A stretch of DNA of 64,000 nt. Source: Geothrix limicola (GTDB taxonomy: Bacteria > Acidobacteriota > Holophagae > Holophagales > Holophagaceae). Where the stretch lies: positions 1,054,001 to 1,118,000 of the forward strand of contig NZ_BSDE01000001.1 of assembly GCF_030268085.1 (NCBI RefSeq), read 5' to 3'. Positions 1 through 64,000 of the stretch are shown here, in pieces (position 1 is the stretch's first letter; each line of letters begins with the position of its first letter). The notes below the pieces were generated by a model. That model saw only the letters and a program-made list of their open reading frames with translations. It ran no database searches and was not told where the DNA came from. The position numbers and the translations under genes are program-made.

Positions 1-273
1 ATCGCCCGCGTTGCCGTGCAACACAAGCATGCGGGGCGCCTGCCGCCGCACCACCCGCCGCCATCCGAGCAGCCGGCCCCGCGCGTCGGACCAGGGCACG
101 AGCCCGTGGCCCAGGGCCCGGTGGATGGCCTCGGTCTCGCCCTCCCGCTCGGGGAAGTACATCAGGCGCCGCTGGGCCAGGAAGGCCACCGCGCAGAGCA
201 CCGCATAGAGCCCGGCGGCCCCGATCAGGAACCGGAGCGGTCCCGTGATCCAGGGCGACCAGGACCGGAACAT
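1..273 (-). CDS. Alpha/beta hydrolase (Bem46/YfhR-like), C-terminus cut off by window edge
   Basis: The reading frame opens with ATG at 273-271 and runs off the start of the window, giving the first 91 residues. A hydrophobic N-terminal segment (about residues 14-32) is followed by QRRLMYFPE, the usual entry to Bem46/YfhR-type serine hydrolases, and the fragment ends at LHGNAGD, whose HGNAG is the oxyanion-hole motif of that family. It is probably a membrane-anchored esterase-like enzyme. The nucleophile elbow and the Asp/His of the triad would lie outside the window. It starts 3 nt after the stop of the alanyl-tRNA editing gene, so the two are probably co-transcribed. The family call is good; the substrate is unknown. 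Confidence 0.72.
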   Translation of the reverse strand, partial: MFRSWSPWITGPLRFLIGAAGLYAVLCAVAFLAQRRLMYFPEREGETEAIHRALGHGLVPWSDARGRLLGWRRVVRRQAPRMLVLHGNAGD

Positions 274-276
274 CAC

Positions 277-1464
277 TCAGCCTTCGCGAGCCTGGAGGTG
301 GGTCAGGGCCTCGGCGCGGGCCGCCAGGCTGGGAGCCTTGCCCTGGAAGCTCTTGCCGGAACCGCCGCCCTTGGCGCCCAGGACCTCCGCCACGGCCTTC
401 CCGAGCGCGGCAACATCGAGGCTCGACGCCTCGCCCGCGCTCAGCAGGAAGATGCCCTGCCCGTTCGCCTCCGCCGTGAGGAACACGGCCTTGGCGGGAT
501 CCACCGTCAGCACACCGCGGGCCAGCTTCTGCAGGAAGGCCATGTCCCGGCCCTCCAGGTGCGCCTCCACCAGGGCGCCCGGACGCGCACCCAGGGCCGC
601 GGCCTGGTACTCGGCCAGTTCCTCCTCCAGCTTGCGGGTGCGGCGGTCCAGCGCCAGGAGCTGATCCAGCTTGATCTGGAGCGCGGACACCAAGTCCTCA
701 TCCGGCGCGCCGAGGGCGGCACGAAGGGCGGCGTTGCGCTGTTCGTGGGCCCCGAGGCGACGCCGCACGCGGCCGCCCGCCACGTAGAAGAGCCGCGTGC
801 CGCCGCGGATGCCCTCGGTTCCGAGCAGCTTGAGGGATTCGATCTCGCCCGTGTGGCGCAGGTGCGTGCCGCCGCAGGTGTTCAGGTCTACGCCCTCGAT
901 GCGCACGAGCCGAATGTCGCCCACATGCCCCTCGGGCAGCCCGCGGGAACGCACGGCCTCCTGACCATAGGCTTCCGTCGTGACCCATCGGGCCGAGATC
1001 TCTCGCTGGGCGCGGATTTCCACCGCCACGGCCTCTTCCAGCCGTGCCATCTCGGCAGGCGAGATCGACGGCGCATCCACCTCGATGTCGCAGACCTGGG
1101 CGCCGAGGTGGAAGGCCGTGGTCGCCCAACCGAAGCGGTCCTGGGCCACGGCCGTGAGCAGGTGCTGGCCCGTGTGCTGCTGCATGTGGTCGAAGCGCCG
1201 GGCCCAGTCGAGCCGGAGTGAAGCCGGGCCCTCCGAAAGCGCGCCTTTCAAGTAGTGCCGGATCTCCCCGTCACGCTTCTGGACATCCACCACCTCGACG
1301 CCGTTCACCGTGCCCAGGTCGCAGGGCTGGCCCCCGCCCTCGGGGTAGAAGACGGTGTCCTCCAGGATCACGAAGGGACGGCCCTTCTCGTCGCCGCAGC
1401 GCAGGATGCGGGTCTCCAGGGAGGTCGCCAAGGGGTCTCGTTCGTAGGCAGGAAGGACGTTCAC
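277..1464 (-). CDS. Alanyl-tRNA editing protein (AlaX-L type)
   Basis: A 395-residue trans-editing protein, related to the editing and C-Ala parts of alanyl-tRNA synthetase, that would hydrolyse mischarged Ser- or Gly-tRNA(Ala) in the cytoplasm. The zinc motifs are visible as HTGQH (residues 97-101) and CGGTH (197-201), and the N-terminal barrel carries DTVFYPEGGGQPCD. A helical stretch (about 215-290) and a DHHA1/C-Ala-like end with the Gly-rich GGGSGKSFQGK motif make it the long form. The GTG start at 1464 is chosen because an AGGAGG box lies just upstream and the family N-terminus begins here. The frame stays open much further upstream, but that part lies antisense to rarA. It is divergent from rarA with a 117-nt gap. 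Confidence 0.9.
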   Translation of the reverse strand: MNVLPAYERDPLATSLETRILRCGDEKGRPFVILEDTVFYPEGGGQPCDLGTVNGVEVVDVQKRDGEIRHYLKGALSEGPASLRLDWARRFDHMQQHTGQHLLTAVAQDRFGWATTAFHLGAQVCDIEVDAPSISPAEMARLEEAVAVEIRAQREISARWVTTEAYGQEAVRSRGLPEGHVGDIRLVRIEGVDLNTCGGTHLRHTGEIESLKLLGTEGIRGGTRLFYVAGGRVRRRLGAHEQRNAALRAALGAPDEDLVSALQIKLDQLLALDRRTRKLEEELAEYQAAALGARPGALVEAHLEGRDMAFLQKLARGVLTVDPAKAVFLTAEANGQGIFLLSAGEASSLDVAALGKAVAEVLGAKGGGSGKSFQGKAPSLAARAEALTHLQAREG

Positions 1465-1581
1465 ACGGCACCTCCTGTGCCGTGCCCTGCGGGCTTCGGC
1501 TTCGCCAAAGTGGCACTCCGCTCGTGCTGCATGCTCATGCGGGGAGCCTAGCACAGCCGGGCTGATAGTCTGAGGGTCACC

Positions 1582-2970
1582 ATGTCCCACGTTCCCCTTC
1601 CCGAACGCCTCCGCCCCACCACCCTCGACGAGGTGGTCGGACAGGCGCACCTGCTGGGGCCCAAGGGCGCGCTGACGCGGCTCACGGCGGGCGGGCGCCT
1701 GCCCTCCATGGTGATGTGGGGCCCCCCGGGCACGGGCAAGACGACGCTGGCGCGCATCCTCGCCGAAGCCACGGGCCACGGGTTCATGGAATTCTCGGGC
1801 GTCAGCGGCAGCGCGGCGGAGCTGAAGAAGTTCCTGGCCGACAGCCGCGAGATGCCCCTGTTCCGGCACGTCCCGCCCGTCGTGTTCCTCGACGAGATCC
1901 ATCGCTTCAACCGGGCCCAGCAGGACATCCTGCTGCCCTTCCTCGAACGTGGCGAGGCCATCCTCATCGGCGCCACCACCGAGAATCCGGCCTTCTACCT
2001 CAACCCGGCGCTGCGCAGCCGCTGCCAGCTCATCGCCCTCAAGGCCCTGGAGCCCGTCCACATCCTGCAGGTGCTGCGGCGAGCCTGGGCCAAGGAACGG
2101 GACGGCGAGCCCGAGCCCGCCGAGGTCTTCGAGTGGCTCGCGAACTGGGCCGGCGGCGATCTGAGGTCGGCACTGTCGGGGCTGGAAACCTGGATGGAGA
2201 TGCCGGATCCGGATCTGGAATCGCTCCAGGGCGCCCTGGGCGGCCGCATGATGTTCGACCGCGCTGATGGCCACTACGACCTGGCCAGCGCCTTTCAGAA
2301 GAGTCTGCGGGGCTCCGATGCCGATGCGGCGCTCTACTACCTGAGCCGCATGATCCGCGGCGGTGAGGATCCGCGCTTCATCGCGCGACGCCTGATGGTC
2401 TGCGCCGCCGAGGACGTGGGCAACGCCGATCCTCAGGCCTTCATCCTCGCCGAAGCCGCCAGCCGCGCCGTGGAGCAGATCGGCTGGCCCGAGGCCCGCA
2501 TCCCGCTCGCCCAGGCCGTCATCTACGTGGCCAACGCCGCCAAGAGCAACGCCACGGTGATGGCCGTGGACGCGGCCCTGGCCGCCGATGACGCGCCCAT
2601 CCCCGAATCCATCCGCGACGCCCACACGGCCACGGCCCGCAAGGCCGGGCGCGGCGTGGGCTACCACTATTCCCACGACGACTACGACCGCGCCCAGACC
2701 TTCCTGCCCGACAAGCTGCGCGGCACCGCCTTCTACGAGCCCAGGCGCCCCCAGGAGCGCAGCTGGCGCGACCGCCAGGAACCTGACGCCGCAGCCCTTG
2801 GCGATCTGTGGCAGACCTGGGTCGAGGCCCACCCCGAGGGCGGTGAACTGCCCCTCGAGGCCTGGAGCGAGGCGCTGGCCTGCAGCCGCGAGGCCCTGGC
2901 CCGTTCCGTGTCCAAGCTGGCCCTGGGGCGCTTCACGCTCGCACGCAAGCTCGAGGCGAAGCCCATCTAG
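1582..2970 (+). CDS. rarA: Replication-associated recombination protein A (RarA/MgsA), AAA+ ATPase
   Basis: A 462-residue clamp-loader-like AAA+ ATPase that acts at stalled replication forks. Walker A is GPPGTGKT (residues 47-54) and Walker B is VVFLDEIH (about 100-107), followed by the sensor-1 stretch GATTENPAFYLNPALRSRC. The C-terminal half has the expected RarA tetramerisation region (AEDVGNADPQA, then HDDYDRAQTFLPD). The length is normal for the family, with about 70 residues of less conserved C-terminal tail. It starts at ATG 1582 behind a weak GAGGG site. It is divergent from the alanyl-tRNA editing gene and convergent with the chemotaxis receptor. Confidence 0.95.
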   Translation: MSHVPLPERLRPTTLDEVVGQAHLLGPKGALTRLTAGGRLPSMVMWGPPGTGKTTLARILAEATGHGFMEFSGVSGSAAELKKFLADSREMPLFRHVPPVVFLDEIHRFNRAQQDILLPFLERGEAILIGATTENPAFYLNPALRSRCQLIALKALEPVHILQVLRRAWAKERDGEPEPAEVFEWLANWAGGDLRSALSGLETWMEMPDPDLESLQGALGGRMMFDRADGHYDLASAFQKSLRGSDADAALYYLSRMIRGGEDPRFIARRLMVCAAEDVGNADPQAFILAEAASRAVEQIGWPEARIPLAQAVIYVANAAKSNATVMAVDAALAADDAPIPESIRDAHTATARKAGRGVGYHYSHDDYDRAQTFLPDKLRGTAFYEPRRPQERSWRDRQEPDAAALGDLWQTWVEAHPEGGELPLEAWSEALACSREALARSVSKLALGRFTLARKLEAKPI

Positions 2971-3002
2971 GCCGACCGAAATTTATCTAAAAAGGATGAA
3001 AC

Positions 3003-3029
3003 CGCGAATGACGCGAATGGGCGCGAATG
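3003..3029. repeat. Short periodic repeat, three cgcgaatg units
   Basis: The 8-mer cgcgaatg occurs at 3003-3010, 3012-3019 and 3022-3029, a spacing of 9 and then 10 nt. It sits in the 111-nt gap between the convergent rarA and chemotaxis-receptor genes. No terminator hairpin is obvious in the gap, which is otherwise AT-rich (around 2980-2995 and 3055-3066). The function is unknown. Confidence 0.6.
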
Positions 3030-3081
3030 AAGGGCTCAAGTTTCGTGACGTGCTGTTCTTTATTAGGGGGAAAGGTCCGTT

Positions 3082-4659
3082 TCAGTCTTCGCTGGACCAG
3101 CCCAGCAGGCTCACGCCGTAGCGCTGGCCGAACACGTGCAGCGGGACAGTGATGACGGTGATGATGGCGCCGGTATCCCGGGCGTAGGTCTGCACAAGGA
3201 AATCCTCGGGGCTCGTGGCCTGCTCGCTGAGATCGGCGACCCGCTGGAATTCCATCCGGCCCACGCGGTCCGGAAGAGCCTCGGCGGCCGCCCCAAGACC
3301 GTGGCGCGCGCCGCGCACCAGTACCCGGTTGTCCGTGAAGAAGCGCTTCACGCGGTTCCCGGCCAGGTCCTTGTCGGGTTGGCCAGTCCAGTCCTTGGAG
3401 AAGCACTTGTTGTGCGACGGCGCGTAGCTGTTGAGGTCGAGGATCAGGGCAAAGGTCAGGCGCGGCTCCGCCTCCAGCACGCGGTCAAAGGCCGCCTGCA
3501 GCGGCTTCTCCACGAAGGCATCGTAGGCCGTGCGGAATTTGGGCGGCGTGAACCCCTCGTGCGGCACCCGCAGGACGTTGAAAAAATTCGACAGTCCCTG
3601 GATCTCCGAGCCGTAGATCTCACGGTAGTCGAGGGCCAATAGATCTTCCTTGCGGATCCGGCCCTCCGCGACCGGCGCCTCCAGGATGCCCGCGCTGGTG
3701 CCGGCGAGTTCCCGCGCCAGACGCAGGGCCCGGTGGAAGAGCGTGCCCGTGTCATAGGCCGCCAGGTGCCGATGACCCTCCTCGGACAGGAAGGAGAGGC
3801 TGAAGGCGTCCTGAGCCACAGCCTCCGCCCCGGATTTGAGGCTGCCCGTGGATTCGAGGAGGCGCCCGGAGGCTTCCACCAGGGTGCGGGCCGCCGCGTG
3901 TTCGTCCGTGGCCGTCTGGGCGATGCTGGATACGTGGCCCGCCGTGGATTCGGCCAGGTCGGCGATGCCCGAGAACCGCTGCTCCACGGCCTCCACCTGG
4001 GTGCGGGTCTCCGAGGCCAGGCCCAGACTGCGGTCCATGGCTTCGCGGGCCGGATCCAGATCCTTCCGAATGGCCTCCAGCAGATCCGCGATTTCCTGGG
4101 TCTGCTTGGAGGTTCGGTCCGCGAGCTTGCGCACTTCCTCGGCCACCACGGCGAATCCGCGGCCGGCGGCACCGGCGTGGGCCGCCTCGATGGCCGCATT
4201 GAGGCTGAGCATCCCGGTCCGGTCCGCGATCTCGCCGATCACCAGGGAGACCTCGTTGACCTGAAGGATGTGGCCCATGAGGGATTCGAGCCGTTCCGAG
4301 GTGATCTGGGTCTGCTGCTGCAGCTGCCGGACCGTGGACACGGCCTGGTCGCTCTCCTGCCGGCCCTTCTGGGTCAGGTCCGCCATGCGGCGCGTGGATT
4401 CGGCACCTTCCTCCGCAGCCGAGGCGGCCTGGGAGATGTTGCCTCCCAGGCCTTCCAGGGTCTCCTGGATGGCCCGGGTGCTCGTGAGGATCTGATCAAT
4501 CTCCCGAGCCAGGGACTGCACCCGCACCGACGTGCGGGCCGCGCCCGCCGCCGAACGGTCGATCACCCGCTCCAGGACCACGAGATCCTGGGTGAGCTGG
4601 GCCGAACCGCCCTCGGCGGCAGCGGCGTCCACGGGAGAAGAAGGGGTTGGCTGGGCCAT
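3082..4659 (-). CDS. Soluble methyl-accepting chemotaxis protein with C-terminal sensor region
   Basis: A 525-residue receptor with no membrane segment or signal peptide, so it is cytoplasmic. A long coiled coil (about 20-300) carries the MCP hairpin tip at residues 141-181, including [19 protein letters not shown] and [15 protein letters not shown], which contacts CheA/CheW. The sensor part follows the signalling part. Residues about 400-525 carry [23 protein letters not shown] and a final [10 protein letters not shown], a pattern I recognise from the ligand-binding half of other soluble MCPs. The ligand is unknown. No other chemotaxis gene is in the window. It lies 52 nt downstream of a pirin gene on the same strand and may be co-transcribed with it. 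Confidence 0.9.
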
Positions 4660-4711
4660 TCGAACCGTCCGGATATACCCCTTCTTCGGCCCGCGGGACC
4701 GGATCTGAAGT

Positions 4712-5578
4712 TCAGGCCAGGTGGCCCAGGCGCCCCTGCTGATAGTCCAGCAGGGTCTGCTCGATCTCCTCGCGGGTGTTCATGACGAAGGGCCCGTAGT
4801 GGGCTATGGGCTCGCCGAGGGGTTCTCCCGACAGGAGCATCAGGCTGGCCGGACTGAGACATTCGAAGGCCACGCCATCCCCATCTCCCAGCAGGGCGAC
4901 CGTATCGGCAGCGACCTCGGTACCTTCAATGAGCACCGAGCCGTGCAGCGGCACCACGACCGCCGTCCAGCCAGGAGGGACGGCTTGCTCAAAGCGCGTC
5001 CCGGCCACCAGTTCCAGATGGGCGTAGGCGATCTTCGCGGGCGTGCGGGCGGGGCCCGTCACCCCGGCCCAGGTGCCCGCCAGCACGCGAATGCGACCAC
5101 CGGGAACCGCCTTCCAGGGCATGGATTCGGGCTGCAGATCCGTGTAGCCCGGCGCCGAGCCCTTGTCCGCCTTCGGCAGGTTGATCCAGAGCTGGACCCC
5201 TTCGATGGCGCCGCCGGTCTCAAGGTGTTCGGGCACCGGCATCTCCTCGTGGACGATGCCCAAGCCCGCATTCATCAGCTGCGCCCCGCCGGGCCGCAGC
5301 AGGCCCGACCCGCCGGTGCTGTCGCGGTGCTTGAAGGCGCCCTGGATGAGGTAGGTGAGCGTCTGGAAGCCGCGGTGGGGATGGGGCGGAAAGCCGGCAT
5401 CCGTGCCCGGAGGCAGCGTCATGGGGCCGAAATGGTCCATGAGCAGGAAGGGATCCATGGCCCGGAAGGCGACGTCGCCGCGCTGCCCCTGGCCAGGCAC
5501 CAGGCGAGTGAGGGGCACGCGGTTGCCGTCCTGGGTCGGCAGGCCGAAGACGAGGGAAAGGACGGGCTTGATGCGCAT
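4712..5578 (-). CDS. Pirin family protein (first of two)
   Basis: A 288-residue bicupin. The N-terminal cupin has the pirin metal motif [11 protein letters not shown] (about residues 62-72), then HRDS and GLGIVHEE further on, supplying the His and Glu ligands. The C-terminal cupin is more divergent and ends normally. Pirins of this type bind iron or another divalent metal; some show quercetinase activity and others act as redox sensors, so no precise role can be given. The start follows a GAGGAA site. It lies 9 nt after the stop of the second pirin gene, and the two almost certainly share a transcript. Confidence 0.9.
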
Positions 5579-5587
5579 GGGGTTTCC

Positions 5588-6286
5588 TCAGGCAAGATCG
5601 AAGAAGAGGATTTCAGAGGGAGAATCGGCGGACACCAGGATGGACCGTTCCTGCTCGATGCGGGCGCCATCCCCGGCTTTCATGACCAGGCCATTCACGG
5701 TCACCACGCCTGCGGCCACCTGCAGGAACCCGGCGCGACCCGGGGGGACGTCGGCCAGCACCTCACGCCCCGCATCCAGCCGGGCCGCGAAGACGCGAAC
5801 ATCCTGGAAGACCTTCACGGAGCCCTCTGCCCCGTCGGGGCTGGCGATGAGGTGGAGCTGGTTTCGCAGGGCCTCATCCGGGAAGGCCACCTGATCGTAG
5901 CGGGGCGCCAGGCCCACCCGCTCGGGCAGGATCCAGATCTGGAGGAAATGGACCGGCTCCGCGTCCGAGGCGTTGAACTCGCTGTGGCGGATGCCGGTGC
6001 CCGCGCTCATCACCTGGGCCTCGCCGGGCCGGATGACGCCATGGGTGCCCAGGCTGTCGCGATGCTCCAGGGCGCCCGACAGCACCCAGGTCAGGATCTC
6101 CATGTCGCGGTGGCCGTGGGTTCCGAAGCCCTTGCCGGGCTTCACGCGATCCTCGTTCAGTACGCGAAGGGTGTGGAACCGCTCGTGCTCGGGTTCGAAA
6201 TAATCCCCGAAGGAAAAAGTGTGGTGGGTGTCCAGCCAGCCGAAATCGGCATGACCGCGGGATTCAGCAGGGCGAAGGGTGATCAT
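5588..6286 (-). CDS. Pirin family protein, YhhW-like (second of two)
   Basis: A 232-residue pirin of the shorter YhhW class. Metal-ligand motifs are GTHGHRDMEI (about 58-67), HRDS, and GTGIRHSEFN, and the N-terminal FSFGDYF segment is typical. The start at 6286 is chosen over a Met six codons upstream because AGGAGG lies 4 nt ahead of it. It shares the YhhW pattern rather than that of its neighbour, so the tandem pair is two pirin subfamilies and not a recent duplication. It is divergent from the universal stress protein across a 117-nt AT-rich region that should hold both promoters. Confidence 0.9.
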   Translation of the reverse strand: MITLRPAESRGHADFGWLDTHHTFSFGDYFEPEHERFHTLRVLNEDRVKPGKGFGTHGHRDMEILTWVLSGALEHRDSLGTHGVIRPGEAQVMSAGTGIRHSEFNASDAEPVHFLQIWILPERVGLAPRYDQVAFPDEALRNQLHLIASPDGAEGSVKVFQDVRVFAARLDAGREVLADVPPGRAGFLQVAAGVVTVNGLVMKAGDGARIEQERSILVSADSPSEILFFDLA

Positions 6287-6403
6287 GGCGCCTCCTGGAA
6301 TCATTTTAGGTGTTACAACTCGTATTTCAAGCGGGACCTTAAAAAATCGAAGGTCGATTCATGACCATGGACTTATCTTTGGGGTGTCCGACCGGAGGTC
6401 GTC

Positions 6404-6832
6404 ATGATCACGCGCGTGTTGGCGGGAGTGGATTTTTCCGAAGCCTCGAAGCAGGCCCTGGAGCGGGCCGGCAGCTGGGCGGCCCGCTGCGGTGTGCCGC
6501 TGGTGGCCATGCACGTGCTGCAGCCCCCCGCGCCCATGCTGCCGGAAGCCCAGATCGCCCTGCCCGATCCCGCCTGGCTGCACAACATGGAAGACCATGC
6601 CCGCGAGCAGCTGGAGGCCTGGGTCAAGCCCTATCCCGGCGCCTCGGTCATCGTGAAATGGGGCGGCCCCGCGGAAGAACTCGTTTCCGAAGCCGACCCC
6701 AAGACCCTGCTGGTGGTGGCCCAGGTGGGGCATTCCACCCTGGAACGCCTGCTCTTCGGCAGCACCGCCGCGCGCGTGGTTAGGCTGGCCCCCTGCGACG
6801 TGCTGGTGGTGCGTACGGAGAAGCGGCATTGA
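6404..6832 (+). CDS. Universal stress protein, UspA family
   Basis: A single-domain 142-residue Usp. It starts with ITRVLAGVDFSEASKQAL, where the Asp binds nucleotide in ATP-binding Usps, and ends with an ATP-type G-x2-G-x9-G(S/T)-like stretch (HSTLERLLFGSTAARVVR) followed by PCDVLVVR. An ATP-binding Usp is therefore likely. A GGAGG box precedes the ATG at 6404. The gene is monocistronic and ends just before a strong bidirectional terminator. Confidence 0.9.
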   Translation: MITRVLAGVDFSEASKQALERAGSWAARCGVPLVAMHVLQPPAPMLPEAQIALPDPAWLHNMEDHAREQLEAWVKPYPGASVIVKWGGPAEELVSEADPKTLLVVAQVGHSTLERLLFGSTAARVVRLAPCDVLVVRTEKRH

Positions 6833-6849
6833 TGTTCTTCTCTTTCCTC

Positions 6850-6885
6850 ACGTGAAAAGCGGGCCCTGCGGCCCGCTTTTCACGT
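6850..6885. terminator. Bidirectional intrinsic terminator
   Basis: A perfect 16-bp inverted repeat (6850-6865 and 6870-6885) with a 4-nt loop. The stem has an AAAA tract on the left and TTTT on the right, so it can work in both directions. It lies between the convergent usp and acyl-CoA dehydrogenase genes. Confidence 0.9.
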
Positions 6886-6897
6886 CGGAACGGATCC

Positions 6898-8088
6898 TTA
6901 TCGGTACGCGGGAATTCCAGTCACTTCCTGTCCGATGACGAGGGTGTGCATATCGTGGGTGCCCTCGTAGGTGTAGACGCTCTCGAGGTTCGCCATGTGA
7001 CGCATGACGGGGTACTCGTCGAGGATGCCGTTGGCGCCGAGGATGGTGCGGGCCTTGCGGCAGATTTCGAGGGCCACGTTCACGTTGTTCATCTTGGCCA
7101 TGGAGACCTGGGCGGGCGTGAAGGTCTTGGCGTCCTTCAGGCGGCCGAGCTGGTGCACGAGCAGCTGGCCCTTCGTGAGTTCAGTGACCATCCAGGCCAG
7201 CTTCTCCTGCTGGAGCTGGAAACTGGCGATGGGCTTGTCGAACTGGATGCGGCTCTTCGCGTAGTCGAGCGCGCACTGGTAGCAGGCGTCGGCCGCGCCC
7301 AGCGCACCCCAGGCGATGCCGTAGCGGGCCTGGGTGAGGCAGCCGAGGGGGCCCTTCAGGCCCTTCACGTTGGGCAGCAGGCTGGCCGTCTCATCCACGA
7401 TCACATCTTCGAGCACCAGCTCGGAGGTGGTGGAGGCCCGCAGGCTCCACTTGCCCTTCATCTCGGGGGCGCTGAAGCCGGGCGTGCCCTTCTCCACGAG
7501 GAAGCCGCGGATGCCGTCCTCGGTCTGGGCCCACACCACGGCCACGTCGGCCACGGTGCCATTGGTGATCCACATCTTGGTGCCGTTGATGCGCCACTTG
7601 CCGCCGGGCTCTCGCACGGCCTTGGTGAGCATGCCACCAGGGTTGGATCCGAAATCCGGCTCCGTGAGGCCGAAGCAGCCGATCTTCTCGCCCGTGGCCA
7701 GCTTGGGCAGCCAGTGCTTCTTCTGCGCTTCGCTACCGTAGGCGTAGATGGGCCACATCACGAGGCTGCCCTGCACCGACGCGAAGGAGCGCAGGCCCGA
7801 ATCGCCACGCTCGAGTTCGTACATCAGCAGGCCGTAGGCGACGTTGGAGACGCCCATGCAGCCGTATTCTTCGGGCAGCGAGGGGCCGTAGAAACCCAGT
7901 TCGCCCATCTTGGGGATGAGGTGCTTGGGAAAGGTCTGATCCTGGGCGTGCTTCTCGATGATGGGCAGCACCTCGGCGTTAACGAATTTCCGCGCGGTCT
8001 CGCGGATCATCCGTTCTTCCTCGGTGAGCAGCCCTTCGAAGCCCATGTAGTCTGTGATGTGGGTGAAGGTGGCGTAGGCGCCAGCCAT
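6898..8088 (-). CDS. gcdH: Acyl-CoA dehydrogenase, glutaryl-CoA dehydrogenase type
   Basis: A 396-residue FAD enzyme. Family marks are GCFGLTEPDFGSNP (FAD contact), KMWITNGTVAD, and the C-terminal YEGTHDMHTLVIGQEVTG with the catalytic Glu in YEGTHD. The RSFASVQGSLVMWPIYAYGS stretch and the ending ITGIPAY-like sequence fit glutaryl-CoA dehydrogenase better than straight-chain acyl-CoA dehydrogenases. It would convert glutaryl-CoA to crotonyl-CoA plus CO2, a step of lysine, tryptophan and benzoyl-CoA degradation. No other gene of those routes lies nearby, so the substrate assignment rests on sequence alone. A strong AGGAGG site precedes the ATG. Confidence 0.85.
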   Translation of the reverse strand: MAGAYATFTHITDYMGFEGLLTEEERMIRETARKFVNAEVLPIIEKHAQDQTFPKHLIPKMGELGFYGPSLPEEYGCMGVSNVAYGLLMYELERGDSGLRSFASVQGSLVMWPIYAYGSEAQKKHWLPKLATGEKIGCFGLTEPDFGSNPGGMLTKAVREPGGKWRINGTKMWITNGTVADVAVVWAQTEDGIRGFLVEKGTPGFSAPEMKGKWSLRASTTSELVLEDVIVDETASLLPNVKGLKGPLGCLTQARYGIAWGALGAADACYQCALDYAKSRIQFDKPIASFQLQQEKLAWMVTELTKGQLLVHQLGRLKDAKTFTPAQVSMAKMNNVNVALEICRKARTILGANGILDEYPVMRHMANLESVYTYEGTHDMHTLVIGQEVTGIPAYR

Positions 8089-8254
8089 GGGAACCTCCTG
8101 TTGTGCCCTGAAGCCTCGGGCGGAAGAAAGGAATCGACGCTGCAGCAGCGCGTCGCGGCCAGTCTACCGCTGCGTCAAAACCAGGCCAGGGGCGCATGGG
8201 CCTTCACCGTTCACATCCCTGTCATGCCAGGGATCGACTTGACGATGTGCAAAA

Positions 8255-8854
8255 TCAGGAACCCTGGGTGAGGTCCTCCAGCAGCCGGTCCCCCGTGGGG
8301 TGAGGCACCTCGTGGCAGTGGCGGCAGCGGGCCTCGTAGGCCTCGGCCGCACCCACGAGCACCTGGCCCCCCGTGTGCACCATGCGCTGCGTGCGACTGG
8401 CCAGGGCTCCGCACACCATGCAGATGGCCTGCAGCTTGGTCACGTAATCGGCCTTCGCCAGCAGGATGGGCATGATGCCGAAGGGTTCGCCGTTGGAATC
8501 CTGGTCGAGGCCGCCGGCGATGACGCGAACACCGCGGTTGGCCAGGTCCTCGATGATCGGGATCAGGCTTTCATCCAGGAACTGGGCTTCGTCCAGGGCC
8601 ACCACCTGGGTATCAGGGTCCAGGTGCCGCAGCAGCTCCGTCGTATCCTTCACCGCGATGGCTTCATGCTTGCGCTGGCTGTGGCTGGCAACGGCGGAAA
8701 CGTCGTAGCGGTCATCCAGCGCCGGCTTGAACACCTGCACCTTCTGCTTGGCGATGATGGCCCGCTTGATGCGCCGGATGAGTTCCTCCGACTTCCCGGA
8801 GAACATGGGACCGCAGATCACCTCCAGGGAACCCTGGCGCTGGTGCACGAACAT
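8255..8854 (-). CDS. tdk: Thymidine kinase (type II)
   Basis: A 199-residue dTMP salvage kinase. The P-loop is GPMFSGKS (residues 15-22), the catalytic Glu is in DEAQFLDE, and the structural zinc is held by Cys pairs in ICMVCG and CRHCHE near the C-terminus, on either side of the substrate lasso. The length is normal. The frame stays open about 100 codons upstream, but the family N-terminus begins at ATG 8854 behind AAGGA, so the shorter form is correct. It follows the DUF4388 gene by 109 nt, a gap that contains an imperfect hairpin. Confidence 0.95.
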   Translation of the reverse strand: MFVHQRQGSLEVICGPMFSGKSEELIRRIKRAIIAKQKVQVFKPALDDRYDVSAVASHSQRKHEAIAVKDTTELLRHLDPDTQVVALDEAQFLDESLIPIIEDLANRGVRVIAGGLDQDSNGEPFGIMPILLAKADYVTKLQAICMVCGALASRTQRMVHTGGQVLVGAAEAYEARCRHCHEVPHPTGDRLLEDLTQGS

Positions 8855-8868
8855 CGGACATCCTTCGG

Positions 8869-8911
8869 ACCGCTCTCGGTCCACACGTGTCTGCGTGGGT
8901 CCCAGAGCGGT
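8869..8911 (-). other. Imperfect hairpin in the leader of thymidine kinase
   Basis: The arms 8869-8876 and 8904-8911 are perfectly complementary (accgctct/agagcggt). A further partial pairing lies inside (8878-8887 with 8894-8902) around a 6-nt loop. The hairpin ends 14 nt upstream of the tdk ATG. It could terminate the upstream DUF4388 transcript or act as a leader structure; there is no U-tract after it on the minus strand. Confidence 0.4.
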
Positions 8912-8963
8912 GCTTGAACGCGCCGCCCCGAGGGGACGGCTGGGTTGATTTTGAAATACCGCC

Positions 8964-10136
8964 TTACCTATTCTTGCGGACCGGAGCCGGTTCCGGGGCC
9001 GGAATCGGCGGGGCCATCGGATCGGGCAGCTTCGCGAGGTCGGGCACGGGGTTCGCGCCATCCAGCGGCCGTCCAAGATGCTTGGCAAGGGCGACCCCCC
9101 CATCGCCTGGGGAGGCCATGCGAAGCGCCCAGGCCTGGCGGAGCCGGGTCGGTCCTTCGGGGACCACGAGCACATCCACGGGCTGGAGGCTGGCCAGCCC
9201 CATGTTCATGGACCCGCGATGATGCGGCACGTAGAGGGCCAGGGGCACGAGGAATCCCACGGCCACCATGGGCCACAGGAAGCGGTTGGATTCCCATTCC
9301 TGCGGCGTCAGGTCCGGGTGTCCGTCCAGGACCCAGGGACGCACCACCTTGGGCGCCTCGCCGGTGATGGGTTCCAGCAGCCCGGCTTCCAGGAGGTCGG
9401 CGATGGCCTTGCAGGTATCCAGTTCCTCGTAGCGGCTGACCTGGACGATATCCTTGATGCACTGGGCATGGTCGAAATAGGAGAGGACCATCTCCTGCTC
9501 GTGGGTGAGCCCGGAACTGCCGTGCTGCATCTGGCCGCCCTTGCCGTCCAGCAGGGAGGACACATCCCGGTCGATGTCCAGATGCAGGGCCTGGGCCCTC
9601 GGCGATTTCCCGAGGGGCGTGTCCATGCCGGGGAGGCGTCGCTCGACTTCGGGCCACTCGTCCTGGATGCGGGCCGCTTCCATCAGCACCGTGTCCACCG
9701 GGATCGGCACGAAGTGATCGCGATCCAGATCCGGCGGCAGCATGGAATCGAAGCGGTAGTCCCCCTCCACCCAGCGGAAGGTGCGGTGGAGGATGGACGT
9801 GGCCTGGTTGAAGAGGGCGTCCTGCAGGTCCGAAGGATTGACCTTGCCGCTTTCCAACAGCAAGGTGCCCATGCGCTTGAGGGTCTGTCGCTGGACCTGG
9901 ACCATGGCCAGAAGCTCATCGCCCGTGAGGCGCCCGAGCCGCACGAGCATGGTGCCGAGGCGGTCCTCCATGCGGACCTGATTGGAATCGCAGCCGACGA
10001 TCTCGCCGTTCTCGAAAAAGACTTTGACGAACTCCTGCCCCTGGGAGAGCACCAGGGTGCCGTTCTTCCCCTGGATCTTGATCATGTTGAACAGGGAGAA
10101 GAGGTCGAAGTCCCGGAGGGATCCTTCCAGTGCCAT
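8964..10136 (-). CDS. DUF4388 (PatA-N-like) protein with one membrane segment
   Basis: A 390-residue protein. Residues 1-150 form a DUF4388 region (MALEGSLRDFDLFSLFNMI, GTLVLS, VFFENGEIVGC, RLGTMLV, then a second LGRLTGDELL/RMGTLL unit). Such regions are common in gliding and signalling proteins of deltaproteobacteria and acidobacteria. A winged-helix-like part (about 205-260, LSYFDHAQCIKDIVQVSRYEELDTCKAIADLLEAGLL) precedes a single hydrophobic segment near 285-305. The end is Pro-rich (PPIPAPEPAPVRK). It starts 1 nt after the stop of the membrane TPR protein, so translation is probably coupled. The role is unknown; protein-protein signalling is the best guess. Confidence 0.8.
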   Translation of the reverse strand: MALEGSLRDFDLFSLFNMIKIQGKNGTLVLSQGQEFVKVFFENGEIVGCDSNQVRMEDRLGTMLVRLGRLTGDELLAMVQVQRQTLKRMGTLLLESGKVNPSDLQDALFNQATSILHRTFRWVEGDYRFDSMLPPDLDRDHFVPIPVDTVLMEAARIQDEWPEVERRLPGMDTPLGKSPRAQALHLDIDRDVSSLLDGKGGQMQHGSSGLTHEQEMVLSYFDHAQCIKDIVQVSRYEELDTCKAIADLLEAGLLEPITGEAPKVVRPWVLDGHPDLTPQEWESNRFLWPMVAVGFLVPLALYVPHHRGSMNMGLASLQPVDVLVVPEGPTRLRQAWALRMASPGDGGVALAKHLGRPLDGANPVPDLAKLPDPMAPPIPAPEPAPVRKNR

Positions 10137-10137
10137 C

Positions 10138-12003
10138 TCAGGCCCTCCTCAGAATCAGCTTCAGCCAGGAACGGAGGTAGAAGAGGCCCACCAGCGCGGC
10201 CCCCACCGCCAGCCAGGTGGAGGTGGGATCCGCCAGGATCTCGCCGGGATACCGCACCGACCGGCCCGTGGCGAGGATCATCCCCACGGCCAGGCAGAAA
10301 GGCAGGAATTCGATCAGGCCTTCGCGCGTGTCCCCCAGGAAGGCCAGGTCGCAGCCGGGAAGCAGCACGATGAGGGTCTTGTGAATCCAGCGGGTGTTCT
10401 GCTGGTGGTCGGCCACCTCGTCCAGCTTCTTCCGGCGGTTCTCCGCGTGGAGGCCGTCGCGCAGCACGAACAGGTGGTGACACTTCTGGCACACCTCCAC
10501 ATCCGGGCTGTCGGTGGTGTGGAAGGGCTCGCCGCAGCGGATGCACTGGGTGGGATAGGCCATGCGGACGCTGGCCCGCACCCGCGCGAGGAAGGCGAGC
10601 AGCCCCAGGACTGGAAGTAGAAGGGCCACGAGGAAGGCCCGGTCCGTGAAACGGATGTCAGACCCCTTGCTTCCTCCCGTGGCTTCCACCAGGGCCTGCA
10701 CGCGCTCCGGCGTGTCCGGGAGGGGGATCGGATAGGTGCGGGCGTCCTTCTGAGCGTCGTTCAAGGCGATCAGGAGCGTGTAGGCTTCCGGGCCGGCCGC
10801 CTGGGCATCGTCCCGCTTGGAGGCGCCGAGCACGGTGTCGAGGCGGTTGAAGGCGAGGATGCTCTGGTTGAGGAGCACTTCCATCTTGGTTCCGGCCGCG
10901 AGCGCCGCATCAAAGGTCTTCTCCGCGCCGGCCACGTCCCCCTGCTGGAACTTGGCCACGGCCAGATTGTTGAGCACCGCGGTCTGCTCCGGGATCCGGC
11001 CCACCAGCTCCTGGAAGGTCGATTCCGCGGCTTTCCAGTCCTGGTTCTGAAGCTGGTTCCACCCCGTGAGGAAAGCCTGGTCCGAGGGCGGCAGCAGGTG
11101 CAGGGCGGCTGGCTGCACCGGCTGGACCTGGGGCTGCAGCTGAAGCAACAGCAGGCTCGGCTGGGGCTCCCGGGCCGCCCAGGGCTCGAAGGCTGCAAGG
11201 GCCGGATGCACGAGCTGAAGCAGCAGGACGAAGGCCGTCACCCGCACTTCGGCCGCGTGCAGGAAGGGGGCCAGCAGGAAGAGCCAGAGGATGGCAGCGA
11301 CCATGGGATCCAGCCCCAGGATCACCGGTCCCGCGAGCATCAGGGCGCCCAGGGCCGCAGCGGCCAGGGGCGAGACGCCCTTGTGCTCCAGGGGCTCTTC
11401 CCAGAGATGGCGCAGGACATTCCGATACCGGAGTCCCATGGTGAGAGCCCAGCCCCAAAGCAGCAGGGTGGCCGTAAGCCGGATCATGCCCAGGTGCTGG
11501 ACCAGCCATAGCCAGCGATACTCCGGGCGATCGATGCGCTGGCGCGTGAGCCTCAGCAGGTCGGGGAAACTCCACAACCAGCCCTTGACGCCCTGCCGCC
11601 GCATGAGGGTGATCCGCGCGCCGAGCAGCGTCGGATGATCCGGAGCCCATCGCTCCACGGCCTGGAGCCCATCGAGGCCCAGGGAGGGTCGGCCAGCCAT
11701 GCCCTGCTCGCGGGCCCAGAGCGCCATGGCTTCGACCAGCGGCGCGACGTCAAGCGTGGAGTAGGTGCGGCGCAACGCCTCCACTTCCAGTTGGGCGGCG
11801 CGGACGCCTTCCGCGTCCCCCTTGGAGAGGGCCTTGAAGAGGTGCTCAGCCCGGTGGCTGAGCGCGACGGCCGGGAGCGGCGCCGTGATGGACGAAGCCG
11901 CAGGTGACGGGCCCTGGGGCGGAGCCGGGGCCGGTTCGACCGCGGACACCAGGAGGCTCGCAGCCAGCAGGCCCGCCATCCGGAGAGTCCCAAAGAACCC
12001 CAT
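10138..12003 (-). CDS. Membrane protein with TPR region and zinc ribbon, unknown function
   Basis: A 621-residue protein. A signal or anchor lies at 1-25, a helical region at 50-150, and a group of about four hydrophobic segments between 170 and 290. A soluble Pro/Gln/Leu-rich linker follows, then a TPR-like stretch (about 330-400, ESTFQELVGRIPEQTAVLNNLAVAKFQQGDVAGAE). After a membrane segment near 480 comes a zinc ribbon (CIRCG, 14 residues, CQKCH), then two or three more membrane segments. The start at 12003 has GAGGAGG 5 nt upstream; an alternative ATG at 12027 would overlap the DUF1844 stop by 4 nt. I do not recognise a named family. It sits between DUF1844 and DUF4388 genes. Confidence 0.7.
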   Translation of the reverse strand: MGFFGTLRMAGLLAASLLVSAVEPAPAPPQGPSPAASSITAPLPAVALSHRAEHLFKALSKGDAEGVRAAQLEVEALRRTYSTLDVAPLVEAMALWAREQGMAGRPSLGLDGLQAVERWAPDHPTLLGARITLMRRQGVKGWLWSFPDLLRLTRQRIDRPEYRWLWLVQHLGMIRLTATLLLWGWALTMGLRYRNVLRHLWEEPLEHKGVSPLAAAALGALMLAGPVILGLDPMVAAILWLFLLAPFLHAAEVRVTAFVLLLQLVHPALAAFEPWAAREPQPSLLLLQLQPQVQPVQPAALHLLPPSDQAFLTGWNQLQNQDWKAAESTFQELVGRIPEQTAVLNNLAVAKFQQGDVAGAEKTFDAALAAGTKMEVLLNQSILAFNRLDTVLGASKRDDAQAAGPEAYTLLIALNDAQKDARTYPIPLPDTPERVQALVEATGGSKGSDIRFTDRAFLVALLLPVLGLLAFLARVRASVRMAYPTQCIRCGEPFHTTDSPDVEVCQKCHHLFVLRDGLHAENRRKKLDEVADHQQNTRWIHKTLIVLLPGCDLAFLGDTREGLIEFLPFCLAVGMILATGRSVRYPGEILADPTSTWLAVGAALVGLFYLRSWLKLILRRA

Positions 12004-12023
12004 GCTCAACCTCCTCGCGCCCT

Positions 12024-12308
12024 TCATTTCGAGGTCCCGGGCGATTCCGCGGCGGGCTTCAGATCCATGGCACGCATTCGCAACTGGTACAGGATTTCGT
12101 CAAGCTGAGCGGTTTCCGCGTCGGTCCGCGCCCCTTCGGTCTTGTCTTTGAGCACACTGAGCAGGTCGATATAGAAGCGCGCCACCGTTGGGTTTGCCGG
12201 AGGAACTTCCTTCATCATCGGGTGAGGCACGCCCATCGACATCAGGGCCTGTTCCGTCAGGAGGTGCATCAGGGCCGTCAAGGATGCTTCCGGCACCGCT
12301 GGATTCAT
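12024..12308 (-). CDS. DUF1844 protein
   Basis: A 94-residue protein matching DUF1844 in length and pattern: an LMHLLTEQALMSMG helix, then TVARFYIDLLSVLKDKTEG and a final DEILYQLRMRAM helix. DUF1844 proteins are small cytoplasmic helical proteins without an established role. It is the first gene of a minus-strand cluster of three and is divergent from the exported TPR protein across 184 nt, which should contain both promoters. Confidence 0.85.
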   Translation of the reverse strand: MNPAVPEASLTALMHLLTEQALMSMGVPHPMMKEVPPANPTVARFYIDLLSVLKDKTEGARTDAETAQLDEILYQLRMRAMDLKPAAESPGTSK

Positions 12309-12492
12309 GGGCTACCTCAAACACTTTCAGGAGTTGTCTGCGGGGAAGCCTACCACAGCCCGAATTTTCCTGCATCCGGCCCAAAATCCAGCGGCTTCCT
12401 TCAGGTTCGGACGTGAACCTGGCTCCTTTTGACGAAAAGCACTCGGCGTCAGGGCCGCCCTGTGGAACGATGGATGGGTTTGGAGGAAGACC

Positions 12493-13500
12493 ATGCGACG
12501 CCTCATTTTTGCTCTCACGCTCCCCGCGATCTGCCTGACCGTCCAGGCCGAGCAGACGGGCCGGATCTCGGGCAAGGTGCTCGACAAGGCCGGCAAGCCC
12601 ATCCCGGGCTCCAAGGTGAACTTGAAGCGGACCGACCGGAATTGGGCCAAGGACCTGATTCCCGACAAGAACGGCAGCTTCCTCCAGGTGGGCCTCGATC
12701 CCGCCGAGATGATCATGACCGTCAGCGCCGAAGGGTACGTCACCCAGACGGAGACCCTGAAGATCCCCCTCGGGGATGTGATCATCAAGAACATCACCCT
12801 GCTGACCCCCGCCGAGGCTCCCAAGACCGGCCCTCAGGCGGCTCCTGAGGACCCGGGTGATGCCTTGAACAATGAAGGCCGTAGCGCCTTCAACCAGGCC
12901 ATCCCCCTCTACAACGAAGGCAAGTTCGGTGAAGCCCTCCCTTTCCTCGAAACGGCCTACAAGACGTTGACCGAGGCCCAAGTAAAGCTGAAGGATGAAA
13001 AGGCCAAGACCGAACTGGCTCCCGAGCTTCTCAAGATCGAGCGGGTGCTGGGCATCTGCATGGCCCAGGCCGGCTACAAGAAGGAGGAGGCCGAACCCTA
13101 CCTTCTGAAAGCCCTGGAGCGGAATCCCAAGGATGAGCGAGTCATCGCCGCCCTCATCGAAACGAGCAAGGCCAAGTCCGACCAGGCCGCCGAGCAGAAA
13201 TACACCGCCATGCTGGAAGCGATCCAGGGGCCCAACCCCGATGTGATCTACAACAAGGGAGTGGAAGCATTCAATGCCGGCAACGCCAAGGCCGCCAAGG
13301 CCCAGTGGCTGAAGGTGCTGGAAATCGCGCCCAACTACGCGAAGGCCCACTACATGATGGCCATGGTCGAGTTCGGCGAGAACAACCTGAAGGGCACCAA
13401 GACCCACCTCGAGAAGTACCTCGAGCTCGATCCCAACGGCAAGGACGCGGCGACGGCCAAGGAAATGTTGAAGGATCCTTCCCTCAAGAGGATCAAGTAG
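12493..13500 (+). CDS. Exported TPR protein with carboxypeptidase-regulatory-like N-terminal domain
   Basis: A 335-residue protein with a clear signal peptide (residues 1-20, cleaved near VQA-EQ). Residues 22-105 form a beta-sandwich of the CarboxypepD-regulatory kind (TGRISGKVLDKAGKPIPGSKV, GSFLQVGLDPAEMIMTVSAEGY). From about 125 onwards come TPR helices, including YNEGKFGEALPFLETAYKTL, NKGVEAFNAGNAKAAKAQWLKVLEIAP and NNLKGTKTHLEKYLELDP. It is probably periplasmic or surface-associated and binds other proteins. The partner is unknown. It is followed directly by a strong terminator. Confidence 0.85.
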   Translation: MRRLIFALTLPAICLTVQAEQTGRISGKVLDKAGKPIPGSKVNLKRTDRNWAKDLIPDKNGSFLQVGLDPAEMIMTVSAEGYVTQTETLKIPLGDVIIKNITLLTPAEAPKTGPQAAPEDPGDALNNEGRSAFNQAIPLYNEGKFGEALPFLETAYKTLTEAQVKLKDEKAKTELAPELLKIERVLGICMAQAGYKKEEAEPYLLKALERNPKDERVIAALIETSKAKSDQAAEQKYTAMLEAIQGPNPDVIYNKGVEAFNAGNAKAAKAQWLKVLEIAPNYAKAHYMMAMVEFGENNLKGTKTHLEKYLELDPNGKDAATAKEMLKDPSLKRIK

Positions 13501-13516
13501 GCCACTGCTCTGAAAT

Positions 13517-13546
13517 GAAAAAGGGCCCCGACCGGGGCCCTTTTTC
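13517..13546. terminator. Bidirectional intrinsic terminator
   Basis: A 13-bp perfect stem (13517-13529 with 13534-13546) around a 4-nt loop, with A5 on the left arm and T5 on the right arm. It serves the exported TPR gene on the plus strand and xthA on the minus strand. Confidence 0.92.
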
Positions 13547-13558
13547 GTGCGCCGAACC

Positions 13559-14335
13559 TTACTTCAACTCGAGGCTGATGGGGCAGTGGTCGGAGCCCAG
13601 CACGTCCGCGTGGATGGCGGTTTCCTTCACCTGATCCAGGAGCGTGCGGCTGGTGAGAAAGAGGTCGATCCTCCAGCCCACGTTCCGCTCCCGTGCGCCG
13701 CCGCGGGCCGTCCACCAGGTGTAGAGCCCTGGCGTAGTCGGGTTCCGCTCCCGCAGCACGTCCGCCAAGCCCGCACCCAGGTAGAGCTTGAAGTCCTCGC
13801 GCTCCTCGGGGGTGAAGCCGGGGTTCTTCGTGTTGTCCTTGGGCCGGGCAAGGTCGATCTCCTCGGGAGCCACGTTCATGTCGCCCGTGAGAATCACCTG
13901 GTGGCCGGCCTTGTGGTGCTTGGCCACGATGGCGGCGAGATCCTTGGCGAACTGGCGCTTGAAGGGGAGCCGCACCAGCCCCTGGGAGGCGTTCGGGAAA
14001 TAGCCCGCGATGAACACGAGCTTGTCCTTCTTCGAGACGATCATGCGCCCTTCGGCGTCGTAGCCGTCGATGCCCAGCCCCTTGGTGTGGCTGAAGCCCA
14101 GTTCCTTCTTGCTGAGGGTCGCCGAACCCGCGTAGCCCTTCTTGCTCGTGGCAGGAAACCAGCAGATGTCGTAGGCGCTTTCCAGCTGGCGTCGCACGCC
14201 GAGATCCACCTCTTCCCATTCGCAGCGGATCTCTTGGAGAGAAAGCACGTCCGGCTCGGTCTCTTCCAGCCAGTCCATGAAGCCCTTCTTCATGACTGAG
14301 CGGAAGCCGTTCACGTTCCAACTGTAAAACCGCAT
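13559..14335 (-). CDS. xthA: Exodeoxyribonuclease III
   Basis: A 258-residue endonuclease/exonuclease/phosphatase-fold AP endonuclease for base-excision repair. The order of motifs is complete: SWNVNGFRS (start), LQEIRCEWEEVD with the metal-binding Glu, GYAGSATLSK, GDMNVAPEEIDLARP, WRIDLFLTS, and the ending LGSDHCPISLEL with the catalytic Asp-His. The ATG at 14335 is behind AAGGAGG; ten extra codons upstream are not part of the family. It is the last gene of a minus-strand run and starts 10 nt after the ArsC-like gene. Confidence 0.95.
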   Translation of the reverse strand: MRFYSWNVNGFRSVMKKGFMDWLEETEPDVLSLQEIRCEWEEVDLGVRRQLESAYDICWFPATSKKGYAGSATLSKKELGFSHTKGLGIDGYDAEGRMIVSKKDKLVFIAGYFPNASQGLVRLPFKRQFAKDLAAIVAKHHKAGHQVILTGDMNVAPEEIDLARPKDNTKNPGFTPEEREDFKLYLGAGLADVLRERNPTTPGLYTWWTARGGARERNVGWRIDLFLTSRTLLDQVKETAIHADVLGSDHCPISLELK

Positions 14336-14345
14336 GGATCCTCCT

Positions 14346-14705
14346 TCAGGGAACCAGGGTGGCATAGATCTCGGGTTGGAATCCTATGATGACGCCTTTT
14401 GAGTGCACGAGAATGGGCCGCTTGAGCAGGTTGTTGTCCTGCAGCATCAAGGCGATGGCCTCGGCCTTGGAGAGCTTCCGATCCTTGAGACCCAGCTCCT
14501 TGTACTTCGGACTCTTGGTGCCGAGCATGGGTGCAGGATCTTCAGGCAGCAGTCGCGCCAGCTCAGCGGCCTCCAGCGGCTTCTTGAAGTAGTCGCGAAC
14601 CTCCACTTCGATGCCCAACTCGGCCAGCTTCGCCTTGGCGTTGCGGCAGGTGGTGCAGCTTGATTTCATCCAGAGCACCGGCTTCTGGCTGCGGGTCGCG
14701 TTCAC
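14346..14705 (-). CDS. ArsC/Spx-family thioredoxin-fold protein
   Basis: A 119-residue protein with a redox motif CTTC in SSCTTCRNAK (residues 17-20), then VEVRDYFKKPLEAAELARLL and the ArsC-family ending RPILVHSKGVIIGFQPE. The pattern is that of the ArsC/Spx/YffB group. The canonical arsenate-reductase Arg triad is not evident, and no other ars gene is near, so a general glutaredoxin-dependent reductase or a Spx-like regulator is as likely as arsenate reduction. It starts with GTG at 14705 behind GGAGG and overlaps the previous stop as GTGA, so translation is coupled. Confidence 0.8.
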   Translation of the reverse strand: MNATRSQKPVLWMKSSCTTCRNAKAKLAELGIEVEVRDYFKKPLEAAELARLLPEDPAPMLGTKSPKYKELGLKDRKLSKAEAIALMLQDNNLLKRPILVHSKGVIIGFQPEIYATLVP

Positions 14706-15088
14706 AATTCCTCCACGAGGCGGTCCAGCAGCCGGTCGGAATGCCAGCGCAGGAGGCCGAAGCTGCAGAAGGCCATCCAGCCCCGATGCCGGGCCTTCAG
14801 GCGGAGGTGGACGCCGCGCTCATGATTCGCGAGGTAGAGTTCCCCGTGTTCCTGCGATCCCAGGCGCCGGCGCGTCCAGGTCAGCACCAGTTGGTCTTCC
14901 GCTTCCGCCAACATCCAAGGCCCAAAGGGACGCAGGCACTTCAAGGAGCGGGGCTCCCGCAGGCGGGCCGCCACGACGTCGAAAGGGGCGTCCGAAAGGA
15001 TCTCGGCTTCGAAACCAAGCACGGGAACGGCCAAGCCAACCTCAAAGTGAAACCGGTGATGAACCGTGATGACCAGCGAGCTTACCAA
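14702..15088 (-). CDS. Hypothetical protein, possibly SRPBCC-like
   Basis: Up to 128 residues. The first possible start is TTG at 15088, just inside an inverted repeat, so the true start may be further in. The sequence DAPFDVVAARLREPRSLKCLRPFGPWML, then LVLTWTRRR and a final basic helix (LLRWHSDRLLDRLVEEL), is reminiscent of the START/SRPBCC lipid-binding fold, but the likeness is weak. It lies between metG and the ArsC-like gene and is translationally coupled to the latter. The function is unknown. Confidence 0.55.
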   Translation of the reverse strand: MVSSLVITVHHRFHFEVGLAVPVLGFEAEILSDAPFDVVAARLREPRSLKCLRPFGPWMLAEAEDQLVLTWTRRRLGSQEHGELYLANHERGVHLRLKARHRGWMAFCSFGLLRWHSDRLLDRLVEEL

Positions 15089-15106
15089 TCACCGTTCATC
15101 ACCGGT
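15052..15106. repeat. 19-bp inverted repeat after metG
   Basis: Arms 15052-15070 and 15088-15106 are complementary at 18 of 19 positions with a 17-nt spacer. Within each arm the sequence itself repeats with a 10-nt period (ggtgatgaa then cgtgatgac). It begins 7 nt beyond the metG stop on the minus strand. It has no U-tract, so it is a poor intrinsic terminator; it could stabilise the metG 3' end or attenuate the downstream genes. Confidence 0.6.
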
Positions 15107-15112
15107 CGGAAA

Positions 15113-17014
15113 TTACTTCACGAGGAAGCCGGGCTGGGCGTCGCTGGGCGGGGCCACCAGGTAGGGCTTGCTGGCGTTGTCGCTAGCGGCCAACAGCATG
15201 CCGTGGCTTTCGATGCCCATGAGCTTGCGGGGCGCCAGGTTCGCCACCACCACCACCAGCTTCTGCAGCAGGTCGGCGGGCTCGTAGGCCTTGCCGATGC
15301 CGCCGACGATGGTGCGCTGCTCCAGACCGATGTCCACCTTCATCTTGATGAGCTTGTCGCTCTTAGGCACGCGCTCGGCCTCGAGGATCTTGCCCACGCG
15401 CAGGTCCACCTTGAAGAAGGTGTCCGCATCCACGACCTCGCGGATCTCGGGTACATCCAGGCTGAGCTTGGTTTCGGCCGGGGTTTCCGGGGGCAAGAGG
15501 TCGCTCAATTCCTTCTCCTTGTCGATGCGCTGGAACAGGGGCTTGGGGTCGCCGATGGGGCCGATGGCGGGGCCATCCAGCGCGAAGCCGTGGAAGGTCG
15601 TTTCGGCCACCTTCGTGGTGTGGCCGAGGCTTTCCCACAGGGTCTGGGCCAGCTCGGGCATCACCGGCGCCACCAGCAGGGCCGTGGCGCGCAGGGCACG
15701 GTAGAGGTTCGCCAGCACGGCGTCGAGCTTGGGATCGTTGACGGGATCCTTGGCCAGCTTCCAGGGCTCGGCTTTCACGATGTAGCCGTCCAGCGCGCGC
15801 AGGTAGGTCCACAGCACGTCGAGCGCCGCGTGGAAATCATTGGCCCGGGCCTTCTCCAGGTACTCGGGGAACACCGCCAGCAGGCCCTTCGCCATCTCCT
15901 GATCGAGGTCGTCCATCGCCGCGGGCATGGGCACCACGCCGCCGCGGTAGCGCTGGATCATGCTGAGGGTGCGAGAGGCCAGGTTGCCCAGGCCGTTGGC
16001 CAGGTCGGCGTTGAGTCGGTCCATGAATCCCTCGAAGCTGAAACCGCGGTCGTGGCCGACCTGCATGTCGCGCATGAAGTAGAAGCGCAGGGCGTCGTTG
16101 CCGAAGCGCAGCAGCGTATCCGGGCGCACGACGTTGCCCTTGCTCTTGGACATCTTGTCGTCACCCATGAGCCACCAGCCGTGGGCCAGGATGGTGGTGG
16201 GCTGGAAGAGGCCCGCGGCCATGAGGAAGGCGGGCCAATAGACGGCATGGAAGCGGAGGATGTCCTTGCCCACCAGCTGGAGGTCGGGCGGCCAGCTGCT
16301 GGCTGGGCAGCCCGTGAGGTAGTTCAGGAGCGCGTCGAACCAGACGTAGATGACGTGCTTCTCGTCGCCGGGCACGGGGATGCCCCAGCTGATGCTCGTG
16401 CGGCTGATGGAGAGATCCTGCAGCCCGCCTTCCACGAAGCGCTTCACCTCGTTGAAGCGGAAATCCGGCTGCACGAACTCGGGATGCTCTTCGTAGTACT
16501 TGAGCAGACGGTCCTGGTAGGCGCTGAGGCGGAAGAAGTAGGTTTCCTCCTCCAGCTCCACCAGCTGGTGCGCGAGGCCCTGGGCCTGCAGCTCCTTGGC
16601 CTGGGTCTCGGTGACGTAGGCTTCGTCGCTGACCGAATACAGTCCCTTGTAGGTGGCCTTGTAGATGTCGCCCTTATCCAGCAGGCGCTTGAAGAGGCGC
16701 TGCACCTGGTCGCGATGATCCTGGTCCGTCGTGCGGATAAAGCGGAAGTGGGTCATGCCCATCTGCTTCCAGAGCTCGGTGTAGTTGGCCACCACCTCGT
16801 CCGCAAGCTGCTTGGGCGTGATGCCCCGGGCCGCGGCGGCCTTTTCCACCTTCTGGCCGTGCTCGTCCGTGCCCGTGAGGAAGAACACCTGCTCGCCGCG
16901 CATGCGGTGGAAGCGGGCGATCACGTCCGCCAGCACCGTCGTGTAGGTGTGGCCGATGTGGGGCCTGTCGTTGACGTAGTAGATGGGGGTGGTGACGTAG
17001 AAGGGCTTGGACAC
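15113..17014 (-). CDS. metG: Methionyl-tRNA synthetase with C-terminal tRNA-binding domain
   Basis: A 633-residue class I synthetase charging tRNA(Met). HIGH is PHIGHTYTT (near residue 19) and KMSKS is DDKMSKSKGNVV (about residue 290). The connective peptide reads YSVSDEAYVTE where zinc-containing forms have YCVxCE, and no CxxC knuckle follows, so this is a zinc-free form. Residues about 525-633 are a Trbp111/EMAP-II-like OB fold (DLRVGKILEAERVPKSDKLIKMKVD, then APRKLMGIESHGMLLA) that dimerises and binds tRNA. It lies in a minus-strand run 35 nt after tag. Confidence 0.96.
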   Translation of the reverse strand: MSKPFYVTTPIYYVNDRPHIGHTYTTVLADVIARFHRMRGEQVFFLTGTDEHGQKVEKAAAARGITPKQLADEVVANYTELWKQMGMTHFRFIRTTDQDHRDQVQRLFKRLLDKGDIYKATYKGLYSVSDEAYVTETQAKELQAQGLAHQLVELEEETYFFRLSAYQDRLLKYYEEHPEFVQPDFRFNEVKRFVEGGLQDLSISRTSISWGIPVPGDEKHVIYVWFDALLNYLTGCPASSWPPDLQLVGKDILRFHAVYWPAFLMAAGLFQPTTILAHGWWLMGDDKMSKSKGNVVRPDTLLRFGNDALRFYFMRDMQVGHDRGFSFEGFMDRLNADLANGLGNLASRTLSMIQRYRGGVVPMPAAMDDLDQEMAKGLLAVFPEYLEKARANDFHAALDVLWTYLRALDGYIVKAEPWKLAKDPVNDPKLDAVLANLYRALRATALLVAPVMPELAQTLWESLGHTTKVAETTFHGFALDGPAIGPIGDPKPLFQRIDKEKELSDLLPPETPAETKLSLDVPEIREVVDADTFFKVDLRVGKILEAERVPKSDKLIKMKVDIGLEQRTIVGGIGKAYEPADLLQKLVVVVANLAPRKLMGIESHGMLLAASDNASKPYLVAPPSDAQPGFLVK

Positions 17015-17049
17015 GGGGACTCCGGATCCTCCAGTCTACAGGCTGGACC

Positions 17050-17613
17050 TCAAGCCTTCACAGCCCGTTTCCAGCAGGTGGCCAGATGGTCGTCCACCAG
17101 GCCCATGGACTGCATGTAGGCGTACATGATGGTGGGCCCCACGAACTTGAAGCCGCGCTTCTTGAGGGCCTTGCTCAGGGCCTCGGCCTCCGGCGTCACG
17201 GCCGGCACATCCGCCAGGGCCCGGGGGTGGTTCACCTTCGGCGACCCGCCCACGAAGGACCAGACGAAACGGTCGAAGCTGCCGAACTCCCCCTGCACCG
17301 CCAGGAAGGCCCGGGCGTTCTCGCGGGCCGAGAAGACCTTCAGCCGGTTCCGCACGATGCCCGGGTTCTGCAGGACAGCCTCCAGATCGGCATCCGTCAT
17401 CGCGGCGACCTTCGCCGGATCGAAGCCCAAATAGGCTTCCCGGTAAGCCTCGCGCTTGCGGAGGATGGTGATCCAGCTGAGCCCGGCCTGGGCGCCCTCC
17501 AGAATCAGCTTCTCGAAGAGGCGGCGGTCGTCGTGCTGGGGGACGCCCCACTCCTCGTCGTGATAGGCGACGTAGAGGGGATCCTCCCCGCACCAGCCGC
17601 AACGTTCCTTCAT
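17050..17613 (-). CDS. tag: DNA-3-methyladenine glycosylase I
   Basis: A 187-residue base-excision repair enzyme removing 3-methyladenine. The zinc-snap residues are visible as CGWC near the N-terminus (residues 5-8) and a His/Cys pair in DDHLATCW near the end. The family core YHDEEWGVPQHDDRRLFEKLILEGAQAGLSW is intact, with the catalytic Glu. The length is normal. It is followed by metG, 35 nt away. Confidence 0.95.
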   Translation of the reverse strand: MKERCGWCGEDPLYVAYHDEEWGVPQHDDRRLFEKLILEGAQAGLSWITILRKREAYREAYLGFDPAKVAAMTDADLEAVLQNPGIVRNRLKVFSARENARAFLAVQGEFGSFDRFVWSFVGGSPKVNHPRALADVPAVTPEAEALSKALKKRGFKFVGPTIMYAYMQSMGLVDDHLATCWKRAVKA

Positions 17614-17638
17614 CGATCCCTCCCAAGGCCTTTCATAA

Positions 17639-17673
17639 CGCAGAATCGGGCGGCTTCGCCGCCCGATTCTGCG
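17639..17673. terminator. GC-rich hairpin between cyclophilin and tag
   Basis: A perfect 16-bp stem (17639-17654 with 17658-17673) closing on a TTC loop. The T-tract is poor on both sides, so termination may be only partial. It lies in the 77-nt gap between the two minus-strand genes. Confidence 0.7.
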
Positions 17674-17690
17674 AGCGAAAAGGCGAAAGC

Positions 17691-18158
17691 CTAGGCTTCG
17701 ACCACCGTCGCCTTGATGATCCGGTCATTGGCCTTGATGGCCTGCACGACCTTGATATCGGCATCCGCCACGCACTGACCGAAGACCGTGTGCACGCCGT
17801 CGAGATGCGCGACGTTGCGGCGGTCGCCGTTCACCACGAAGAACTGGCTGCCGCCCGTGTCCTTGCCGGCGTGGGCCATGGAGAGGGCACCCAGCTTGTG
17901 CTGGTGGGGGTTGCCGGCGGTCTCGCACTTGATCTTCCAGCCGGGGCCGCCGGTGCCGGGCATGCCCGAGGCGCCGGGCTTGGTGTTGGGGCAGCCGCCC
18001 TGGATGACGAAGTCGGGGATGACGCGGTGGAAGGCCAGGCCGTCGTAGAAGCCGGCCTCGATGAGCTTCACGAAGTTCGCCACGGTGCCCGGAGCCTCCT
18101 TCGGGAAGAGTTCCAGGTTGATGTCGCCCTTGTCGGTCTGGAAGCGCACGTGCGTCAT
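17691..18158 (-). CDS. Cytoplasmic peptidyl-prolyl cis-trans isomerase (cyclophilin)
   Basis: A 155-residue cyclophilin with no signal peptide. Active-site residues are in [13 protein letters not shown] (Arg and Gln), [16 protein letters not shown] and HTVFGQCV. A His-rich insertion [10 protein letters not shown] is typical of bacterial PpiB-type proteins. It assists proline isomerisation during folding in the cytoplasm. A second, exported cyclophilin is at 62785-63363. It is divergent from a small secreted protein. Confidence 0.93.
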
Positions 18159-18214
18159 GGTTCACCTCATTGAGTCGAGCCTTCAGAATAGGATCCGCCA
18201 CCTCCGGAGTCAGC

Positions 18215-18703
18215 ATGAACTTCCTGCGTCCCCTGATCTGCCTCGTCGCCAGCCTCAGCCTCCAGGCCCAAACCCTCGAACTCCAGGCCAAAGGCGGCGG
18301 GGAGTTGAAGATCGGGGCCACGAGCTACCGGTTCGCCCTGACCGATCTCAGCACCGCCCCGGCGAAGGGAGGCCTTTCCGGAGCCCTGAAGCTGACGGGT
18401 AACCTGGTGCCAAAGGATGGTTCCGCCGGTACCTTCCACATGACGCTCATCGTCCTGAAATCGGGAGGCCTCTACACGCTCCGCATCGAAAGGCGGAACG
18501 GGAAGGCCTACCCCGACTCCTGGGCCGCCACCCTCAAGACGAAAACACGCGCCTTGAAGCTGGAGGACCGCCCCGGCGGCCGTGTCGAGATCCAGTGCGA
18601 GGGCCCGCTCACGGGCGTGATCGCACAGCGCCCCACGCAGGCCGACTGGTCGGGGACCCTCTGGGCCGTGTTCCCCGGAGAGACCGAGGTCGCGACAAAT
18701 TGA
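18215..18703 (+). CDS. Small exported protein, unknown
   Basis: A 162-residue protein with a signal peptide (1-19, cleaved near LQA-QT). The mature part is beta-rich, without cysteine pairs except one Cys late (EIQCEGPL), and contains LELQAKGGGELKIGATSYRF followed by alternating hydrophobic strands. I recognise no family. GGAG precedes ATG 18215; the extra codons upstream are not needed. After its stop lies a T7 run (18709-18715) without a strong stem. Confidence 0.65.
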   Translation: MNFLRPLICLVASLSLQAQTLELQAKGGGELKIGATSYRFALTDLSTAPAKGGLSGALKLTGNLVPKDGSAGTFHMTLIVLKSGGLYTLRIERRNGKAYPDSWAATLKTKTRALKLEDRPGGRVEIQCEGPLTGVIAQRPTQADWSGTLWAVFPGETEVATN

Positions 18704-18810
18704 TTCGTTTTTTTCTGAGAAGGGTCTAGGCTTGGCGCTAATTCCCACAGGCCAGGCCATCGGACTGGATGCACCTGGCACCTAATCACCCAACCATCAT
18801 GGAGGTCGAA

Positions 18811-19152
18811 ATGTCCACCAAACAGGTCAAGGTGCATGCCGGGGGATGCGCGCCGGGCAGTCTGGAACTCTTCAAGAACAAGGACGAGGTCATCTTCGTG
18901 CAGGGTGAGCCAGACGCCCCCCTCACCGTCCACGTGGACAACCGCGAGCTCTTCGGAACCTCGACCTGCACCGTGGGCAGCAACGCCTCCGACGCGCCGG
19001 TCTACAAAGCCCAGGCCCCGGGGAACTACACCATCGCCCTCACGCCCTCGGCCATGAAGGCAGGCGGCAACGGCACCATCCAGGTCATCTGCTTCGCCCC
19101 CTCCACCGCCCTGGGCGCAGGCAGTTCGGGATCCATCAAAGTCACGGGCTGA
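18811..19152 (+). CDS. Small conserved-looking protein with three cysteines, unknown
   Basis: A 113-residue protein starting at ATG 18811 with GGAGG 6 nt upstream. It has no signal peptide. The composition is beta-sandwich-like (DAPLTVHVDNRELFGTSTC, APGNYTIALTPSAMKAG), and Cys occurs in GGCAPG, STCTV and VICFAP. No family is recognised. It ends 10 nt from the convergent kinase gene, with no terminator visible between them. Confidence 0.65.
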   Translation: MSTKQVKVHAGGCAPGSLELFKNKDEVIFVQGEPDAPLTVHVDNRELFGTSTCTVGSNASDAPVYKAQAPGNYTIALTPSAMKAGGNGTIQVICFAPSTALGAGSSGSIKVTG

Positions 19153-19162
19153 ACCGGGCCAT

Positions 19163-22100
19163 TCAGAGCGGGGTTTTCGCCAATTTCTGGGCGCGCTCAT
19201 CCTGAGCCTTCCATTCCGCCAGCAGGTGTCCGTTCAGGCCGAACGCCTCCGCAAAAACACGGTGCGCCTCGGCGGCCATCGCGCTTCGTGCTCCCGTGGG
19301 GAGCCCTTCGGCCTCCTCCAGTTGCAGGGCCCCCTGCACCGCCATCGCCTCGCCCCACCGGGGCCGAAGGGTCCCGAGGTGGGCCAGCAGCGCCTGGGCG
19401 CGAGCCCGGCTGGAGCGTTCACTGGGACGCTCGTCCTGTGCCGAGGCGCGCTCCCCCCGCGTCGAGAGGCGTTCCGCCCCCGCCGCCGAAAGGCGTTCCC
19501 CCGGCGCCGAGAGGCGTTCCCATCGGGCCTCGGCCAGGTAGCAGCGGGCCAGCAGCAGTTCGAGATCCGTGGCTTCGGGCGCCACCTTGAGTGCCTGCTC
19601 CAGGGGCTGGGCCGCTGAGCGGAAATCACGGGGCTGGGCCCGCAGGTGGGCGGCCTTCCACTGGGCCGCCGCCACGCGCAATTCACCGAGGTACTGGAGC
19701 GCGTCCCGGTCCTGGGCATCCACTGCGAGCGCCTTGGCCAGCAGCGCCTCGCCGCGCTGAAGGTGCGAGGCCGGTTCGGCGCCGTCCCGCAGGCAAAGCT
19801 CCAGCCGGACGGCGCAGGCCCGTCCCAGGTTTGCCTGGACGGTCTTGTTCCCCGGAGCGATCGCCAGCGCCTTCTGCAGGGCGGCCTCGGCTTCCCGAAG
19901 GCTTTGAAGGGCCTTGGCTCCGGTTTCCCAACGGGCCTTCCAGATCAGCAGATCCCCCAGGTTGAGGTGGCCGTGCACCTGGTTGGGGGCCACCGCCACG
20001 GCCTGCCGGTAGGCCGCCTGCGCCTGGACCAGGAAGGGAGAGGGTTCCCGCCCGGCGTCCCAGGCGGATTGGGCCAACAGGAGCTGGGCCAGCCCGACGA
20101 CGTTATGCAGATGGGGCACGGCCCGGTTGATCTCCAGACCCTGGCGGCTGGCGTCCAGGGATTGCCGCAGCTCCGGCCCCGGATCCTCGCCCCGCTGGCG
20201 CTTGCGCAGGGCCAACTCGTACCAGACCCGGGCCTTCACGTAATAGGGGACGAAGTGCTTGGGATTGAGGGACTGGGCCTGGCCCAGTACTTCGAGAGCC
20301 GTCTTCAGGTCCTCCTCGGGATGGGCCCCCCCGGGAAGCGCGGCCCGCTGCTGGAGGCAGGTGCCCAGGTTGATCCAGGCGGGCAGCAGGTGCGGTTCCA
20401 TCCGCGTGGCCTGCTCGTAGGCGGCGATGGCGCCGTTCAGATGCGCGGCGGGGTCTCGCCCGTTCTGCCCCTCGAAATCGGACCAGGTCTGGTGGATGAG
20501 GCCGATGTGGTTTTCCACGGCGTAGTCGCGCTTTTCGGTGGAAAGAGATTCGAAGGCTTTGAGCCCCTTGGCCAACTGGTCGGTGGGATCGCGGTTCTGG
20601 TCCTGGCGCGCGTTTCCCCACTGGTAGTAGGCCATCCCCAGGGCGACCCAGGCGTCGGCGCGAGTAGATTCAGCCTCCAGCGCCTTCCAGGCCGTCATCA
20701 CCGCCTGCTGGCCAAGATCTTCGGCATCCTCGCTGCGGTTCGATTTGAAATCGGAATAGTGCCGGAGCAGGCCGGATTCCAGGATGAGCGAAGGCACGTG
20801 GTCCGGCTGGGCCCTCAGCGCCAGTTTGGCCGCCGTCATGCCCCTTTCGAAGGCCGGTTCCACGTGGCCCTGGCCGTACTTCTCCATGATCAGGGCATTG
20901 AGTTCCAGCTCCGCCATGGCCGCGTAGATCGCAGGCGCGCTGCGCCCGCTGGTGGCCGCCGCGGCGAGGATCTCGCGACCCGCGTCGAAATCCGCCAGGG
21001 CCGCCTCTCGTTCTCCCTGGTTCCAGCGCTTCCAGGCCCGGGCCTGGAACAACGATCCGCGGAGGAGCGGCGCCTCGTAGAACCAGGGCAGTTCCTCCCC
21101 CAGCGCGCGAAGGCGCTCCAGGGCCTCGTCCAGGCGCCCCTCACAGAAGGCCATCAGGGCCTCCAGGTACTCCGGTGAAGGCACATCGGCGCCCTTCGCC
21201 TGATGCAGGAAGGTCAGGGCCGGCGCGCGCAGGGTCGCGTCGATGCTCTGCATCCGCGCGCTGCGCTGGTCGGCCGAAGGAATGCGCTCGGCCTCCAGCA
21301 GTTTTTCGCGGTACTGCTGGCCCAGCACCACCGCCAGGGCATAGGCCACGCGAGGCGCGCGGTAGCCGGCATCCCAGGCCATCTGCAGGTGTTCGCGGGC
21401 CTTCTCGTCATCCTCGAGTGTCCAGTAGCCGCGCCCCAGCGCGTAGTGTCCAGGCCCGTTGGCGATGGGCCCGGCCTGCCGCATGTCCTCCTGCAGCCGG
21501 GCCATGTGATCCCGCACGGCCTTCAGATCGGGACGGATGTCATGCAGGGGCGCCAGGGCCGAGTAGCGCGCCATGGACTCGATGCGGGCCATGGACTCCG
21601 TGAACTCCTGGGCCAGCCTTTCGCGGCGACCGGCGTCCCGCCTCGTTTTCAGGGCCATGCCCAGAGACACGGACACCACCAGCAGGGCAGCGGCGCCAGC
21701 ACCCGCGAGCTGCTTGTGCTTCTGCAGCTTGCGCTGGAGCCGGTACCAAAGCCCCGTGGGACGCGCAAGCACGGGCTCACCGGCGAGGAACCGGTCCAGG
21801 TCGTCGGCCAGGACCTTGGCGGAGTCGTAGCGCCGGGAGCGATCCTTCTCCAGGCACTTGAGGGTGATGGCCTCCAGATCCTTGGGAATGTCCATCCTGA
21901 AGGTCCGCATGGATGGGACCTCGTCCGACGTGACGGCGCTGAGGATCTCCAGCGCGTTGGAGCCGGAGACCGGCGAGTGGCCCGTGCTCACCTGGTAGAG
22001 GGTGGCCCCCAGGCTGTAGACGTCGGTGCGGCGGTCCAGGCGGGACACCTCGCCCCGCGCCTGCTCCGGGGACATGAAGGCCGGCGTGCCCAGCACGGAT

Positions 22101-22696
22101 CCGGTCTCGGTGACGTCCTGGTTCCATTCGTGGGCCAGTCCGAAATCCATGACGAAGGTGCGCAGGGCTCCGTCCTCCGCCCGCTCCACCATGATGTTCG
22201 AGGGCTTCAGATCCCGGTGGATGATGCCCACCCGATGGGCCTCGTGGACGCCTCTCGCTGCGTCGCGCACCACGATCACCTTCTGCTCCAGCGACAACTC
22301 CGCGGCGAGCGCATCCAGCGAGCGGCCGGGGATGTGCTGCATGGTGATGAAGACCCGGCCCCCCACCTCGCCCACTTCGAAGACCTTGCACACATGCTCG
22401 TGATCCACGCGGGCCTGGGCCCTGGCCTCCAGCAGGAAACGCTGGAGATGGCGCTCGCCCTCGATGCGCACGAACTTGATGGCCACCTCGCGCCCCAGGC
22501 GCCGATCCCGGGCGAGGAACACCAGCCCCATGCCACCCTGTCCGAGAAACCCCAGGGGCTCGTAACGGTCCCAGTCCTTGATGGGGAAGTCCGGGTGGCT
22601 TGCGTGCGCGCTGAAGGCGAAGGCCGAACCATCCCCGGCCAGGGTGTCCGCCTGGGACAACTCTGAAGCCGATGGGAAGTCCCGCCCGTCCTCCAT
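19163..22696 (-). CDS. Ser/Thr protein kinase with membrane segment and long TPR C-terminus
   Basis: A 1177-residue protein. The kinase domain spans about 44-305: Gly loop GQGGMG (52-57), VAIK Lys (74), HRDLKPSN (160-167), DFG (184-186) and GTPAFMSPEQ activation segment (203-212). One membrane segment follows at about 329-347, then about 800 residues of helical repeats of TPR type, probably outside the inner membrane. A low-complexity ERLS-rich insert sits near 1058-1097. The start at 22696 is chosen because the family N-terminus begins there; in-frame Met codons at 22804, 22807 and 22852 are possible but give an unusual leader. It is divergent from an FHA-SpoIIE phosphatase, a plausible functional partner. 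Confidence 0.9.
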   Translation of the reverse strand: MEDGRDFPSASELSQADTLAGDGSAFAFSAHASHPDFPIKDWDRYEPLGFLGQGGMGLVFLARDRRLGREVAIKFVRIEGERHLQRFLLEARAQARVDHEHVCKVFEVGEVGGRVFITMQHIPGRSLDALAAELSLEQKVIVVRDAARGVHEAHRVGIIHRDLKPSNIMVERAEDGALRTFVMDFGLAHEWNQDVTETGSVLGTPAFMSPEQARGEVSRLDRRTDVYSLGATLYQVSTGHSPVSGSNALEILSAVTSDEVPSMRTFRMDIPKDLEAITLKCLEKDRSRRYDSAKVLADDLDRFLAGEPVLARPTGLWYRLQRKLQKHKQLAGAGAAALLVVSVSLGMALKTRRDAGRRERLAQEFTESMARIESMARYSALAPLHDIRPDLKAVRDHMARLQEDMRQAGPIANGPGHYALGRGYWTLEDDEKAREHLQMAWDAGYRAPRVAYALAVVLGQQYREKLLEAERIPSADQRSARMQSIDATLRAPALTFLHQAKGADVPSPEYLEALMAFCEGRLDEALERLRALGEELPWFYEAPLLRGSLFQARAWKRWNQGEREAALADFDAGREILAAAATSGRSAPAIYAAMAELELNALIMEKYGQGHVEPAFERGMTAAKLALRAQPDHVPSLILESGLLRHYSDFKSNRSEDAEDLGQQAVMTAWKALEAESTRADAWVALGMAYYQWGNARQDQNRDPTDQLAKGLKAFESLSTEKRDYAVENHIGLIHQTWSDFEGQNGRDPAAHLNGAIAAYEQATRMEPHLLPAWINLGTCLQQRAALPGGAHPEEDLKTALEVLGQAQSLNPKHFVPYYVKARVWYELALRKRQRGEDPGPELRQSLDASRQGLEINRAVPHLHNVVGLAQLLLAQSAWDAGREPSPFLVQAQAAYRQAVAVAPNQVHGHLNLGDLLIWKARWETGAKALQSLREAEAALQKALAIAPGNKTVQANLGRACAVRLELCLRDGAEPASHLQRGEALLAKALAVDAQDRDALQYLGELRVAAAQWKAAHLRAQPRDFRSAAQPLEQALKVAPEATDLELLLARCYLAEARWERLSAPGERLSAAGAERLSTRGERASAQDERPSERSSRARAQALLAHLGTLRPRWGEAMAVQGALQLEEAEGLPTGARSAMAAEAHRVFAEAFGLNGHLLAEWKAQDERAQKLAKTPL
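19406..19527 (-). repeat. ERLS-type micro-repeats inside the kinase gene
   Basis: The DNA contains several imperfect copies of a gaggcgttcc-centred unit, encoding ERLSAPG, ERLSAAGA, ERLSTRG, ERASAQD and ERPSE in a row. The copies are 7-8 codons apart. This looks like a slippage-prone expansion inserted between two TPR helices. Confidence 0.7.
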
Positions 22697-22894
22697 GGCC
22701 TTAGCCCCTAGTCCCGGAACCCTCGCCCCTCGGGGCGAGCCTCGCGATCGCACCTGAAAGGCAGCCTGCCTGTCGACACATGGTTCCCCGGGGATCGAGG
22801 TCATCATAGGCCAACCGGAGATAGGCAAGGTGGTGTACCTTGCTCTTCCCAACCTCTACCCCATTCCCGTCCCCGTCCTTGTGGCCGAGGTCCC

Positions 22895-24541
22895 GTGACG
22901 AACCTGGTGCTGCACGTCCCCGGCAGGCCGCCCTTCCAGTTGGAAGGCGAGGGAAGGTCGTGGACGCTGGGGCGGTCCTCGCAGAACGACGTGGCCATCC
23001 CCGACGTCAGCCTCAGCCGTCATCACGCGCGCATCAGCTGGAAGGACGGCGTGGCCTACCTCGAGGACCTGGGCTCCCTGAACGGCACCTCGCTGAACGG
23101 AGAGCGGATCACCACCGCCCATCCCCTGCAGGATGGGGACGAGATCCTGCTCGGCCAGGTGCTCCTGCGGCTGGGTTCCCCCTCTCGCGGCCCCCGGGTG
23201 CATATCGGCGCCGAGAGCGACCAGTCTTCCTCCGCCGGCTCCCTCGTCCTGCCCCTGGAGCGCATCAGGGCCCTTCCCGAGCGGCGAAGCGAAGCACCCC
23301 AGACCCTGCGCCTCCGGGAAGTGATCCAGGAGATCCAGTCCCTCACCCTGGAACTGCTCCAGGACACGCCTCCCGAAGAACTGCTCTCCAACCTTCTGGA
23401 CCGGCTGTGGACCCTGCTCAAACCCTGGCGGGCCGCCGTGCTGATCCTCGACAGCCAATCGGGCCTGCACACCGTCGCCTCGCGGGGGCCCGAAGGCAAC
23501 CAGCCGATCCTCCTGGCACGGAGCCTCGTGGACGCGGCGCTGGAGCGGAAGGAATCCGTCCTCTTCAACGACCTGGGCGATAGCCAGGATGGCCAGGGCC
23601 TGGCCTCCCCATCCCTCGTGCTCAGCGGGATCACTTCGGCCCTGGTCACGCCCCTCGAGCACCAGGGTGTCGTGAAGGGCCTGCTTTATCTCGATTCCCG
23701 GGCACCGCGCCTCCCCTTCGACGAGGAGGATCTGCGCCTCGCCAACACCTTCGCCCACCTCGCCACCGCCAAACTGGAACAGGCCCGCATGCGGGAAGAA
23801 GCCATGGCCCGCAAGAAGCTGGACCAGGAGCTGGATCTGGCCCGTCACATCCAGCAGGGCCTCCTGCCCGGATTCCCGCCTGAGATCGCAGGCTACGAGA
23901 TCCAGGGCAACAACCTGCCCAGCCGCCAGGTCTCGGGCGACCTCTTCGGGTGGTGGCCCCGCAGCGACGGGCGCTGGCTCTTCTGTCTGGCGGACGTGAG
24001 CGGGAAGGGCCTGGGCCCGGGCCTGCTGATGGCCTCCATGCAGGCCACGCTGGAGGCCTGGACCGAGCGCGATTTGTCCACCGCCGACATGGCCTTCCAG
24101 CTCTCCCGGATGCTCGCGCGACACACGGACGGGCGGCGCTTCGTCACGGCCTTCCTGGCTCTGCTGGATCCCCGAACCGGCGCACTCACCTACACCAATG
24201 CCGGCCACAACCCGGCCCTCCTCCTGCGTCCGGGCCGTCCAGTAGAGACCCTCGATGCCCAGGGCCTTCCCATCGCCATGCTGCCCGGCCACCCCTATGC
24301 GGAAGCCACCCTCCAATTGGCGCCCAGGGATCTGCTCGTGGTCTACACCGATGGCATCACCGAAGCCACCGATCCCGGCAATGAGGAATTCGGCGCCGAG
24401 GCCCTCCAATCCCTGCTCGTGGCCAAGCAGCACGAACCGCTCCTGGCCTTGGATGCAGCCATCCTCGGCGAGCTGGATCGCTTCACCCAGGGGGCCCCCT
24501 ACCAGGACGACCGCACCCTCCTGATGCTGAGGCGGATCTGA
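22895..24541 (+). CDS. FHA-GAF-SpoIIE protein phosphatase
   Basis: A 548-residue cytoplasmic phosphatase. Residues 1-95 form an FHA domain (LGRSSQNDVAIPDVSLSRHHARI, then GSLNGTSLNG) that reads phospho-Thr. A GAF-like domain spans about 150-300. A coiled linker (about 305-325) leads to a SpoIIE/PP2C domain (about 330-548) with SGDLFGWW, LADVSGKGLGPGLLM and YTDGITEATD carrying the metal-binding Asp residues. The domain order is that of RsbU-like partner-switching phosphatases, with FHA replacing the usual sensor. No anti-sigma-antagonist gene is near. It is divergent from the Ser/Thr kinase, whose phosphorylated form could recruit it through FHA; that is inference. Confidence 0.9.
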   Translation: MTNLVLHVPGRPPFQLEGEGRSWTLGRSSQNDVAIPDVSLSRHHARISWKDGVAYLEDLGSLNGTSLNGERITTAHPLQDGDEILLGQVLLRLGSPSRGPRVHIGAESDQSSSAGSLVLPLERIRALPERRSEAPQTLRLREVIQEIQSLTLELLQDTPPEELLSNLLDRLWTLLKPWRAAVLILDSQSGLHTVASRGPEGNQPILLARSLVDAALERKESVLFNDLGDSQDGQGLASPSLVLSGITSALVTPLEHQGVVKGLLYLDSRAPRLPFDEEDLRLANTFAHLATAKLEQARMREEAMARKKLDQELDLARHIQQGLLPGFPPEIAGYEIQGNNLPSRQVSGDLFGWWPRSDGRWLFCLADVSGKGLGPGLLMASMQATLEAWTERDLSTADMAFQLSRMLARHTDGRRFVTAFLALLDPRTGALTYTNAGHNPALLLRPGRPVETLDAQGLPIAMLPGHPYAEATLQLAPRDLLVVYTDGITEATDPGNEEFGAEALQSLLVAKQHEPLLALDAAILGELDRFTQGAPYQDDRTLLMLRRI

Positions 24542-24612
24542 ACGGAATCTGAAACTTCCCGGTGAGGTTGGACTCCCCCTATCCTTGGCATTGGCGGGGA
24601 GGTTCATTCGAG

Positions 24613-25290
24613 ATGAAGGTCCTATTGGTCGAGGATGATCCGCGAGCCGCGGCAAGCCTGGAGCGGAGCCTCCGGGAGCAGGGCTTTTCCGTAGAGGTGG
24701 CCTTGGATGGTTTGAAGGGTCTGGAACTGGGGAAATCCGCCAGCTTCGACTGCTTGATCCTGGATGTGATGCTGCCGGGGATGGATGGATTCTCCCTGCT
24801 CTGGGAACTGCGCACGGCGGGCATCGAGACACCGGTGATGTTCCTCACAGCCCGAGATACGCTTCCCGACAAGGTGCGCGGGCTGGAGCTGGGTGGCGGC
24901 GATTACCTGGTCAAGCCCTTCGCCTTTTCCGAGCTGTTGCTGCGGATCAACAACCTGCTGTCGCGGGGATCGACCACGGGGGCCAAGACCTGGGTCATCG
25001 GCGACCTCACGGTGAATCCCTTCCAACGCAAGGTCTATCGGGGCGCAGATCGCCTCGACCTCAGCTCCCAGGAATACGCGCTGCTCGAACTCCTGGTCCG
25101 GAACGCAGGCCACATCGTGACCCGCACCCGCATCGCCGAGGAACTGTGGGACCTCTCCTACCAGGGGGATCCCAACCTGGTGGATGCGGCCGTGCGAAGG
25201 CTGAGGAAGAAGGTGGACGATCCCTATCCGCAGAAAATCATCCAGACCCGCCGAGGCGTGGGCTACCTGGTCGAGCCTGCCCATGCTTGA
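24613..25290 (+). CDS. OmpR-family response regulator, heavy-metal (CusR/CopR) type
   Basis: A 225-residue regulator. The receiver has acidic residues at VEDD (7-9), the phospho-acceptor Asp51 in LILDVMLPG, and the KPFAF Lys near 101. A winged-helix OmpR domain follows with the DNA-contacting RRLRKKVDD and the RGVGYLVE wing. LTARDTLPDKVRGLELGGGDYLVKPFAF and IAEELWDLSYQGDPNLVDAAVRRLRKKVDD closely follow the heavy-metal regulator pattern. The start is at MKVLLVEDD. The stop overlaps the kinase gene by 8 nt, so both are made together. Confidence 0.93.
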   Translation: MKVLLVEDDPRAAASLERSLREQGFSVEVALDGLKGLELGKSASFDCLILDVMLPGMDGFSLLWELRTAGIETPVMFLTARDTLPDKVRGLELGGGDYLVKPFAFSELLLRINNLLSRGSTTGAKTWVIGDLTVNPFQRKVYRGADRLDLSSQEYALLELLVRNAGHIVTRTRIAEELWDLSYQGDPNLVDAAVRRLRKKVDDPYPQKIIQTRRGVGYLVEPAHA

Positions 25291-26638
25291 GACCCTTCGC
25301 CGCTCGATGATTCTCCATTTGGCCGTGGTGTTTGCCTTGGGCATGTCCGCTGTGGTGGGGGGCGCGGGGCTCTACCTGCATACCTCCATGACACATGCGG
25401 TCTACGCCCAGGTGAATCGGGACCTGCTTGAATCCGCGCGCCTGACCTTGCACCGGCTCGAAGAAGACAAGATGGAACCCGATAAGGAGTTGCTCGACCT
25501 TGGGGACAACGTGTTTCTGCGCCTCACGACGCCCGCGGGCAAGGTGGTTCTTGAAAGTCCCGAATGGGCCCATCTCCTGCCCAGGAAAGCCCCCGTCCCC
25601 ATGGAGAACTGGTCCTGGTGGGAAAGCCCGCTGAAGGAACCCGTGCGCCTCAAAATCGTCACGTTCCGCTATCAAGGCGGATGGATCCAGCTCGCCAGGG
25701 ACATGCATCCGGAAGAGCGAGTCCTGAAGGTTTTTCGAAAATCGTTGTGGGCCCTGCTGGCCATCATCCCCTTCGTGTCAGCGGCGCTTGGATTCACGCT
25801 CATCAGCCTGGGGCTCTCCCCCCTAGAACGGCTCCGTTCGAAGACGGGAGGCATCGGGCCGGAAACCCTGAAATCCAGGATCGATCCCTCCCCCTTCCCC
25901 AGAGAGCTCGATCCCCTCGTGGAGACCGTGAACCGGGCCCTTGACAGGCTGGAGTCAGGATTCACGCGGCTGTCCGAATTGAACAGCGACCTTGCCCACG
26001 AGATGCGCACGCCCGTGCATGCCATGCGCCTGGAGTGCGAAAGCCTCCTCTCCAGCCGGGATCTGCCCGAACCGCTGATGGATCAGCTCGCCGCCATGAT
26101 GGACACCCTGGGCCACATGGGGGCCGTTATCGAACAGATGCTGGTCCTGGCTCGCTTCGAGGATCCATCGAACAGCATCACCCCGATGCTGCTTCAGGCC
26201 GAGACCTTGATTCGGGCCGCGGTGGCACCCTATGAATCTCTAGCGGAAGAAAGGGGCGTCGCCATCGAATGGACCTCCACACCAGGCCTGACCCTCATGG
26301 GCGATGCCACCCTCCTCAAACGCGCGCTGCACAACCTTCTGGCAAACGCCATCCGTCATGCCCCTGGAGGTTCGGTGGTCCGTCTATCGGCTCTGCAAGA
26401 GGGTGATGCCGCCATCCTCGCCGTGTCTGACCATGGGGAGGGCATCCCCGCCAACGTGCTGAACCAGCTGGGCCGCCGCTTTGTGAGGCAGGATGCCTCC
26501 CGCAACCGCCAGGGCGGTGGCGCGGGCCTAGGGCTCGCCATCGTTCAGGGCATCGCCCGACTCCATGGTGCGCACTTTCATATCGAGAGCGAAGAGGGCA
26601 CGGGCACTGTGGCACAAATCACATTCCCTGTTACCTGA
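25283..26638 (+). CDS. Membrane sensor histidine kinase, heavy-metal (CusS) type
   Basis: A 451-residue kinase with membrane segments at about 10-32 and 155-176 enclosing a periplasmic sensor of about 120 residues, a HAMP-like linker, an H-box SDLAHEMRTPVHAM with the phospho-His at 239, and an ATPase domain (NLLANAIRHAP, DHGEGIP, GGGAGLGLAI). The layout matches CusS-type metal sensors. The periplasmic part is rich in Trp, Pro and Glu (PMENWSWWE) and has few His or Met, so its ligand may differ from Cu/Ag. It partners the regulator just upstream. Its stop codon lies inside the 20-bp dyad before the cytochrome-barrel gene. Confidence 0.92.
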   Translation: MLETLRRSMILHLAVVFALGMSAVVGGAGLYLHTSMTHAVYAQVNRDLLESARLTLHRLEEDKMEPDKELLDLGDNVFLRLTTPAGKVVLESPEWAHLLPRKAPVPMENWSWWESPLKEPVRLKIVTFRYQGGWIQLARDMHPEERVLKVFRKSLWALLAIIPFVSAALGFTLISLGLSPLERLRSKTGGIGPETLKSRIDPSPFPRELDPLVETVNRALDRLESGFTRLSELNSDLAHEMRTPVHAMRLECESLLSSRDLPEPLMDQLAAMMDTLGHMGAVIEQMLVLARFEDPSNSITPMLLQAETLIRAAVAPYESLAEERGVAIEWTSTPGLTLMGDATLLKRALHNLLANAIRHAPGGSVVRLSALQEGDAAILAVSDHGEGIPANVLNQLGRRFVRQDASRNRQGGGAGLGLAIVQGIARLHGAHFHIESEEGTGTVAQITFPVT

Positions 26639-26652
26639 TCGAACGATCAGGT
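26633..26652. promoter_or_regulatory. Perfect 20-bp dyad, candidate operator
   Basis: The sequence 26633-26652 is a 9-bp perfect inverted repeat with a 2-nt spacer (acctgatcg, aa, cgatcaggt). It covers the kinase stop codon and lies about 93 nt before the start of the cytochrome-barrel gene. It has no T-tract and only a 2-nt loop, so a terminator is unlikely; a dimeric regulator site fits better. Binding by the upstream OmpR-type regulator is inference, and such regulators more often use direct repeats. Confidence 0.55.
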
Positions 26653-26744
26653 TGGCGTCAGCCTGCGGTCAGGGGAGCCCATTAGGTTGGGTCCATGGGG
26701 TCAATCTGACTCTATTTCATGCGCCCCCGCGCAGGAGGTTTCCA

Positions 26745-28010
26745 GTGAAGTTGCTTCGTTTCCTAGCCCCGCTGTTCCTAAGCTCGGTCCAGCTGTTGGC
26801 TGTTCCCGCCTGGAGCCGCACAACCGGCGCCAGCTGCAACGCCTGCCACGCCACTCCCACCTGGCAGCTCACCTCCATGGGCATGGAGTTCCTCAAGAAC
26901 GGCCACCGGATGGAGGCCCTGAAGGTAGACCCCAAGGATCAGAAGCTCGACAACTACGTCAGCTTGGTCTGGAAGGGCCGCGCCTACGGCGACTCCCTCG
27001 ACACCAAGCGAACGGGCCTGGCCAACACCCAGAAGCCCGCCACCAACTTCGAGCAGCACAGCTTCTCCCTTTACACCGGTGGCGCCCTGTCCGAACGCTT
27101 CTCCTACTTCACCGAGCTCTACCTCAACGAGAACACGGGCAATACCTCCGGCGCCAACATCGTGCAGAGCGACGCCGGCCGCAAGAAGCTCGCGGAAGCC
27201 TTCATCCAGTACAACCAGCCCATCAGCCAGGACGTATTCCTCGCCGTGCGCGCGGGTGAAATCCTCCCCGGCATCCTGCATGTCTTCGGCGTGGGAGCCC
27301 GCAGCGCCGAACAGCGCGCCACCGTGCTGAACGATCAGCTGGCCGGCAGCACGAACACCTTCCGCCCCTTCAGCCGCCAGCAGGGCATGGACGCCACCCT
27401 GGTGGGCAAGCACTTCGAAGCCGCCTTCGGTGTGGTGGATGGGTCCAGCACATCCATCACCAATTCCATCGACGCCGACAACCACAAGGATTGGTACGGT
27501 TCCTTCCTCTACAGCCTCGACAGCCACCACTCTGCCGTGGGCCTCTACCATTACGATGGCCAGTTCTCCAACTACGCCACTCAGAACGATTTCAGCACCG
27601 CCCTCTCCTATGACAACAAGTTCAAGAAGGACGGAATCCTGGCCCGCTTCATCCGCGATAATTTCCGCATCGTGGGTGCCTACTTCATGGGCGAAGAAAC
27701 CATGAACCTCGGTGGCACCAAGACCAAGAACAAGGGCTACTACGGCCTCGTGGATTACAACTTCACCGACAGCTTCGGCATGTATGTCCGCATGGACAAC
27801 CTCGATCCCAACAAGGACCTGGCCAACAACGAAACCACCCAGGCCATGCTCGGCCTGAACGGCATGCTCTACCAGAGCGAAAAGAGCGGCGCCCGCTGGA
27901 ACTTTGAATACACCGAAAAGCAGTCCTACCTCGGCGGCACCATCGCTGCCGCTGGCACCACCAAGTTCAAGGACAAGCGTTACTTCTTCCAGGTCACCTG
28001 GGGCTTCTAG
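26745..28010 (+). CDS. Monoheme cytochrome c fused to outer-membrane beta-barrel (Cyc2-like)
   Basis: A 421-residue protein starting at GTG 26745 behind AGGAGG. A signal peptide (1 to about 22) is followed at once by TTGASCNACH, a single heme c site (Cys31, Cys34, His35), then LTSMGMEFLKNGHRM. The TG-x-SC-x2-CH motif plus a G-x2-F-x3-G segment about 20 residues on is the N-terminal pattern of Cyc2-type fused cytochrome-porins. The remaining ~360 residues show alternating aromatic/polar strands (HSFSLYTGGALSERFSYFTELYLN, WYGSFLYSLDSHHSAVGLYHYDG) and end in YFFQVTWGF, a beta-barrel C-terminal signature with final Phe. Predicted role: electron transfer across the outer membrane. His54, Met46, Met48 and Met56 are candidate distal heme ligands. 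It is followed by its own terminator. Confidence 0.8.
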   Translation: MKLLRFLAPLFLSSVQLLAVPAWSRTTGASCNACHATPTWQLTSMGMEFLKNGHRMEALKVDPKDQKLDNYVSLVWKGRAYGDSLDTKRTGLANTQKPATNFEQHSFSLYTGGALSERFSYFTELYLNENTGNTSGANIVQSDAGRKKLAEAFIQYNQPISQDVFLAVRAGEILPGILHVFGVGARSAEQRATVLNDQLAGSTNTFRPFSRQQGMDATLVGKHFEAAFGVVDGSSTSITNSIDADNHKDWYGSFLYSLDSHHSAVGLYHYDGQFSNYATQNDFSTALSYDNKFKKDGILARFIRDNFRIVGAYFMGEETMNLGGTKTKNKGYYGLVDYNFTDSFGMYVRMDNLDPNKDLANNETTQAMLGLNGMLYQSEKSGARWNFEYTEKQSYLGGTIAAAGTTKFKDKRYFFQVTWGF

Positions 28011-28032
28011 CTTCCACTGGAAGGTTGGGGGG

Positions 28033-28064
28033 AACGGCGCGGCAATCGCTGTCGCGCCGTTTTT
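28033..28064 (+). terminator. Intrinsic terminator after the cytochrome-barrel gene
   Basis: The stem pairs 28033-28043 with 28051-28061 (one G-U pair) around a 7-nt loop and runs into T5 (28060-28064). It separates the cytochrome-barrel transcript from the membrane protein/ferredoxin pair. Confidence 0.88.
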
Positions 28065-28197
28065 GCAAACCGCCGACGGGGCAGTCCATGGCCCCCGCCT
28101 GATTCAACGGATGAAAGGCGTCATTCCTTTCTTTTGCTCCACATCCCGTGAGCGTAGACCCCCTGTGAGAACGGCCGACTTCCGCAAAGGATGAATC

Positions 28198-28830
28198 ATG
28201 AATGAACATGAAATCGCCAAGGGCCTGGAGGTATGGATTCTCCAGAACCTGCTGAACGCTTCGATCCTGATGGGGATCATGGTTTCCGGGTTATTGCTCG
28301 CCCAAGGCTACTACCGCGAACTCAACCGGCACCTGAACCTTCGCGTGTCCCGGGAACTCTGGAACCTGTTCACGGTGATCCTGGCCGATGTGTTGCTGGT
28401 TGGAATGTTCCTCGTGGGCTACGTCGTCCTCAACCCGGACATCATGGCCGACATCAAGATGGCCGTCCCCTTCTACCCCGTCGCCAGCCTGCTCTTCGCG
28501 GCGGCCTTGATTCTGCGCCTGTTCAAGGGCGGCCATGAGGCGGGTACATCCAGCTTCAACTGGGCGCTGCGACTCAGCCTCGCCGCCAATGCCATAAACA
28601 TGGTGGGATTCACCTTCGTGGCCGAGGCCGCCAGCGACGAGTATCTGGCCCGCCACGCCAGCCCCTTCTGGACCTACCTCAAGACCCACTTGCGTTCCAA
28701 CGCGGATCCCATCGGCCTCGAGGTCGCCCAAGCCACCTTCTTCATTTGCTTCCCCATCCTCCTCCTGCTTTGCGCCTGGGCGGTCAAGTCGGCCATGGTG
28801 AAGATGAAACAGCCACGCGCCAAGGAGTGA
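28198..28830 (+). CDS. Five-helix inner-membrane protein, unknown, paired with ferredoxin
   Basis: A 210-residue protein with hydrophobic segments at about 14-36, 57-80, 88-109, 120-143 and 178-201. His residues near membrane faces (His45, His112, His154, His165) could bind heme b, but no diagnostic pair is clear. A soluble loop of about 30 residues (AASDEYLARHASPFWTYLKTHLRSNADP) lies between helices 4 and 5. I know no family for it. The ferredoxin gene starts 3 nt after its stop, so the two proteins probably act together, for example as a quinone-facing membrane anchor for an electron carrier. Confidence 0.75.
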   Translation: MNEHEIAKGLEVWILQNLLNASILMGIMVSGLLLAQGYYRELNRHLNLRVSRELWNLFTVILADVLLVGMFLVGYVVLNPDIMADIKMAVPFYPVASLLFAAALILRLFKGGHEAGTSSFNWALRLSLAANAINMVGFTFVAEAASDEYLARHASPFWTYLKTHLRSNADPIGLEVAQATFFICFPILLLLCAWAVKSAMVKMKQPRAKE

Positions 28831-28833
28831 TCC

Positions 28834-29067
28834 ATGACCTGGGTATGGACCCTCCAAGAGGGTGATTGCACCGGCTGTGGCATCTGCGCGGATCTTTGCC
28901 CCCACGAGGCCATCCACATGCCGCCCGAGGAAGCCTACCCCTCGGGGATCGTGGACCTCTGCACCGGATGCATGATCTGCGTGAAGGAGTGCCCCTTTGA
29001 TGCGATCACCGTCTGGCAGAGGGCCTCAGGAGCGGAAACGAGGGTTCTAGCCGCTACGGCCAGGTAA
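28834..29067 (+). CDS. 2x[4Fe-4S] ferredoxin
   Basis: A 77-residue bacterial-type ferredoxin with both cluster motifs intact: CTGCGICADLCP and CTGCMICVKECP. The N-terminus (MTWVWTLQEGD) and the C-terminal 15-residue tail are not typical of soluble clostridial ferredoxins and may be for docking. There is no signal peptide, so it is cytoplasmic. An AAGGAG site overlaps the end of the upstream membrane-protein gene 3 nt away, so translation is coupled. Confidence 0.92.
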   Translation: MTWVWTLQEGDCTGCGICADLCPHEAIHMPPEEAYPSGIVDLCTGCMICVKECPFDAITVWQRASGAETRVLAATAR

Positions 29068-29166
29068 CGTCCGGCAAGTTCCTTGGGTCGCAGGCAGAAC
29101 GAGCTCCAAGCCCGCCCTGCCTCACCACAGAGACAAACGGATCGTTTCGTCCGATCATGAACCGTG

Positions 29167-30135
29167 ATGAGCGAAGCCGCACCCGACCCGAATCCCACTC
29201 CCATGCCCGAGATTCCACCTTCGCAGGAGGCTGAGGGATCGAGCCCTGCGGATGGACATGCGTTCCGTCACTTCAAAGAACTCCTGGACATGATCAAGTT
29301 CGAACACACGGTGTTCGCACTGCCCTTCGCCCTGCTTGGCGCCCTGGGCGCGGCCCAGGGGCTTCCGCCGCTGCGCACGGCCTTGTGGATCCTGGCGGCC
29401 ATGGTGGGGGCCCGCACGGCGGCCATGACCTTCAACCGGCTGGTGGATGTGGATGTGGATGCGGAGAATCCCCGCACGGCCTCCCGCGCCCTGCCGGCGG
29501 GCCGCGTGTCCCAGGCGGGCGCCGTGGCGCTCATGGGCGCGGGCATCGTCCTGTTCGGCCTGGCCGCCGGAGCTCTGGGGCCTCTCACCTGGGCCCTGTC
29601 GCCCCTGGCGCTCGTCATCATCCTCGGTTATTCGCTCTGCAAGCGCTTCACGGCCTGGGCTCACGTGGTGCTGGGCCTCTCCCTTTCCGGCGCGCCCCTC
29701 GGCGCCTGGATCGCCGTGGCGGGCCGCATCGAGGCGCCGGCCCTCTGGCTCTCGGGCGGCGTGCTGGCCTGGACGGCGGGCTTCGATATCCTCTACGCCC
29801 TTCAGGACGAGGCCTTCGACCGCGCCATGGGGCTGCACTCCATCCCCTCGAAGCTCGGCACCCACGGTGCCTTGCTGCTCTCCCGCAGCCTGCACGTCCT
29901 CGCGCTCATCTGCTGGGGGATGTTCAACCACCTGATGGGCGGCCACCTCTGGGCCTGGGCGGGATGGGCGGCGGTCGCGGCCATGCTCGCCCGGGAGCAG
30001 TGGCTGGTCCGGGGCGGAAATCTGTCGCGGATCGACCAGGCTTTCTTCACCTTGAACAGCCTAATCGGCCTCGTTTTTTTCGCGGGCCACGCCCTGGAAT
30101 ACTGGCTGTCGAAGTCGCTGCTGGCGCCCCTCTAG
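29167..30135 (+). CDS. mqnP: UbiA-family prenyltransferase, MqnP-like (menaquinone, futalosine route)
   Basis: A 322-residue membrane protein with about eight to nine helices. The first Asp-rich motif is FNRLVDVDVDAENPRT and the second is DILYALQDEAFDRAMG, followed by GLHSIPSKLG. The ARTAAMTFNRLVD, NPRTASRALPAGR wording matches the UbiA-like transferases linked to the futalosine menaquinone pathway better than 4-hydroxybenzoate or protoheme transferases. It would attach a polyprenyl chain to the aromatic quinone precursor. The start at ATG 29167 has no strong ribosome site; a GTG lies one codon earlier. It is probably expressed separately from the ferredoxin, 99 nt upstream. Confidence 0.82.
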   Translation: MSEAAPDPNPTPMPEIPPSQEAEGSSPADGHAFRHFKELLDMIKFEHTVFALPFALLGALGAAQGLPPLRTALWILAAMVGARTAAMTFNRLVDVDVDAENPRTASRALPAGRVSQAGAVALMGAGIVLFGLAAGALGPLTWALSPLALVIILGYSLCKRFTAWAHVVLGLSLSGAPLGAWIAVAGRIEAPALWLSGGVLAWTAGFDILYALQDEAFDRAMGLHSIPSKLGTHGALLLSRSLHVLALICWGMFNHLMGGHLWAWAGWAAVAAMLAREQWLVRGGNLSRIDQAFFTLNSLIGLVFFAGHALEYWLSKSLLAPL

Positions 30136-30195
30136 TCCGTAAGTCGTAATAGGGCGACTCGCTTACATGGGCACTCCCAGGTATGCTGGAAGGCC

Positions 30196-31185
30196 ATGTC
30201 CACCCCACTGCCCGAACGCCGCCGCGCTTTGCGATCCAGCCGCCCCGATTCTGGGCGATGGCTCACGGTGATGGTCGTCTTCAGCCACCGCACCTTCCGC
30301 TGGTCGCTCACCCGGAGGCTGATGCTCTGGGTGCTGGGGGGCGTCGTGGGCTTCTGGGCCCTCGCGATGATCGGCTCGGGCTACGGCATGTGGGCGACGA
30401 AGAAGATCATGAGCTTCGGTCGCCTCCAGAAGGAAACACAGGAACAGCAGGAGCAACTGCGCACCTCCCTCGATCAGGCCCAGGCCCTGGAGACGGAAGT
30501 CGCCACCCTGCGCAAGCAGCACACGGAACTCCTGAAGCTGCTGGACCCGAAGGCCCAGACGGGCAATCCCCTGCCCACGCCGCCGGATCAGTCGAGCCTC
30601 ACGCCCCTTCCCTCGGGCACGCCGCTGCCTCCGGGCACCCAGGAGCGCCTGTCGCGCCTCCACCAGGATCTGGACTACACCGCTAAGCAGGCCGCCGTGG
30701 TGCGTGCGCGCATGGAACCCGTGATCCGGGCCTGGAGCCACACGCCATCCATCCCGCCCACCGCCGGCTACCTCAGCTCGGGCTTCGGCGTGCGGGTGAG
30801 CCCCTTCTCCCGCTCCAACGAGACCGGGGATGGCCTGCTCGGATACCACTCGGGACTCGACATCAGCAACGTGCTGGACACGCCCATCCAGGCCACCGCC
30901 GACGGTGAAGTGGTGGAAGCGGGTTGGATGGACCGCTACGGCTGGGGTGTGCGCGTGCGCCACACCGAAGATCAGGAAACCCTCTACGGCCACTTGAACC
31001 GCCTGGACGTGAAAGTCGGGCAGAAGGTGTCGCGGGGGGATATTCTGGGGAGCATGGGACGCTCAGGAAACGCCACGGGTGTCCACCTCCACTACGAGGT
31101 CCGCCGGAACGGGAAGCCCGTGAATCCCCAGCCCTACCTCCGGCTCCAGCGCCAGTGGCTTAGCGCCCTCGGCAGGCAATCCTGA
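30196..31185 (+). CDS. M23 (LytM) metallopeptidase, membrane-anchored
   Basis: A 329-residue protein with a basic N-terminus, one membrane segment (about 40-62), a coiled coil (about 72-115), a Pro-rich linker, then the M23 domain (about 190-315). Zinc ligands appear in YHSGLDI (His, Asp) and GVHLHYEV (HxH). It would cut or regulate cutting of peptidoglycan cross-links in the periplasm. It lies 27 nt ahead of a bactofilin; M23-bactofilin gene pairs are known in several phyla and shape the cell wall locally. Confidence 0.92.
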   Translation: MSTPLPERRRALRSSRPDSGRWLTVMVVFSHRTFRWSLTRRLMLWVLGGVVGFWALAMIGSGYGMWATKKIMSFGRLQKETQEQQEQLRTSLDQAQALETEVATLRKQHTELLKLLDPKAQTGNPLPTPPDQSSLTPLPSGTPLPPGTQERLSRLHQDLDYTAKQAAVVRARMEPVIRAWSHTPSIPPTAGYLSSGFGVRVSPFSRSNETGDGLLGYHSGLDISNVLDTPIQATADGEVVEAGWMDRYGWGVRVRHTEDQETLYGHLNRLDVKVGQKVSRGDILGSMGRSGNATGVHLHYEVRRNGKPVNPQPYLRLQRQWLSALGRQS

Positions 31186-31212
31186 CTCAAGGCCTGACTC
31201 TAGGAGTGACCC

Positions 31213-31677
31213 ATGGCCGTCTTCCGCAGCGCCAAAACCAAGCCTGAATCCGCCCCGGCCATCCATTCGCTGCTTGGGAAGGACGTGGTGTTCAAGGGCG
31301 AAGTCCACACGAATTCGCATAGCTTCCGCGTCGAAGGCGTGGTCGAGGGCACCATCCACTCTACGGGCGAGGTCTCCATCGCGCCCGGCGGCCTGGTGAA
31401 GGGAAACATCTTCGCCAAGCACCTGGTCGTCACCGGCCGGGCCGAAGGCATCATGAAGATCACCGACTGCCTGGAGATCCATGGCACCGGCTACGTCGAA
31501 GGCGATGTGGAAGTCGGTTCACTCGTGGTCGACGAAGGCGGAACCCTGCAGGGCGTCTGCGTCCGCAAGGACCAGGCCGCCGCCACCCAGGAGGCCAGCA
31601 GCGTGGCCAAGGGCGGTTCCCTGCCTTCGCCCAAGCACCTCGACATCGATCCCAAGAAGGTCGACCTCAAGCGCTGA
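31213..31677 (+). CDS. Bactofilin
   Basis: A 154-residue polymer-forming cytoskeletal protein. The core (about 20-115) is a right-handed beta-helix with short turns: GKDVVFKGEVHTNSHSFRVEGVVEGTIHS, GLVKGNIFAKHLVVTGRAEGIMK, TGYVEGDVEVGSLVVDEGGTL. The flanks are basic and disordered, as usual. It is expected to polymerise without nucleotide at the membrane and to position the M23 peptidase encoded upstream. It ends 9 nt from the convergent ruvB. Confidence 0.93.
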   Translation: MAVFRSAKTKPESAPAIHSLLGKDVVFKGEVHTNSHSFRVEGVVEGTIHSTGEVSIAPGGLVKGNIFAKHLVVTGRAEGIMKITDCLEIHGTGYVEGDVEVGSLVVDEGGTLQGVCVRKDQAAATQEASSVAKGGSLPSPKHLDIDPKKVDLKR

Positions 31678-31686
31678 GACCGGCCC

Positions 31687-32700
31687 CTAGCGGAACAGCG
31701 GTCCTGGGTCCGACTTCACACCCAGGTAGGCGTAGGCAGCATCGGTGGCCTTGCGGCCCTGGGGCGTGCGATCGAGGAAGCCCACCTGCATCAGGTAGGG
31801 CTCGACGAGATCTTCCAGCGCCCCCTCGTCCTCGCCCAGCGCCGCGGCCAAGGTGCGCAGACCCACGGGCCCGCCGCGGTGCTTGTGGCAGATGGCCTGC
31901 AGGTACTCGCGATCCAGCGCGTCCAGCCCCAGGTCATCCACCTCGTGCAGCTTCAGGCAGGCTTCCGCAGAGGCCTCGGTGATGGTGCCGTCGCCCTTCA
32001 CCTCCGCGTAATCGCGGCAGCGGCGCAGCAGGCGGTTGCAGATGCGCGGGGTCCCGCGGCTGCGCCGCGCGATGGCTTCCGAACCTTCCTTGGCGAGGTG
32101 GATGCCGAGCAGGTCCGCCGAGCGGTTCGCGATGATGGCCAGTTCGGCACGGGTGTAGAACTCCAGGCGATGCACCATGCCGAAGCGGTCGTGCAGCGGT
32201 TTCGAGATCAGGCCGGCCCGCGTCGTGGCACCCACCAGGGTGAAGGGCCGCAGGTCCACCTTCAGCGTCTGGGCGCTGGGCCCCTGGCCGATGAGGATGT
32301 CCAGCTTCCGGTCCTCCATGGCCGCGTAGAGCAGTTCTTCAATGGGCGCCGACAGGCGGTGGATCTCGTCGATGAAGAGGAATTCACCCGCCTCCAGGTT
32401 GGTCAGGATGGCCGCCAGATCGCCCTTCTTCTCCAGGGCCGGGGCCTGGATCACCTTGCAGGGGGCGCCCATTTCGTTGGCCAGCACGTGGGCCAGAGTC
32501 GTCTTGCCCAGGCCCGGAGGGCCGAAGAGCAGCACATGATCCATGACCTCGCCGCGACGGGTGGCGGCCTGCAGGGCGATATCTAACCGCGCCTTCACCT
32601 TCTCCTGGCCGATATATTCCACGAGCCTCTGCGGCCGCAGGGAGTATTCGACCGGGTCCTCCGCGCCATCACTGGGATCGAGATCAGGGTGTCGATGCAT
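31687..32700 (-). CDS. ruvB: Holliday junction helicase RuvB
   Basis: A 337-residue AAA+ motor of Holliday-junction branch migration. Walker A is GPPGLGKTT, Walker B FLFIDEIHRL, sensor 1 VGATTRAGLISKPLHDRFG, and the winged helix at the end includes CHKHRGGPVGLRTLAAALGED and LMQVGFLDRTPQGRKAT. The start at 32700 (MHRHPDLD) has AGGAG 4 nt before it. It is divergent from the FHA histidine kinase. ruvA and ruvC are not in the window. Confidence 0.97.
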   Translation of the reverse strand: MHRHPDLDPSDGAEDPVEYSLRPQRLVEYIGQEKVKARLDIALQAATRRGEVMDHVLLFGPPGLGKTTLAHVLANEMGAPCKVIQAPALEKKGDLAAILTNLEAGEFLFIDEIHRLSAPIEELLYAAMEDRKLDILIGQGPSAQTLKVDLRPFTLVGATTRAGLISKPLHDRFGMVHRLEFYTRAELAIIANRSADLLGIHLAKEGSEAIARRSRGTPRICNRLLRRCRDYAEVKGDGTITEASAEACLKLHEVDDLGLDALDREYLQAICHKHRGGPVGLRTLAAALGEDEGALEDLVEPYLMQVGFLDRTPQGRKATDAAYAYLGVKSDPGPLFR

Positions 32701-32809
32701 GACTCCTATTCCCTCACGGGACTTCCACTTGTGTCCAGCCGATGGCCGGATAATCTTGGTCTCACGCAGTTCAACCCCGCCTTCCACCCCTCCACGCCCG
32801 GGAGATGTC

Positions 32810-34336
32810 GTGGCCCAGCGCTACCAGCTCCTGATCCGAGACCGACACGGGTTCGAGCGCAGCGTACCGCTCACGCGTTCGGTCACCCTGGGACGGCAGA
32901 GCCTCTGCGACGTGGTGCTGTCCGACAGCATGATCAGCCGCACCCACCTGCGGCTGGAGCTCCGCGACGACATCTGGTGGGCCGAGGACCTGCAGACCAC
33001 CCACGGCAGCTTCTACAAGGATCAGCAGCTCGGACGGGTGGCCTGGGAGGCCGGCACGCCCCTGCGCCTGGCGGACGGCGCCTACACGCTCACCCTCGTA
33101 AGCCAGGACCAGAGCAGTTCGGAGCTGCACCTGCAGGCCATCCTCGAAACCGCCCAGCTGCTGGCCGAGGAAGTCGACCTCGAAGACCTGCTTGAGCAGT
33201 CCCTCGACAAGCTGCTCTCCATCTCGGGCACCGACCGCGGCTTCCTCATGCTGCTGGAGGACGGCGAGCTCATGACGCGCGTGCAGCGCAACCTGGGCAA
33301 GGAACTCGAAGGCAGCATCCAGGTGTCCCTTTCCAGCGTCCACAAGGTCTTCGAAACAGGGGATCCCATCTGGATCCTCAACGTCGCCGACGAACACCAT
33401 CTCATGAACCACCTGTCCATCCAGCGCCTCGAACTGAAGACAATCCTCTGCCTTCCGCTGCTGCTGCAGGGCCGGCGGCTGGGCGTGGTCTACCTCGACA
33501 GCCGACGCCCCATCACCGAGCCCCCCGACCGTGAAACCTTCGAGGCCATCGTCGCCCTCTGCGCCATCGCCATCGAGCGCACCCGGCTCTCCGAAGAGAA
33601 CCTGCGCAGCCACGTGCTTGCCACCGTCGGTCAGGTGGCCAGCTCCATCGTCCACGACTTCAAGAACGGCCTCTTCGTCCTCCGCGGCCACGCGGACCTG
33701 CTGGAACTTTCCACCGAGGACCACAAGATCCGGCATCACTGCAAGAAGATCCTGGAATGCGTGGACCGCCTCACCCACCTGAGCCAGGACGTCCTCGATT
33801 TCGCAAAGGTGCGCGAGCCCAACCGCGAAACCGTGGATTTGAAATCCTTCCTCGATGCCATCCTCGAGCCAATGGTTCCGCGCGCCGCAGAACTGGGCGT
33901 CCAGCTCCGGGCCGAAGGCCATCCCTGCCTGGTGAAACTCGACCCGGGACGTTTTACGCGCGTCATGGAAAACATCATGGCCAACGCCCTCGATGCCACC
34001 ACGGACATGAGTGGGGAGGTGCTCATCTCCTGGTCCCAGGTGACCGGGGGCGTCCAGATCCGGGTCCGGGACCGGGGCCGCGGCATTCCGCGCAAAGTCA
34101 TCAAGCGGATCTTCGAGCCCTTCTTCAGCTATGGGAAGAAGAAGGGGACGGGGCTGGGCATGGCCACCGTGAAGAAGATCGTCGAGGAGCACGGCGGCAC
34201 CCTGGAATTCATCAGCGAGGAAGGCTCGGGCACGGAGGTCATCATCACCCTGCCCGAACACCCCATCACGGGCACCTTCAAGGTCTGCGATGAATCCACC
34301 GGGAATCACCGGGTGCTGGGTTCGGAGGGCGCATGA
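32810..34336 (+). CDS. FHA-GAF sensor histidine kinase
   Basis: A 508-residue soluble kinase starting at GTG 32810 behind GGAG. The FHA domain covers about 1-98 (LGRQSLCDVVLSDSMISRTHLRLEL). A GAF domain follows at about 110-260 (LLSISGTDRGFLMLLEDG, LKTILCLPLLLQGRRLGVVYLDS). The H-box is VASSIVHDFKNGL with phospho-His at 282, and the ATPase domain has NIMANALDAT, DRGRGIP and KGTGLGMATV. HDFKN-type boxes belong to the family without a conserved partner domain; no response regulator is adjacent. The gene overlaps ispF by 4 nt (ATGA), a curious coupling of signalling to isoprenoid synthesis. Confidence 0.92.
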   Translation: MAQRYQLLIRDRHGFERSVPLTRSVTLGRQSLCDVVLSDSMISRTHLRLELRDDIWWAEDLQTTHGSFYKDQQLGRVAWEAGTPLRLADGAYTLTLVSQDQSSSELHLQAILETAQLLAEEVDLEDLLEQSLDKLLSISGTDRGFLMLLEDGELMTRVQRNLGKELEGSIQVSLSSVHKVFETGDPIWILNVADEHHLMNHLSIQRLELKTILCLPLLLQGRRLGVVYLDSRRPITEPPDRETFEAIVALCAIAIERTRLSEENLRSHVLATVGQVASSIVHDFKNGLFVLRGHADLLELSTEDHKIRHHCKKILECVDRLTHLSQDVLDFAKVREPNRETVDLKSFLDAILEPMVPRAAELGVQLRAEGHPCLVKLDPGRFTRVMENIMANALDATTDMSGEVLISWSQVTGGVQIRVRDRGRGIPRKVIKRIFEPFFSYGKKKGTGLGMATVKKIVEEHGGTLEFISEEGSGTEVIITLPEHPITGTFKVCDESTGNHRVLGSEGA

Positions 34337-34824
34337 CGGGGATCCGCGTTGGACAAGGCTTCGACGTCCATCGGTTCACGAGCCCCGAGGAACACCGGCC
34401 CCTCCTGCTCATGGGCTGCGAGATCCCCCACGACCGCGGCCTCGTCGGACACAGCGATGCCGACGTCATGCTGCACGCCCTCATGGACGCCCTCCTGGGC
34501 GCCGCGGGGCTCGGCGACATCGGCCAGCACTTTCCCGACACCGATCCGGCCTTCAAGGGTGCGGACTCGGCCCAGCTGCTGCAGCGGGTCATGGGCGATC
34601 TGGCGGAGCGGGGCTGGCAGGTGGTGAATGCGGATGTGTGCCTGATCGGGGAGCGCCCCAAAATCGGCCCCCATCGCCAGCGGATGCGGGACCGCGTGGC
34701 TCCGATCCTGGGCGTCCCTTCCGAATCGCTGAACGTGAAGGCCACCACCACGGAGAAGCTGGGCTTCACCGGGCGCGGCGAGGGCCTTGCCGCCCAGGCG
34801 GTCGTCCTGATTCAGCGTGGCTGA
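34333..34824 (+). CDS. ispF: 2-C-methyl-D-erythritol 2,4-cyclodiphosphate synthase
   Basis: A 163-residue enzyme of the MEP isoprenoid pathway that forms the cyclodiphosphate with release of CMP. Metal ligands are in GFDVHRF (Asp, His) and the SDADVMLHALMDALLGAAGLGDIG signature, and the nucleotide site includes ATTTEKLGFTGRGEG. Length is normal. The start overlaps the histidine-kinase stop. ispD, usually its partner, is not in the window. Confidence 0.96.
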   Translation: MTGIRVGQGFDVHRFTSPEEHRPLLLMGCEIPHDRGLVGHSDADVMLHALMDALLGAAGLGDIGQHFPDTDPAFKGADSAQLLQRVMGDLAERGWQVVNADVCLIGERPKIGPHRQRMRDRVAPILGVPSESLNVKATTTEKLGFTGRGEGLAAQAVVLIQRG

Positions 34825-34870
34825 GACCTCTGCGCCATTCATCGCATATGATGGAAGGTTCGGAGGGTTC

Positions 34871-35296
34871 ATGAAGTTCCACCCCGCAATTCCCGCCATG
34901 GTGCTGTTGGGCGCCGCGACCTTCATGGGCTGCAAGAAGGTGCCCCTGACGCCCAGCCACCCCATTCCCGCGGGATCGGTGGTCTTCCGCTTCACGCGCA
35001 CCGTGAGCGGCCCGGTGGAATTCAGTCTCGACGGCACCCGCCTTCCCATCCAGCAGCTGCCCAAAGGCGCCACCAGCCTGCAGCTGAAGGGCCTCACGCC
35101 CGGCAAGCACCGCTTCGTCCTCACGAGCCAGCGGGAGATCTTCAGCCCGGATACCGGCGAACTGGACCTGTCCGGCGACAAGGGCATCTACCAGGTCACG
35201 CTCGTCCAGAAGCTCGATTCGGTGCTCTACGGCAAGCCCGATCCGCTGCCCACGGCCGAGGGCATTCCGGGCGTGACCGCGACCCTCCTCAAGTAG
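34871..35296 (+). CDS. Probable lipoprotein, unknown
   Basis: A 141-residue protein with an N-terminal hydrophobic segment ending in ATFMGCKK, a near-lipobox (Phe at -3), then an immunoglobulin-like beta domain with VVFRFTRTVSGPVEFSLDGTRLPIQQL and GLTPGKHRFVLTSQ, the wording of a PEGA-like or carbohydrate-binding-like strand pattern. ATG 34871 has GGAGG upstream. It is probably attached to a membrane. The ferredoxin gene begins 2 nt after its stop. Confidence 0.7.
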   Translation: MKFHPAIPAMVLLGAATFMGCKKVPLTPSHPIPAGSVVFRFTRTVSGPVEFSLDGTRLPIQQLPKGATSLQLKGLTPGKHRFVLTSQREIFSPDTGELDLSGDKGIYQVTLVQKLDSVLYGKPDPLPTAEGIPGVTATLLK

Positions 35297-35298
35297 CC

Positions 35299-35592
35299 AT
35301 GGCCGTGGTGGCCCGGACCCGCCAGCGGGACCACGCGCTCCGCGGGCGCGGGACCCTCATGTCCGCCTGCCTCGCAGAGGGCCTGCCCGTGGCATCGGCC
35401 TGCTCGGGCCGCGGCGCCTGTGGGAAATGCGTAGTCACGGTGCTGCAGGGCGCTGACGTATTGGCCCCTCCCACCAGCCGAGAGCTCACCGTGCTTGCGA
35501 GAAATGCCGCGACGACCGGTCAGCGTCTGAGCTGCCAGTGCCGAATGCCACTTCCCTCCGCCGACCTGCTCATCACCACGGGCTACTGGTGA
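35299..35592 (+). CDS. [2Fe-2S] ferredoxin
   Basis: A 97-residue plant/adrenodoxin-type ferredoxin. Cluster ligands are Cys35, Cys41 and Cys44 (C-x5-C-x2-C in ACSGRGACGKCVV) and Cys79 or Cys81 in LSCQC. The fold landmarks TLMSACLAEGLPVASACSG and the closing RLSCQCRMP agree with the family. There is no signal peptide. The stop overlaps the next gene as GTGA. A partner reductase is not visible. Confidence 0.9.
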   Translation: MAVVARTRQRDHALRGRGTLMSACLAEGLPVASACSGRGACGKCVVTVLQGADVLAPPTSRELTVLARNAATTGQRLSCQCRMPLPSADLLITTGYW

Positions 35593-36587
35593 GGCGCGCG
35601 GCCTGGATCGGCCTCGGCCTGGCACCCCTGGTGGGCCTGGTCGGATTCGTCGGCTGGAAGACCCGCTCCGTGGCCCGCGAGCTGGTGGATCCACCCTTCT
35701 ACCGGGCCCAACCCCTGGCGCGCGTCGAGGGCACCTACCGGGAGCTGGCGAAGGGCCAGGACGGCGATCCCGGGGGCACCTGGTCCAGCGAGGAGGTGGA
35801 GGGGCTCCAGCTCTGGCGCCTCGCCCGGCCCACCCCTTCGCCCGGCGTCGTGCTGCTCCTGCACGGCTTCGGCGACGACCGCTGGGGCACCAGCCCCGCC
35901 CTCAAGTGGTTCCCCCGGCTGGATGCGGCCATCTTCACCTACCGGCGCCGCGACGACGCCATGCGCCACGGTGGCCCCGTGCCACCCGTGACCTTCGGGG
36001 TCGTGGAATCCCGCGACGTCATCCGGGTGGTGCACCACCTCGAAGCCTCGGGTCTTTCGCGCCGCCGCATCCTCCTGCTCGGCCGCAGCCTCGGCGCGTC
36101 CGTGGGCCTGCTGGCCCTGGCGGATCTGGAGCGCGAAGGCAAGGGCCCCCTGGCGGGCATCATCTGGGAGGGCGCCCCCGCCAGCAGCCGCAGCTTCGCA
36201 GAGCGGCTCGTGCGCGGCCCCGAGGACCGCTGGTGGCACGTGCTCGCGCCCCCCATCGGCGCCATGGCCGCCTTCGCCGCAGGACGCATGGGCGGGTATG
36301 CGCCCGAGGAAACCGACCTCGTCCGCCGCATCGGTGACCTTCGGCTGGCCACGCCCAGCCTCTGCTTCCTCGCCACTCAGGATCGCCTGGCACCCCCGGC
36401 CGTGCAGCGGATCGTGGCGGCGCACTTCCGTGAGGGCCGGATGATCGAGGTGCCCACCTGGCACCTGCATTGTTCGGATGTCCTGGGCGCCGCCTACACG
36501 GGCGCCATCGGAAACGCGGTGGACACCTGGTTTCCCAAGACCACCGACATGGAAAAGGGCCCCGAAGGGCCCCAATCGATGCGGTAA
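35589..36587 (+). CDS. Membrane-anchored alpha/beta hydrolase
   Basis: A 332-residue protein starting with GTG 35589 inside the ferredoxin stop. An N-terminal membrane segment (about 5-22) is followed by an alpha/beta-hydrolase domain: oxyanion LLLHGFGDDRWG, nucleophile GRSLGAS, acid in ATQDRLAPP and His in PTWHLHCSD. It is related to the YfhR/Bem46 group and resembles the truncated hydrolase at the left end of the window in architecture. The substrate is unknown. The last codons also encode the csgG-like terminator on the other strand. Confidence 0.85.
   Translation: MRRAAWIGLGLAPLVGLVGFVGWKTRSVARELVDPPFYRAQPLARVEGTYRELAKGQDGDPGGTWSSEEVEGLQLWRLARPTPSPGVVLLLHGFGDDRWGTSPALKWFPRLDAAIFTYRRRDDAMRHGGPVPPVTFGVVESRDVIRVVHHLEASGLSRRRILLLGRSLGASVGLLALADLEREGKGPLAGIIWEGAPASSRSFAERLVRGPEDRWWHVLAPPIGAMAAFAAGRMGGYAPEETDLVRRIGDLRLATPSLCFLATQDRLAPPAVQRIVAAHFREGRMIEVPTWHLHCSDVLGAAYTGAIGNAVDTWFPKTTDMEKGPEGPQSMR
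36553..36573 (-). terminator. UUCG-loop terminator of the CsgG-like gene, inside the neighbouring coding end
   Basis: Read on the minus strand, gggccc (36572-36567), ttcg (36566-36563), gggccc (36562-36557) and TTTT (36556-36553) form a stable UUCG-capped hairpin with a short U-tract. It lies 24 nt after the CsgG-like stop and within the last 12 codons of the convergent hydrolase. Confidence 0.75.
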
Positions 36588-36596
36588 GACCTAGGC

Positions 36597-37337
36597 CTAT
36601 TCGTCGTCTTCGTTGGCGGAGACGGTGGCCCGGAGCAGCTTGGGCGTGATGCGCTGCACGACGGGCTCGAACACCTTGTTGACGAGCTCCTCGTCGTACT
36701 GCACTTCAGCGCCGGTGCCCGCCACCTTCACGCTGGTGTCGTCCACCTTGTCCTCATCCTTCCAGGCCCCGAGGATCTCGCCGGTCTCCACGGAGATGAG
36801 GCGGATGTCCAGGCGGCCGGTGAAGGAGGCCTTCTTGACGTTGACGCTGCCTGCGACGGCGCCGGCCATACCACTGCCCGTCACCTTGCCCACCAAGGCG
36901 CCCACGCCCCAGCCCGAGCTGAAGCCGCCTTCCTTGTAAGCGAAGCGGGTGACCTTGCCGGTCATCACATACTTCACGCCCAGCAGCTTGCCGATCTTCT
37001 GCACCGTGGCGGTATCCACTTCGCCGCTCTGCTGGAACTGCAGCTCATCGCGGATCTCGTTGAGGCGCTCGCGCTCGATGACACGGATCTTGTTCTTGCC
37101 CTTCTCCACGATCTCCGTGGTGAAGAGGTCGCGCAGCTGGTTGGAGATGGTGCTCATCTGGTTGCCCCATCCACCGTGGTGCCAGCCGTGCCAAGCGTCG
37201 GGCGCGGCCTTGAACTCCAGGATGGCGATTCGCGGCAGCTTGGCCTTCTCCTCCTTGGAGAGCTTCTTCTGCGCAAACACGGGGGAAGCGACGGCCAGCA
37301 CCGCCAACAGGGAAAGGAACAGCTTGTGAAGGCGCAT
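36597..37337 (-). CDS. Exported CsgG-domain protein
   Basis: A 246-residue protein with a signal peptide (1-22, cleaved at VFA-QK) and no lipobox Cys, unlike true CsgG. The CsgG core is clear: IAILEFKAAP, a TEIVEKGKNKIRVIERERLNEIRDELQFQQSG stretch, KIGKLLGVKYVMTGKVTRF, and RLDIRLISVETGEILGAW. A His/Trp/Gly-rich insertion (WHGWHHGGWGN) follows the first strand. CsgG forms an outer-membrane secretion pore for curli; this protein lacks the lipid anchor and curli genes are absent, so it may be a periplasmic or outer-membrane assembly factor of another system. Confidence 0.85.
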   Translation of the reverse strand: MRLHKLFLSLLAVLAVASPVFAQKKLSKEEKAKLPRIAILEFKAAPDAWHGWHHGGWGNQMSTISNQLRDLFTTEIVEKGKNKIRVIERERLNEIRDELQFQQSGEVDTATVQKIGKLLGVKYVMTGKVTRFAYKEGGFSSGWGVGALVGKVTGSGMAGAVAGSVNVKKASFTGRLDIRLISVETGEILGAWKDEDKVDDTSVKVAGTGAEVQYDEELVNKVFEPVVQRITPKLLRATVSANEDDE

Positions 37338-37363
37338 GGGGACTCCTGTCGATGCCGAAGGGT

Positions 37364-37660
37364 TCAGTCGTCGATGAGCTTGCTGCGCAGCTCTTTGCCC
37401 AGCTTGAAGTAGACCACCCGCTTGGGCGGGACCTGGATGCTCTCGCCGCTGCGGGGGTTCCGTCCCTGGCGGGCCCGGCGGTCGCGCAGGCGGAAGCTGC
37501 CGAAGCCGCGCAGTTCCACGCCTTCGCCGGTCTTGAGGGATTCGATGATGCTCTCCAGGAACGTGTTCACCAGGAGGTCAGCATCTTTCTTCCCCAGTTC
37601 GAGCCGCTCCATCAAGTGTCTGGACAGGTCGGCCTTGGTGAGGGTCTCCATCGATTCCAT
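37364..37660 (-). CDS. HU/IHF-family DNA-binding protein, IHF-alpha-like
   Basis: A 98-residue nucleoid protein. TLTKADLSRHLMERL, then GFGSFRLRDRRARQGRNPRSGESIQVPPKRVVYFK includes the beta-arm with the RNPRSGE turn and the intercalating Pro. Its N-terminal half reads more like IHF-alpha than HU. The start at 37660 (MESMETL) has GGAG upstream; a Met three codons in is also possible. It is 26 nt ahead of the CsgG-like gene and may share its transcript. Confidence 0.93.
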   Translation of the reverse strand: MESMETLTKADLSRHLMERLELGKKDADLLVNTFLESIIESLKTGEGVELRGFGSFRLRDRRARQGRNPRSGESIQVPPKRVVYFKLGKELRSKLIDD

Positions 37661-37756
37661 GGGAACTCCGGGGTGAGGGGCTTGGGTGACGTGAAGGCAG
37701 TCCTCAATAAATCCCCATCTTTGCTCCGCGGTCAAGAGGGACATCTCCATCCATTT

Positions 37757-37783
37757 GAAAAAAAGGGGGGCCGAGGCCCCCCC
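37757..37783 (-). terminator. Intrinsic terminator of pepA
   Basis: On the minus strand a G/C-rich stem of about 7-8 bp (37775-37782 with 37765-37772) runs into a T8 tract (37764-37757). It sits 21 nt after the pepA stop and separates it from the IHF-like gene. Confidence 0.88.
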
Positions 37784-37804
37784 AGGTCCAGACCCGCTGG
37801 TCCA

Positions 37805-39277
37805 TCAATCCATGAGCCACTCGAGGAGGAAGCGGGGGCCTTCGCCACTGCCCCCATGGGTCCGGTAATCCCGTTCCTTGCCCGACCAGCTCCCCGAGAG
37901 GTCGATATGGGCCCAGGAAGACTGCCCTACGAACTCGCGGAGGAAGAGCCCTGCGGTGATGGTACCTCCCCAGCGGATGCCCGTGATGTTCTTCAGATCG
38001 GCGAGGGGGCTTTTCAGCAGGTCCGTGTATTCCTCGACCAGGGGCAGCTGCCAGAGATACTCCCCGACGGACCCGCCGGCATCCATAAGACGTTCCACCA
38101 GCTTTTGATCCGTGCCCATCACCGCGGACACGCCATCACCCATGGCGACGAGGGCGGCTCCCGTCAGGGTGGCCAGGTCCACGACGTGGTCGGCGCCCAT
38201 CTCGCTGGCGAGGTGGAGCAGGTCCGCCAGCACCAGACGGCCTTCGGCATCCGTGTTGAGCACCTCGATGGTCTTGCCGCTGCGGCTGCGGAGCACATCG
38301 CCCGGCTTGTAGCTGGAACCGGAGGGCATGTTCTCCACCAGACCCATCAGGCCCGTCACCTGCACCGGGATCTCCAGCTGGGCGCAGGCGACGAGGGTGG
38401 CCAGCACGATGGCCGCGCCGGTCATGTCGTCCTTCATCGTTTCCATGCTCGAGGCGTCCTTGAGGGAGAGGCCGCCGGAATCGAAGCAGACGCCCTTCCC
38501 GACGAGCACCACGTGCTTCTTCGGCTTCTCCTTCGGCTTATATTCCAGCTTCACGACCCGCGGAGGCCGGACGCTGCCCTGGCCGACCGCCAGCACCGAG
38601 CGGAATCCGCCCTTCTCGAGCGCGGGCACGTCCAAGACCTCGCAGTGGAGCTTGTGCTGCTTGGCGAGCTTGACGGCCGCCTCGGCGAAGACTTCGGGAT
38701 AAAGATCTCCCGCAGGGGTGTTGGAGAAATCGCGGACGCGGTGGCAGGCGGCCACGCCGGCCTCGACCGCGGGCAGCTTGCGCCGCGCCTTCCGGGTGTC
38801 ATCGCCATTGGTGAAGATCTCGATGGACGAGAACTGCTTCGCTTCGGGTTTTCCGCCTTTGAAAGTGACGAAATCGTAATTGGCGAGCAGGGCGCCCTCG
38901 GCCACGGACACCTGAACCGCATCGTGATCCAGCGTGGAGGTGGAAGGCGACAGGATGCCGATCTTCTTCCACTTCTTCTTCAGGCAGAAGCGGCCAGCCG
39001 TGCCCACGGCCTTGCGGATCTTGTTGAGGGTGACCTTCTCTTCGTCCCCGAGTCCGACCAGCACCATCCAGCGGCTTTCCTTGACGCCATTGGGGTGGTG
39101 GAGCGGCACAACTTCAAGATAGTCCGCCTTGAAATCCTCTTCATCCATCACCTGGCGAGCGACTTTGCTGATGGCAAGCGGCAGACGATGGCGTTCGCGC
39201 CCCGAGAAAACCGGAACGATTAAAGCGTCTCCCGCGAAATCCTTACCGGTCTGTGAGCTGATATCCACTGAAGGCAT
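37805..39277 (-). CDS. pepA: Cytosolic leucyl aminopeptidase (M17)
   Basis: A 490-residue M17 aminopeptidase trimming N-terminal residues in the cytoplasm. The C-terminal catalytic domain has VGKGVCFDSGGLSLK (metal-binding Lys/Asp), DMTGAAIVLAT, and the signature NTDAEGRLVLADLL with the catalytic Arg. The N-terminal domain (1 to about 165) is less conserved, as usual. The DNA-binding side activity of E. coli PepA is not predictable here. It is divergent from pabB across a 194-nt AT-rich region containing both promoters. Confidence 0.95.
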   Translation of the reverse strand: MPSVDISSQTGKDFAGDALIVPVFSGRERHRLPLAISKVARQVMDEEDFKADYLEVVPLHHPNGVKESRWMVLVGLGDEEKVTLNKIRKAVGTAGRFCLKKKWKKIGILSPSTSTLDHDAVQVSVAEGALLANYDFVTFKGGKPEAKQFSSIEIFTNGDDTRKARRKLPAVEAGVAACHRVRDFSNTPAGDLYPEVFAEAAVKLAKQHKLHCEVLDVPALEKGGFRSVLAVGQGSVRPPRVVKLEYKPKEKPKKHVVLVGKGVCFDSGGLSLKDASSMETMKDDMTGAAIVLATLVACAQLEIPVQVTGLMGLVENMPSGSSYKPGDVLRSRSGKTIEVLNTDAEGRLVLADLLHLASEMGADHVVDLATLTGAALVAMGDGVSAVMGTDQKLVERLMDAGGSVGEYLWQLPLVEEYTDLLKSPLADLKNITGIRWGGTITAGLFLREFVGQSSWAHIDLSGSWSGKERDYRTHGGSGEGPRFLLEWLMD

Positions 39278-39471
39278 GGGAGTTCCTCCTGGCCAACGAG
39301 ACTAGGTGGATTCCGCAAAAAAGAAAAGAGCATTTTTTGTTCATTATTTGTCACAGAATTACAATCCGTTAGTGCCCACTTTTTCATCACTAGTCAATGG
39401 GATAAGTTCCGGTTTCCGATGGGATCATGGTTCCTTGCGGTGCTCCCGGGGCCCGCAGACACGGAACCTTC

Positions 39472-40752
39472 ATGGATCTCGCCCCCAGCCACCGCCTTCC
39501 CTTCCAACTTCCAGGCCCCTGGCCCGCCTGCGCGCAGGGCCTGCTGCGGGAAGGGGCTGCCTGGCTGCACACCGGAGATACCGGGGAAGGCCTCCTGGCG
39601 CTCCCGGGGCCGACCCTGCGATCTACCTGGGACGGTCAGGCCTGGGTGACGACGCGAGAGAGCACTCCCCTGCCCCAATCCCCCTGGGCGGCCCTGGAGG
39701 CCGCCGTCCAGGCGAGCCCCTTCCCCTGGGTGGGCGCCGCTTCCTTCGAACTGGCCTGCGACGAGGCGGACCTGCCCAGGAAGCCCCTCGAGCCCGGCTG
39801 CCTGGGCCAGCACTGGATGGAGGTGCGCGAAGCCCTCCACGTGCAGGACGGGAAAGCCGAGCTCTGGTCATGGACGAAGGCTCCTCCCGAGGCCGCAGCA
39901 TGGGAGGCGCGGCTCTCCCCCGCCTGCGCCCTCGGCCGCGCCTCGGCCGACCTGGAGGCCCGGTGGGAGGAAGCCCAGCATCACGAAGCCGTGGAATGCA
40001 TCCGGACTCGCATCCTGGAGGGCGGCTTCTACGTGGCCAACCTGTGTGTGCCTTTCGAGGGGCGCCTCACCGGTGATCCCGTGACCTTCGCCTTGTCGGC
40101 CTTCCACCGCGCCCGTCCCCCCTTCGGAGCCCTGCTGGACCTGGGCGACCTCCGCCTGCTGAGCCTCAGCATGGAACGCCTGCTGGCCCGACGCGGGGAC
40201 CGCCTCTGGTCCCAGCCCATCAAGGGCAGCGTCCCCCTGACCGGCGATCCGGAGCGGGACGAGGCCGCCGCCGCGGCCCTGGCCGCCGATCCCAAGGAGC
40301 GCGCCGAACACACCATGATCCTCGACCTGGTGCGCAACGATCTGGGCCGCGTGGCCACGGCCGGTTCCGTGCGCGTGGTCCGCCCCATGGCCGTCGAACC
40401 CTACCCCACCGTGCAGCACCTGGTCAGCACCGTGGAAGCCAGGGCCCGTCCTGGGCTCGTCCTGGCGGACCTGCTGCGCGCCGTGCTGCCCGGGGGAAGC
40501 GTCACCGGCGCGCCCAAGCACGCGGTCTGTCGTCACCTGGCCCAGGCCGAGGCGGCCCCCCGCGGCTTCTACTGCGGCGCCGTGGGCTGGATCGCTCCGA
40601 ATGGCGATCTGGACCTGGCCCTGCCCATCCGCACCGCCCAGATCGAGGGCGAGCGCCTCACCTACTGGACCGGGGGCGGCATCACCCACCGCAGCGATAC
40701 CGGCCGCGAGTGGGCCGAACTGCACCTCAAGACCCTCGCCCTCCTTGGGTGA
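39472..40752 (+). CDS. pabB: Aminodeoxychorismate synthase component I
   Basis: A 426-residue chorismate-binding enzyme for 4-aminobenzoate synthesis. Motifs are PIKGSVPLTGDPERDEAAAAAL, HTMILDLVRNDLGRVA, PTVQHLVSTVEA and LPGGSVTGAPKHAVCR. PIKG, with Lys instead of the PIAGT of anthranilate synthase, supports PabB. A PabA or lyase domain is not fused, and no pabC or pabA lies next to it. The start at ATG 39472 is chosen on N-terminal fit; ATG 39427 in the same frame is an alternative, and neither has a strong ribosome site. folP at 57421 uses the product of this pathway. Confidence 0.9.
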   Translation: MDLAPSHRLPFQLPGPWPACAQGLLREGAAWLHTGDTGEGLLALPGPTLRSTWDGQAWVTTRESTPLPQSPWAALEAAVQASPFPWVGAASFELACDEADLPRKPLEPGCLGQHWMEVREALHVQDGKAELWSWTKAPPEAAAWEARLSPACALGRASADLEARWEEAQHHEAVECIRTRILEGGFYVANLCVPFEGRLTGDPVTFALSAFHRARPPFGALLDLGDLRLLSLSMERLLARRGDRLWSQPIKGSVPLTGDPERDEAAAAALAADPKERAEHTMILDLVRNDLGRVATAGSVRVVRPMAVEPYPTVQHLVSTVEARARPGLVLADLLRAVLPGGSVTGAPKHAVCRHLAQAEAAPRGFYCGAVGWIAPNGDLDLALPIRTAQIEGERLTYWTGGGITHRSDTGREWAELHLKTLALLG

Positions 40753-40809
40753 ACGTGAGCGAAGCAGACGCGGTGGACGGGCTTGGCCCGGCCACCGCGT
40801 GGGGGTGCA

Positions 40810-40856
40810 CGAGGGGGGACGCAGAGGACGCGAAGCGTCCGGGCGGTCCCCCCTCG
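40810..40856. terminator. Two-tier hairpin between pabB and the HNH gene
   Basis: An outer perfect 11-bp stem (40810-40820 with 40846-40856) encloses an inner 6-bp stem with GAA loop (40826-40831 and 40835-40840). It lies between convergent genes. There is no T-tract, so it may be a terminator of unusual form or a structured 3' end. Confidence 0.6.
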
Positions 40857-40862
40857 TTCATG

Positions 40863-41369
40863 TCAGGCCGCGCTGGCCCGCTTCAGCAGTTCCTCGAAGC
40901 GCTCGAAGAGGTGGGCCCTCGGCCCCTTGGGCTGGCGCTTCAGCACCATGCCCGCCTGCTCGGGCGTGCGGCCCCCCTTGACCTGGTTGCAGGACAGGCA
41001 GCAGCCCACGAGGTTCTGCCAGGTGGTGGAGCCGCCCTGGCAGAGCGGCACGACGTGATCGACCGTCGTGGCCTTCCGCTGGCAGCCCTCGTACTGGCAG
41101 ACGAAGCGATCGCGGCGCAGCACCCGGCGCTCCAGGCGGCCCAGCAACAACTTGGAATCGCTGCAGGCCTGCACGTGGGGGAAGATGATCAGCTCGAGCC
41201 GCCCCTCCAGGTTGCCGTGGCGTTCGAAGGTGGCCGGATTCAGGACATGGGCCCGTCCTGCGACGACGGCGCACAGGGCGCGGCGGCGGCTGACTTCCTG
41301 CATGGGGACGTAGTTCCGGTCGACGGCGATCACCTCGCCGATTCCATGCCGTTCACGTCCCTTCAGCAT
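40863..41369 (-). CDS. HNH endonuclease
   Basis: A 168-residue protein. The HNH core is complete: CQYEGCQRKATTVDHVVPLCQGGSTTWQNLVGCCLSCNQVKG, with a zinc-binding CxxxxC and CxxC and the catalytic DHVVP His, then Asn and the final KG. The N-terminal 80 residues (AVDRNYVPMQEVSRRRA) match the common stand-alone HNH proteins found in many environmental bacteria, rather than restriction or intron enzymes. No adjacent phage or restriction gene was seen. The physiological role is unknown. Confidence 0.9.
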   Translation of the reverse strand: MLKGRERHGIGEVIAVDRNYVPMQEVSRRRALCAVVAGRAHVLNPATFERHGNLEGRLELIIFPHVQACSDSKLLLGRLERRVLRRDRFVCQYEGCQRKATTVDHVVPLCQGGSTTWQNLVGCCLSCNQVKGGRTPEQAGMVLKRQPKGPRAHLFERFEELLKRASAA

Positions 41370-41424
41370 CTGACCCCCGGGGTTGGGCCGAATCCTAAGG
41401 CATTCTTTCGAATTGTGAAGTGAA

Positions 41425-42696
41425 TTATTCGCTTCGGTACGGGTTTGGCAGGGCCGCCAGACCCCCTTCTTCCGGAAGCGCCTCCACCCCGGCCAGACGC
41501 TTCTCCATGAGTTCCTTCCGCTTGGAGACGTCCCCCAGTTTGGAACTGGCCTCGTCCAGCTTTTTCTGGACCGAGGCCAGCGATTCCCCGAATTTGCCGA
41601 ATTCGGTCTTCACCTGGCCCAGCAGTTTCCAGACCTCGCCGCTCTGCCGCGAAATGGCGAGGGTCTTGAACCCCACCTGCAGGCTGTTGAGGAAGGCCGT
41701 CAGGGTGGTGGGCCCCACGAAGGTGACCTTGCATTCCCGCTGGATCCGCTCCAGCAGGCCCGGTCGCCGCAGGGCCTCGGCATAGAGCCCTTCGAAGGGC
41801 AGGAAGAGCAGCGCGAAATCCGTGCTGTGGGGCGGGGCGATGTACTTGTCGCGGATATCCCGGGCCTGGGAGAGCAGGCGCACCTCCAGGGCCTTGCCGG
41901 CGGCCTCGACCGCTCCGAGATCCCCGAGTTCGTAGGCCTCCATGAGCCGCTGGTAGTCCTCCAGCGGGAACTTCGCGTCGATGGGCAGCCAGACACTGCC
42001 GCCCTCCTCGACCCCCGGCAGCTTCACCGCGAACTCCACCATCTCGGCGGCGCGGGGCCGGATCCGCACGTTGGCCGCGTACTGCCCCGCGGATAGGAAC
42101 TGCTCCAGCAGGGCGCCGAGCTGGGCCTCGCCGAGCACACCGCGGGTCTTCACGTTGGTGAGGGCCCGCTTGAGCCCGCCCACGTCCTGGGCCAGGGACT
42201 GCATCTCGCCCAATCCCTTCTGTACCTGCTCGAGGCGCTGGGCCACCAGGTTGAAACTTTCGCCCAGCCGCTTCTCCAGAGCCTCGTGCAGCTTCTCGTC
42301 CACCGTGCGCCGCATCTGCTCGAGCCGGACCTCATTCGAGGCCTGGATAGCTTCCAGGCGCCGCTCCACCTGCTGCTGCACCTGGTGCAACTGCGCGGCC
42401 TGCTCCTCCCGCGAAGCCCTCAGCGAATCCTGGGTGGCCGCGGCGAGCAGCCGGAACCCTTCGGCCAGCTTCTCGGCCTGGGCCGTCTTCAGGTTGCCGA
42501 GTTCGGCCATCAGCGGCCGGAGCTGGACCACCAGGGCCTGCTGGGCTTCGCTCCGGTCCCGCGAAGCCAGATCCTCCGCATGGCGCCGGAGCGCCTCGAA
42601 GGGCGCGGGGTCTGCGGCCCCGCGCCGGAACCCGGCCCAGCAGGCCAAGGCGGCCAGACAGCAGGTGAGGAGGGAAAGCGCGAGAAGGGGGCTCAT
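41425..42696 (-). CDS. rmuC: DNA recombination protein RmuC
   Basis: A 423-residue protein with an N-terminal membrane anchor (about 2-22), a long coiled coil (about 30-170), and the RmuC nuclease-like domain (about 175-400): GVLGEAQLGALLEQFL, WLPIDAKFPLEDYQRL with an Asp/Lys pair of the PD-(D/E)XK kind, LLFLPFEGLYAEAL and TFVGPTTLTAFLNSLQVGFKTLAI. The start at 42696 fits the anchor; a longer frame overlaps tsaE and is disfavoured. It is 7 nt after tsaE. Confidence 0.93.
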   Translation of the reverse strand: MSPLLALSLLTCCLAALACWAGFRRGAADPAPFEALRRHAEDLASRDRSEAQQALVVQLRPLMAELGNLKTAQAEKLAEGFRLLAAATQDSLRASREEQAAQLHQVQQQVERRLEAIQASNEVRLEQMRRTVDEKLHEALEKRLGESFNLVAQRLEQVQKGLGEMQSLAQDVGGLKRALTNVKTRGVLGEAQLGALLEQFLSAGQYAANVRIRPRAAEMVEFAVKLPGVEEGGSVWLPIDAKFPLEDYQRLMEAYELGDLGAVEAAGKALEVRLLSQARDIRDKYIAPPHSTDFALLFLPFEGLYAEALRRPGLLERIQRECKVTFVGPTTLTAFLNSLQVGFKTLAISRQSGEVWKLLGQVKTEFGKFGESLASVQKKLDEASSKLGDVSKRKELMEKRLAGVEALPEEGGLAALPNPYRSE

Positions 42697-42703
42697 CGCG
42701 CCA

Positions 42704-43138
42704 TCATCGCGTGGCGGACTCGTCAGGCATTGTCCATTTCGCCAGGCGCCCATCGCCCTGCGGGCTGATCTCCAGACGCGCCACCCAATCCGTGGGCCAG
42801 GGCCCTTCCCCGCCGGCCCACTCGACCACCAGGCGGTCTGCGGCCTCGAGGGTCTCCTCCAGCCCGAGGCTCCAGGCCCCTTCCGGGCCCGGCCGGTAGA
42901 GATCCAGGTGGAAGAGCCGGCCTGCGGGCGATTCGTAGCGGTGCAGCACGGCGTAGGTGGGCGAGGCCACCTCGTCGGGGTCGCCGCCCAGCCCCCGCAG
43001 GAAACCGCGGGTCCAGGTGGTCTTCCCGGCGCCGAGTTCCCCCCGCAGCAGCCAGGTACCTCCCGGTGGCGTGAGCCGGGCCAGGGTTTCGCCCAGGGCC
43101 TCGGTGGCGGCGTCGTCTGCGAGAAACAGCTCAGGCAC
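42704..43138 (-). CDS. tsaE: tRNA threonylcarbamoyladenosine ATPase TsaE
   Basis: A 144-residue P-loop ATPase supporting t6A formation on ANN-decoding tRNAs, with TsaB, TsaC and TsaD (not in this window). Walker A is GELGAGKT (33-40), then SPTYAVLHRYE and FHLDLYR, which are the classic YjeE motifs. The GTG start overlaps the end of the nnr gene by 8 nt. In many bacteria tsaE neighbours nnrDE, as here. Confidence 0.94.
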   Translation of the reverse strand: MPELFLADDAATEALGETLARLTPPGGTWLLRGELGAGKTTWTRGFLRGLGGDPDEVASPTYAVLHRYESPAGRLFHLDLYRPGPEGAWSLGLEETLEAADRLVVEWAGGEGPWPTDWVARLEISPQGDGRLAKWTMPDESATR

Positions 43139-44549
43139 GCGCCGACTCCAGACTCGGGTCGCGCAGCAGCTCGGGCAGCAGGTTCGCCAGGTCGCGCGGC
43201 AGCAGTCCCGCACCCGGAAGCCGATCCCCGGCGGCGCCGTGGAACCAGGCAGCCGCCGCGGCGGCTTCGCGCATGGGCAGGCCCTGGGCGCGGAAACCCG
43301 CCACCATGCCCGCCAGCAGGTCGCCACTGCCCCCGGTGGCCATGCCGGGGTGCCCCGTGGGATTGATCCAGAGATCCTCCTGGGCGCCGCCGGCGATGAC
43401 GCTCTGGGCCCCCTTGAGAATCAGCACGCCGGGCCGACCCGCCGCCACCTGCCGCGCCTGCGCCAGACGCTCATCCATCAGGAGCGGACGGGAGAGCCGG
43501 AAGAGCCGCGCGAACTCGCCGGGGTGGGGCGTGATGGCCGTGCCGGGCCGCTCCATCCAGCGCTTGCCTTCACCTTCTTTCAGGGCCGATGCATCCAGCA
43601 CCATGGGGCCTTCCCATTCGGGCACCTGGGCGACGCCGCCGGGGCCCACCAACAGGACATCCGCCTCCTTGGGCAGGGATCCCCGCCAGGGCTGCACCAT
43701 GGCTTCGGGCACCTGGGCGGCCACCTCGGCGCGCACCTCCGCATCCGTCAGCACCGTCACCAAACCCGCCCCCACGCGCAGGGCGCCCAGGGCCGCCAGC
43801 ACGGCGGCGCCGCTCATGCCCACGCTGCCCGCGCGGATGGCCACGTGCCCGAAGCTGCCCTTGTGGGCGTTCCAGGCGCGGGGAGGCAGTACCGGGCGTT
43901 CCAGCAGGTGCATCCGGGCCTGCGGCGCCCGGTCCAGGGGAATGGGAATCACCGTGATCTCGCCGCAGCATTCGCGGGCGGGCAGCAGGCCGTGGCAGAC
44001 CTTGAGGGCGCCGAAGCAGGCCGTGCGGGTGGCGCGCACCACCTCGCCGGGCAGTTCGGCCATGCTGGGATCCAGTCCCGAGGGCAGGTCCAGCGCGAGC
44101 ACGGGCAGGCCCGATGCGTTCAGGGCCTTGGCCCAGGCCAGGACGGGCCCCTCGAGTGGTCGCGTGGTGCCGAGGCCGAAGAGCCCGTCCACCACCCAGC
44201 CCCGCCAGGTGCGCATGAGCTCGGCGGGATTCGACGTCGTCGAGATGTCGCCACCCAGGCCCTGCCACAGCCGCGCCTGGGTGGCCGCGTCTCCGCGCCA
44301 CTCGGTCTGCGCCAGGGGGGACCAGACCGAGACCTGGCGCCCCTGCAGCCGCGCGAGCCGGGCCAGGCCCAGGGCGTCACCGCCGTTGTTGCCCGGCCCG
44401 GCCAGTACGTGGATCGGCTCACCGGCGGGAATCAAGGCGAGGGCCCCGAGGGCCGCATGCTCCTGAAGCAGCAGGGACGAGATGCCCCAGCCCTCGATGG
44501 CCTGGCGCTCCGCGGCCCGCATGTCGTCGGCGGTGAGGAGTGGGATCAT
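43131..44549 (-). CDS. nnr: Bifunctional NAD(P)H-hydrate epimerase / ADP-dependent dehydratase
   Basis: A 472-residue metabolite-repair enzyme. The N-terminal epimerase domain (1 to about 200) has LLLQEHAALGAL, GPGNNGGDALGLARL and LALDLPSGLD. The C-terminal ribokinase-like dehydratase (about 215-472) has NAHKGSFGHVAI, TPHPGEFARL and GHPGMATGGSGDLLAGMVAGF. The first repairs the R epimer and the second dehydrates NADHX using ADP. The start overlaps the purN stop as ATGA. Confidence 0.95.
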   Translation of the reverse strand: MIPLLTADDMRAAERQAIEGWGISSLLLQEHAALGALALIPAGEPIHVLAGPGNNGGDALGLARLARLQGRQVSVWSPLAQTEWRGDAATQARLWQGLGGDISTTSNPAELMRTWRGWVVDGLFGLGTTRPLEGPVLAWAKALNASGLPVLALDLPSGLDPSMAELPGEVVRATRTACFGALKVCHGLLPARECCGEITVIPIPLDRAPQARMHLLERPVLPPRAWNAHKGSFGHVAIRAGSVGMSGAAVLAALGALRVGAGLVTVLTDAEVRAEVAAQVPEAMVQPWRGSLPKEADVLLVGPGGVAQVPEWEGPMVLDASALKEGEGKRWMERPGTAITPHPGEFARLFRLSRPLLMDERLAQARQVAAGRPGVLILKGAQSVIAGGAQEDLWINPTGHPGMATGGSGDLLAGMVAGFRAQGLPMREAAAAAAWFHGAAGDRLPGAGLLPRDLANLLPELLRDPSLESARA

Positions 44550-45127
44550 CCCAAAAGTGTAAGGTATGCCGCCAGGGCCCTCGGAAACAGCTCCATTTCA
44601 GCGGCGTAGACCCGCTTCTGCAGGTCTTCGGCCGTGTCGCCCGCGATTACGGGCACACGCATCTGCTCGAGGATGCGTCCGTGATCGTACTCGCCGTCCA
44701 CCAGATGAACGGTGGCCCCGGATTCGGGTTCGCCCGCCGCCAGCACGGCCCGGTGCACGTGCATCCCGTACATGCCCGGTCCGCCCCAGCGAGGCAGCAG
44801 ACCGGGATGGATGTTGAGGATGCGCCCTTCCCAGCGCCGGGGCACCGTCAGCTTCTTCAGCCATCCGCAGAGGCAGATCACCTCGACCCCGGCCGCCTCG
44901 GCGGCCTGGTAGCAGGCTTCGGAAAAGGCCTCGTCGGAATCGAAATCCTTCCGGACGACGACGGCCGTGGGCAGGCCTTCGGCTTCGAGCCGCTGGATGC
45001 CACCGGCCTTCGACGTGGAGGCCAAGCCCAACACGGGAAGCCCCGGAACCCGGCCCTCGCGGCAGGCCCTGAGCAGGTTCAGGGCGTTGCCGCCGGTGCC
45101 GGAGATGAAGAGCGCGAGTCGTTTCAC
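44546..45127 (-). CDS. purN: Phosphoribosylglycinamide formyltransferase
   Basis: A 193-residue purine-synthesis enzyme that formylates GAR using 10-formyl-THF. Motifs are [13 protein letters not shown] (phosphate loop), [28 protein letters not shown] with the catalytic Asn and His, and [17 protein letters not shown] with the catalytic Asp. Normal GAR transformylases have SGxGSNxxA here; GTGGNALN is a minor change. The GTG start overlaps the pta stop by 4 nt. Confidence 0.92.
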
Positions 45128-46128
45128 TGGAGAGCCGTCAGCACCACGGTATCGGCGATGTCCTGGGCGCTGCAACCGCGGCTGAGGTCGTTGGCGGGTT
45201 TGGCCAGGCCCTGGAGGAAGGGCCCGATGGCCGCGCAACCACCCATGCGCTCGGCGATCTTGTACGAGATGTTGCCCGCGTCGAGATCCGGGAAGACCAG
45301 CACGTTGGCCTGGCCAGCCACGGCGGAACCGGGCGCCTTGCGCTGGCCCACGGAGAGCAGCAGGGCGGCGTCGGCCTGCAGTTCCCCGTCCACGGCCAGA
45401 TTCGGCGCCTTCTCCTTGATGATGGCAAGCGCGGCCCGGACCTTGTCCACGCAGGGATGCTCGGCGGATCCGCGCGTCGAGAAGCTGAGCAGGGCCACGC
45501 GTGGCTCCACGCCCATGACGCTGCGCGCGTTCTCCGCGGCGGCGATGGCGATGTCGGCGAGCTGCTCGGGCGTGGGATCGGGCACCACGGCGCAGTCCGC
45601 GAAGATCACCGCGCCCTGCTCGCCGAAGGAGGCCTCGGGATGAATCATCATGAAGAAGCTCGATACCGTCTTGATGCCCTTGGCCGCGCCGATGGCCTGG
45701 AGGCAGGCGCGCACGGTCTCGGCGGTGGTGTTGAGGGCGCCCGCCACCATGCCGTCGCAGTGGCCGGACTGCACCATCATGGCGCCGAACCAGAGAGGGT
45801 TGTGCACGGCCTCCAGGGCCTGGGCCTCCGTGATGCCCTTGGCCTTGCGCCGCTCGAAGAAATCGCCGGCCAGTTCCTGCAGCAGGGGACTCGTGGCGGG
45901 ATCCACCATCTCGGCGCCCTTCAGCGACAGGCCCAGGGCTGCACCCCGCTTGGCCATGTCCGCGGGATCACCCAGCAGCGTGAGGCGGCAGAGGCCCTGG
46001 TCCAGCAGCAACTGGGCCGCCTGCAGCGTGCGATCCTCGCGGCCCTCGGGCAGCACGATGTGGCGCTGCAGTTCCTTGGCGCGGGCGCGGAAGCGCTCCA
46101 TCCAGCGGGCGTGATTGGCGTGAGTCAT
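45124..46128 (-). CDS. pta: Phosphate acetyltransferase
   Basis: A 334-residue short-form Pta converting acetyl-CoA to acetyl phosphate. Motifs are [16 protein letters not shown]-like start, [61 protein letters not shown] and [25 protein letters not shown]. No acetate kinase is next to it. The start at MTHANHA has GGAGGA upstream. Confidence 0.95.
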
Positions 46129-46156
46129 GGATTCCTCCGGGATCGGGATGGGGACG

Positions 46157-46486
46157 TCAGCGGATCGGATCGGCGAGGAAGGCTCGAGGATCCTGACCGG
46201 TGCGGTCATGGAAGGTCTCGGCTAGGCTCGGCGCGCCCGAACTGGCTTCGTCCAGGTACATCGCTTCCACGCGATGCATGGGCAGAAAACGGGTGCCCAG
46301 GGCCACCTGATCGGCCTCGCCCGTGCGGACGAGGGTGAGCACCTCCTCCCAGGGCGTCAGGTCGAGGCCGCGGACCGCGATGCCGGAGGCGTCCAGACCG
46401 AGGATGCGGCCCCAGATCCGCTCCCGCGGCGCCTGGAGCACCACCACCACCAGGTCACCGGATTGGAAGGGCATGGACATCATCAT
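46157..46486 (-). CDS. Conserved-looking small protein, possibly Sm-like
   Basis: A 109-residue protein starting [11 protein letters not shown], with GGAG upstream. Strands [31 protein letters not shown] resemble a small Sm/Hfq-like barrel, and the rest is [11 protein letters not shown] and a helix ending ([20 protein letters not shown]). I have seen the same pattern as an uncharacterised acidobacterial protein, but this memory is weak. The function is unknown. It lies between the aldehyde dehydrogenase and pta on the same strand. Confidence 0.6.
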
Positions 46487-46536
46487 GAAGGGGACTCCAG
46501 CAACGATTCTGGCAGGCGGTGCTTGCAGTGCGGGGC

Positions 46537-47868
46537 TTAGAGGGCGGGACCTTCGACGATGAGGCGGCTTTCGGTGAAGCCCTCCATGGCCCAGCGGGGT
46601 CCCTCGAATCCATTGCCGCTGGCGCGCACGCCGCCGAAGGGCGCCGCATCGAGGCGGAAGGTCGGCGGCAGGTTCAGGAGCACGCCCCCGGCCCTCAGCC
46701 TGGAAGCGGCCAGACGCAGGTTCCGCTGGTCCCGGCTGTAGGCGCTGGCCCGCAGGCCGAAGCGCGTGGCGGAGGCCCGCGCCAGGCCTTCCTCGAAGCT
46801 GTCCACGGTGGTCAGCACGGTCACCGGCGAGAAGGCTTCTTCGCACTGGAACGGATCCTCCTCGGACAGGCCCGTGAGGATGGCGGGCGGAAGCAGGGCG
46901 CCCTCGCGCTTTCCCCTCAGGAGCACGGTGGCTCCGGCCGCCACGGCACGATCCAGCTCCTCGTCCACACGGCAGGCGGTCGCCTGGTCGATGAGCGGAC
47001 CCACCACCGTGGCCGGGTTCGTCGGGTCCCCCACGGGCAGATCCTTCACCGCCTCGACGAAAGCCGGGACGAAGGTGTTCCAGAACTGCCGATGCACATA
47101 GATCCGTTGGGCTTTGGAGCAGTTCTGCCCGGCTCCGGCCACGGCCGCCGCCGCGAGTTGCCGCGCCACCGCCACCGCATCCACGCCCTCATCCACCACC
47201 ACAGCCCCGTTGCCGCCGAGTTCGAGCAGCAGCCGCTTCCCCGCCAGCACCTGTTCCAGGTGTCGGCCCACCCGCTCGGAGCCGGTGAAGCTCACGACGG
47301 CGATGCGCGGATCCTTGGCCAGGGCCTCGGCAGCCACAGGATCGGAGCCCGCCAGCTGGAGCAGGTGCACCGGGGCGGTCATGAGGATCCGCGCCGCTTC
47401 GAAGCTTTCCCAGAGCAGTCGCGAGGTCTGGGGCGCCTGGGGGCAGGGTTTCCACACGACGCTGCAACCCGAGCCGAGCGCCGGGGCCAGCTTGTGCATG
47501 GCCAGATTCACCGGGAAATTGAAGGGCGTGATCGCCAGCACGGGACCGAGAGGAAAGCGGCGGAGCACCGCGCGGCATCCTTCTGCGCCGGGCATGAGGT
47601 CGTAGGGAACGGTCTCCTCGCCGAAGGCGGCCACGGCTTCGAGGGTCACCTTCAGCGTCGTCTCGGCGCGTCCGACTTCTGTCCGGGCCAGGGTGATGGG
47701 TTTCCCCGTCTCCCGCGTGATGGTGTGCGCGAGTTCTTCGCGAACCAGGACCACCTGTTCCAGCCAGGCCTCCAGGAGTTGCCTGCGGGCCAGCCTGGAC
47801 GAAGGTTCCCATGCGCCAAAGGCCCGCCGCGCATTCCCCGCCAGCCCTTCCCAATCCTTTGCGCCCAT
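46537..47868 (-). CDS. Aldehyde dehydrogenase family protein
   Basis: A 443-residue NAD(P)-dependent enzyme, slightly shorter than the usual 470-490. The catalytic Cys is 250 in GAGQNCSKAQ, the general base Glu is 216 in LLLELGGN, the active-site Asn is in ITPFNFPVN, and the nucleotide binding FTGSERVG is intact. The ending PFGGVRASGNGFEGPRWAMEGFTE is normal for the family. The family most resembles broad-range semialdehyde or lactaldehyde dehydrogenases; the substrate cannot be fixed. The start at 47868 is best, although the frame stays open 29 codons upstream. Confidence 0.88.
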   Translation of the reverse strand: MGAKDWEGLAGNARRAFGAWEPSSRLARRQLLEAWLEQVVLVREELAHTITRETGKPITLARTEVGRAETTLKVTLEAVAAFGEETVPYDLMPGAEGCRAVLRRFPLGPVLAITPFNFPVNLAMHKLAPALGSGCSVVWKPCPQAPQTSRLLWESFEAARILMTAPVHLLQLAGSDPVAAEALAKDPRIAVVSFTGSERVGRHLEQVLAGKRLLLELGGNGAVVVDEGVDAVAVARQLAAAAVAGAGQNCSKAQRIYVHRQFWNTFVPAFVEAVKDLPVGDPTNPATVVGPLIDQATACRVDEELDRAVAAGATVLLRGKREGALLPPAILTGLSEEDPFQCEEAFSPVTVLTTVDSFEEGLARASATRFGLRASAYSRDQRNLRLAASRLRAGGVLLNLPPTFRLDAAPFGGVRASGNGFEGPRWAMEGFTESRLIVEGPAL

Positions 47869-48075
47869 GGCCCACCATCCCAGGAAAGATCCGCCGGTTC
47901 TCCGGCCCCATCCAGCATAGCCTCGGCTTCCGGCCCCACGCATGAACGCGGTCACATCGCACCGCCCCCGAGCGCGTTCCGGGACCTCCGTGCATCGAAG
48001 GCCTTCGGCGGGTCCCAGGCCCAGAGAAGGCTTGGATGTTAGGACCTGCGAGTAGACTGGTGGCCTGGAGTTCCT

Positions 48076-48261
48076 ATGACCAAGCCCCTCGTCCCCACCG
48101 ACCTACTCAAATCCGTTCAGGCCGCGGACAAGCCCGTCTCCAGCGCCTCCGCCTCCAAACCCAAGGCGAACGCCGGTCCCAAGCCCGTCGTGCGCGCCTC
48201 CACCAAGCCCCAGGGCAAGAGCGGCGTGGCCCACACCCGCATGAGCAACCGCGGCAAGTAG
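48076..48261 (+). CDS. Small basic Lys/Ala/Ser-rich protein, unknown
   Basis: A 61-residue, strongly basic protein, starting at ATG 48076 with GGAG 6 nt upstream. The sequence is MTKPLVPTDLLKSVQAADK, then repeated Lys/Pro/Ala/Ser (ASKPKANAGPKPVVRASTKP) and an ending MSNRGK. It is predicted disordered and could bind nucleic acid or ribosomes. It ends 3 nt before the convergent MgtC/DUF4010 gene. Confidence 0.6.
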   Translation: MTKPLVPTDLLKSVQAADKPVSSASASKPKANAGPKPVVRASTKPQGKSGVAHTRMSNRGK

Positions 48262-48264
48262 CCC

Positions 48265-49572
48265 CTAGCGCTGGATCCAGGCCACGAGCAGGGCCGCCGC
48301 CAGGGAGGCCCCCAGCGCCCCTGCGAGCCGACGACCGAAGGCCCGCCCCCCCGAAACCCACGCGAATGCGGTTTTGGCGCACGTGTTCGCACCGATGGCG
48401 AGCACGATGGCCAGCGCCGCTGTCGCCGCCGGCAGGTTCATGCTGTGGACCTGACTGCTTACGGCCAGGGTGATGGGATCCACATCCGCCAGGCCCGAGA
48501 GGCCCGCCGTGAGCATCAGGCCACGGTCCCCGAACCAGGCCCGGGCCGCGGCGGATACCAGGATGACCGTCGCCAGGGCCAGGCCCCAGGCCGCGGCCCG
48601 CTTGAGGTGGAAGGGGTTGCGGACGGGCAGCTCCTCCCCGTGGGCCTGCCGGGCACTCGCCCGGTAGATCCAGCCGCTGGTGCCCAGCAGCACCAGCACC
48701 ATGGCGCCCAGGGGCAGGAGCAGCGGCCGGGCCAGGGTCGCCCCACCGACCACCGCCGCGAGCACACCCACCCGCAGGCCCATGACCGCACAGGCCAGCA
48801 GGACGGCCACCTGCCCCTCGTCGCGCAGGGAGTCATCCTCGCGGGCGAGGCGCGCCATGGTGACGGTCACGATCGTGGAGCTCACGAGCCCGCCCACCAG
48901 GCCCGTCATCAGCGCGCCCCGGCGCGAGCCCAGCACGCGGCTGAGCGCGTAGCCCATGAAGTCGACGGAGGCGATGAGGGCCACCATCCACCCCACCTTG
49001 CGCGGTGACAGGACGCCCCAGGGGTCCAGGGCCCGGATGGGCAGCATGGGCAGCAGGATGGCGAAGACGATGAGCAGCTGGATCGAGGCGATCAGATCCT
49101 CGCGGTGCAGCTTGGGGATCCACGCGCGGATCCAGGGCTTCGACAGCAGCAGCAGGGTAACGATGACCGCCACCGCCACGGCCAGCAACGCGTCCTGGGT
49201 GAGCAGCATGCCCAGCAGCGGTGCCGAAAGCGCGGCGATCTCCGTCGTGAGCCCGCGATCCGAGTTGCTCGTTTCGAAGTAGTACAGGCCGATCATCACC
49301 GTCGCGAAAGCCATCACGGCGATGGGCATGGCCACGTTGGCGCCGCCCACCTTCACCGAGATCCAGCCGAGCAGGGTAAGCAAAGCGAAGGTGCGGGCCC
49401 CCAGGCTGCCATGGGTGGCCGGAAGGCCGTCCGTCGCCCGGCGCAGCTGGGGTTCCGCGCCACCTTCCTGGCGCCGCTCGAAGCCACTCCGTTCCCGTTC
49501 GAGGCCCATCATCAGGCCCAACGCCACGGCCATGGCGGCTTCCTTCAGGGTGGACAGGTCGAGGCTCAGCAT
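48265..49572 (-). CDS. MgtC/SapB family protein with DUF4010 domain
   Basis: A 435-residue membrane protein with about 12 helices. The N-terminal part has the MgtC pattern AMAVALGLMMGLERER, GARTFALLTLLGWI. The C-terminal DUF4010 half contains DFMGYALSRVLGSRRGALMTGLVGGLVSSTIVTVTMA and GLSGLADVDPITLAVS, ending with the typical ANTCAKTAFAW. Such proteins are thought to support growth at low Mg or to carry ions, but the substrate is unknown. ATG 49572 has GGAG upstream. Confidence 0.88.
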   Translation of the reverse strand: MLSLDLSTLKEAAMAVALGLMMGLERERSGFERRQEGGAEPQLRRATDGLPATHGSLGARTFALLTLLGWISVKVGGANVAMPIAVMAFATVMIGLYYFETSNSDRGLTTEIAALSAPLLGMLLTQDALLAVAVAVIVTLLLLSKPWIRAWIPKLHREDLIASIQLLIVFAILLPMLPIRALDPWGVLSPRKVGWMVALIASVDFMGYALSRVLGSRRGALMTGLVGGLVSSTIVTVTMARLAREDDSLRDEGQVAVLLACAVMGLRVGVLAAVVGGATLARPLLLPLGAMVLVLLGTSGWIYRASARQAHGEELPVRNPFHLKRAAAWGLALATVILVSAAARAWFGDRGLMLTAGLSGLADVDPITLAVSSQVHSMNLPAATAALAIVLAIGANTCAKTAFAWVSGGRAFGRRLAGALGASLAAALLVAWIQR

Positions 49573-49589
49573 GGCACTCCCGCAAGTTC

Positions 49590-50063
49590 CTAATCGGCCA
49601 GATTCCAGACTTGGATATGGCTGGTGCGTTTCAGCACCTCGGCCACGAGATCGGGCGCAGCGCACCCGAAAGTGCGCACCCGAAACGACTCTCCACCGGG
49701 CAGGTGGACCACGTGCACCGAGGCGCCTCCGGGAAAGTCCGGATGCCGCGCCAGGGGCCGTGCCAGGGCTTCCAGATCGAGCCCCTCGAACCAATCTCCT
49801 GGAAGCGGCGCCATCCGCGCCCCGGGCACCAGCGCACCCACTTCCCGCGCCTGAAGCAGGACGAGGTGGCAGGCCCCATCTTTCAGCCCGCGCCAGCAGA
49901 GGAAGGGCGGGAGCGTTCCGAACCCGATGCCCCCCTTGCGCACCTCGGGCCAGGCCCGCAGGGAATCGATTCCCGCCTCGTCTGCGGCCGCCATGGCGAG
50001 GATGGCGAGGTCGGGCGAGGCCGGCGGGATCCAGGGTTCGACGTTGAGCATCTCGACGAGCAT
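49590..50063 (-). CDS. Hypothetical protein, unknown
   Basis: About 157 residues starting at 50063 or at the next Met four codons on, neither with a strong ribosome site. Segments are LAILAMAAADEAGIDSLRAWPEVRKGGIGFGTLPPFL and VHVVHLPGGESFRVRTFGCAAPDLVAEVLKR. There is no signal peptide or membrane segment and no family is recognised. It is divergent from bshC across 77 nt and lies 17 nt before the MgtC-like gene on the same strand. Confidence 0.6.
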   Translation of the reverse strand: MLVEMLNVEPWIPPASPDLAILAMAAADEAGIDSLRAWPEVRKGGIGFGTLPPFLCWRGLKDGACHLVLLQAREVGALVPGARMAPLPGDWFEGLDLEALARPLARHPDFPGGASVHVVHLPGGESFRVRTFGCAAPDLVAEVLKRTSHIQVWNLAD

Positions 50064-50140
50064 CGCATATCGGGTAGGCTGGGGCCCATGTGTACGACAC
50101 GACATCCCTGGATGCCCGGACTCGCCCTTGGGGGGCAGGC

Positions 50141-51313
50141 ATGAGCCAGACGCCTGTGATCGCCACCGGCCAGCAGATCGGCGCCGGATGGAGCCCTGCA
50201 CTCTCCGTCGCCAAAGCCCTGGCCGCCCTGGCCGAAGCTCGCCGCACGGGCGCCGAGGCCGTCTACTGGATGGCGGACGAGGACCACGACCGCGCCGAGG
50301 TGGCCACCGTGGTGGGATGGGCCGGCGAACGGCTGGTCCGCCACCGCTTCCGCTTCGAGGCCCGCCCCAACACGTCCACGGGCTGGCTGCCCTGGACGTC
50401 CGAACACCAGGCCGAGGCTGCGACACTCTGGGGGCCACTGCCCGAACCGGAATCGCCCACGCTGCGGGGCCACGTCCTCGCCCTCGGGCGACCCCTCTGG
50501 GAACGCGGGCTCCGGCCCTTCTCGCCCACGGATCCAGCGGTGCGCCAGCCCATCCAGGCCGAGCTGGAACGCTGGCGCGGCCTCGATCTCGAAGTCCCCC
50601 TCATTCAGCAAGCCGAGGCGCTCAGGGCCGCCGGCGCGCCCGTTCCGCTGGATCCCAGCGTGCAGGCCGCCTGGTTCTCCCTGGATCCCCACAGCGGACG
50701 CAGGCAACGCCTCGATCATGGCGCGCCCCTGCCAGCCGGGCACTGGCTCAGTCCCGGGGCCGCCCTCCGCCCCCTGATGCAATCGCTGCTGCTGCCCGTC
50801 TCCGCGGTGGTGCTAGGCCCCTCCGAACGCGCCTACTGGCGGCTCTGCGAGCCCCTTTGGGAGCGCGTCGGCCTCGTCGCCCCGAAGATCATTCCGCGCC
50901 CGAGCGTGTACGTGGTGCCCCGCGGATTCCGCGTGGCCTCGGATCAGCTCGACCCCCTGCGACTGGGGGCCTGGGGCGGGCTGGCGGCCTGGTCGGGCCC
51001 CCTTCCCACGACGCGTTTCCAGACCGTCGAACCCGATGCCTCCTGGCCGCCCTCCCTGCAGGAGCGCTTCCGGCACGAGCAGAGGCGCAGCCGGGAACGG
51101 CTGGAGAAGCTGGACCGGCGCCTCCACCGCGACGCCGCACGAGAACTCTTCGGCGGTGATCCGGAACACCTGCGCCAGATCCTCTTCCCCTTCGGCAAGC
51201 CGCAGGAGCGGGTGATTCCGGGCCTGCCCTGGCTGAGGCAGGGCGACCTGCTCGACGCGATCCTGGAACGCATGGACGGCACGCGCTCCGTGATCCTGGT
51301 GGAGGAACCATGA
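50141..51313 (+). CDS. bshC: Bacillithiol cysteine-adding enzyme BshC, short form
   Basis: A 390-residue protein; Firmicute BshC is about 540. Core features are PVIATGQQIGAGWSPALSVAKALAALAEA, AVYWMADEDHDRAEV, a mid-part with LLPVSAVVLGPSERAYWRLCEPL, and the C-terminal LFPFGKPQERVIPGLPWL, the BshC ending. A shortened coiled coil (ERFRHEQRRSRERLEKLDRRLHRDAAREL) precedes it. The protein begins at the first catalytic-domain strand, lacking the usual ~60-residue lead. It would join Cys to GlcN-malate in the last step of bacillithiol synthesis. The start has GGGGGC upstream. The deacetylase gene overlaps it by 4 nt. Confidence 0.85.
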   Translation: MSQTPVIATGQQIGAGWSPALSVAKALAALAEARRTGAEAVYWMADEDHDRAEVATVVGWAGERLVRHRFRFEARPNTSTGWLPWTSEHQAEAATLWGPLPEPESPTLRGHVLALGRPLWERGLRPFSPTDPAVRQPIQAELERWRGLDLEVPLIQQAEALRAAGAPVPLDPSVQAAWFSLDPHSGRRQRLDHGAPLPAGHWLSPGAALRPLMQSLLLPVSAVVLGPSERAYWRLCEPLWERVGLVAPKIIPRPSVYVVPRGFRVASDQLDPLRLGAWGGLAAWSGPLPTTRFQTVEPDASWPPSLQERFRHEQRRSRERLEKLDRRLHRDAARELFGGDPEHLRQILFPFGKPQERVIPGLPWLRQGDLLDAILERMDGTRSVILVEEP

Positions 51314-52050
51314 GACTGGCATCCGGGAGCCCCGCATCCGAACCCCAGGGCCTCGACCTTCTCGCCGTGGGCGCCCATCCCGATGATGTGGAGGTCCATG
51401 TGGGCGGCCTCCTGGCCCTGGCTTCGGACCGGGGCCTGAAGGCCGCCATCCTTGATCTCACCGAAGGCGAACTGGGTACCCGCGGCACCGCCGACACGCG
51501 CCGCGGCGAAGCCCTGGAAGCCGCTCGGATCCTCGGTGTTCCGCGCCACCAGCTGAGCCTCCCGGACGGACGCTTCACCGAGGCCGAGGACCAGCGCCTG
51601 TGCCTGATGATCGAGATCCGCCGGTTGCGTCCCAAGGTGATGATCCTTCCCGCGCCGGATGACCGCCATCCCGATCACCGCCGCGCCCACCGGCTCTGCA
51701 TCGAGGCGGCCTACTACGCGGGCCTCAGGAACTATCCCTGCGAGGGAAATCCCTGGCGACCCGAGGCCCTGGCCTGGGTGGGCGGCGAGAACCCCGGCGT
51801 GCCCGATCTGCTGGTGGACGTGAGCACCGTCTGGGAGCGACGTATGGCCGCCTTCGACGCCTTCGGCAGCCAGTTCTCCAAGGACGCCTCGCAGCCCGTC
51901 ACGCGCATCGCGCACCCCGCCTTCCGGCGCGGCGTCGAGGGCCGCGCCATGCACTGGGGCTCCCAGCTCATGTGCGACTGGGCCGAGGCCCTCTGGTGCG
52001 CCAAGCCCGTGCCCAGGGCCCTGATGGATCTTCTCGCGCGGTTGTCCTAG
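51310..52050 (+). CDS. bshB1: Bacillithiol deacetylase BshB1-type
   Basis: A 246-residue LmbE/PIG-L-type zinc deacetylase removing acetyl from GlcNAc-malate. Zinc ligands are in VGAHPDDVEVHVGG and PDDRHPDHRRAH, and TEGELGTRGTADTRRGEALEAARILGV is family-typical. The gene pair bshC-bshB1 strongly supports bacillithiol synthesis. BshA is not in the window. It is translationally coupled to bshC and is convergent with the next gene, 8 nt apart. Confidence 0.93.
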   Translation: MRLASGSPASEPQGLDLLAVGAHPDDVEVHVGGLLALASDRGLKAAILDLTEGELGTRGTADTRRGEALEAARILGVPRHQLSLPDGRFTEAEDQRLCLMIEIRRLRPKVMILPAPDDRHPDHRRAHRLCIEAAYYAGLRNYPCEGNPWRPEALAWVGGENPGVPDLLVDVSTVWERRMAAFDAFGSQFSKDASQPVTRIAHPAFRRGVEGRAMHWGSQLMCDWAEALWCAKPVPRALMDLLARLS

Positions 52051-52058
52051 GGTTCTAT

Positions 52059-54296
52059 TCAGGGCTGCGAGTCTGCCTTGGACTGAGTCCTGAGGGCGGC
52101 CCAGACGCGATCCGCCTCGGCTCGGTCGGAGGTGCGTTTGAGCGCCGTCAGGGCTTCGCGATAGCCCTCGTAGATGGCCGTTTCCCGTTCACCGATGGTC
52201 GGGGGATCGATGCTTCGAACGCGCCGCAACATGGGGCCCCAGGCCCCTTCGAACCAGTCGTTCATCGGCCCCCAGCGCCGCGCTTTCCGGCATTCGGCGG
52301 CCACGGCGCGGTGGACCGGGGCCGGCAGACGGGAGATCCAGGCCTGTTGGGGCCCGAAGACTGGAAGCCCCGCCGCGAAATCCATCACGGATGGGGGTTT
52401 CGGAAGGAAAGTCGACCAGGCGATCCAGGCCTTCCAGAGGCCTGCATGCTCCGGCCAGCGATTCAGGATGGCCTCGATGCCGGGAAGCAGTTTGCGCGCT
52501 TCGGTGCGCCAGGCCTCGAGATCCGAAATCCACGGCGCCTCGGGCCCGAAATCCAGCGGCATCATCGTATGGGCCGCGTCCTCCCTCAGGCGCACCTCGA
52601 GGGCCGTTTGGGGCATCCGGGCCTTGATCAGGTCGTAGCGGTCTCTCCGCGCATCCAGGTGCTGAGGATGTTTGGCCAAGAAATCATCGAACAGGTGGAT
52701 CCGGGAAGGCGCCACGTTGCGGAGTTGCATCGCCAACTGCGTGGGTTCCGGTGCCGCGTTCCCGCGGGCGACGATGGTCCCATCCCCTTGGAACACGGCC
52801 CACCCCGAAGCCGGAAACCCCGCATCGATCATCCGCGCCGTATCGGACGCCCTCGGCTTTGCCCAAACCAATTCCTCGGCGCTCCAGGGCGCGAGCGCCG
52901 CGGAAGCCCGCAACCCTTCCCAGCTTGCTTCCCACTCAGGATGATCCCAGACGATGAACCTGAGTGATGGAGGGGGCTGGGGCTTCGGAGGCGCCTCCAG
53001 GGACGGAAGCCGCAGCACCTCAAGGAAGGCTTCGGAAGGCTGGGTCGGCGCAGTGTCGTTTTTCGAGTCTTTGGATGAGGGGGATAGGGACGACGAATAA
53101 ACGTTTATCAACCCGGATCCCTTTTCCACCCACCCCTTGCCGGAGAGGCTGCGGCACTCCTGCATGGCCGAGGTGGCCTCCTGCCATCGCCCCAGATGCC
53201 CCAGGGTTACCGCCTTGAGGAAGGCCACATAACTTCTGGATTCGAGCCATTCCGACCAGGAATCCCGCCACAGGGACGGTGCGCCCTCAACGCCGGGAAG
53301 CCGGTCCAGACAGGAAAGCACGCTTTGAGCGGACTCCGCATCGGGGCGGGTCCAGGGGAGCCCCATGAGGAGTTCGGAATGCGGCCAAAACCGGCCTGGC
53401 GAAGGCGTCAACAAGGGGAGTTCCGGCAGGGCGCCAGTGGCCCGGCTGGCCGTTTCGCAGGAGATCCACAGGGGGCCAAGTCCCATGCCCTCTTCCTGCC
53501 AGGTCTGCGACCAATCCGAGCCCGAGTGAGGGTGGCTTCCCCAGGCATTCAGAACGGATTCACTGAACTTGGCCACCTCTGCTCGAAGCCCCGTGGACGC
53601 GGCCTTGCCAAAGACATCGAGCCAGAATTGAAACGACATGCGGTCACTCAGGCGCCAGGCATCCGGCAGGCCATTGAGGCGCCGCAGCGTATCCTCCACC
53701 TCGGCGCACCAATCGTCAGGAAGGGCCGCATCAATTTTTTTCGCGGGTTCAAAGATGGGGAAACCGGACTGAATGGAACCCTTCGCGCCCTCGACCCTGC
53801 CCTGATCCCGGAGGTTCCTGAATCGCGCCTGAGCCAGACGGGTGGCGATGGAGAGGCGTCGTTGGAGGGCCGCACCGTGATCGGGGTGGAGTCGGAGGAA
53901 TGCATCCAACGCCTCCCATGTGAGATCGAATCCCAAGGACCGAAGGCGGTCCCGGAGGTACTCGCCAGTAGGAAGTCCCGAGCCCTGATCCAGGATCGTT
54001 CCGTCCTGGCCCAGAAGGATCCAGTGGGAGTCGTCGTTCCAGCCTTGATCGACCTGGAGTCCTTCCAGGGCCCCGCCTTCGAGCGCCCGCACACTTAGAT
54101 CGCCCCCGGCCGAGAGGAAAATCAACGCTTCGTCAGATCGTTCGAACCCCGGTTTCAGTCTGCTTTTGGGCATCAGCAGCGTGGCCTGGGCATGACTCGC
54201 GTTGCGCCAGACCGAGACAAAGTCTGTCCATTTCGCGTTCTGCGCCATCAGGCTCACATGGAGCATCAGGCCCAGTCCCGCTAGAACGCCCCGCAT
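52059..54296 (-). CDS. Large exported protein with internal duplication, unknown
   Basis: A 745-residue protein with a signal peptide (1-17, cleaved near LMA-QN). It is helical and Trp-rich with no recognised domain. Two stretches in different halves resemble each other: HWILLGQDGTILDQGSG and later EALDAFLRLHPDHGAALQRRL against WAVFQGDGTIVARGNA and later HLFDDFLAKHPQHLDARRDR. This points to two related modules of about 350 residues. The DGTI-type stretch recalls the end of a thioredoxin-like fold. It is probably periplasmic or surface-associated. It is divergent from tilS. Confidence 0.65.
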   Translation of the reverse strand: MRGVLAGLGLMLHVSLMAQNAKWTDFVSVWRNASHAQATLLMPKSRLKPGFERSDEALIFLSAGGDLSVRALEGGALEGLQVDQGWNDDSHWILLGQDGTILDQGSGLPTGEYLRDRLRSLGFDLTWEALDAFLRLHPDHGAALQRRLSIATRLAQARFRNLRDQGRVEGAKGSIQSGFPIFEPAKKIDAALPDDWCAEVEDTLRRLNGLPDAWRLSDRMSFQFWLDVFGKAASTGLRAEVAKFSESVLNAWGSHPHSGSDWSQTWQEEGMGLGPLWISCETASRATGALPELPLLTPSPGRFWPHSELLMGLPWTRPDAESAQSVLSCLDRLPGVEGAPSLWRDSWSEWLESRSYVAFLKAVTLGHLGRWQEATSAMQECRSLSGKGWVEKGSGLINVYSSSLSPSSKDSKNDTAPTQPSEAFLEVLRLPSLEAPPKPQPPPSLRFIVWDHPEWEASWEGLRASAALAPWSAEELVWAKPRASDTARMIDAGFPASGWAVFQGDGTIVARGNAAPEPTQLAMQLRNVAPSRIHLFDDFLAKHPQHLDARRDRYDLIKARMPQTALEVRLREDAAHTMMPLDFGPEAPWISDLEAWRTEARKLLPGIEAILNRWPEHAGLWKAWIAWSTFLPKPPSVMDFAAGLPVFGPQQAWISRLPAPVHRAVAAECRKARRWGPMNDWFEGAWGPMLRRVRSIDPPTIGERETAIYEGYREALTALKRTSDRAEADRVWAALRTQSKADSQP

Positions 54297-54461
54297 GCAC
54301 CATCCACCCCTGCCTGGAATCACCGCGCCTCCGAACCAAGCCCGCAGTGCGTGCCAGTGGATGAACGGGTCCAGCCTGGAGGAACGCTCAGCCGGAGGTC
54401 AAGTGGGGATTCCAGTGTGGCCACCATGTTCAGCGCGCTTCGGCTCGATTAGCCTGGGAGG

Positions 54462-55445
54462 GTGAATCGCTTCGAATCCGACTTGTTGGCCCAGATCCAG
54501 CGCCGCGGCGATGGGGTGAGTGGGCGCGTACTGGTTGCCTGTTCGGGCGGCGGGGATTCGGTGGCGCTGCTGCTGCTGCTGTGGACCCTGCGGAAGAGCC
54601 TCGGCCTGGAACTGTCCGTGGCCCACGCGGACCATGGGCTTCGGGAGGAGTCGTCCCAGGACGCCGATTTCGTGCGCCAGCTCTGCCGGGCCCTCGACCT
54701 GGATCTCGCCGAAGCGAGCCTGGGCGTGAAGGCTCACGCAGAGACCCGCGGTATCGGCCTCGAGATGGCCGCGCGGGAACTGCGCTGGGATTGGCTGCGC
54801 CAGGAGGCCGAGCAATGCGGGGCCGCCGTCGTGGCCACGGGCCATACCCTCGACGACCACACGGAGACAGTCTTCATCCGCCTGGCCCGCGGCGGGGGCC
54901 TGGGCTGCCTGCATCCTCTCGCGCCGCGCCAGACCCTGCGCTGGTCGCCCTTGGCGGAGACGCGCCGTGAAGCCTTGCGAACCTACCTCACCTCGCGGAA
55001 AGTCCCCTGGCGGGAGGACGCCAGCAACGCCGAGCCGTTCACGGCGCGCAACCGCTGGAGGGCACTCCTGGAAGGGTTGCGAAGGGAGGCGCCGGATCTG
55101 GACCGCCACCTGTTCGAGACCCATCTCCAGGCCGAGGAGGCCGAGCAGTTGGCCCGAACCCTCATCGCCGGCTGGGAGGGCACCCGCTGGTTCCTAACGG
55201 AGGATTCCATCGTCCTCAGGCGGGAGGATTGGGACGAACGGGACCTGCGCTGGACCCTGGAGACGGCCTTCCGGCGCCTCGACTGGCCGCGGGAATCCGC
55301 CCTGCTGAGGGGCCTCGCACCCTGGCTCGCGACGCGTCTGGCGCGCGGCCGTAAACCATCGTCCTGGGGGAATTTCCAGCTAAACCCTGAACCAAATCGA
55401 GGGTATCTGCATCTAAGACTGAGCCCTCCCGGTTCACGGACCTAG
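54462..55445 (+). CDS. tilS: tRNA(Ile)-lysidine synthetase
   Basis: A 327-residue enzyme modifying C34 of tRNA(Ile2). The PP-loop is [11 protein letters not shown] (about 26-36), then [46 protein letters not shown] and [14 protein letters not shown]. It has no long C-terminal domain, as in short TilS forms. The GTG start has GGGAGG directly upstream. It is followed by ftsH 44 nt on. Confidence 0.95.
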
Positions 55446-55489
55446 TAAACTGGGAGGCCACCTGGGCCCCGGCCCCAAGGAGTCACCCT

Positions 55490-57424
55490 TTGAATTCAAT
55501 GATGAAGAGCGTTCTGGTCTGGTTGGCCATCATCGCCCTCCTGGTCCTGGCCTTCCGCCAGATCCCAGTGAGCAACCGCCAGATCGAAGTTCCCTTCTCG
55601 ACCTTCTACACCGAGGGTGTCGCGGGCAAGTACAAGTCCGTGACCCTTTCCGGCTTTGATATTGAAGGCACGTACAAACAGCCCGAGAAGAACGCCAAGA
55701 CCGGCGAGGTCATCGAGAAGTTCCGCACGGTGGCGCCGCCCATGCAGGATCTGGGCAAGGTCATCCTCAGCTGGAAGACCGAGGGCCAGATCGAGGAGTT
55801 CAAGGCCGCCAAGCCCAGCGAGAACAACTTCGCCTACGTGCTGATGTTCTGGGCGCCGCTGCTGGTCTTCGTCGTGCTCTGGTTCGTCTTCATGCGCCAG
55901 GCCCAGATGGGCGGCAACAAGGCGCTGAGCTTCGGGAAGGCCCGCGCCAAGGGCCTCTCCAGCAGCGCCAAGCGCATCACCTTCGCCGATGTGGCCGGGT
56001 GCGACGAGGCCAAGGAAGAGCTGAAGGAGATCGTCGAGTTCCTCAAGGACCCCGCCAAGTTCCTCAAGCTGGGCGGCAAGATCCCCAAGGGTGTGCTGCT
56101 GATGGGCCCTCCGGGGACCGGCAAGACGCTGCTGGCGCGCGCCATCGCGGGCGAGGCCAAGGTGCAGTTCTTCTCCATCTCCGGTTCGGACTTCGTCGAG
56201 ATGTTCGTGGGCGTCGGCGCGAGCCGCGTGCGCGACCTCTTCGAACAGGCCAAGAAGAGCGCCCCCTGCATCGTCTTCATCGATGAAATCGACGCCGTGG
56301 GCCGTCATCGCGGTGCCGGCCTCGGCGGCGGTCACGACGAGCGCGAACAGACCCTGAACCAGCTGCTCGTCGAAATGGACGGCTTCGAAGGCAACGAGGG
56401 CGTCATCCTCATCGCCGCCACCAACCGCCCCGACGTGCTCGATCCCGCCCTGCTCCGCCCCGGCCGCTTCGACCGCCGCGTCGTCGTGGATCGCCCCGAC
56501 GTCAAGGGCCGCTTCGAGATCCTCAAGGTCCACACCACGGACAAGATCCCCCTCAGCCCCGACGTGGATCTGGAAGTCCTGGCCCGCGGCACGCCGGGAT
56601 TTGCCGGCGCCGACCTGGCCAACCTCTGCAACGAGGCCGCCCTCACCGCCGCCCGCGGCAACAAGAAGTGGGTCGAGATGACCGACTTCGAGAACGCCAA
56701 GGACAAGGTCTACATGGGCGCCGAGCGGCGCAGCCTCGTCATGACCGAAGAGGACAAGCGCATCACCGCCTACCACGAGGCCGGCCACACGGTCGTCGCC
56801 GCCGTGGTGCCCCAGAGCGATCCCCTCCACAAGGTGACGATCATCCCCCGCGGCCGCGCCCTGGGCGTCACCTGGCAGCTGCCGGTGAAGGACCGCTACA
56901 ACACCACCCGCGAATACATGGAAAGCCGCATCGCCATTGCCATGGGCGGCCGCATCGCCGAAGAGATCTTCTTCAACCAGCTCAGCACCGGCGCCTCCAA
57001 CGACATCCAGCAGGCGACGGACATGGCCAAATCGATGGTCATGGAATATGGCATGAGCGACAAGCTGGGCCCGCTGAACTTCGGCGGCGGTCAGCACGAG
57101 ATCTTCCTCGGCCGCGATTTCACCCAGCAGCGCGAGATCTCCGAAGACACGGCCCGCATGATCGACGCGGAAGTGCACGAGTTCGTCATGCGGAACTACC
57201 GCAAGGCCAAGGCCGCCATCGAGACCCACCGCGACCAGCTGGTGGCCATCGCCGAAGCCCTGCTCGTGCGGGAGAGCCTGGACGGCAGCGACATCGAGAT
57301 CCTGATGAAGGGCGGCACCCTGCCCCCGCCCAAGTCCGGCCCCACGCCGTCGGCCCCAGCCACGGTGGAAGGCCTGCCTCAGGATTCCGACCCTGGCCTC
57401 AACCCGGCGCTCAAGCCCGCGTGA
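55490..57424 (+). CDS. ftsH: ATP-dependent zinc metalloprotease FtsH
   Basis: A 644-residue membrane protease. Membrane segments lie at about 6-23 and 115-136 with a ~90-residue periplasmic domain; AAA+ Walker A is GPPGTGKT (206-213), SRH includes RPGRFDRRV, and the zinc site is HEAGH (429-433). The start is TTG 55490, because AAGGAG is about 7 nt away; ATG 55499 would be too far. It degrades membrane and cytosolic proteins such as LpxC. The stop overlaps folP by 4 nt. Confidence 0.97.
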
Positions 57425-58239
57425 ACAAAGCCGCCTTCGACTGGGGACCACTCTTGAAGGGTGGTCCCCTTTTTATCGGCATCCTCAATCTCACCCCCGA
57501 TTCCTTCAGCGACGGCGGGCGGTTCATGGATCCGCGGGCGGCCCTCGGCCAGGCTCAGGCCCTGATCCAGGCGGGCGCGCGGATGCTGGACCTGGGTGCG
57601 GAAAGCACGCGCCCGGGCGCCGCACCCGTGGATGCTGCGGAGGAATGGCGGCGTCTCAAACCGGTCATCCAAGGCCTTCGAAAGGCCTTCCCCGACACGC
57701 CCCTCAGCCTGGACACGCGCCATGCCGAGGTCGCCAAGGTGGGCCTGGGAGCCGGGGTCGCGGTGCTCAACGACGTGACGGGATTTTCGGATCCACGAAT
57801 GCTCGACCTGGCCCAGGCCTCCACCTGTGGCCTCATCGCCATGCGCAGCCGCCGCGAAGGCCCTGGCTTCCACATGCCGCCCTACGAGGATCCGGCGCCA
57901 AGGGATGCGAAGGCTGCCCTCGAGGAGATGCGCGCCGTCAGGGATCGGCTGCTCAAGGCGGCCATCGACGCCGCGCGGGTGCTGCTGGATCCGGGCTTCG
58001 GGTTCGGCACGACGTTCCTGGAAGACCTGGCCCTCTGGGGAAGCCTGCCCGGGCTTCCGAAGGCCCTGGACTGGCCGGCGGAACGCGTGTGCATCGGCAT
58101 TTCGCGAAAGCGCTTCCTCGCCGCCCGGGCCGGCACGCCCGGCCTGCCGCCTGCCCAGCGCGACGGCCTCAGCGCCGCGGCCCATGCCGAAGCGCTTTCG
58201 TGGGGCTATCGGGTCTTCAGAACGCACGCCATCGGATAA
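57421..58239 (+). CDS. folP: Dihydropteroate synthase
   Basis: A 272-residue enzyme joining pterin and 4-aminobenzoate. Motifs are [63 protein letters not shown] and GISRKRF. The usual LMHmrG stretch reads [14 protein letters not shown], a substitution in a loop near the active site that may be lineage-specific. The GTG start overlaps ftsH. It is followed by glmM after 9 nt. Confidence 0.94.
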
Positions 58240-58248
58240 TCTGTTCCC

Positions 58249-59568
58249 ATGAGTCTTCGCTACTTCGGAACTGACGGCATTCGGGGCGTGGCCTTGCGCT
58301 CCCCCCTCACCCTGGAAGAGGTGTCCCGCTGGGGCGCCGCCTGGGCCCAGGTGGCCCGGGAGGCCGGGGTGAAGCAGCTCGTGGTGGGATGGGATCCCCG
58401 ATCCAGTTCGGGCCCCATGTCCGAGGCCTTCATCCTGGGCGTGGGCCTGGGCCTGAAGGTGCTGGTGCTCGGCATGGCCCCCACGCCCGCCGTCGCCTGG
58501 AACGTGGCCAAGCTCAGCACGGAAGGCGTGAAGACCTGGGGTCTCATGATCTCGGCCAGCCACAATCCGCCGGAGGATAACGGCCTCAAGGGCTTCAACG
58601 AGCTGGGCGAGAAGCTGGAAGAGGATCAGGAAGAAGCCATCGAGCGTGCCTTCGATCAGCTCAGCGAGCCCACCACCATTTCAGCCCCATCCGCCTCGCT
58701 TGACCTGCGCCCCTACTTGGATCACCTCGAGGGCATCACCCTGCCTCCGGATTTCCACCTCGTGATCGACTGCGCCCACGGCGCCACCGCCGAAGCGGCG
58801 CTGGAGCTCTTCCGCGGCGGTGACATCCACTGGATCGGCGTGCCCGCCGACGGTCCGAAGATCAATGTCGGTGTCGGCTCCACCCATCTCGAATCCCTGT
58901 CGGCCATGGTGGTGGCCCGCGGCGCCCAGATGGGCATCGCCTTCGACGGCGATGGCGACCGCTGCCTGCTCGTGGACAGCCGGGGTGAGGTGGTGGACGG
59001 CGATCAGATGGTGTGGCTCCTGTCCCAGGACCGCGTCGCCTGCCAGGATGCCCCTCCCGGCGTCGTGGGCACCCTCATGACCAACGGCGGCCTGCCCCAG
59101 GCCCTGGGCCAGCTCGGCATCCCCTTCGTGCGCACCCCCGTCGGCGACAAGTACCTGCTTCGGGAAATGGCCAAGCGGGGTTGGGATCTGGCGGCCGAGG
59201 CCTCCGGCCACCTCATCCAGAAGCGCGTGGGCCCCAGCGGTGACGGGCTCGCGGCGGCGCTCTCCATCCTGCGCGCGCTGCTGCACCGCCCCGCGGATCA
59301 GCGCTGGGCCTGGACCTTCCGGCCCTGGCCGCAGAAGCTCGTCAATGTGATGGCCCGTGACCGCAAGGCCGTGGATGCCTGCGTCGATCTCGTGTCGGCG
59401 ATGGCCGCCATCGAAGCCCGCTGGGGCGACGGCGTGCGCCAGGTGGTGCGCTGGTCCGGCACTGAGCCCAAGCTGCGCCTCATGGTGGAAGCCCGCGAAT
59501 CCTCCTGGGTCGAGCAGGCCCTCACCGAACTCGATGCCGCGGCCCGCCGCGACCTCTCGCTGACCTAG
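58249..59568 (+). CDS. glmM: Phosphoglucosamine mutase
   Basis: A 439-residue enzyme converting GlcN-6-P to GlcN-1-P for peptidoglycan and LPS. The phosphoserine is Ser104 in ISASHNPPEDNG, Mg is bound in DGDGDRC, the sugar is held in ASGH, and the phosphate loop is RWSGTEPKLR. It is in an operon with ftsH and folP. Its length is normal. Confidence 0.96.
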   Translation: MSLRYFGTDGIRGVALRSPLTLEEVSRWGAAWAQVAREAGVKQLVVGWDPRSSSGPMSEAFILGVGLGLKVLVLGMAPTPAVAWNVAKLSTEGVKTWGLMISASHNPPEDNGLKGFNELGEKLEEDQEEAIERAFDQLSEPTTISAPSASLDLRPYLDHLEGITLPPDFHLVIDCAHGATAEAALELFRGGDIHWIGVPADGPKINVGVGSTHLESLSAMVVARGAQMGIAFDGDGDRCLLVDSRGEVVDGDQMVWLLSQDRVACQDAPPGVVGTLMTNGGLPQALGQLGIPFVRTPVGDKYLLREMAKRGWDLAAEASGHLIQKRVGPSGDGLAAALSILRALLHRPADQRWAWTFRPWPQKLVNVMARDRKAVDACVDLVSAMAAIEARWGDGVRQVVRWSGTEPKLRLMVEARESSWVEQALTELDAAARRDLSLT

Positions 59569-59569
59569 C

Positions 59570-60685
59570 GTGGCCGCCGACGTCCGCCGTCCCGTGGATC
59601 GCTGGCTGGTGCTCTTCGCGCTGGCCCTGGTGGCGATCGGCATGGTCTGGATCTACTCGGCCTCGGCCATCAAGGCCTCGCAGAACCACGCAGCCGCCAC
59701 CGCCTTCCTGACCCGCCAGCTCATGGGCGGCGCCATCGGCATTGCCTTCATGCTGGCCCTGTCCCAGGTGGACCTGGCCATCCTGCAGGATCACCAGCGC
59801 CCCCTCATGGCGGCCTACTTCATCCTCATCGGACTGCTGCTTGCCGTGCTGGTCATCGGGCCCAAGGTGAACGGTGCCCACCGCTGGCTCCGGCTCGGTC
59901 CCATGAGCATCCAGCCTTCGGAGCTGTTCAAGCCGCTCTCCGTGCTGCTCTCCGCCGCATGGATGATCCGCCACCGCGAGGCCTGGACGAATCGCCGCGA
60001 CGCCCTGCCGAAGCTGCTGGGCCTCGCCGGCATCCTGCTCGTGCCCCTGGCGCTGATCCTGCGCGAACCCGATTTCGGCACCACCTTCCTCATCGTCTTC
60101 GTGGCCCTCATGGTGGTGTTCCTCGGCGGCGCGCCGAAGTGGATCTTCGCCGTGGCGATTCCCATTCTCGGCGCCCTCGGCACGGCCTTCGTCGTGCTGT
60201 CGCCCTACCGCCTGGCCCGCGTCACCAGCTTCCTCAATCCCGAGGCGGATCCGCTCGGCAAGGGGCACCAGGCCATCCAGAGCCTCGTGGCCGTCGGCAA
60301 CGGCGGCTTCATGGGCGTCGGCCTCGGCGGTGGCAAGCAGAAGCTGTTCTACCTGCCCGAAGCCCACACGGATTTCATCTACGCGGTGATCGCCGAGGAA
60401 TCCGGCATGATCGGCACCATCGCCATCCTCGTGCTCTTCGTCGCCATCCTCTGGCGCGGCTACCGCATCGCGCGCCGCGTGGGCGACGGCTACCTGAAGC
60501 TGTGCGCCATGGGCTTCGTGCTGCTGCTGGTGGTGCAGGCCATGATGAACATGAGCGTGGTGCTCTCGCTGGCGCCGAACAAGGGCATCCCCCTGCCCTT
60601 CATCTCCTTCGGTCCCAACAGCCTCATCGCCAGCCTCATCTGCCTGGGCCTACTGCTGTCCATCAGCAAGGACGCCTCAGCCTAG
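59570..60685 (+). CDS. ftsW: SEDS peptidoglycan glycosyltransferase FtsW
   Basis: A 371-residue protein with about ten membrane helices. GPKVNGAHRWLRLGPMSIQPSELFKP, the large-loop GKGHQAIQSLVAVGNGGFMGVGLGGGKQKLFYLPEAHTDFIYAVIAEESGMIG and the C-terminal NKGIPLPFISFG follow FtsW; RodA would have a different loop, and the GKGxQ, PEAHTDFI wording supports FtsW. The GTG start is 1 nt after the glmM stop. It ends 9 nt inside the convergent DUF2344 gene. Confidence 0.9.
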   Translation: MAADVRRPVDRWLVLFALALVAIGMVWIYSASAIKASQNHAAATAFLTRQLMGGAIGIAFMLALSQVDLAILQDHQRPLMAAYFILIGLLLAVLVIGPKVNGAHRWLRLGPMSIQPSELFKPLSVLLSAAWMIRHREAWTNRRDALPKLLGLAGILLVPLALILREPDFGTTFLIVFVALMVVFLGGAPKWIFAVAIPILGALGTAFVVLSPYRLARVTSFLNPEADPLGKGHQAIQSLVAVGNGGFMGVGLGGGKQKLFYLPEAHTDFIYAVIAEESGMIGTIAILVLFVAILWRGYRIARRVGDGYLKLCAMGFVLLLVVQAMMNMSVVLSLAPNKGIPLPFISFGPNSLIASLICLGLLLSISKDASA

Positions 60686-61792
60686 CCGGATCGGCTCGTC
60701 GTCATCGTCATCCACGAGCACGATGTTCGACCCGCCACCCAGCAGCACGGCGTCCTCGTACATGTTCTTCAGCTTGGGTTCGAAGCGTTCGGCCTGGCCC
60801 ATCCGGGCATCCGGCTTGAGTTCCACAGACTGGCGCACCAGGCCCGTGAGGCTGGCGGGATCGAGGCCCAGCAGGGCGCCCAGCATCTTGAGCGGGTTGA
60901 TCGCCTGGAAGGCGCCCATGCGCGTGGCGAAGCAGAGCGCGTCGCTTTCCCAATGCATCGAGGTGATGAGGCTGCGAAGGTCGAGGGACGCATCAGCCTT
61001 GGCGGTTCCCCGGTCCCAGGGCCAGCTTTCGGCCGCGAGGAAGGCGGCGGTTTTCGCTTCGGCCGCGGCGCGCTGATCTGCCGGCACCTCCCAGCGCCAC
61101 AGCGAGCGCAAGGCCAGGTCGCCGATCTCGGAAGCGAATCCTGGGAGCACATTCCACGCATGGATCCTCAACCCATCCGGCAGGCGACGGTTCAGGCGCG
61201 CCATCACCTGCGCCGGATCCTCCGCCGGCTCCTGCTTCAGCGCCGCGTCCATGTATTCCGCCTGGCCGCCGACACCCGCAGGAAGGGGACACCCCATGCT
61301 CAGGAGGGGACGGGGCCGCTTGCCGAGATCCAGCGCCAATGGCAGGCCTTCCAATCGGAATGCCTGGATGAAGAGGGCGTGCAGGTCTCCGTCATCAAAG
61401 CCCACGACACTGTTTTCTTTCGCGTATTCCAGGCGAACGCGCGTGCGGCGGGTATCGAGCTGCCAGAGCGCCGTGCGCCGCTGCTGGGCCTTGGCCGCCA
61501 GCGGCACCAACCTGGAGCCCAGCGATTGGATCAGCGCCAGATCTTCCGCCCCTCGCCGCGAAGCGCGAAGCAGCTCGGCGGCCTCTTCCACTAGGTCTTC
61601 CCGCTGGAGGGTCTGGATCCAGATTTCTTGATCCGGTAAAGCGCCCGTGGCGATCCCGGATCGAAGCACTTGCAGACAGGCCGGTTCAAGACTGGGCCCG
61701 ACCGTTTCCATCGCATGGAGCGCGGCGCCGAGCCGAGCCTGGCGGGCCAGGGCCTCGGCGGGAATGGAGGGATGGGACGTTCGGGCGCTCAC
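60677..61792 (-). CDS. Stand-alone DUF2344 (radical-SAM-linked) protein
   Basis: A 371-residue protein. An N-terminal helical region (1 to about 110) is followed by DUF2344 (about 116 onward): RTRVRLEYAKENSVVGFDDGDLHALFIQAFRLEGLPLALD, PRPLLSMGCPLPAGVGGQAEYMDAALK, LNRRLPDGLRIHAWNVLP. DUF2344 is normally fused to or paired with a radical-SAM protein, whose gene is not in the window. The end is acidic (VDDDDDEPIRLG). The start is a GTG at 61792 with a weak site; the frame stays open further upstream without a good start. Confidence 0.78.
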   Translation of the reverse strand: MSARTSHPSIPAEALARQARLGAALHAMETVGPSLEPACLQVLRSGIATGALPDQEIWIQTLQREDLVEEAAELLRASRRGAEDLALIQSLGSRLVPLAAKAQQRRTALWQLDTRRTRVRLEYAKENSVVGFDDGDLHALFIQAFRLEGLPLALDLGKRPRPLLSMGCPLPAGVGGQAEYMDAALKQEPAEDPAQVMARLNRRLPDGLRIHAWNVLPGFASEIGDLALRSLWRWEVPADQRAAAEAKTAAFLAAESWPWDRGTAKADASLDLRSLITSMHWESDALCFATRMGAFQAINPLKMLGALLGLDPASLTGLVRQSVELKPDARMGQAERFEPKLKNMYEDAVLLGGGSNIVLVDDDDDEPIRLG

Positions 61793-62087
61793 TTCTTCAG
61801 CATAGTGATTCGCGAAAGACCCGGTGCGGAAAGGAACCGACTCCGCCCTGCAGAAAGCGGTAAAAAAAACCTTCTGAACAACCCGATCGAGGGGCGATTT
61901 CCACATCCTCTGTGGGAAGCCGGAGGTCGAATCCGAGAAATTCCTTTCAGCACAAGCCACTTGGGTCCGTGCCCATTTTTGGTGGCAGGTGTGCGGATCA
62001 TCTCCGGGTTGACAAACCATCGCGGGTTCGTTCCACCACCCTTCCTTTGCCTTCTTCGCAAAGAAGCGTCAAGCTACAACCCACACC
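61793..62087. other. AT-richer intergenic region, divergent promoters
   Basis: A 295-nt gap between divergent genes, the largest in the window. I see an A8 run near 61863-61870, a possible -35 element ttgaca at 62009-62014 without a convincing -10, and a short hairpin around 61911-61924. There is no open reading frame that I would support and no tRNA. Confidence 0.6.
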
Positions 62088-62792
62088 ATGATCCATTCCC
62101 CCTACATCGTTCCTCCCCTGCCACCTGCTTGGCCCTTCGAGCCCGGTGTGCCGCTGCATCCGCTCGGTTGCCGCCTGAACCTCGACCTGCCTGGACTCGG
62201 CGGCGGTTGGCGCGTCTGCACGCCCGGAGGCATCGTCCCGTCGGGTGATCCCGTTGCGCTCTCGGGCGTGTTCGGACGCGGAGGCATCTTCCGCGTGGGC
62301 GACCTGGTGCTGAGGCCCTACCGGCGGGGCGGTTTATTACGCCATCTCAATGAAAAGACCTACCGCTCGCACCTCCGCTTCGCTGCCGAGCACGCCGTGC
62401 ACCGCGGCTTGTGGGAAGCCGGATTCCCCACGGTGGAACCGCTCGGCTACGCCTGGCGGCCCAGCGGCCTCGGCGTCGAGGGCGTGCTCATCACCCGCAT
62501 GGCGGAAGGTGAAGCCTGGCCCCGGCGCTGGGACCTCAGCATCCCCCGGGCTGAAGCTATTGGTCGCGCCATCGGTTCGCTTTGCGACTGGGGCCTGTGG
62601 TCGCCGGACCTCAATGCCACCAACGTGATGCTGCCGCCCGACGGCGGTGCGCTGTTCCTGGACTGGGACCGGGCCCGCTTCGAGCCTCCGAGCGAGTCGC
62701 GGAGTGCGGATCTCCGGACGCGCTACCGCGCCCGTCTGGAGCGCAGCCTGCGCAAGCTCGGCGCGCCGCCCGAAGCCTTCGGGATCATTTGA
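62088..62792 (+). CDS. 3-deoxy-D-manno-octulosonic acid kinase-like protein
   Basis: A 234-residue protein with the LPS-kinase fold. VLRPYRRGGLLRHLNEKTYRSHLRFAAEHAVHRGLWEAGFPTVEPLGY matches KdkA-type Kdo kinases; the catalytic loop is WGLWSPDLNATNVML and the metal-binding Asp is in LFLDWDRARF. It would phosphorylate Kdo of the LPS inner core on the cytoplasmic face. The ATG lacks a clear ribosome site. It overlaps the convergent cyclophilin by 8 nt. Confidence 0.82.
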   Translation: MIHSPYIVPPLPPAWPFEPGVPLHPLGCRLNLDLPGLGGGWRVCTPGGIVPSGDPVALSGVFGRGGIFRVGDLVLRPYRRGGLLRHLNEKTYRSHLRFAAEHAVHRGLWEAGFPTVEPLGYAWRPSGLGVEGVLITRMAEGEAWPRRWDLSIPRAEAIGRAIGSLCDWGLWSPDLNATNVMLPPDGGALFLDWDRARFEPPSESRSADLRTRYRARLERSLRKLGAPPEAFGII

Positions 62793-63363
62793 TTTCGACG
62801 GCGTCCTTGATGACCACGGGCTTCACCGGCAGGTTCAGGAAGTCGCTGCGCTTGTTGCTCGTCTTCACGGCCTTGATGCGGTCGACCACGTCCATGCCCT
62901 GGATGACCTTTCCGAACACGCAGTAGCCCCAGGTCTTGTCGTTGGTCTTGGCCTTGAAGTCCAGGGCCGGATTATCCACGACGTTGATGAAGAACTCCGC
63001 GGCGGCGCTGTGGGGATCCGGCGTGCGCGCCATGGCCACCGTGCCGCGCTTGTTCTTGAGGCCGGCGGCCGTGGCGCGGTCGGCCTCGTTGAGGATCGAA
63101 TTGTCGGTCCGCTTCTTTCCGAGATACTCCACGTAGCCGCCGCCCTGGATCATGAAGCCGTTGATGACGCGGTGGAAGATGGTGCCCTTGTACTGGCCCT
63201 TCCTCACGTACTTCAGGAAGTTCTCCACGGTCTTCGGCGCGGCGTCGGGCTCCAGCTCCATCACGATCACGCCCATGGAGGTGGTCAGTTTCACCTTCGG
63301 CTTGGGCGCGGCGCAGAGGCCGAGCGCGGCAGCGAACAGAAAGACGGCGATCAGGTGGCGCAT
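62785..63363 (-). CDS. Exported peptidyl-prolyl cis-trans isomerase (cyclophilin)
   Basis: A 192-residue cyclophilin with a signal peptide (1-18). Active residues are in FHRVINGFMIQGGG, GTVAMARTPDPHSAAAEFFINV and GYCVFGKVIQGMDVV. It differs from the cytoplasmic copy at 17691 by the leader and by the substitution pattern around the Trp, so it serves the periplasm. ATG 63363 has GGAG upstream; a longer frame is not needed. It lies 126 nt downstream of the TPR gene on the same strand. Confidence 0.93.
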   Translation of the reverse strand: MRHLIAVFLFAAALGLCAAPKPKVKLTTSMGVIVMELEPDAAPKTVENFLKYVRKGQYKGTIFHRVINGFMIQGGGYVEYLGKKRTDNSILNEADRATAAGLKNKRGTVAMARTPDPHSAAAEFFINVVDNPALDFKAKTNDKTWGYCVFGKVIQGMDVVDRIKAVKTSNKRSDFLNLPVKPVVIKDAVEIK

Positions 63364-63489
63364 CAGGATCTCCGGGGGATGCCCCAGGATACCCGGACTG
63401 ACATGAACGAGGGACACCACCCGGGACGCTTTGCCCTCTGCGTGCTCCCACGCGGTGTCCGGCCAAGCCCGGCCACCACGTCTGATCGC

Positions 63490-64000
63490 TCAGTAGGCGC
63501 CCAGGCTCTTGGCGAGGGCGTCCCGCTGTCCCTTGAAGCCTTGCTCGTCGCGGGCATCCTTGATGAGCGCCTTGGCCTGCTCCCGCTGCCCCAGCTTCAT
63601 CAGGGCCTGGGCCCGCATGAGGGCCACCCAGCCCCGCTGCTCCGACGCCGCCGCCTTCGCGGGATACATCGCCAGGGCGCCCTTGGCGTCGCCCAGCTGC
63701 AGCCGGAGGTCCGCCACGAGGATCATCAGAGGTTCGCGAACCTCGCCCTTTTCCGGGGCGCGCGAAAGAAAGCCTTCGGCCTCGGCGAGCCGCTTGGCCG
63801 TGGTGTCCGGAGGCTGGATGGGACGCTGAAGGAGGCGCAGCACGGCCTGGATGCGTTCGGGCCCGGCCTTCGCGCGGGGCAGCGCGGCCCGCAGCGGCGC
63901 CCAGTGTTCCTGGGCGGCCTCGGCCCGCGCCCGCTGCAGGGCCTCGTCAGCGGTGTCCCCTTTCGCGGGCAGCATCCGAAGCAGGGCCTGCGGCTGGGCC
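63490..64000 (-). CDS. TPR-like helical protein, N-terminus cut off by window edge
   Basis: The frame stays open to the window end, so the visible 169 residues are the C-terminal part; a Met at 63975 could be internal. The sequence is helical with TPR-like units (LMILVADLRLQLGDAKGALAMYPAKAA, WVALMRAQALMKLGQREQAKALIKDARDEQG). The family is not identified. Confidence 0.6.
   Translation of the reverse strand, partial: AQPQALLRMLPAKGDTADEALQRARAEAAQEHWAPLRAALPRAKAGPERIQAVLRLLQRPIQPPDTTAKRLAEAEGFLSRAPEKGEVREPLMILVADLRLQLGDAKGALAMYPAKAAASEQRGWVALMRAQALMKLGQREQAKALIKDARDEQGFKGQRDALAKSLGAY

Follow-up and report, generated by a model that had tools for sequence, protein, structure and literature searches.

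A Cyc2-like cytochrome-porin gene of Geothrix limicola and its linkage to a two-component system resembling heavy-metal regulators

Introduction

Does a gene with the architecture of Cyc2 signify iron oxidation when it occurs in an iron reducer? Cyc2-like genes serve as markers of iron oxidation, and those who characterised them asked for tests of other functions. Geothrix is a known iron-reducing, shuttle-using genus. The window analysed here, a stretch of 64,000 nucleotides from Geothrix limicola, contains such a gene, hereafter CYC. An original prediction described its product as a Cyc2-like protein that may move electrons across the outer membrane in either direction, in a Holophagae-like host; the host genus, Geothrix, is indeed a member of the Holophagaceae.

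Results

A one-heme domain fused to a predicted porin barrel

The following features were assigned to CYC.

26733..26738, + strand: ribosome-binding site, AGGAGG
26745..28010, + strand: CYC, predicted fusion of a monoheme c-type cytochrome and a 16-strand outer-membrane porin, 421 aa, GTG start, TAG stop ending at 28010
26745..26801, + strand: signal peptide, residues 1-19, predicted cut after A19 (sequence pattern, 28-sequence alignment)
26835..26849, + strand: heme-binding motif C31-x-x-C34-H35, invariant in 28/28 aligned sequences
26961..28004, + strand: predicted 16-strand beta-barrel, residues 73-420 (AlphaFold2 secondary structure; OprO/OprP Z ~24)

The coordinates of the open reading frame were exact in the original prediction. 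A longer in-frame reading frame from 26565 (481 aa) was rejected, since the start at 26745 is favoured by its ribosome-binding site, by the signal peptide and by the homologues. The predicted signal peptide reads VKLLRFLAPLFLSSVQLLA, with VPAWSR following the cut, and A19, just before the mature start, is invariant across the 28 aligned sequences. CYC exhibits a single CxxCH, C31-N-A-C34-H35 inside TTGASCNACH, to which the only two cysteines of the protein belong. This motif is not a chance occurrence, since it arises in only one of 20,000 shuffles of the protein and its C31, C34 and H35 are invariant in every aligned sequence, across five phyla. It is followed by G46-x2-F49-x3-G53, whose three named residues are likewise invariant, and the C-terminus is ...FFQVTWGF. 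The signal peptide, the one heme motif, the glycine- and phenylalanine-bearing segment and a run of amphipathic strands ending in Phe had all been described beforehand, and each is borne out by the alignment or by the structural model.

The AlphaFold2 model, for which the alignment of 28 sequences was the input, consists of a small domain at the N-terminus and a barrel of exactly 16 strands, which span residues 73 to 420 (pLDDT 78.9, pTM 0.81). Confidence is low in the signal peptide and in short loops. Structure prediction, one of the checks proposed for the original prediction, thus yielded a barrel. Comparison of the model with Foldseek and VIA-align placed 16-strand porins at the top of the fold matches, the best solved folds including OprO (4rjx/4rjw) and OprP (2o4v), with Z ~24 and rmsd ~3.1-3.3 over ~300 residues. 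Cyc2 itself has been modelled with 16 strands on OprO/OprP templates (Keffer et al. 2021, PMC8406198). Searches of Pfam, NCBIfam and PDB sequences with the protein and with a 12-sequence profile assigned CYC to no family, and hence to no non-cytochrome porin family; a match to TIGR01904 (E 0.015) was below the cutoff and covered the heme motif only.

Relation to Cyc2

Cyc2 proteins are recognised by a signal peptide with a single N-terminal CXXCH, a length of at least 365 aa, the motif AXPXFAR[Q/K][T/Y], placed 5 aa before CXXCH and said to be unique to Cyc2, and PXL 4 aa after CXXCH (Keffer et al. 2021, PMC8406198). CYC shows the first of these, with the peptide judged from the sequence, is long enough with its 421 aa, and in the predicted model has the 16-strand barrel with OprO/OprP relatives. 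The upstream motif fits by half: in AVPAWSRTT the A, P, R and final T agree, with W in place of F, S in place of A and T in place of Q/K. Downstream, the sequence is CH-ATPTWQL, in which P38 is present but PTW replaces PXL; the paralogues of CYC have PTL at this position.

Three proteins with the Cyc2 consensus (L010, L113 and L115) were used in hhalign as stand-ins for Cyc2 and aligned with CYC over residues 1-59 only (E 1.5e-10). The profile comparison detected no barrel-sequence similarity between CYC and these proteins. Such Cyc2-consensus proteins were found in Acidobacteriota (L010, L094, L096, L099) and on plasmids of Caballeronia (L113) and Methylocystis (L115), where c-type cytochrome genes lie downstream of them. 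Because the motifs fit by half, the clade is separate (see below) and the similarity is confined to the heme domain, CYC is, as judged from these comparisons, Cyc2-like and not strictly Cyc2. The claim of a Cyc2-like protein therefore holds for the fused monoheme, 16-strand architecture, the OprO/OprP folds and the homology of the heme domain, but not for the strict motifs, and in the tree CYC groups apart from the Cyc2-consensus proteins.

Distribution of the CYC family

In the 84,980 species genomes that were scanned, 27 named CYC loci were found. The identity to CYC is 81% in Geothrix fermentans DSM 14018 (Holophagaceae), whose gene lies on the + strand of contig NZ_AUAU01000005.1 at 173153-174442, 60-70% in Opitutaceae and other Verrucomicrobiota, 51-53% in Bdellovibrionota and 39-41% in an acidobacterial paralogue group that includes Geothrix paludis; outliers complete the set. 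In a maximum-likelihood tree with Cyc2-consensus proteins as the comparison set, 32 rows including CYC fall in one clade (support 100/99), which spans Holophagaceae, Opitutaceae and Bdellovibrionota and in which the Holophagaceae members adjoin those of Verrucomicrobiota. That phyla are intermixed at 60-70% identity suggests that the family has spread horizontally. A protein search found no CYC match in plasmids.

In the wide sense, Cyc2-like genes are present in 120 of 396 acidobacterial genomes. With regard to Geothrix, CYC and its ~43% identical paralogues were found by protein search in 7 of 37 genomes, including that of the window; the gene is thus patchy in the genus and not essential for Geothrix iron respiration. 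The core clade has six invariant residues, E103, H105, E124, E172, H179 and H54, all of them absent from the paralogues (L063-L068); they may form an ion site or supply a sixth ligand to the heme. Given their absence from the paralogues, His54, His105 and His179 cannot be put forward as heme ligand of the whole family. A Bdellovibrio-related MAG (L061 5980-8757) carries two tandem cytochrome-porin copies, downstream of which lie genes for a response regulator, a kinase and a diheme protein.

A linked two-component system of metal-regulator type

Two regulatory genes directly precede CYC in the window.

24613..25290, + strand: OmpR/PhoB-family response regulator, nearest the heavy-metal (CusR/CopR/SilR) subfamily (TIGR01387 250 bits, cutoff 279.2)
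25283..26638, + strand: sensor histidine kinase, nearest the heavy-metal (CusS/CopS) subfamily (TIGR01386 261 bits, cutoff 292.6; Pfam HATPase, HisKA, HAMP)

Both score below the heavy-metal cutoffs, yet TIGR01387 and TIGR01386 are their best matches among all NCBIfam families. A response regulator and kinase pair flanks the cytochrome-porin in 22 of the 27 named loci, from three phyla; among the five loci without the pair, L047 ends at a contig edge. The regulators come first in Geothrix and in L070, and the cytochrome-porin comes first in Verrucomicrobiota, Bdellovibrionota and the paralogues. Heavy-metal scoring of the relatives' regulators covered a subset of loci, in which those tested in Verrucomicrobiota and in L070 passed the cutoffs, with 323.5 (L049), 331.1 (L070) and 346.7 (L054) bits for response regulators against TIGR01387, and 394.7 (L049) and 372.5 (L053, truncated) bits for kinases against TIGR01386. 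For the one response regulator tested from Bdellovibrionota (L062), the top-scoring type was PhoB and not a metal type.

The adjacent metal-type two-component system, which the original prediction does not mention, offers the best hint of the function of CYC, and it points at least as much to a metal response as to iron respiration. A literature search found no publication that joins Cyc2-like proteins with CusR-type regulation, and it is this neighbourhood of CYC with metal-type regulators that is new here. Just upstream of the two-component system, positions 19163-24541 of the window hold a gene for a Ser/Thr kinase of 1229 aa with a long C-terminal repeat region and, opposite it, a gene for a forkhead-associated/phosphatase-like protein of 548 aa, both named from their sequences. 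This pair is not conserved with the cytochrome-porin in the relatives.

Conserved boxes upstream of the cytochrome-porins

The AgrR box of Cupriavidus, ATKACANNNNTGTMAT (ATKACA-N4-TGTMAT), was established by footprinting as the site of an Ag/Cu regulator (PMC7380067). In 305 kb of loci, this box was matched 11 times with at most one mismatch, each time within 600 bp upstream of a cytochrome-porin, namely in 10 of the 11 regulator-bearing Verrucomicrobiota loci and in L070. The chance expectation in simulated sequence is 0.75 per set. The reversed pattern gave no match, spacers of 1-3 and 5-7 bp gave none, and a spacer of 8 bp gave one. L050, which lacks the regulators, also lacks the box. An Ag/Cu-type box was sought in Geothrix as well and was rejected there, the scan of the window and of the Geothrix-group loci L045, L046 and L117 having found none.

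A different candidate box is present in the window.

26635..26673, + strand: candidate response-regulator box CTGATCGAACGATCAGGTTGGCGTCAGCCTGCGGTCAGG, a palindrome with TCAG repeats at 11-bp spacing, overlapping the kinase stop codon, upstream of CYC

It is unique in the 4.23-Mb genome when up to 3 mismatches are allowed, and it is kept in five Geothrix-group loci even where a different cytochrome-porin lies downstream. Within ~220 bp upstream of the paralogous cytochrome-porins of L063-L068, there are conserved TTCATCTTCrCTTCAGG repeats at 11-bp spacing, which probably constitute a third type of regulator box.

Exchange of the cytochrome-porin behind the same regulators

The gene downstream of CYC is conserved in part of the relatives.

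28198..28830, + strand: MP210, small membrane protein of 210 aa with no significant Pfam or NCBIfam match, downstream of the cytochrome-porins in part of the relatives
L117 3613-5499 and L118 3768-5659, orthologous Geothrix locus: 518-aa cytochrome-porin and monoheme cytochrome

In two Geothrix genomes (G007 and G018), orthologues of the regulators (89-90% identity for the response regulator, 76-77% for the kinase) and of MP210 (76-79%) flank a different cytochrome-porin. This protein of 518 aa (AVPSFSRQYGQKCSACH) has clear similarity to CYC in the heme region only, and the order is the same box, the 518-aa cytochrome-porin, a 104-aa monoheme protein and MP210. G. fermentans and G017 show a CYC that is kept (81%) with regulators that are more diverged (kinase 48-49%). 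The presence of two types of cytochrome-porin behind a single regulator locus suggests that they have equivalent tasks, and the exchange constitutes a natural experiment on their functional equivalence.

MP210 exhibits the motifs LEVW, NPDI..DIK.A.PF.P, GF.FV.EAA and RSN. It occurs in 18 of 396 acidobacterial genomes and adjoins cytochrome-porins only in Geothrix and in G056; elsewhere, most MP210 genes are away from cytochrome-porins even when wide flanks are considered, and MP210 was therefore rejected as an obligatory partner. In another acidobacterium (L022 5969-9150), a 5-heme cytochrome with a weak likeness to ExtKL, a Cyc2-like cytochrome-porin and a homologue of MP210 are encoded one after the other.

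Co-encoded electron carriers

No cytochrome gene was seen next to CYC in the window genome. Seven Opitutaceae loci encode a short monoheme protein (KLAWNKKAKKYD..TACTACHVPEKPKK..) upstream of the cytochrome-porin, with ~20 nt between the two genes, and the C-terminal tail of this protein was also seen before the cytochrome-porin of L047. The window genome encodes two homologues of it at G000 C1:615896-616620, in tandem and directly before an 11-heme/b561 protein.

L110 8792-9627 and 9831-11717 (G000 C1:615791-618716): tandem small monoheme cytochromes and 11-heme b561 cytochrome

Similar 11-heme proteins are found beside this carrier family in other Geothrix genomes (L111, L112), and the tandem monoheme and 11-heme/b561 genes likely form a quinone-linked electron-transfer unit. 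Their presence qualifies the contrast that had been drawn between CYC and multiheme porin-cytochrome systems: CYC has one heme, 16 strands and one chain, as proposed, but the same genome encodes an 11-heme/b561 cytochrome. Among the other relatives, L050 has a class-I cytochrome c and a NapC/NirT-type multiheme protein encoded after the cytochrome-porin, and L135 has a monoheme cytochrome in this place. The carriers of the relatives are the set that would be expected for a path from the outer membrane to the quinone pool, along which they may interact.

Discussion

We consider it probable, though far from certain, that CYC is a metal-regulated one-protein electron conduit of the outer membrane. 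In this proposal, CYC would be exported by Sec and its small N-terminal domain would receive one covalent c-type heme. The 16-strand porin would hold the heme domain at its periplasmic mouth, and a soluble redox-active metal ion, or a shuttle, would enter the pore and exchange an electron with the heme. The heme would exchange this electron with a small periplasmic monoheme cytochrome, from which the path would lead to a quinone-linked multiheme cytochrome of the inner membrane. The adjacent two-component system, nearest CusRS/CopRS, would switch CYC on via the box just upstream. The analysis establishes the gene and its heme motif, a predicted barrel, the clade, the linkage to the regulators, the conserved boxes and, in relatives, the co-encoded cytochromes. 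We infer heme attachment, an outer-membrane location, electron transfer, and a metal as both signal and substrate. Several observations weigh against this reading: the window regulators score below the heavy-metal cutoffs, the Ag/Cu box is absent from the window, the regulator of L062 is PhoB-type, neither a metal-resistance gene nor a cytochrome gene was recognised among the neighbours of CYC inspected in the window, and CYC is patchy in the genus.

The substrate and the direction of transfer are less constrained. Iron is only one candidate, and copper or another metal may serve: the analogy with Cyc2 points to Fe(II) oxidation, the regulation to detoxification of Cu(I) or another metal, and the habits of the host to electron export. 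Electron uptake is slightly favoured, with Fe(II) or Cu(I) as the reduced ion that gives up the electron, because the three biochemically characterised Cyc2-type proteins work in this way.

Foremost among the alternatives, although unlikely, is that CYC is an iron oxidase in the strict sense of Cyc2, oxidising Fe(II) in its pore and passing the electrons to respiration, for example to nitrate or traces of oxygen. Cyc2 oxidises Fe(II) and has a redox potential near +208 mV (Keffer et al. 2021), and all three divergent Cyc2 proteins characterised biochemically share this activity (PMC8406198), which, together with the architecture, the template folds and the homologous heme domain, argues for the same function in CYC. 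The half-fitting AVPAWSRTT, the PTW in place of PXL and the separate clade argue against it, as do linked regulators and boxes of metal-stress type. Moreover, the authors of the Cyc2 tree caution against transferring function to divergent homologues (PMC8406198), and the Geothrix genomes of a Trout Bog survey have no oxidative-EET genes listed for them (PMC12285243).

That CYC serves metal detoxification is doubtful and comes second. It would be induced by Cu, Ag or another toxic cation and would change the redox state of the ion at the outer membrane, for example by oxidising Cu(I) to Cu(II) without oxygen, with the heme replacing the multicopper oxidases of aerobes, or by reducing a toxic oxidised metal. 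Besides the CusRS/CopRS-type regulators and the Ag/Cu box, this is consistent with the CusA-, CusB- and TolC-like efflux genes of the paralogue locus L063, parts of which set also lie beside L065-L067, with a copper-type P-ATPase near L068 (Geothrix paludis), and with a copper-type P-ATPase fragment and a Met-rich secreted protein near the outer relative L136. However, the neighbours of CYC that were inspected in the window, and those in most Opitutaceae loci, include no recognisable metal-resistance gene. L050, where neither regulator nor box is present, looks respiratory by its cytochrome c and NapC-type protein, and we know of no enzyme with such an activity. A bolder version, to which we attach little probability, is that horizontally spread, metal-induced cytochrome-porins carry out redox detoxification, most simply as O2-free oxidation of Cu(I) at the outer membrane, with the electrons passing via a dedicated monoheme carrier to the quinone pool. 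If so, they would be the anaerobe's replacement for the multicopper oxidase and outer-membrane protein of aerobes, CueO or PcoA with PcoB.

Third in order, and also unlikely, CYC would let electrons out: during metal or redox stress, periplasmic electrons would pass through the heme to a soluble acceptor such as an Fe(III) chelate or a quinone or flavin shuttle. The iron-reducing, shuttle-using physiology of Geothrix fits this role, as does the adjacency of the 11-heme/b561 protein to the carrier family in this genus. NapC-type quinol dehydrogenases, one of which adjoins the cytochrome-porin in L050, usually deliver electrons outward. Against it, multiheme routes exist for this task, and we know of no fused monoheme cytochrome-porin with demonstrated outward transfer. 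It is very improbable that CYC is a selective porin with a structural or sensory heme, for example one gating the uptake of metal complexes without conducting electrons: the OprO/OprP-like fold and the common metal-type regulation of transport proteins would fit, but the invariant heme motif in 28 sequences from five phyla, the recurrent co-encoded monoheme and multiheme cytochromes and the exchange for another cytochrome-porin with a soluble cytochrome behind the same regulators all speak against this reading.

The clade places the Cyc2 architecture in a model iron reducer (G. fermentans DSM 14018, among others) and links it, in several phyla, to two-component regulators, which in much of the clade are of a metal-responsive type. 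If the link to metal holds for CYC as a metal-regulated conduit, the presence of a cytochrome-porin in a genome would not on its own mean iron oxidation, and one-heme conduits of the outer membrane would act in metal stress. Regulation of metal type also makes the function of CYC directly testable in the cultured strain, for which candidate partners and a promoter box are at hand.

Among known systems, Cyc2 and Cyt572 (clusters 1-3) are closest: like CYC, they have a signal peptide, one CxxCH right after A-x-P-x-aromatic-x-R, the G-x2-F-x3-G segment, a homologous heme domain and a 16-strand barrel nearest OprO/OprP in 400-odd residues. CYC differs from Cyc2 in AVPAWSRTT for AXPXFAR[QK][TY] and CHATPTWQL for a strict PXL, in its own clade (100/99) and in the attached metal-type two-component system. 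The Cyc2-consensus proteins share the superfamily and the domain order with CYC, carry FARQT...C..CH..[FP]PELT..GR.FK, have GY where CYC has His54 (NGHR), and are far from CYC in the tree. The phosphate-selective porins OprO and OprP have a similar barrel (Z ~24), but are without a heme domain and only 13-14% identical in sequence. MtrCAB and MtoAB/PioAB perform the task proposed for CYC, the transfer of electrons across the outer membrane, with several proteins, at least 10 hemes and 26 strands (PMC8406198), whereas CYC would use one protein, one heme and 16 strands; lacking a separate multiheme cytochrome inside a 26-strand barrel, it falls outside the MtrAB/MtoAB type. With regard to CusRS, CopRS and AgrRS, the tested Verrucomicrobiota regulators near CYC relatives pass TIGR01386/TIGR01387 and their loci carry the Ag/Cu box, whereas the Geothrix regulators have diverged and are accompanied by a different box. 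The target here also differs from that of these systems, being a heme-bearing porin and not an efflux or oxidase gene.
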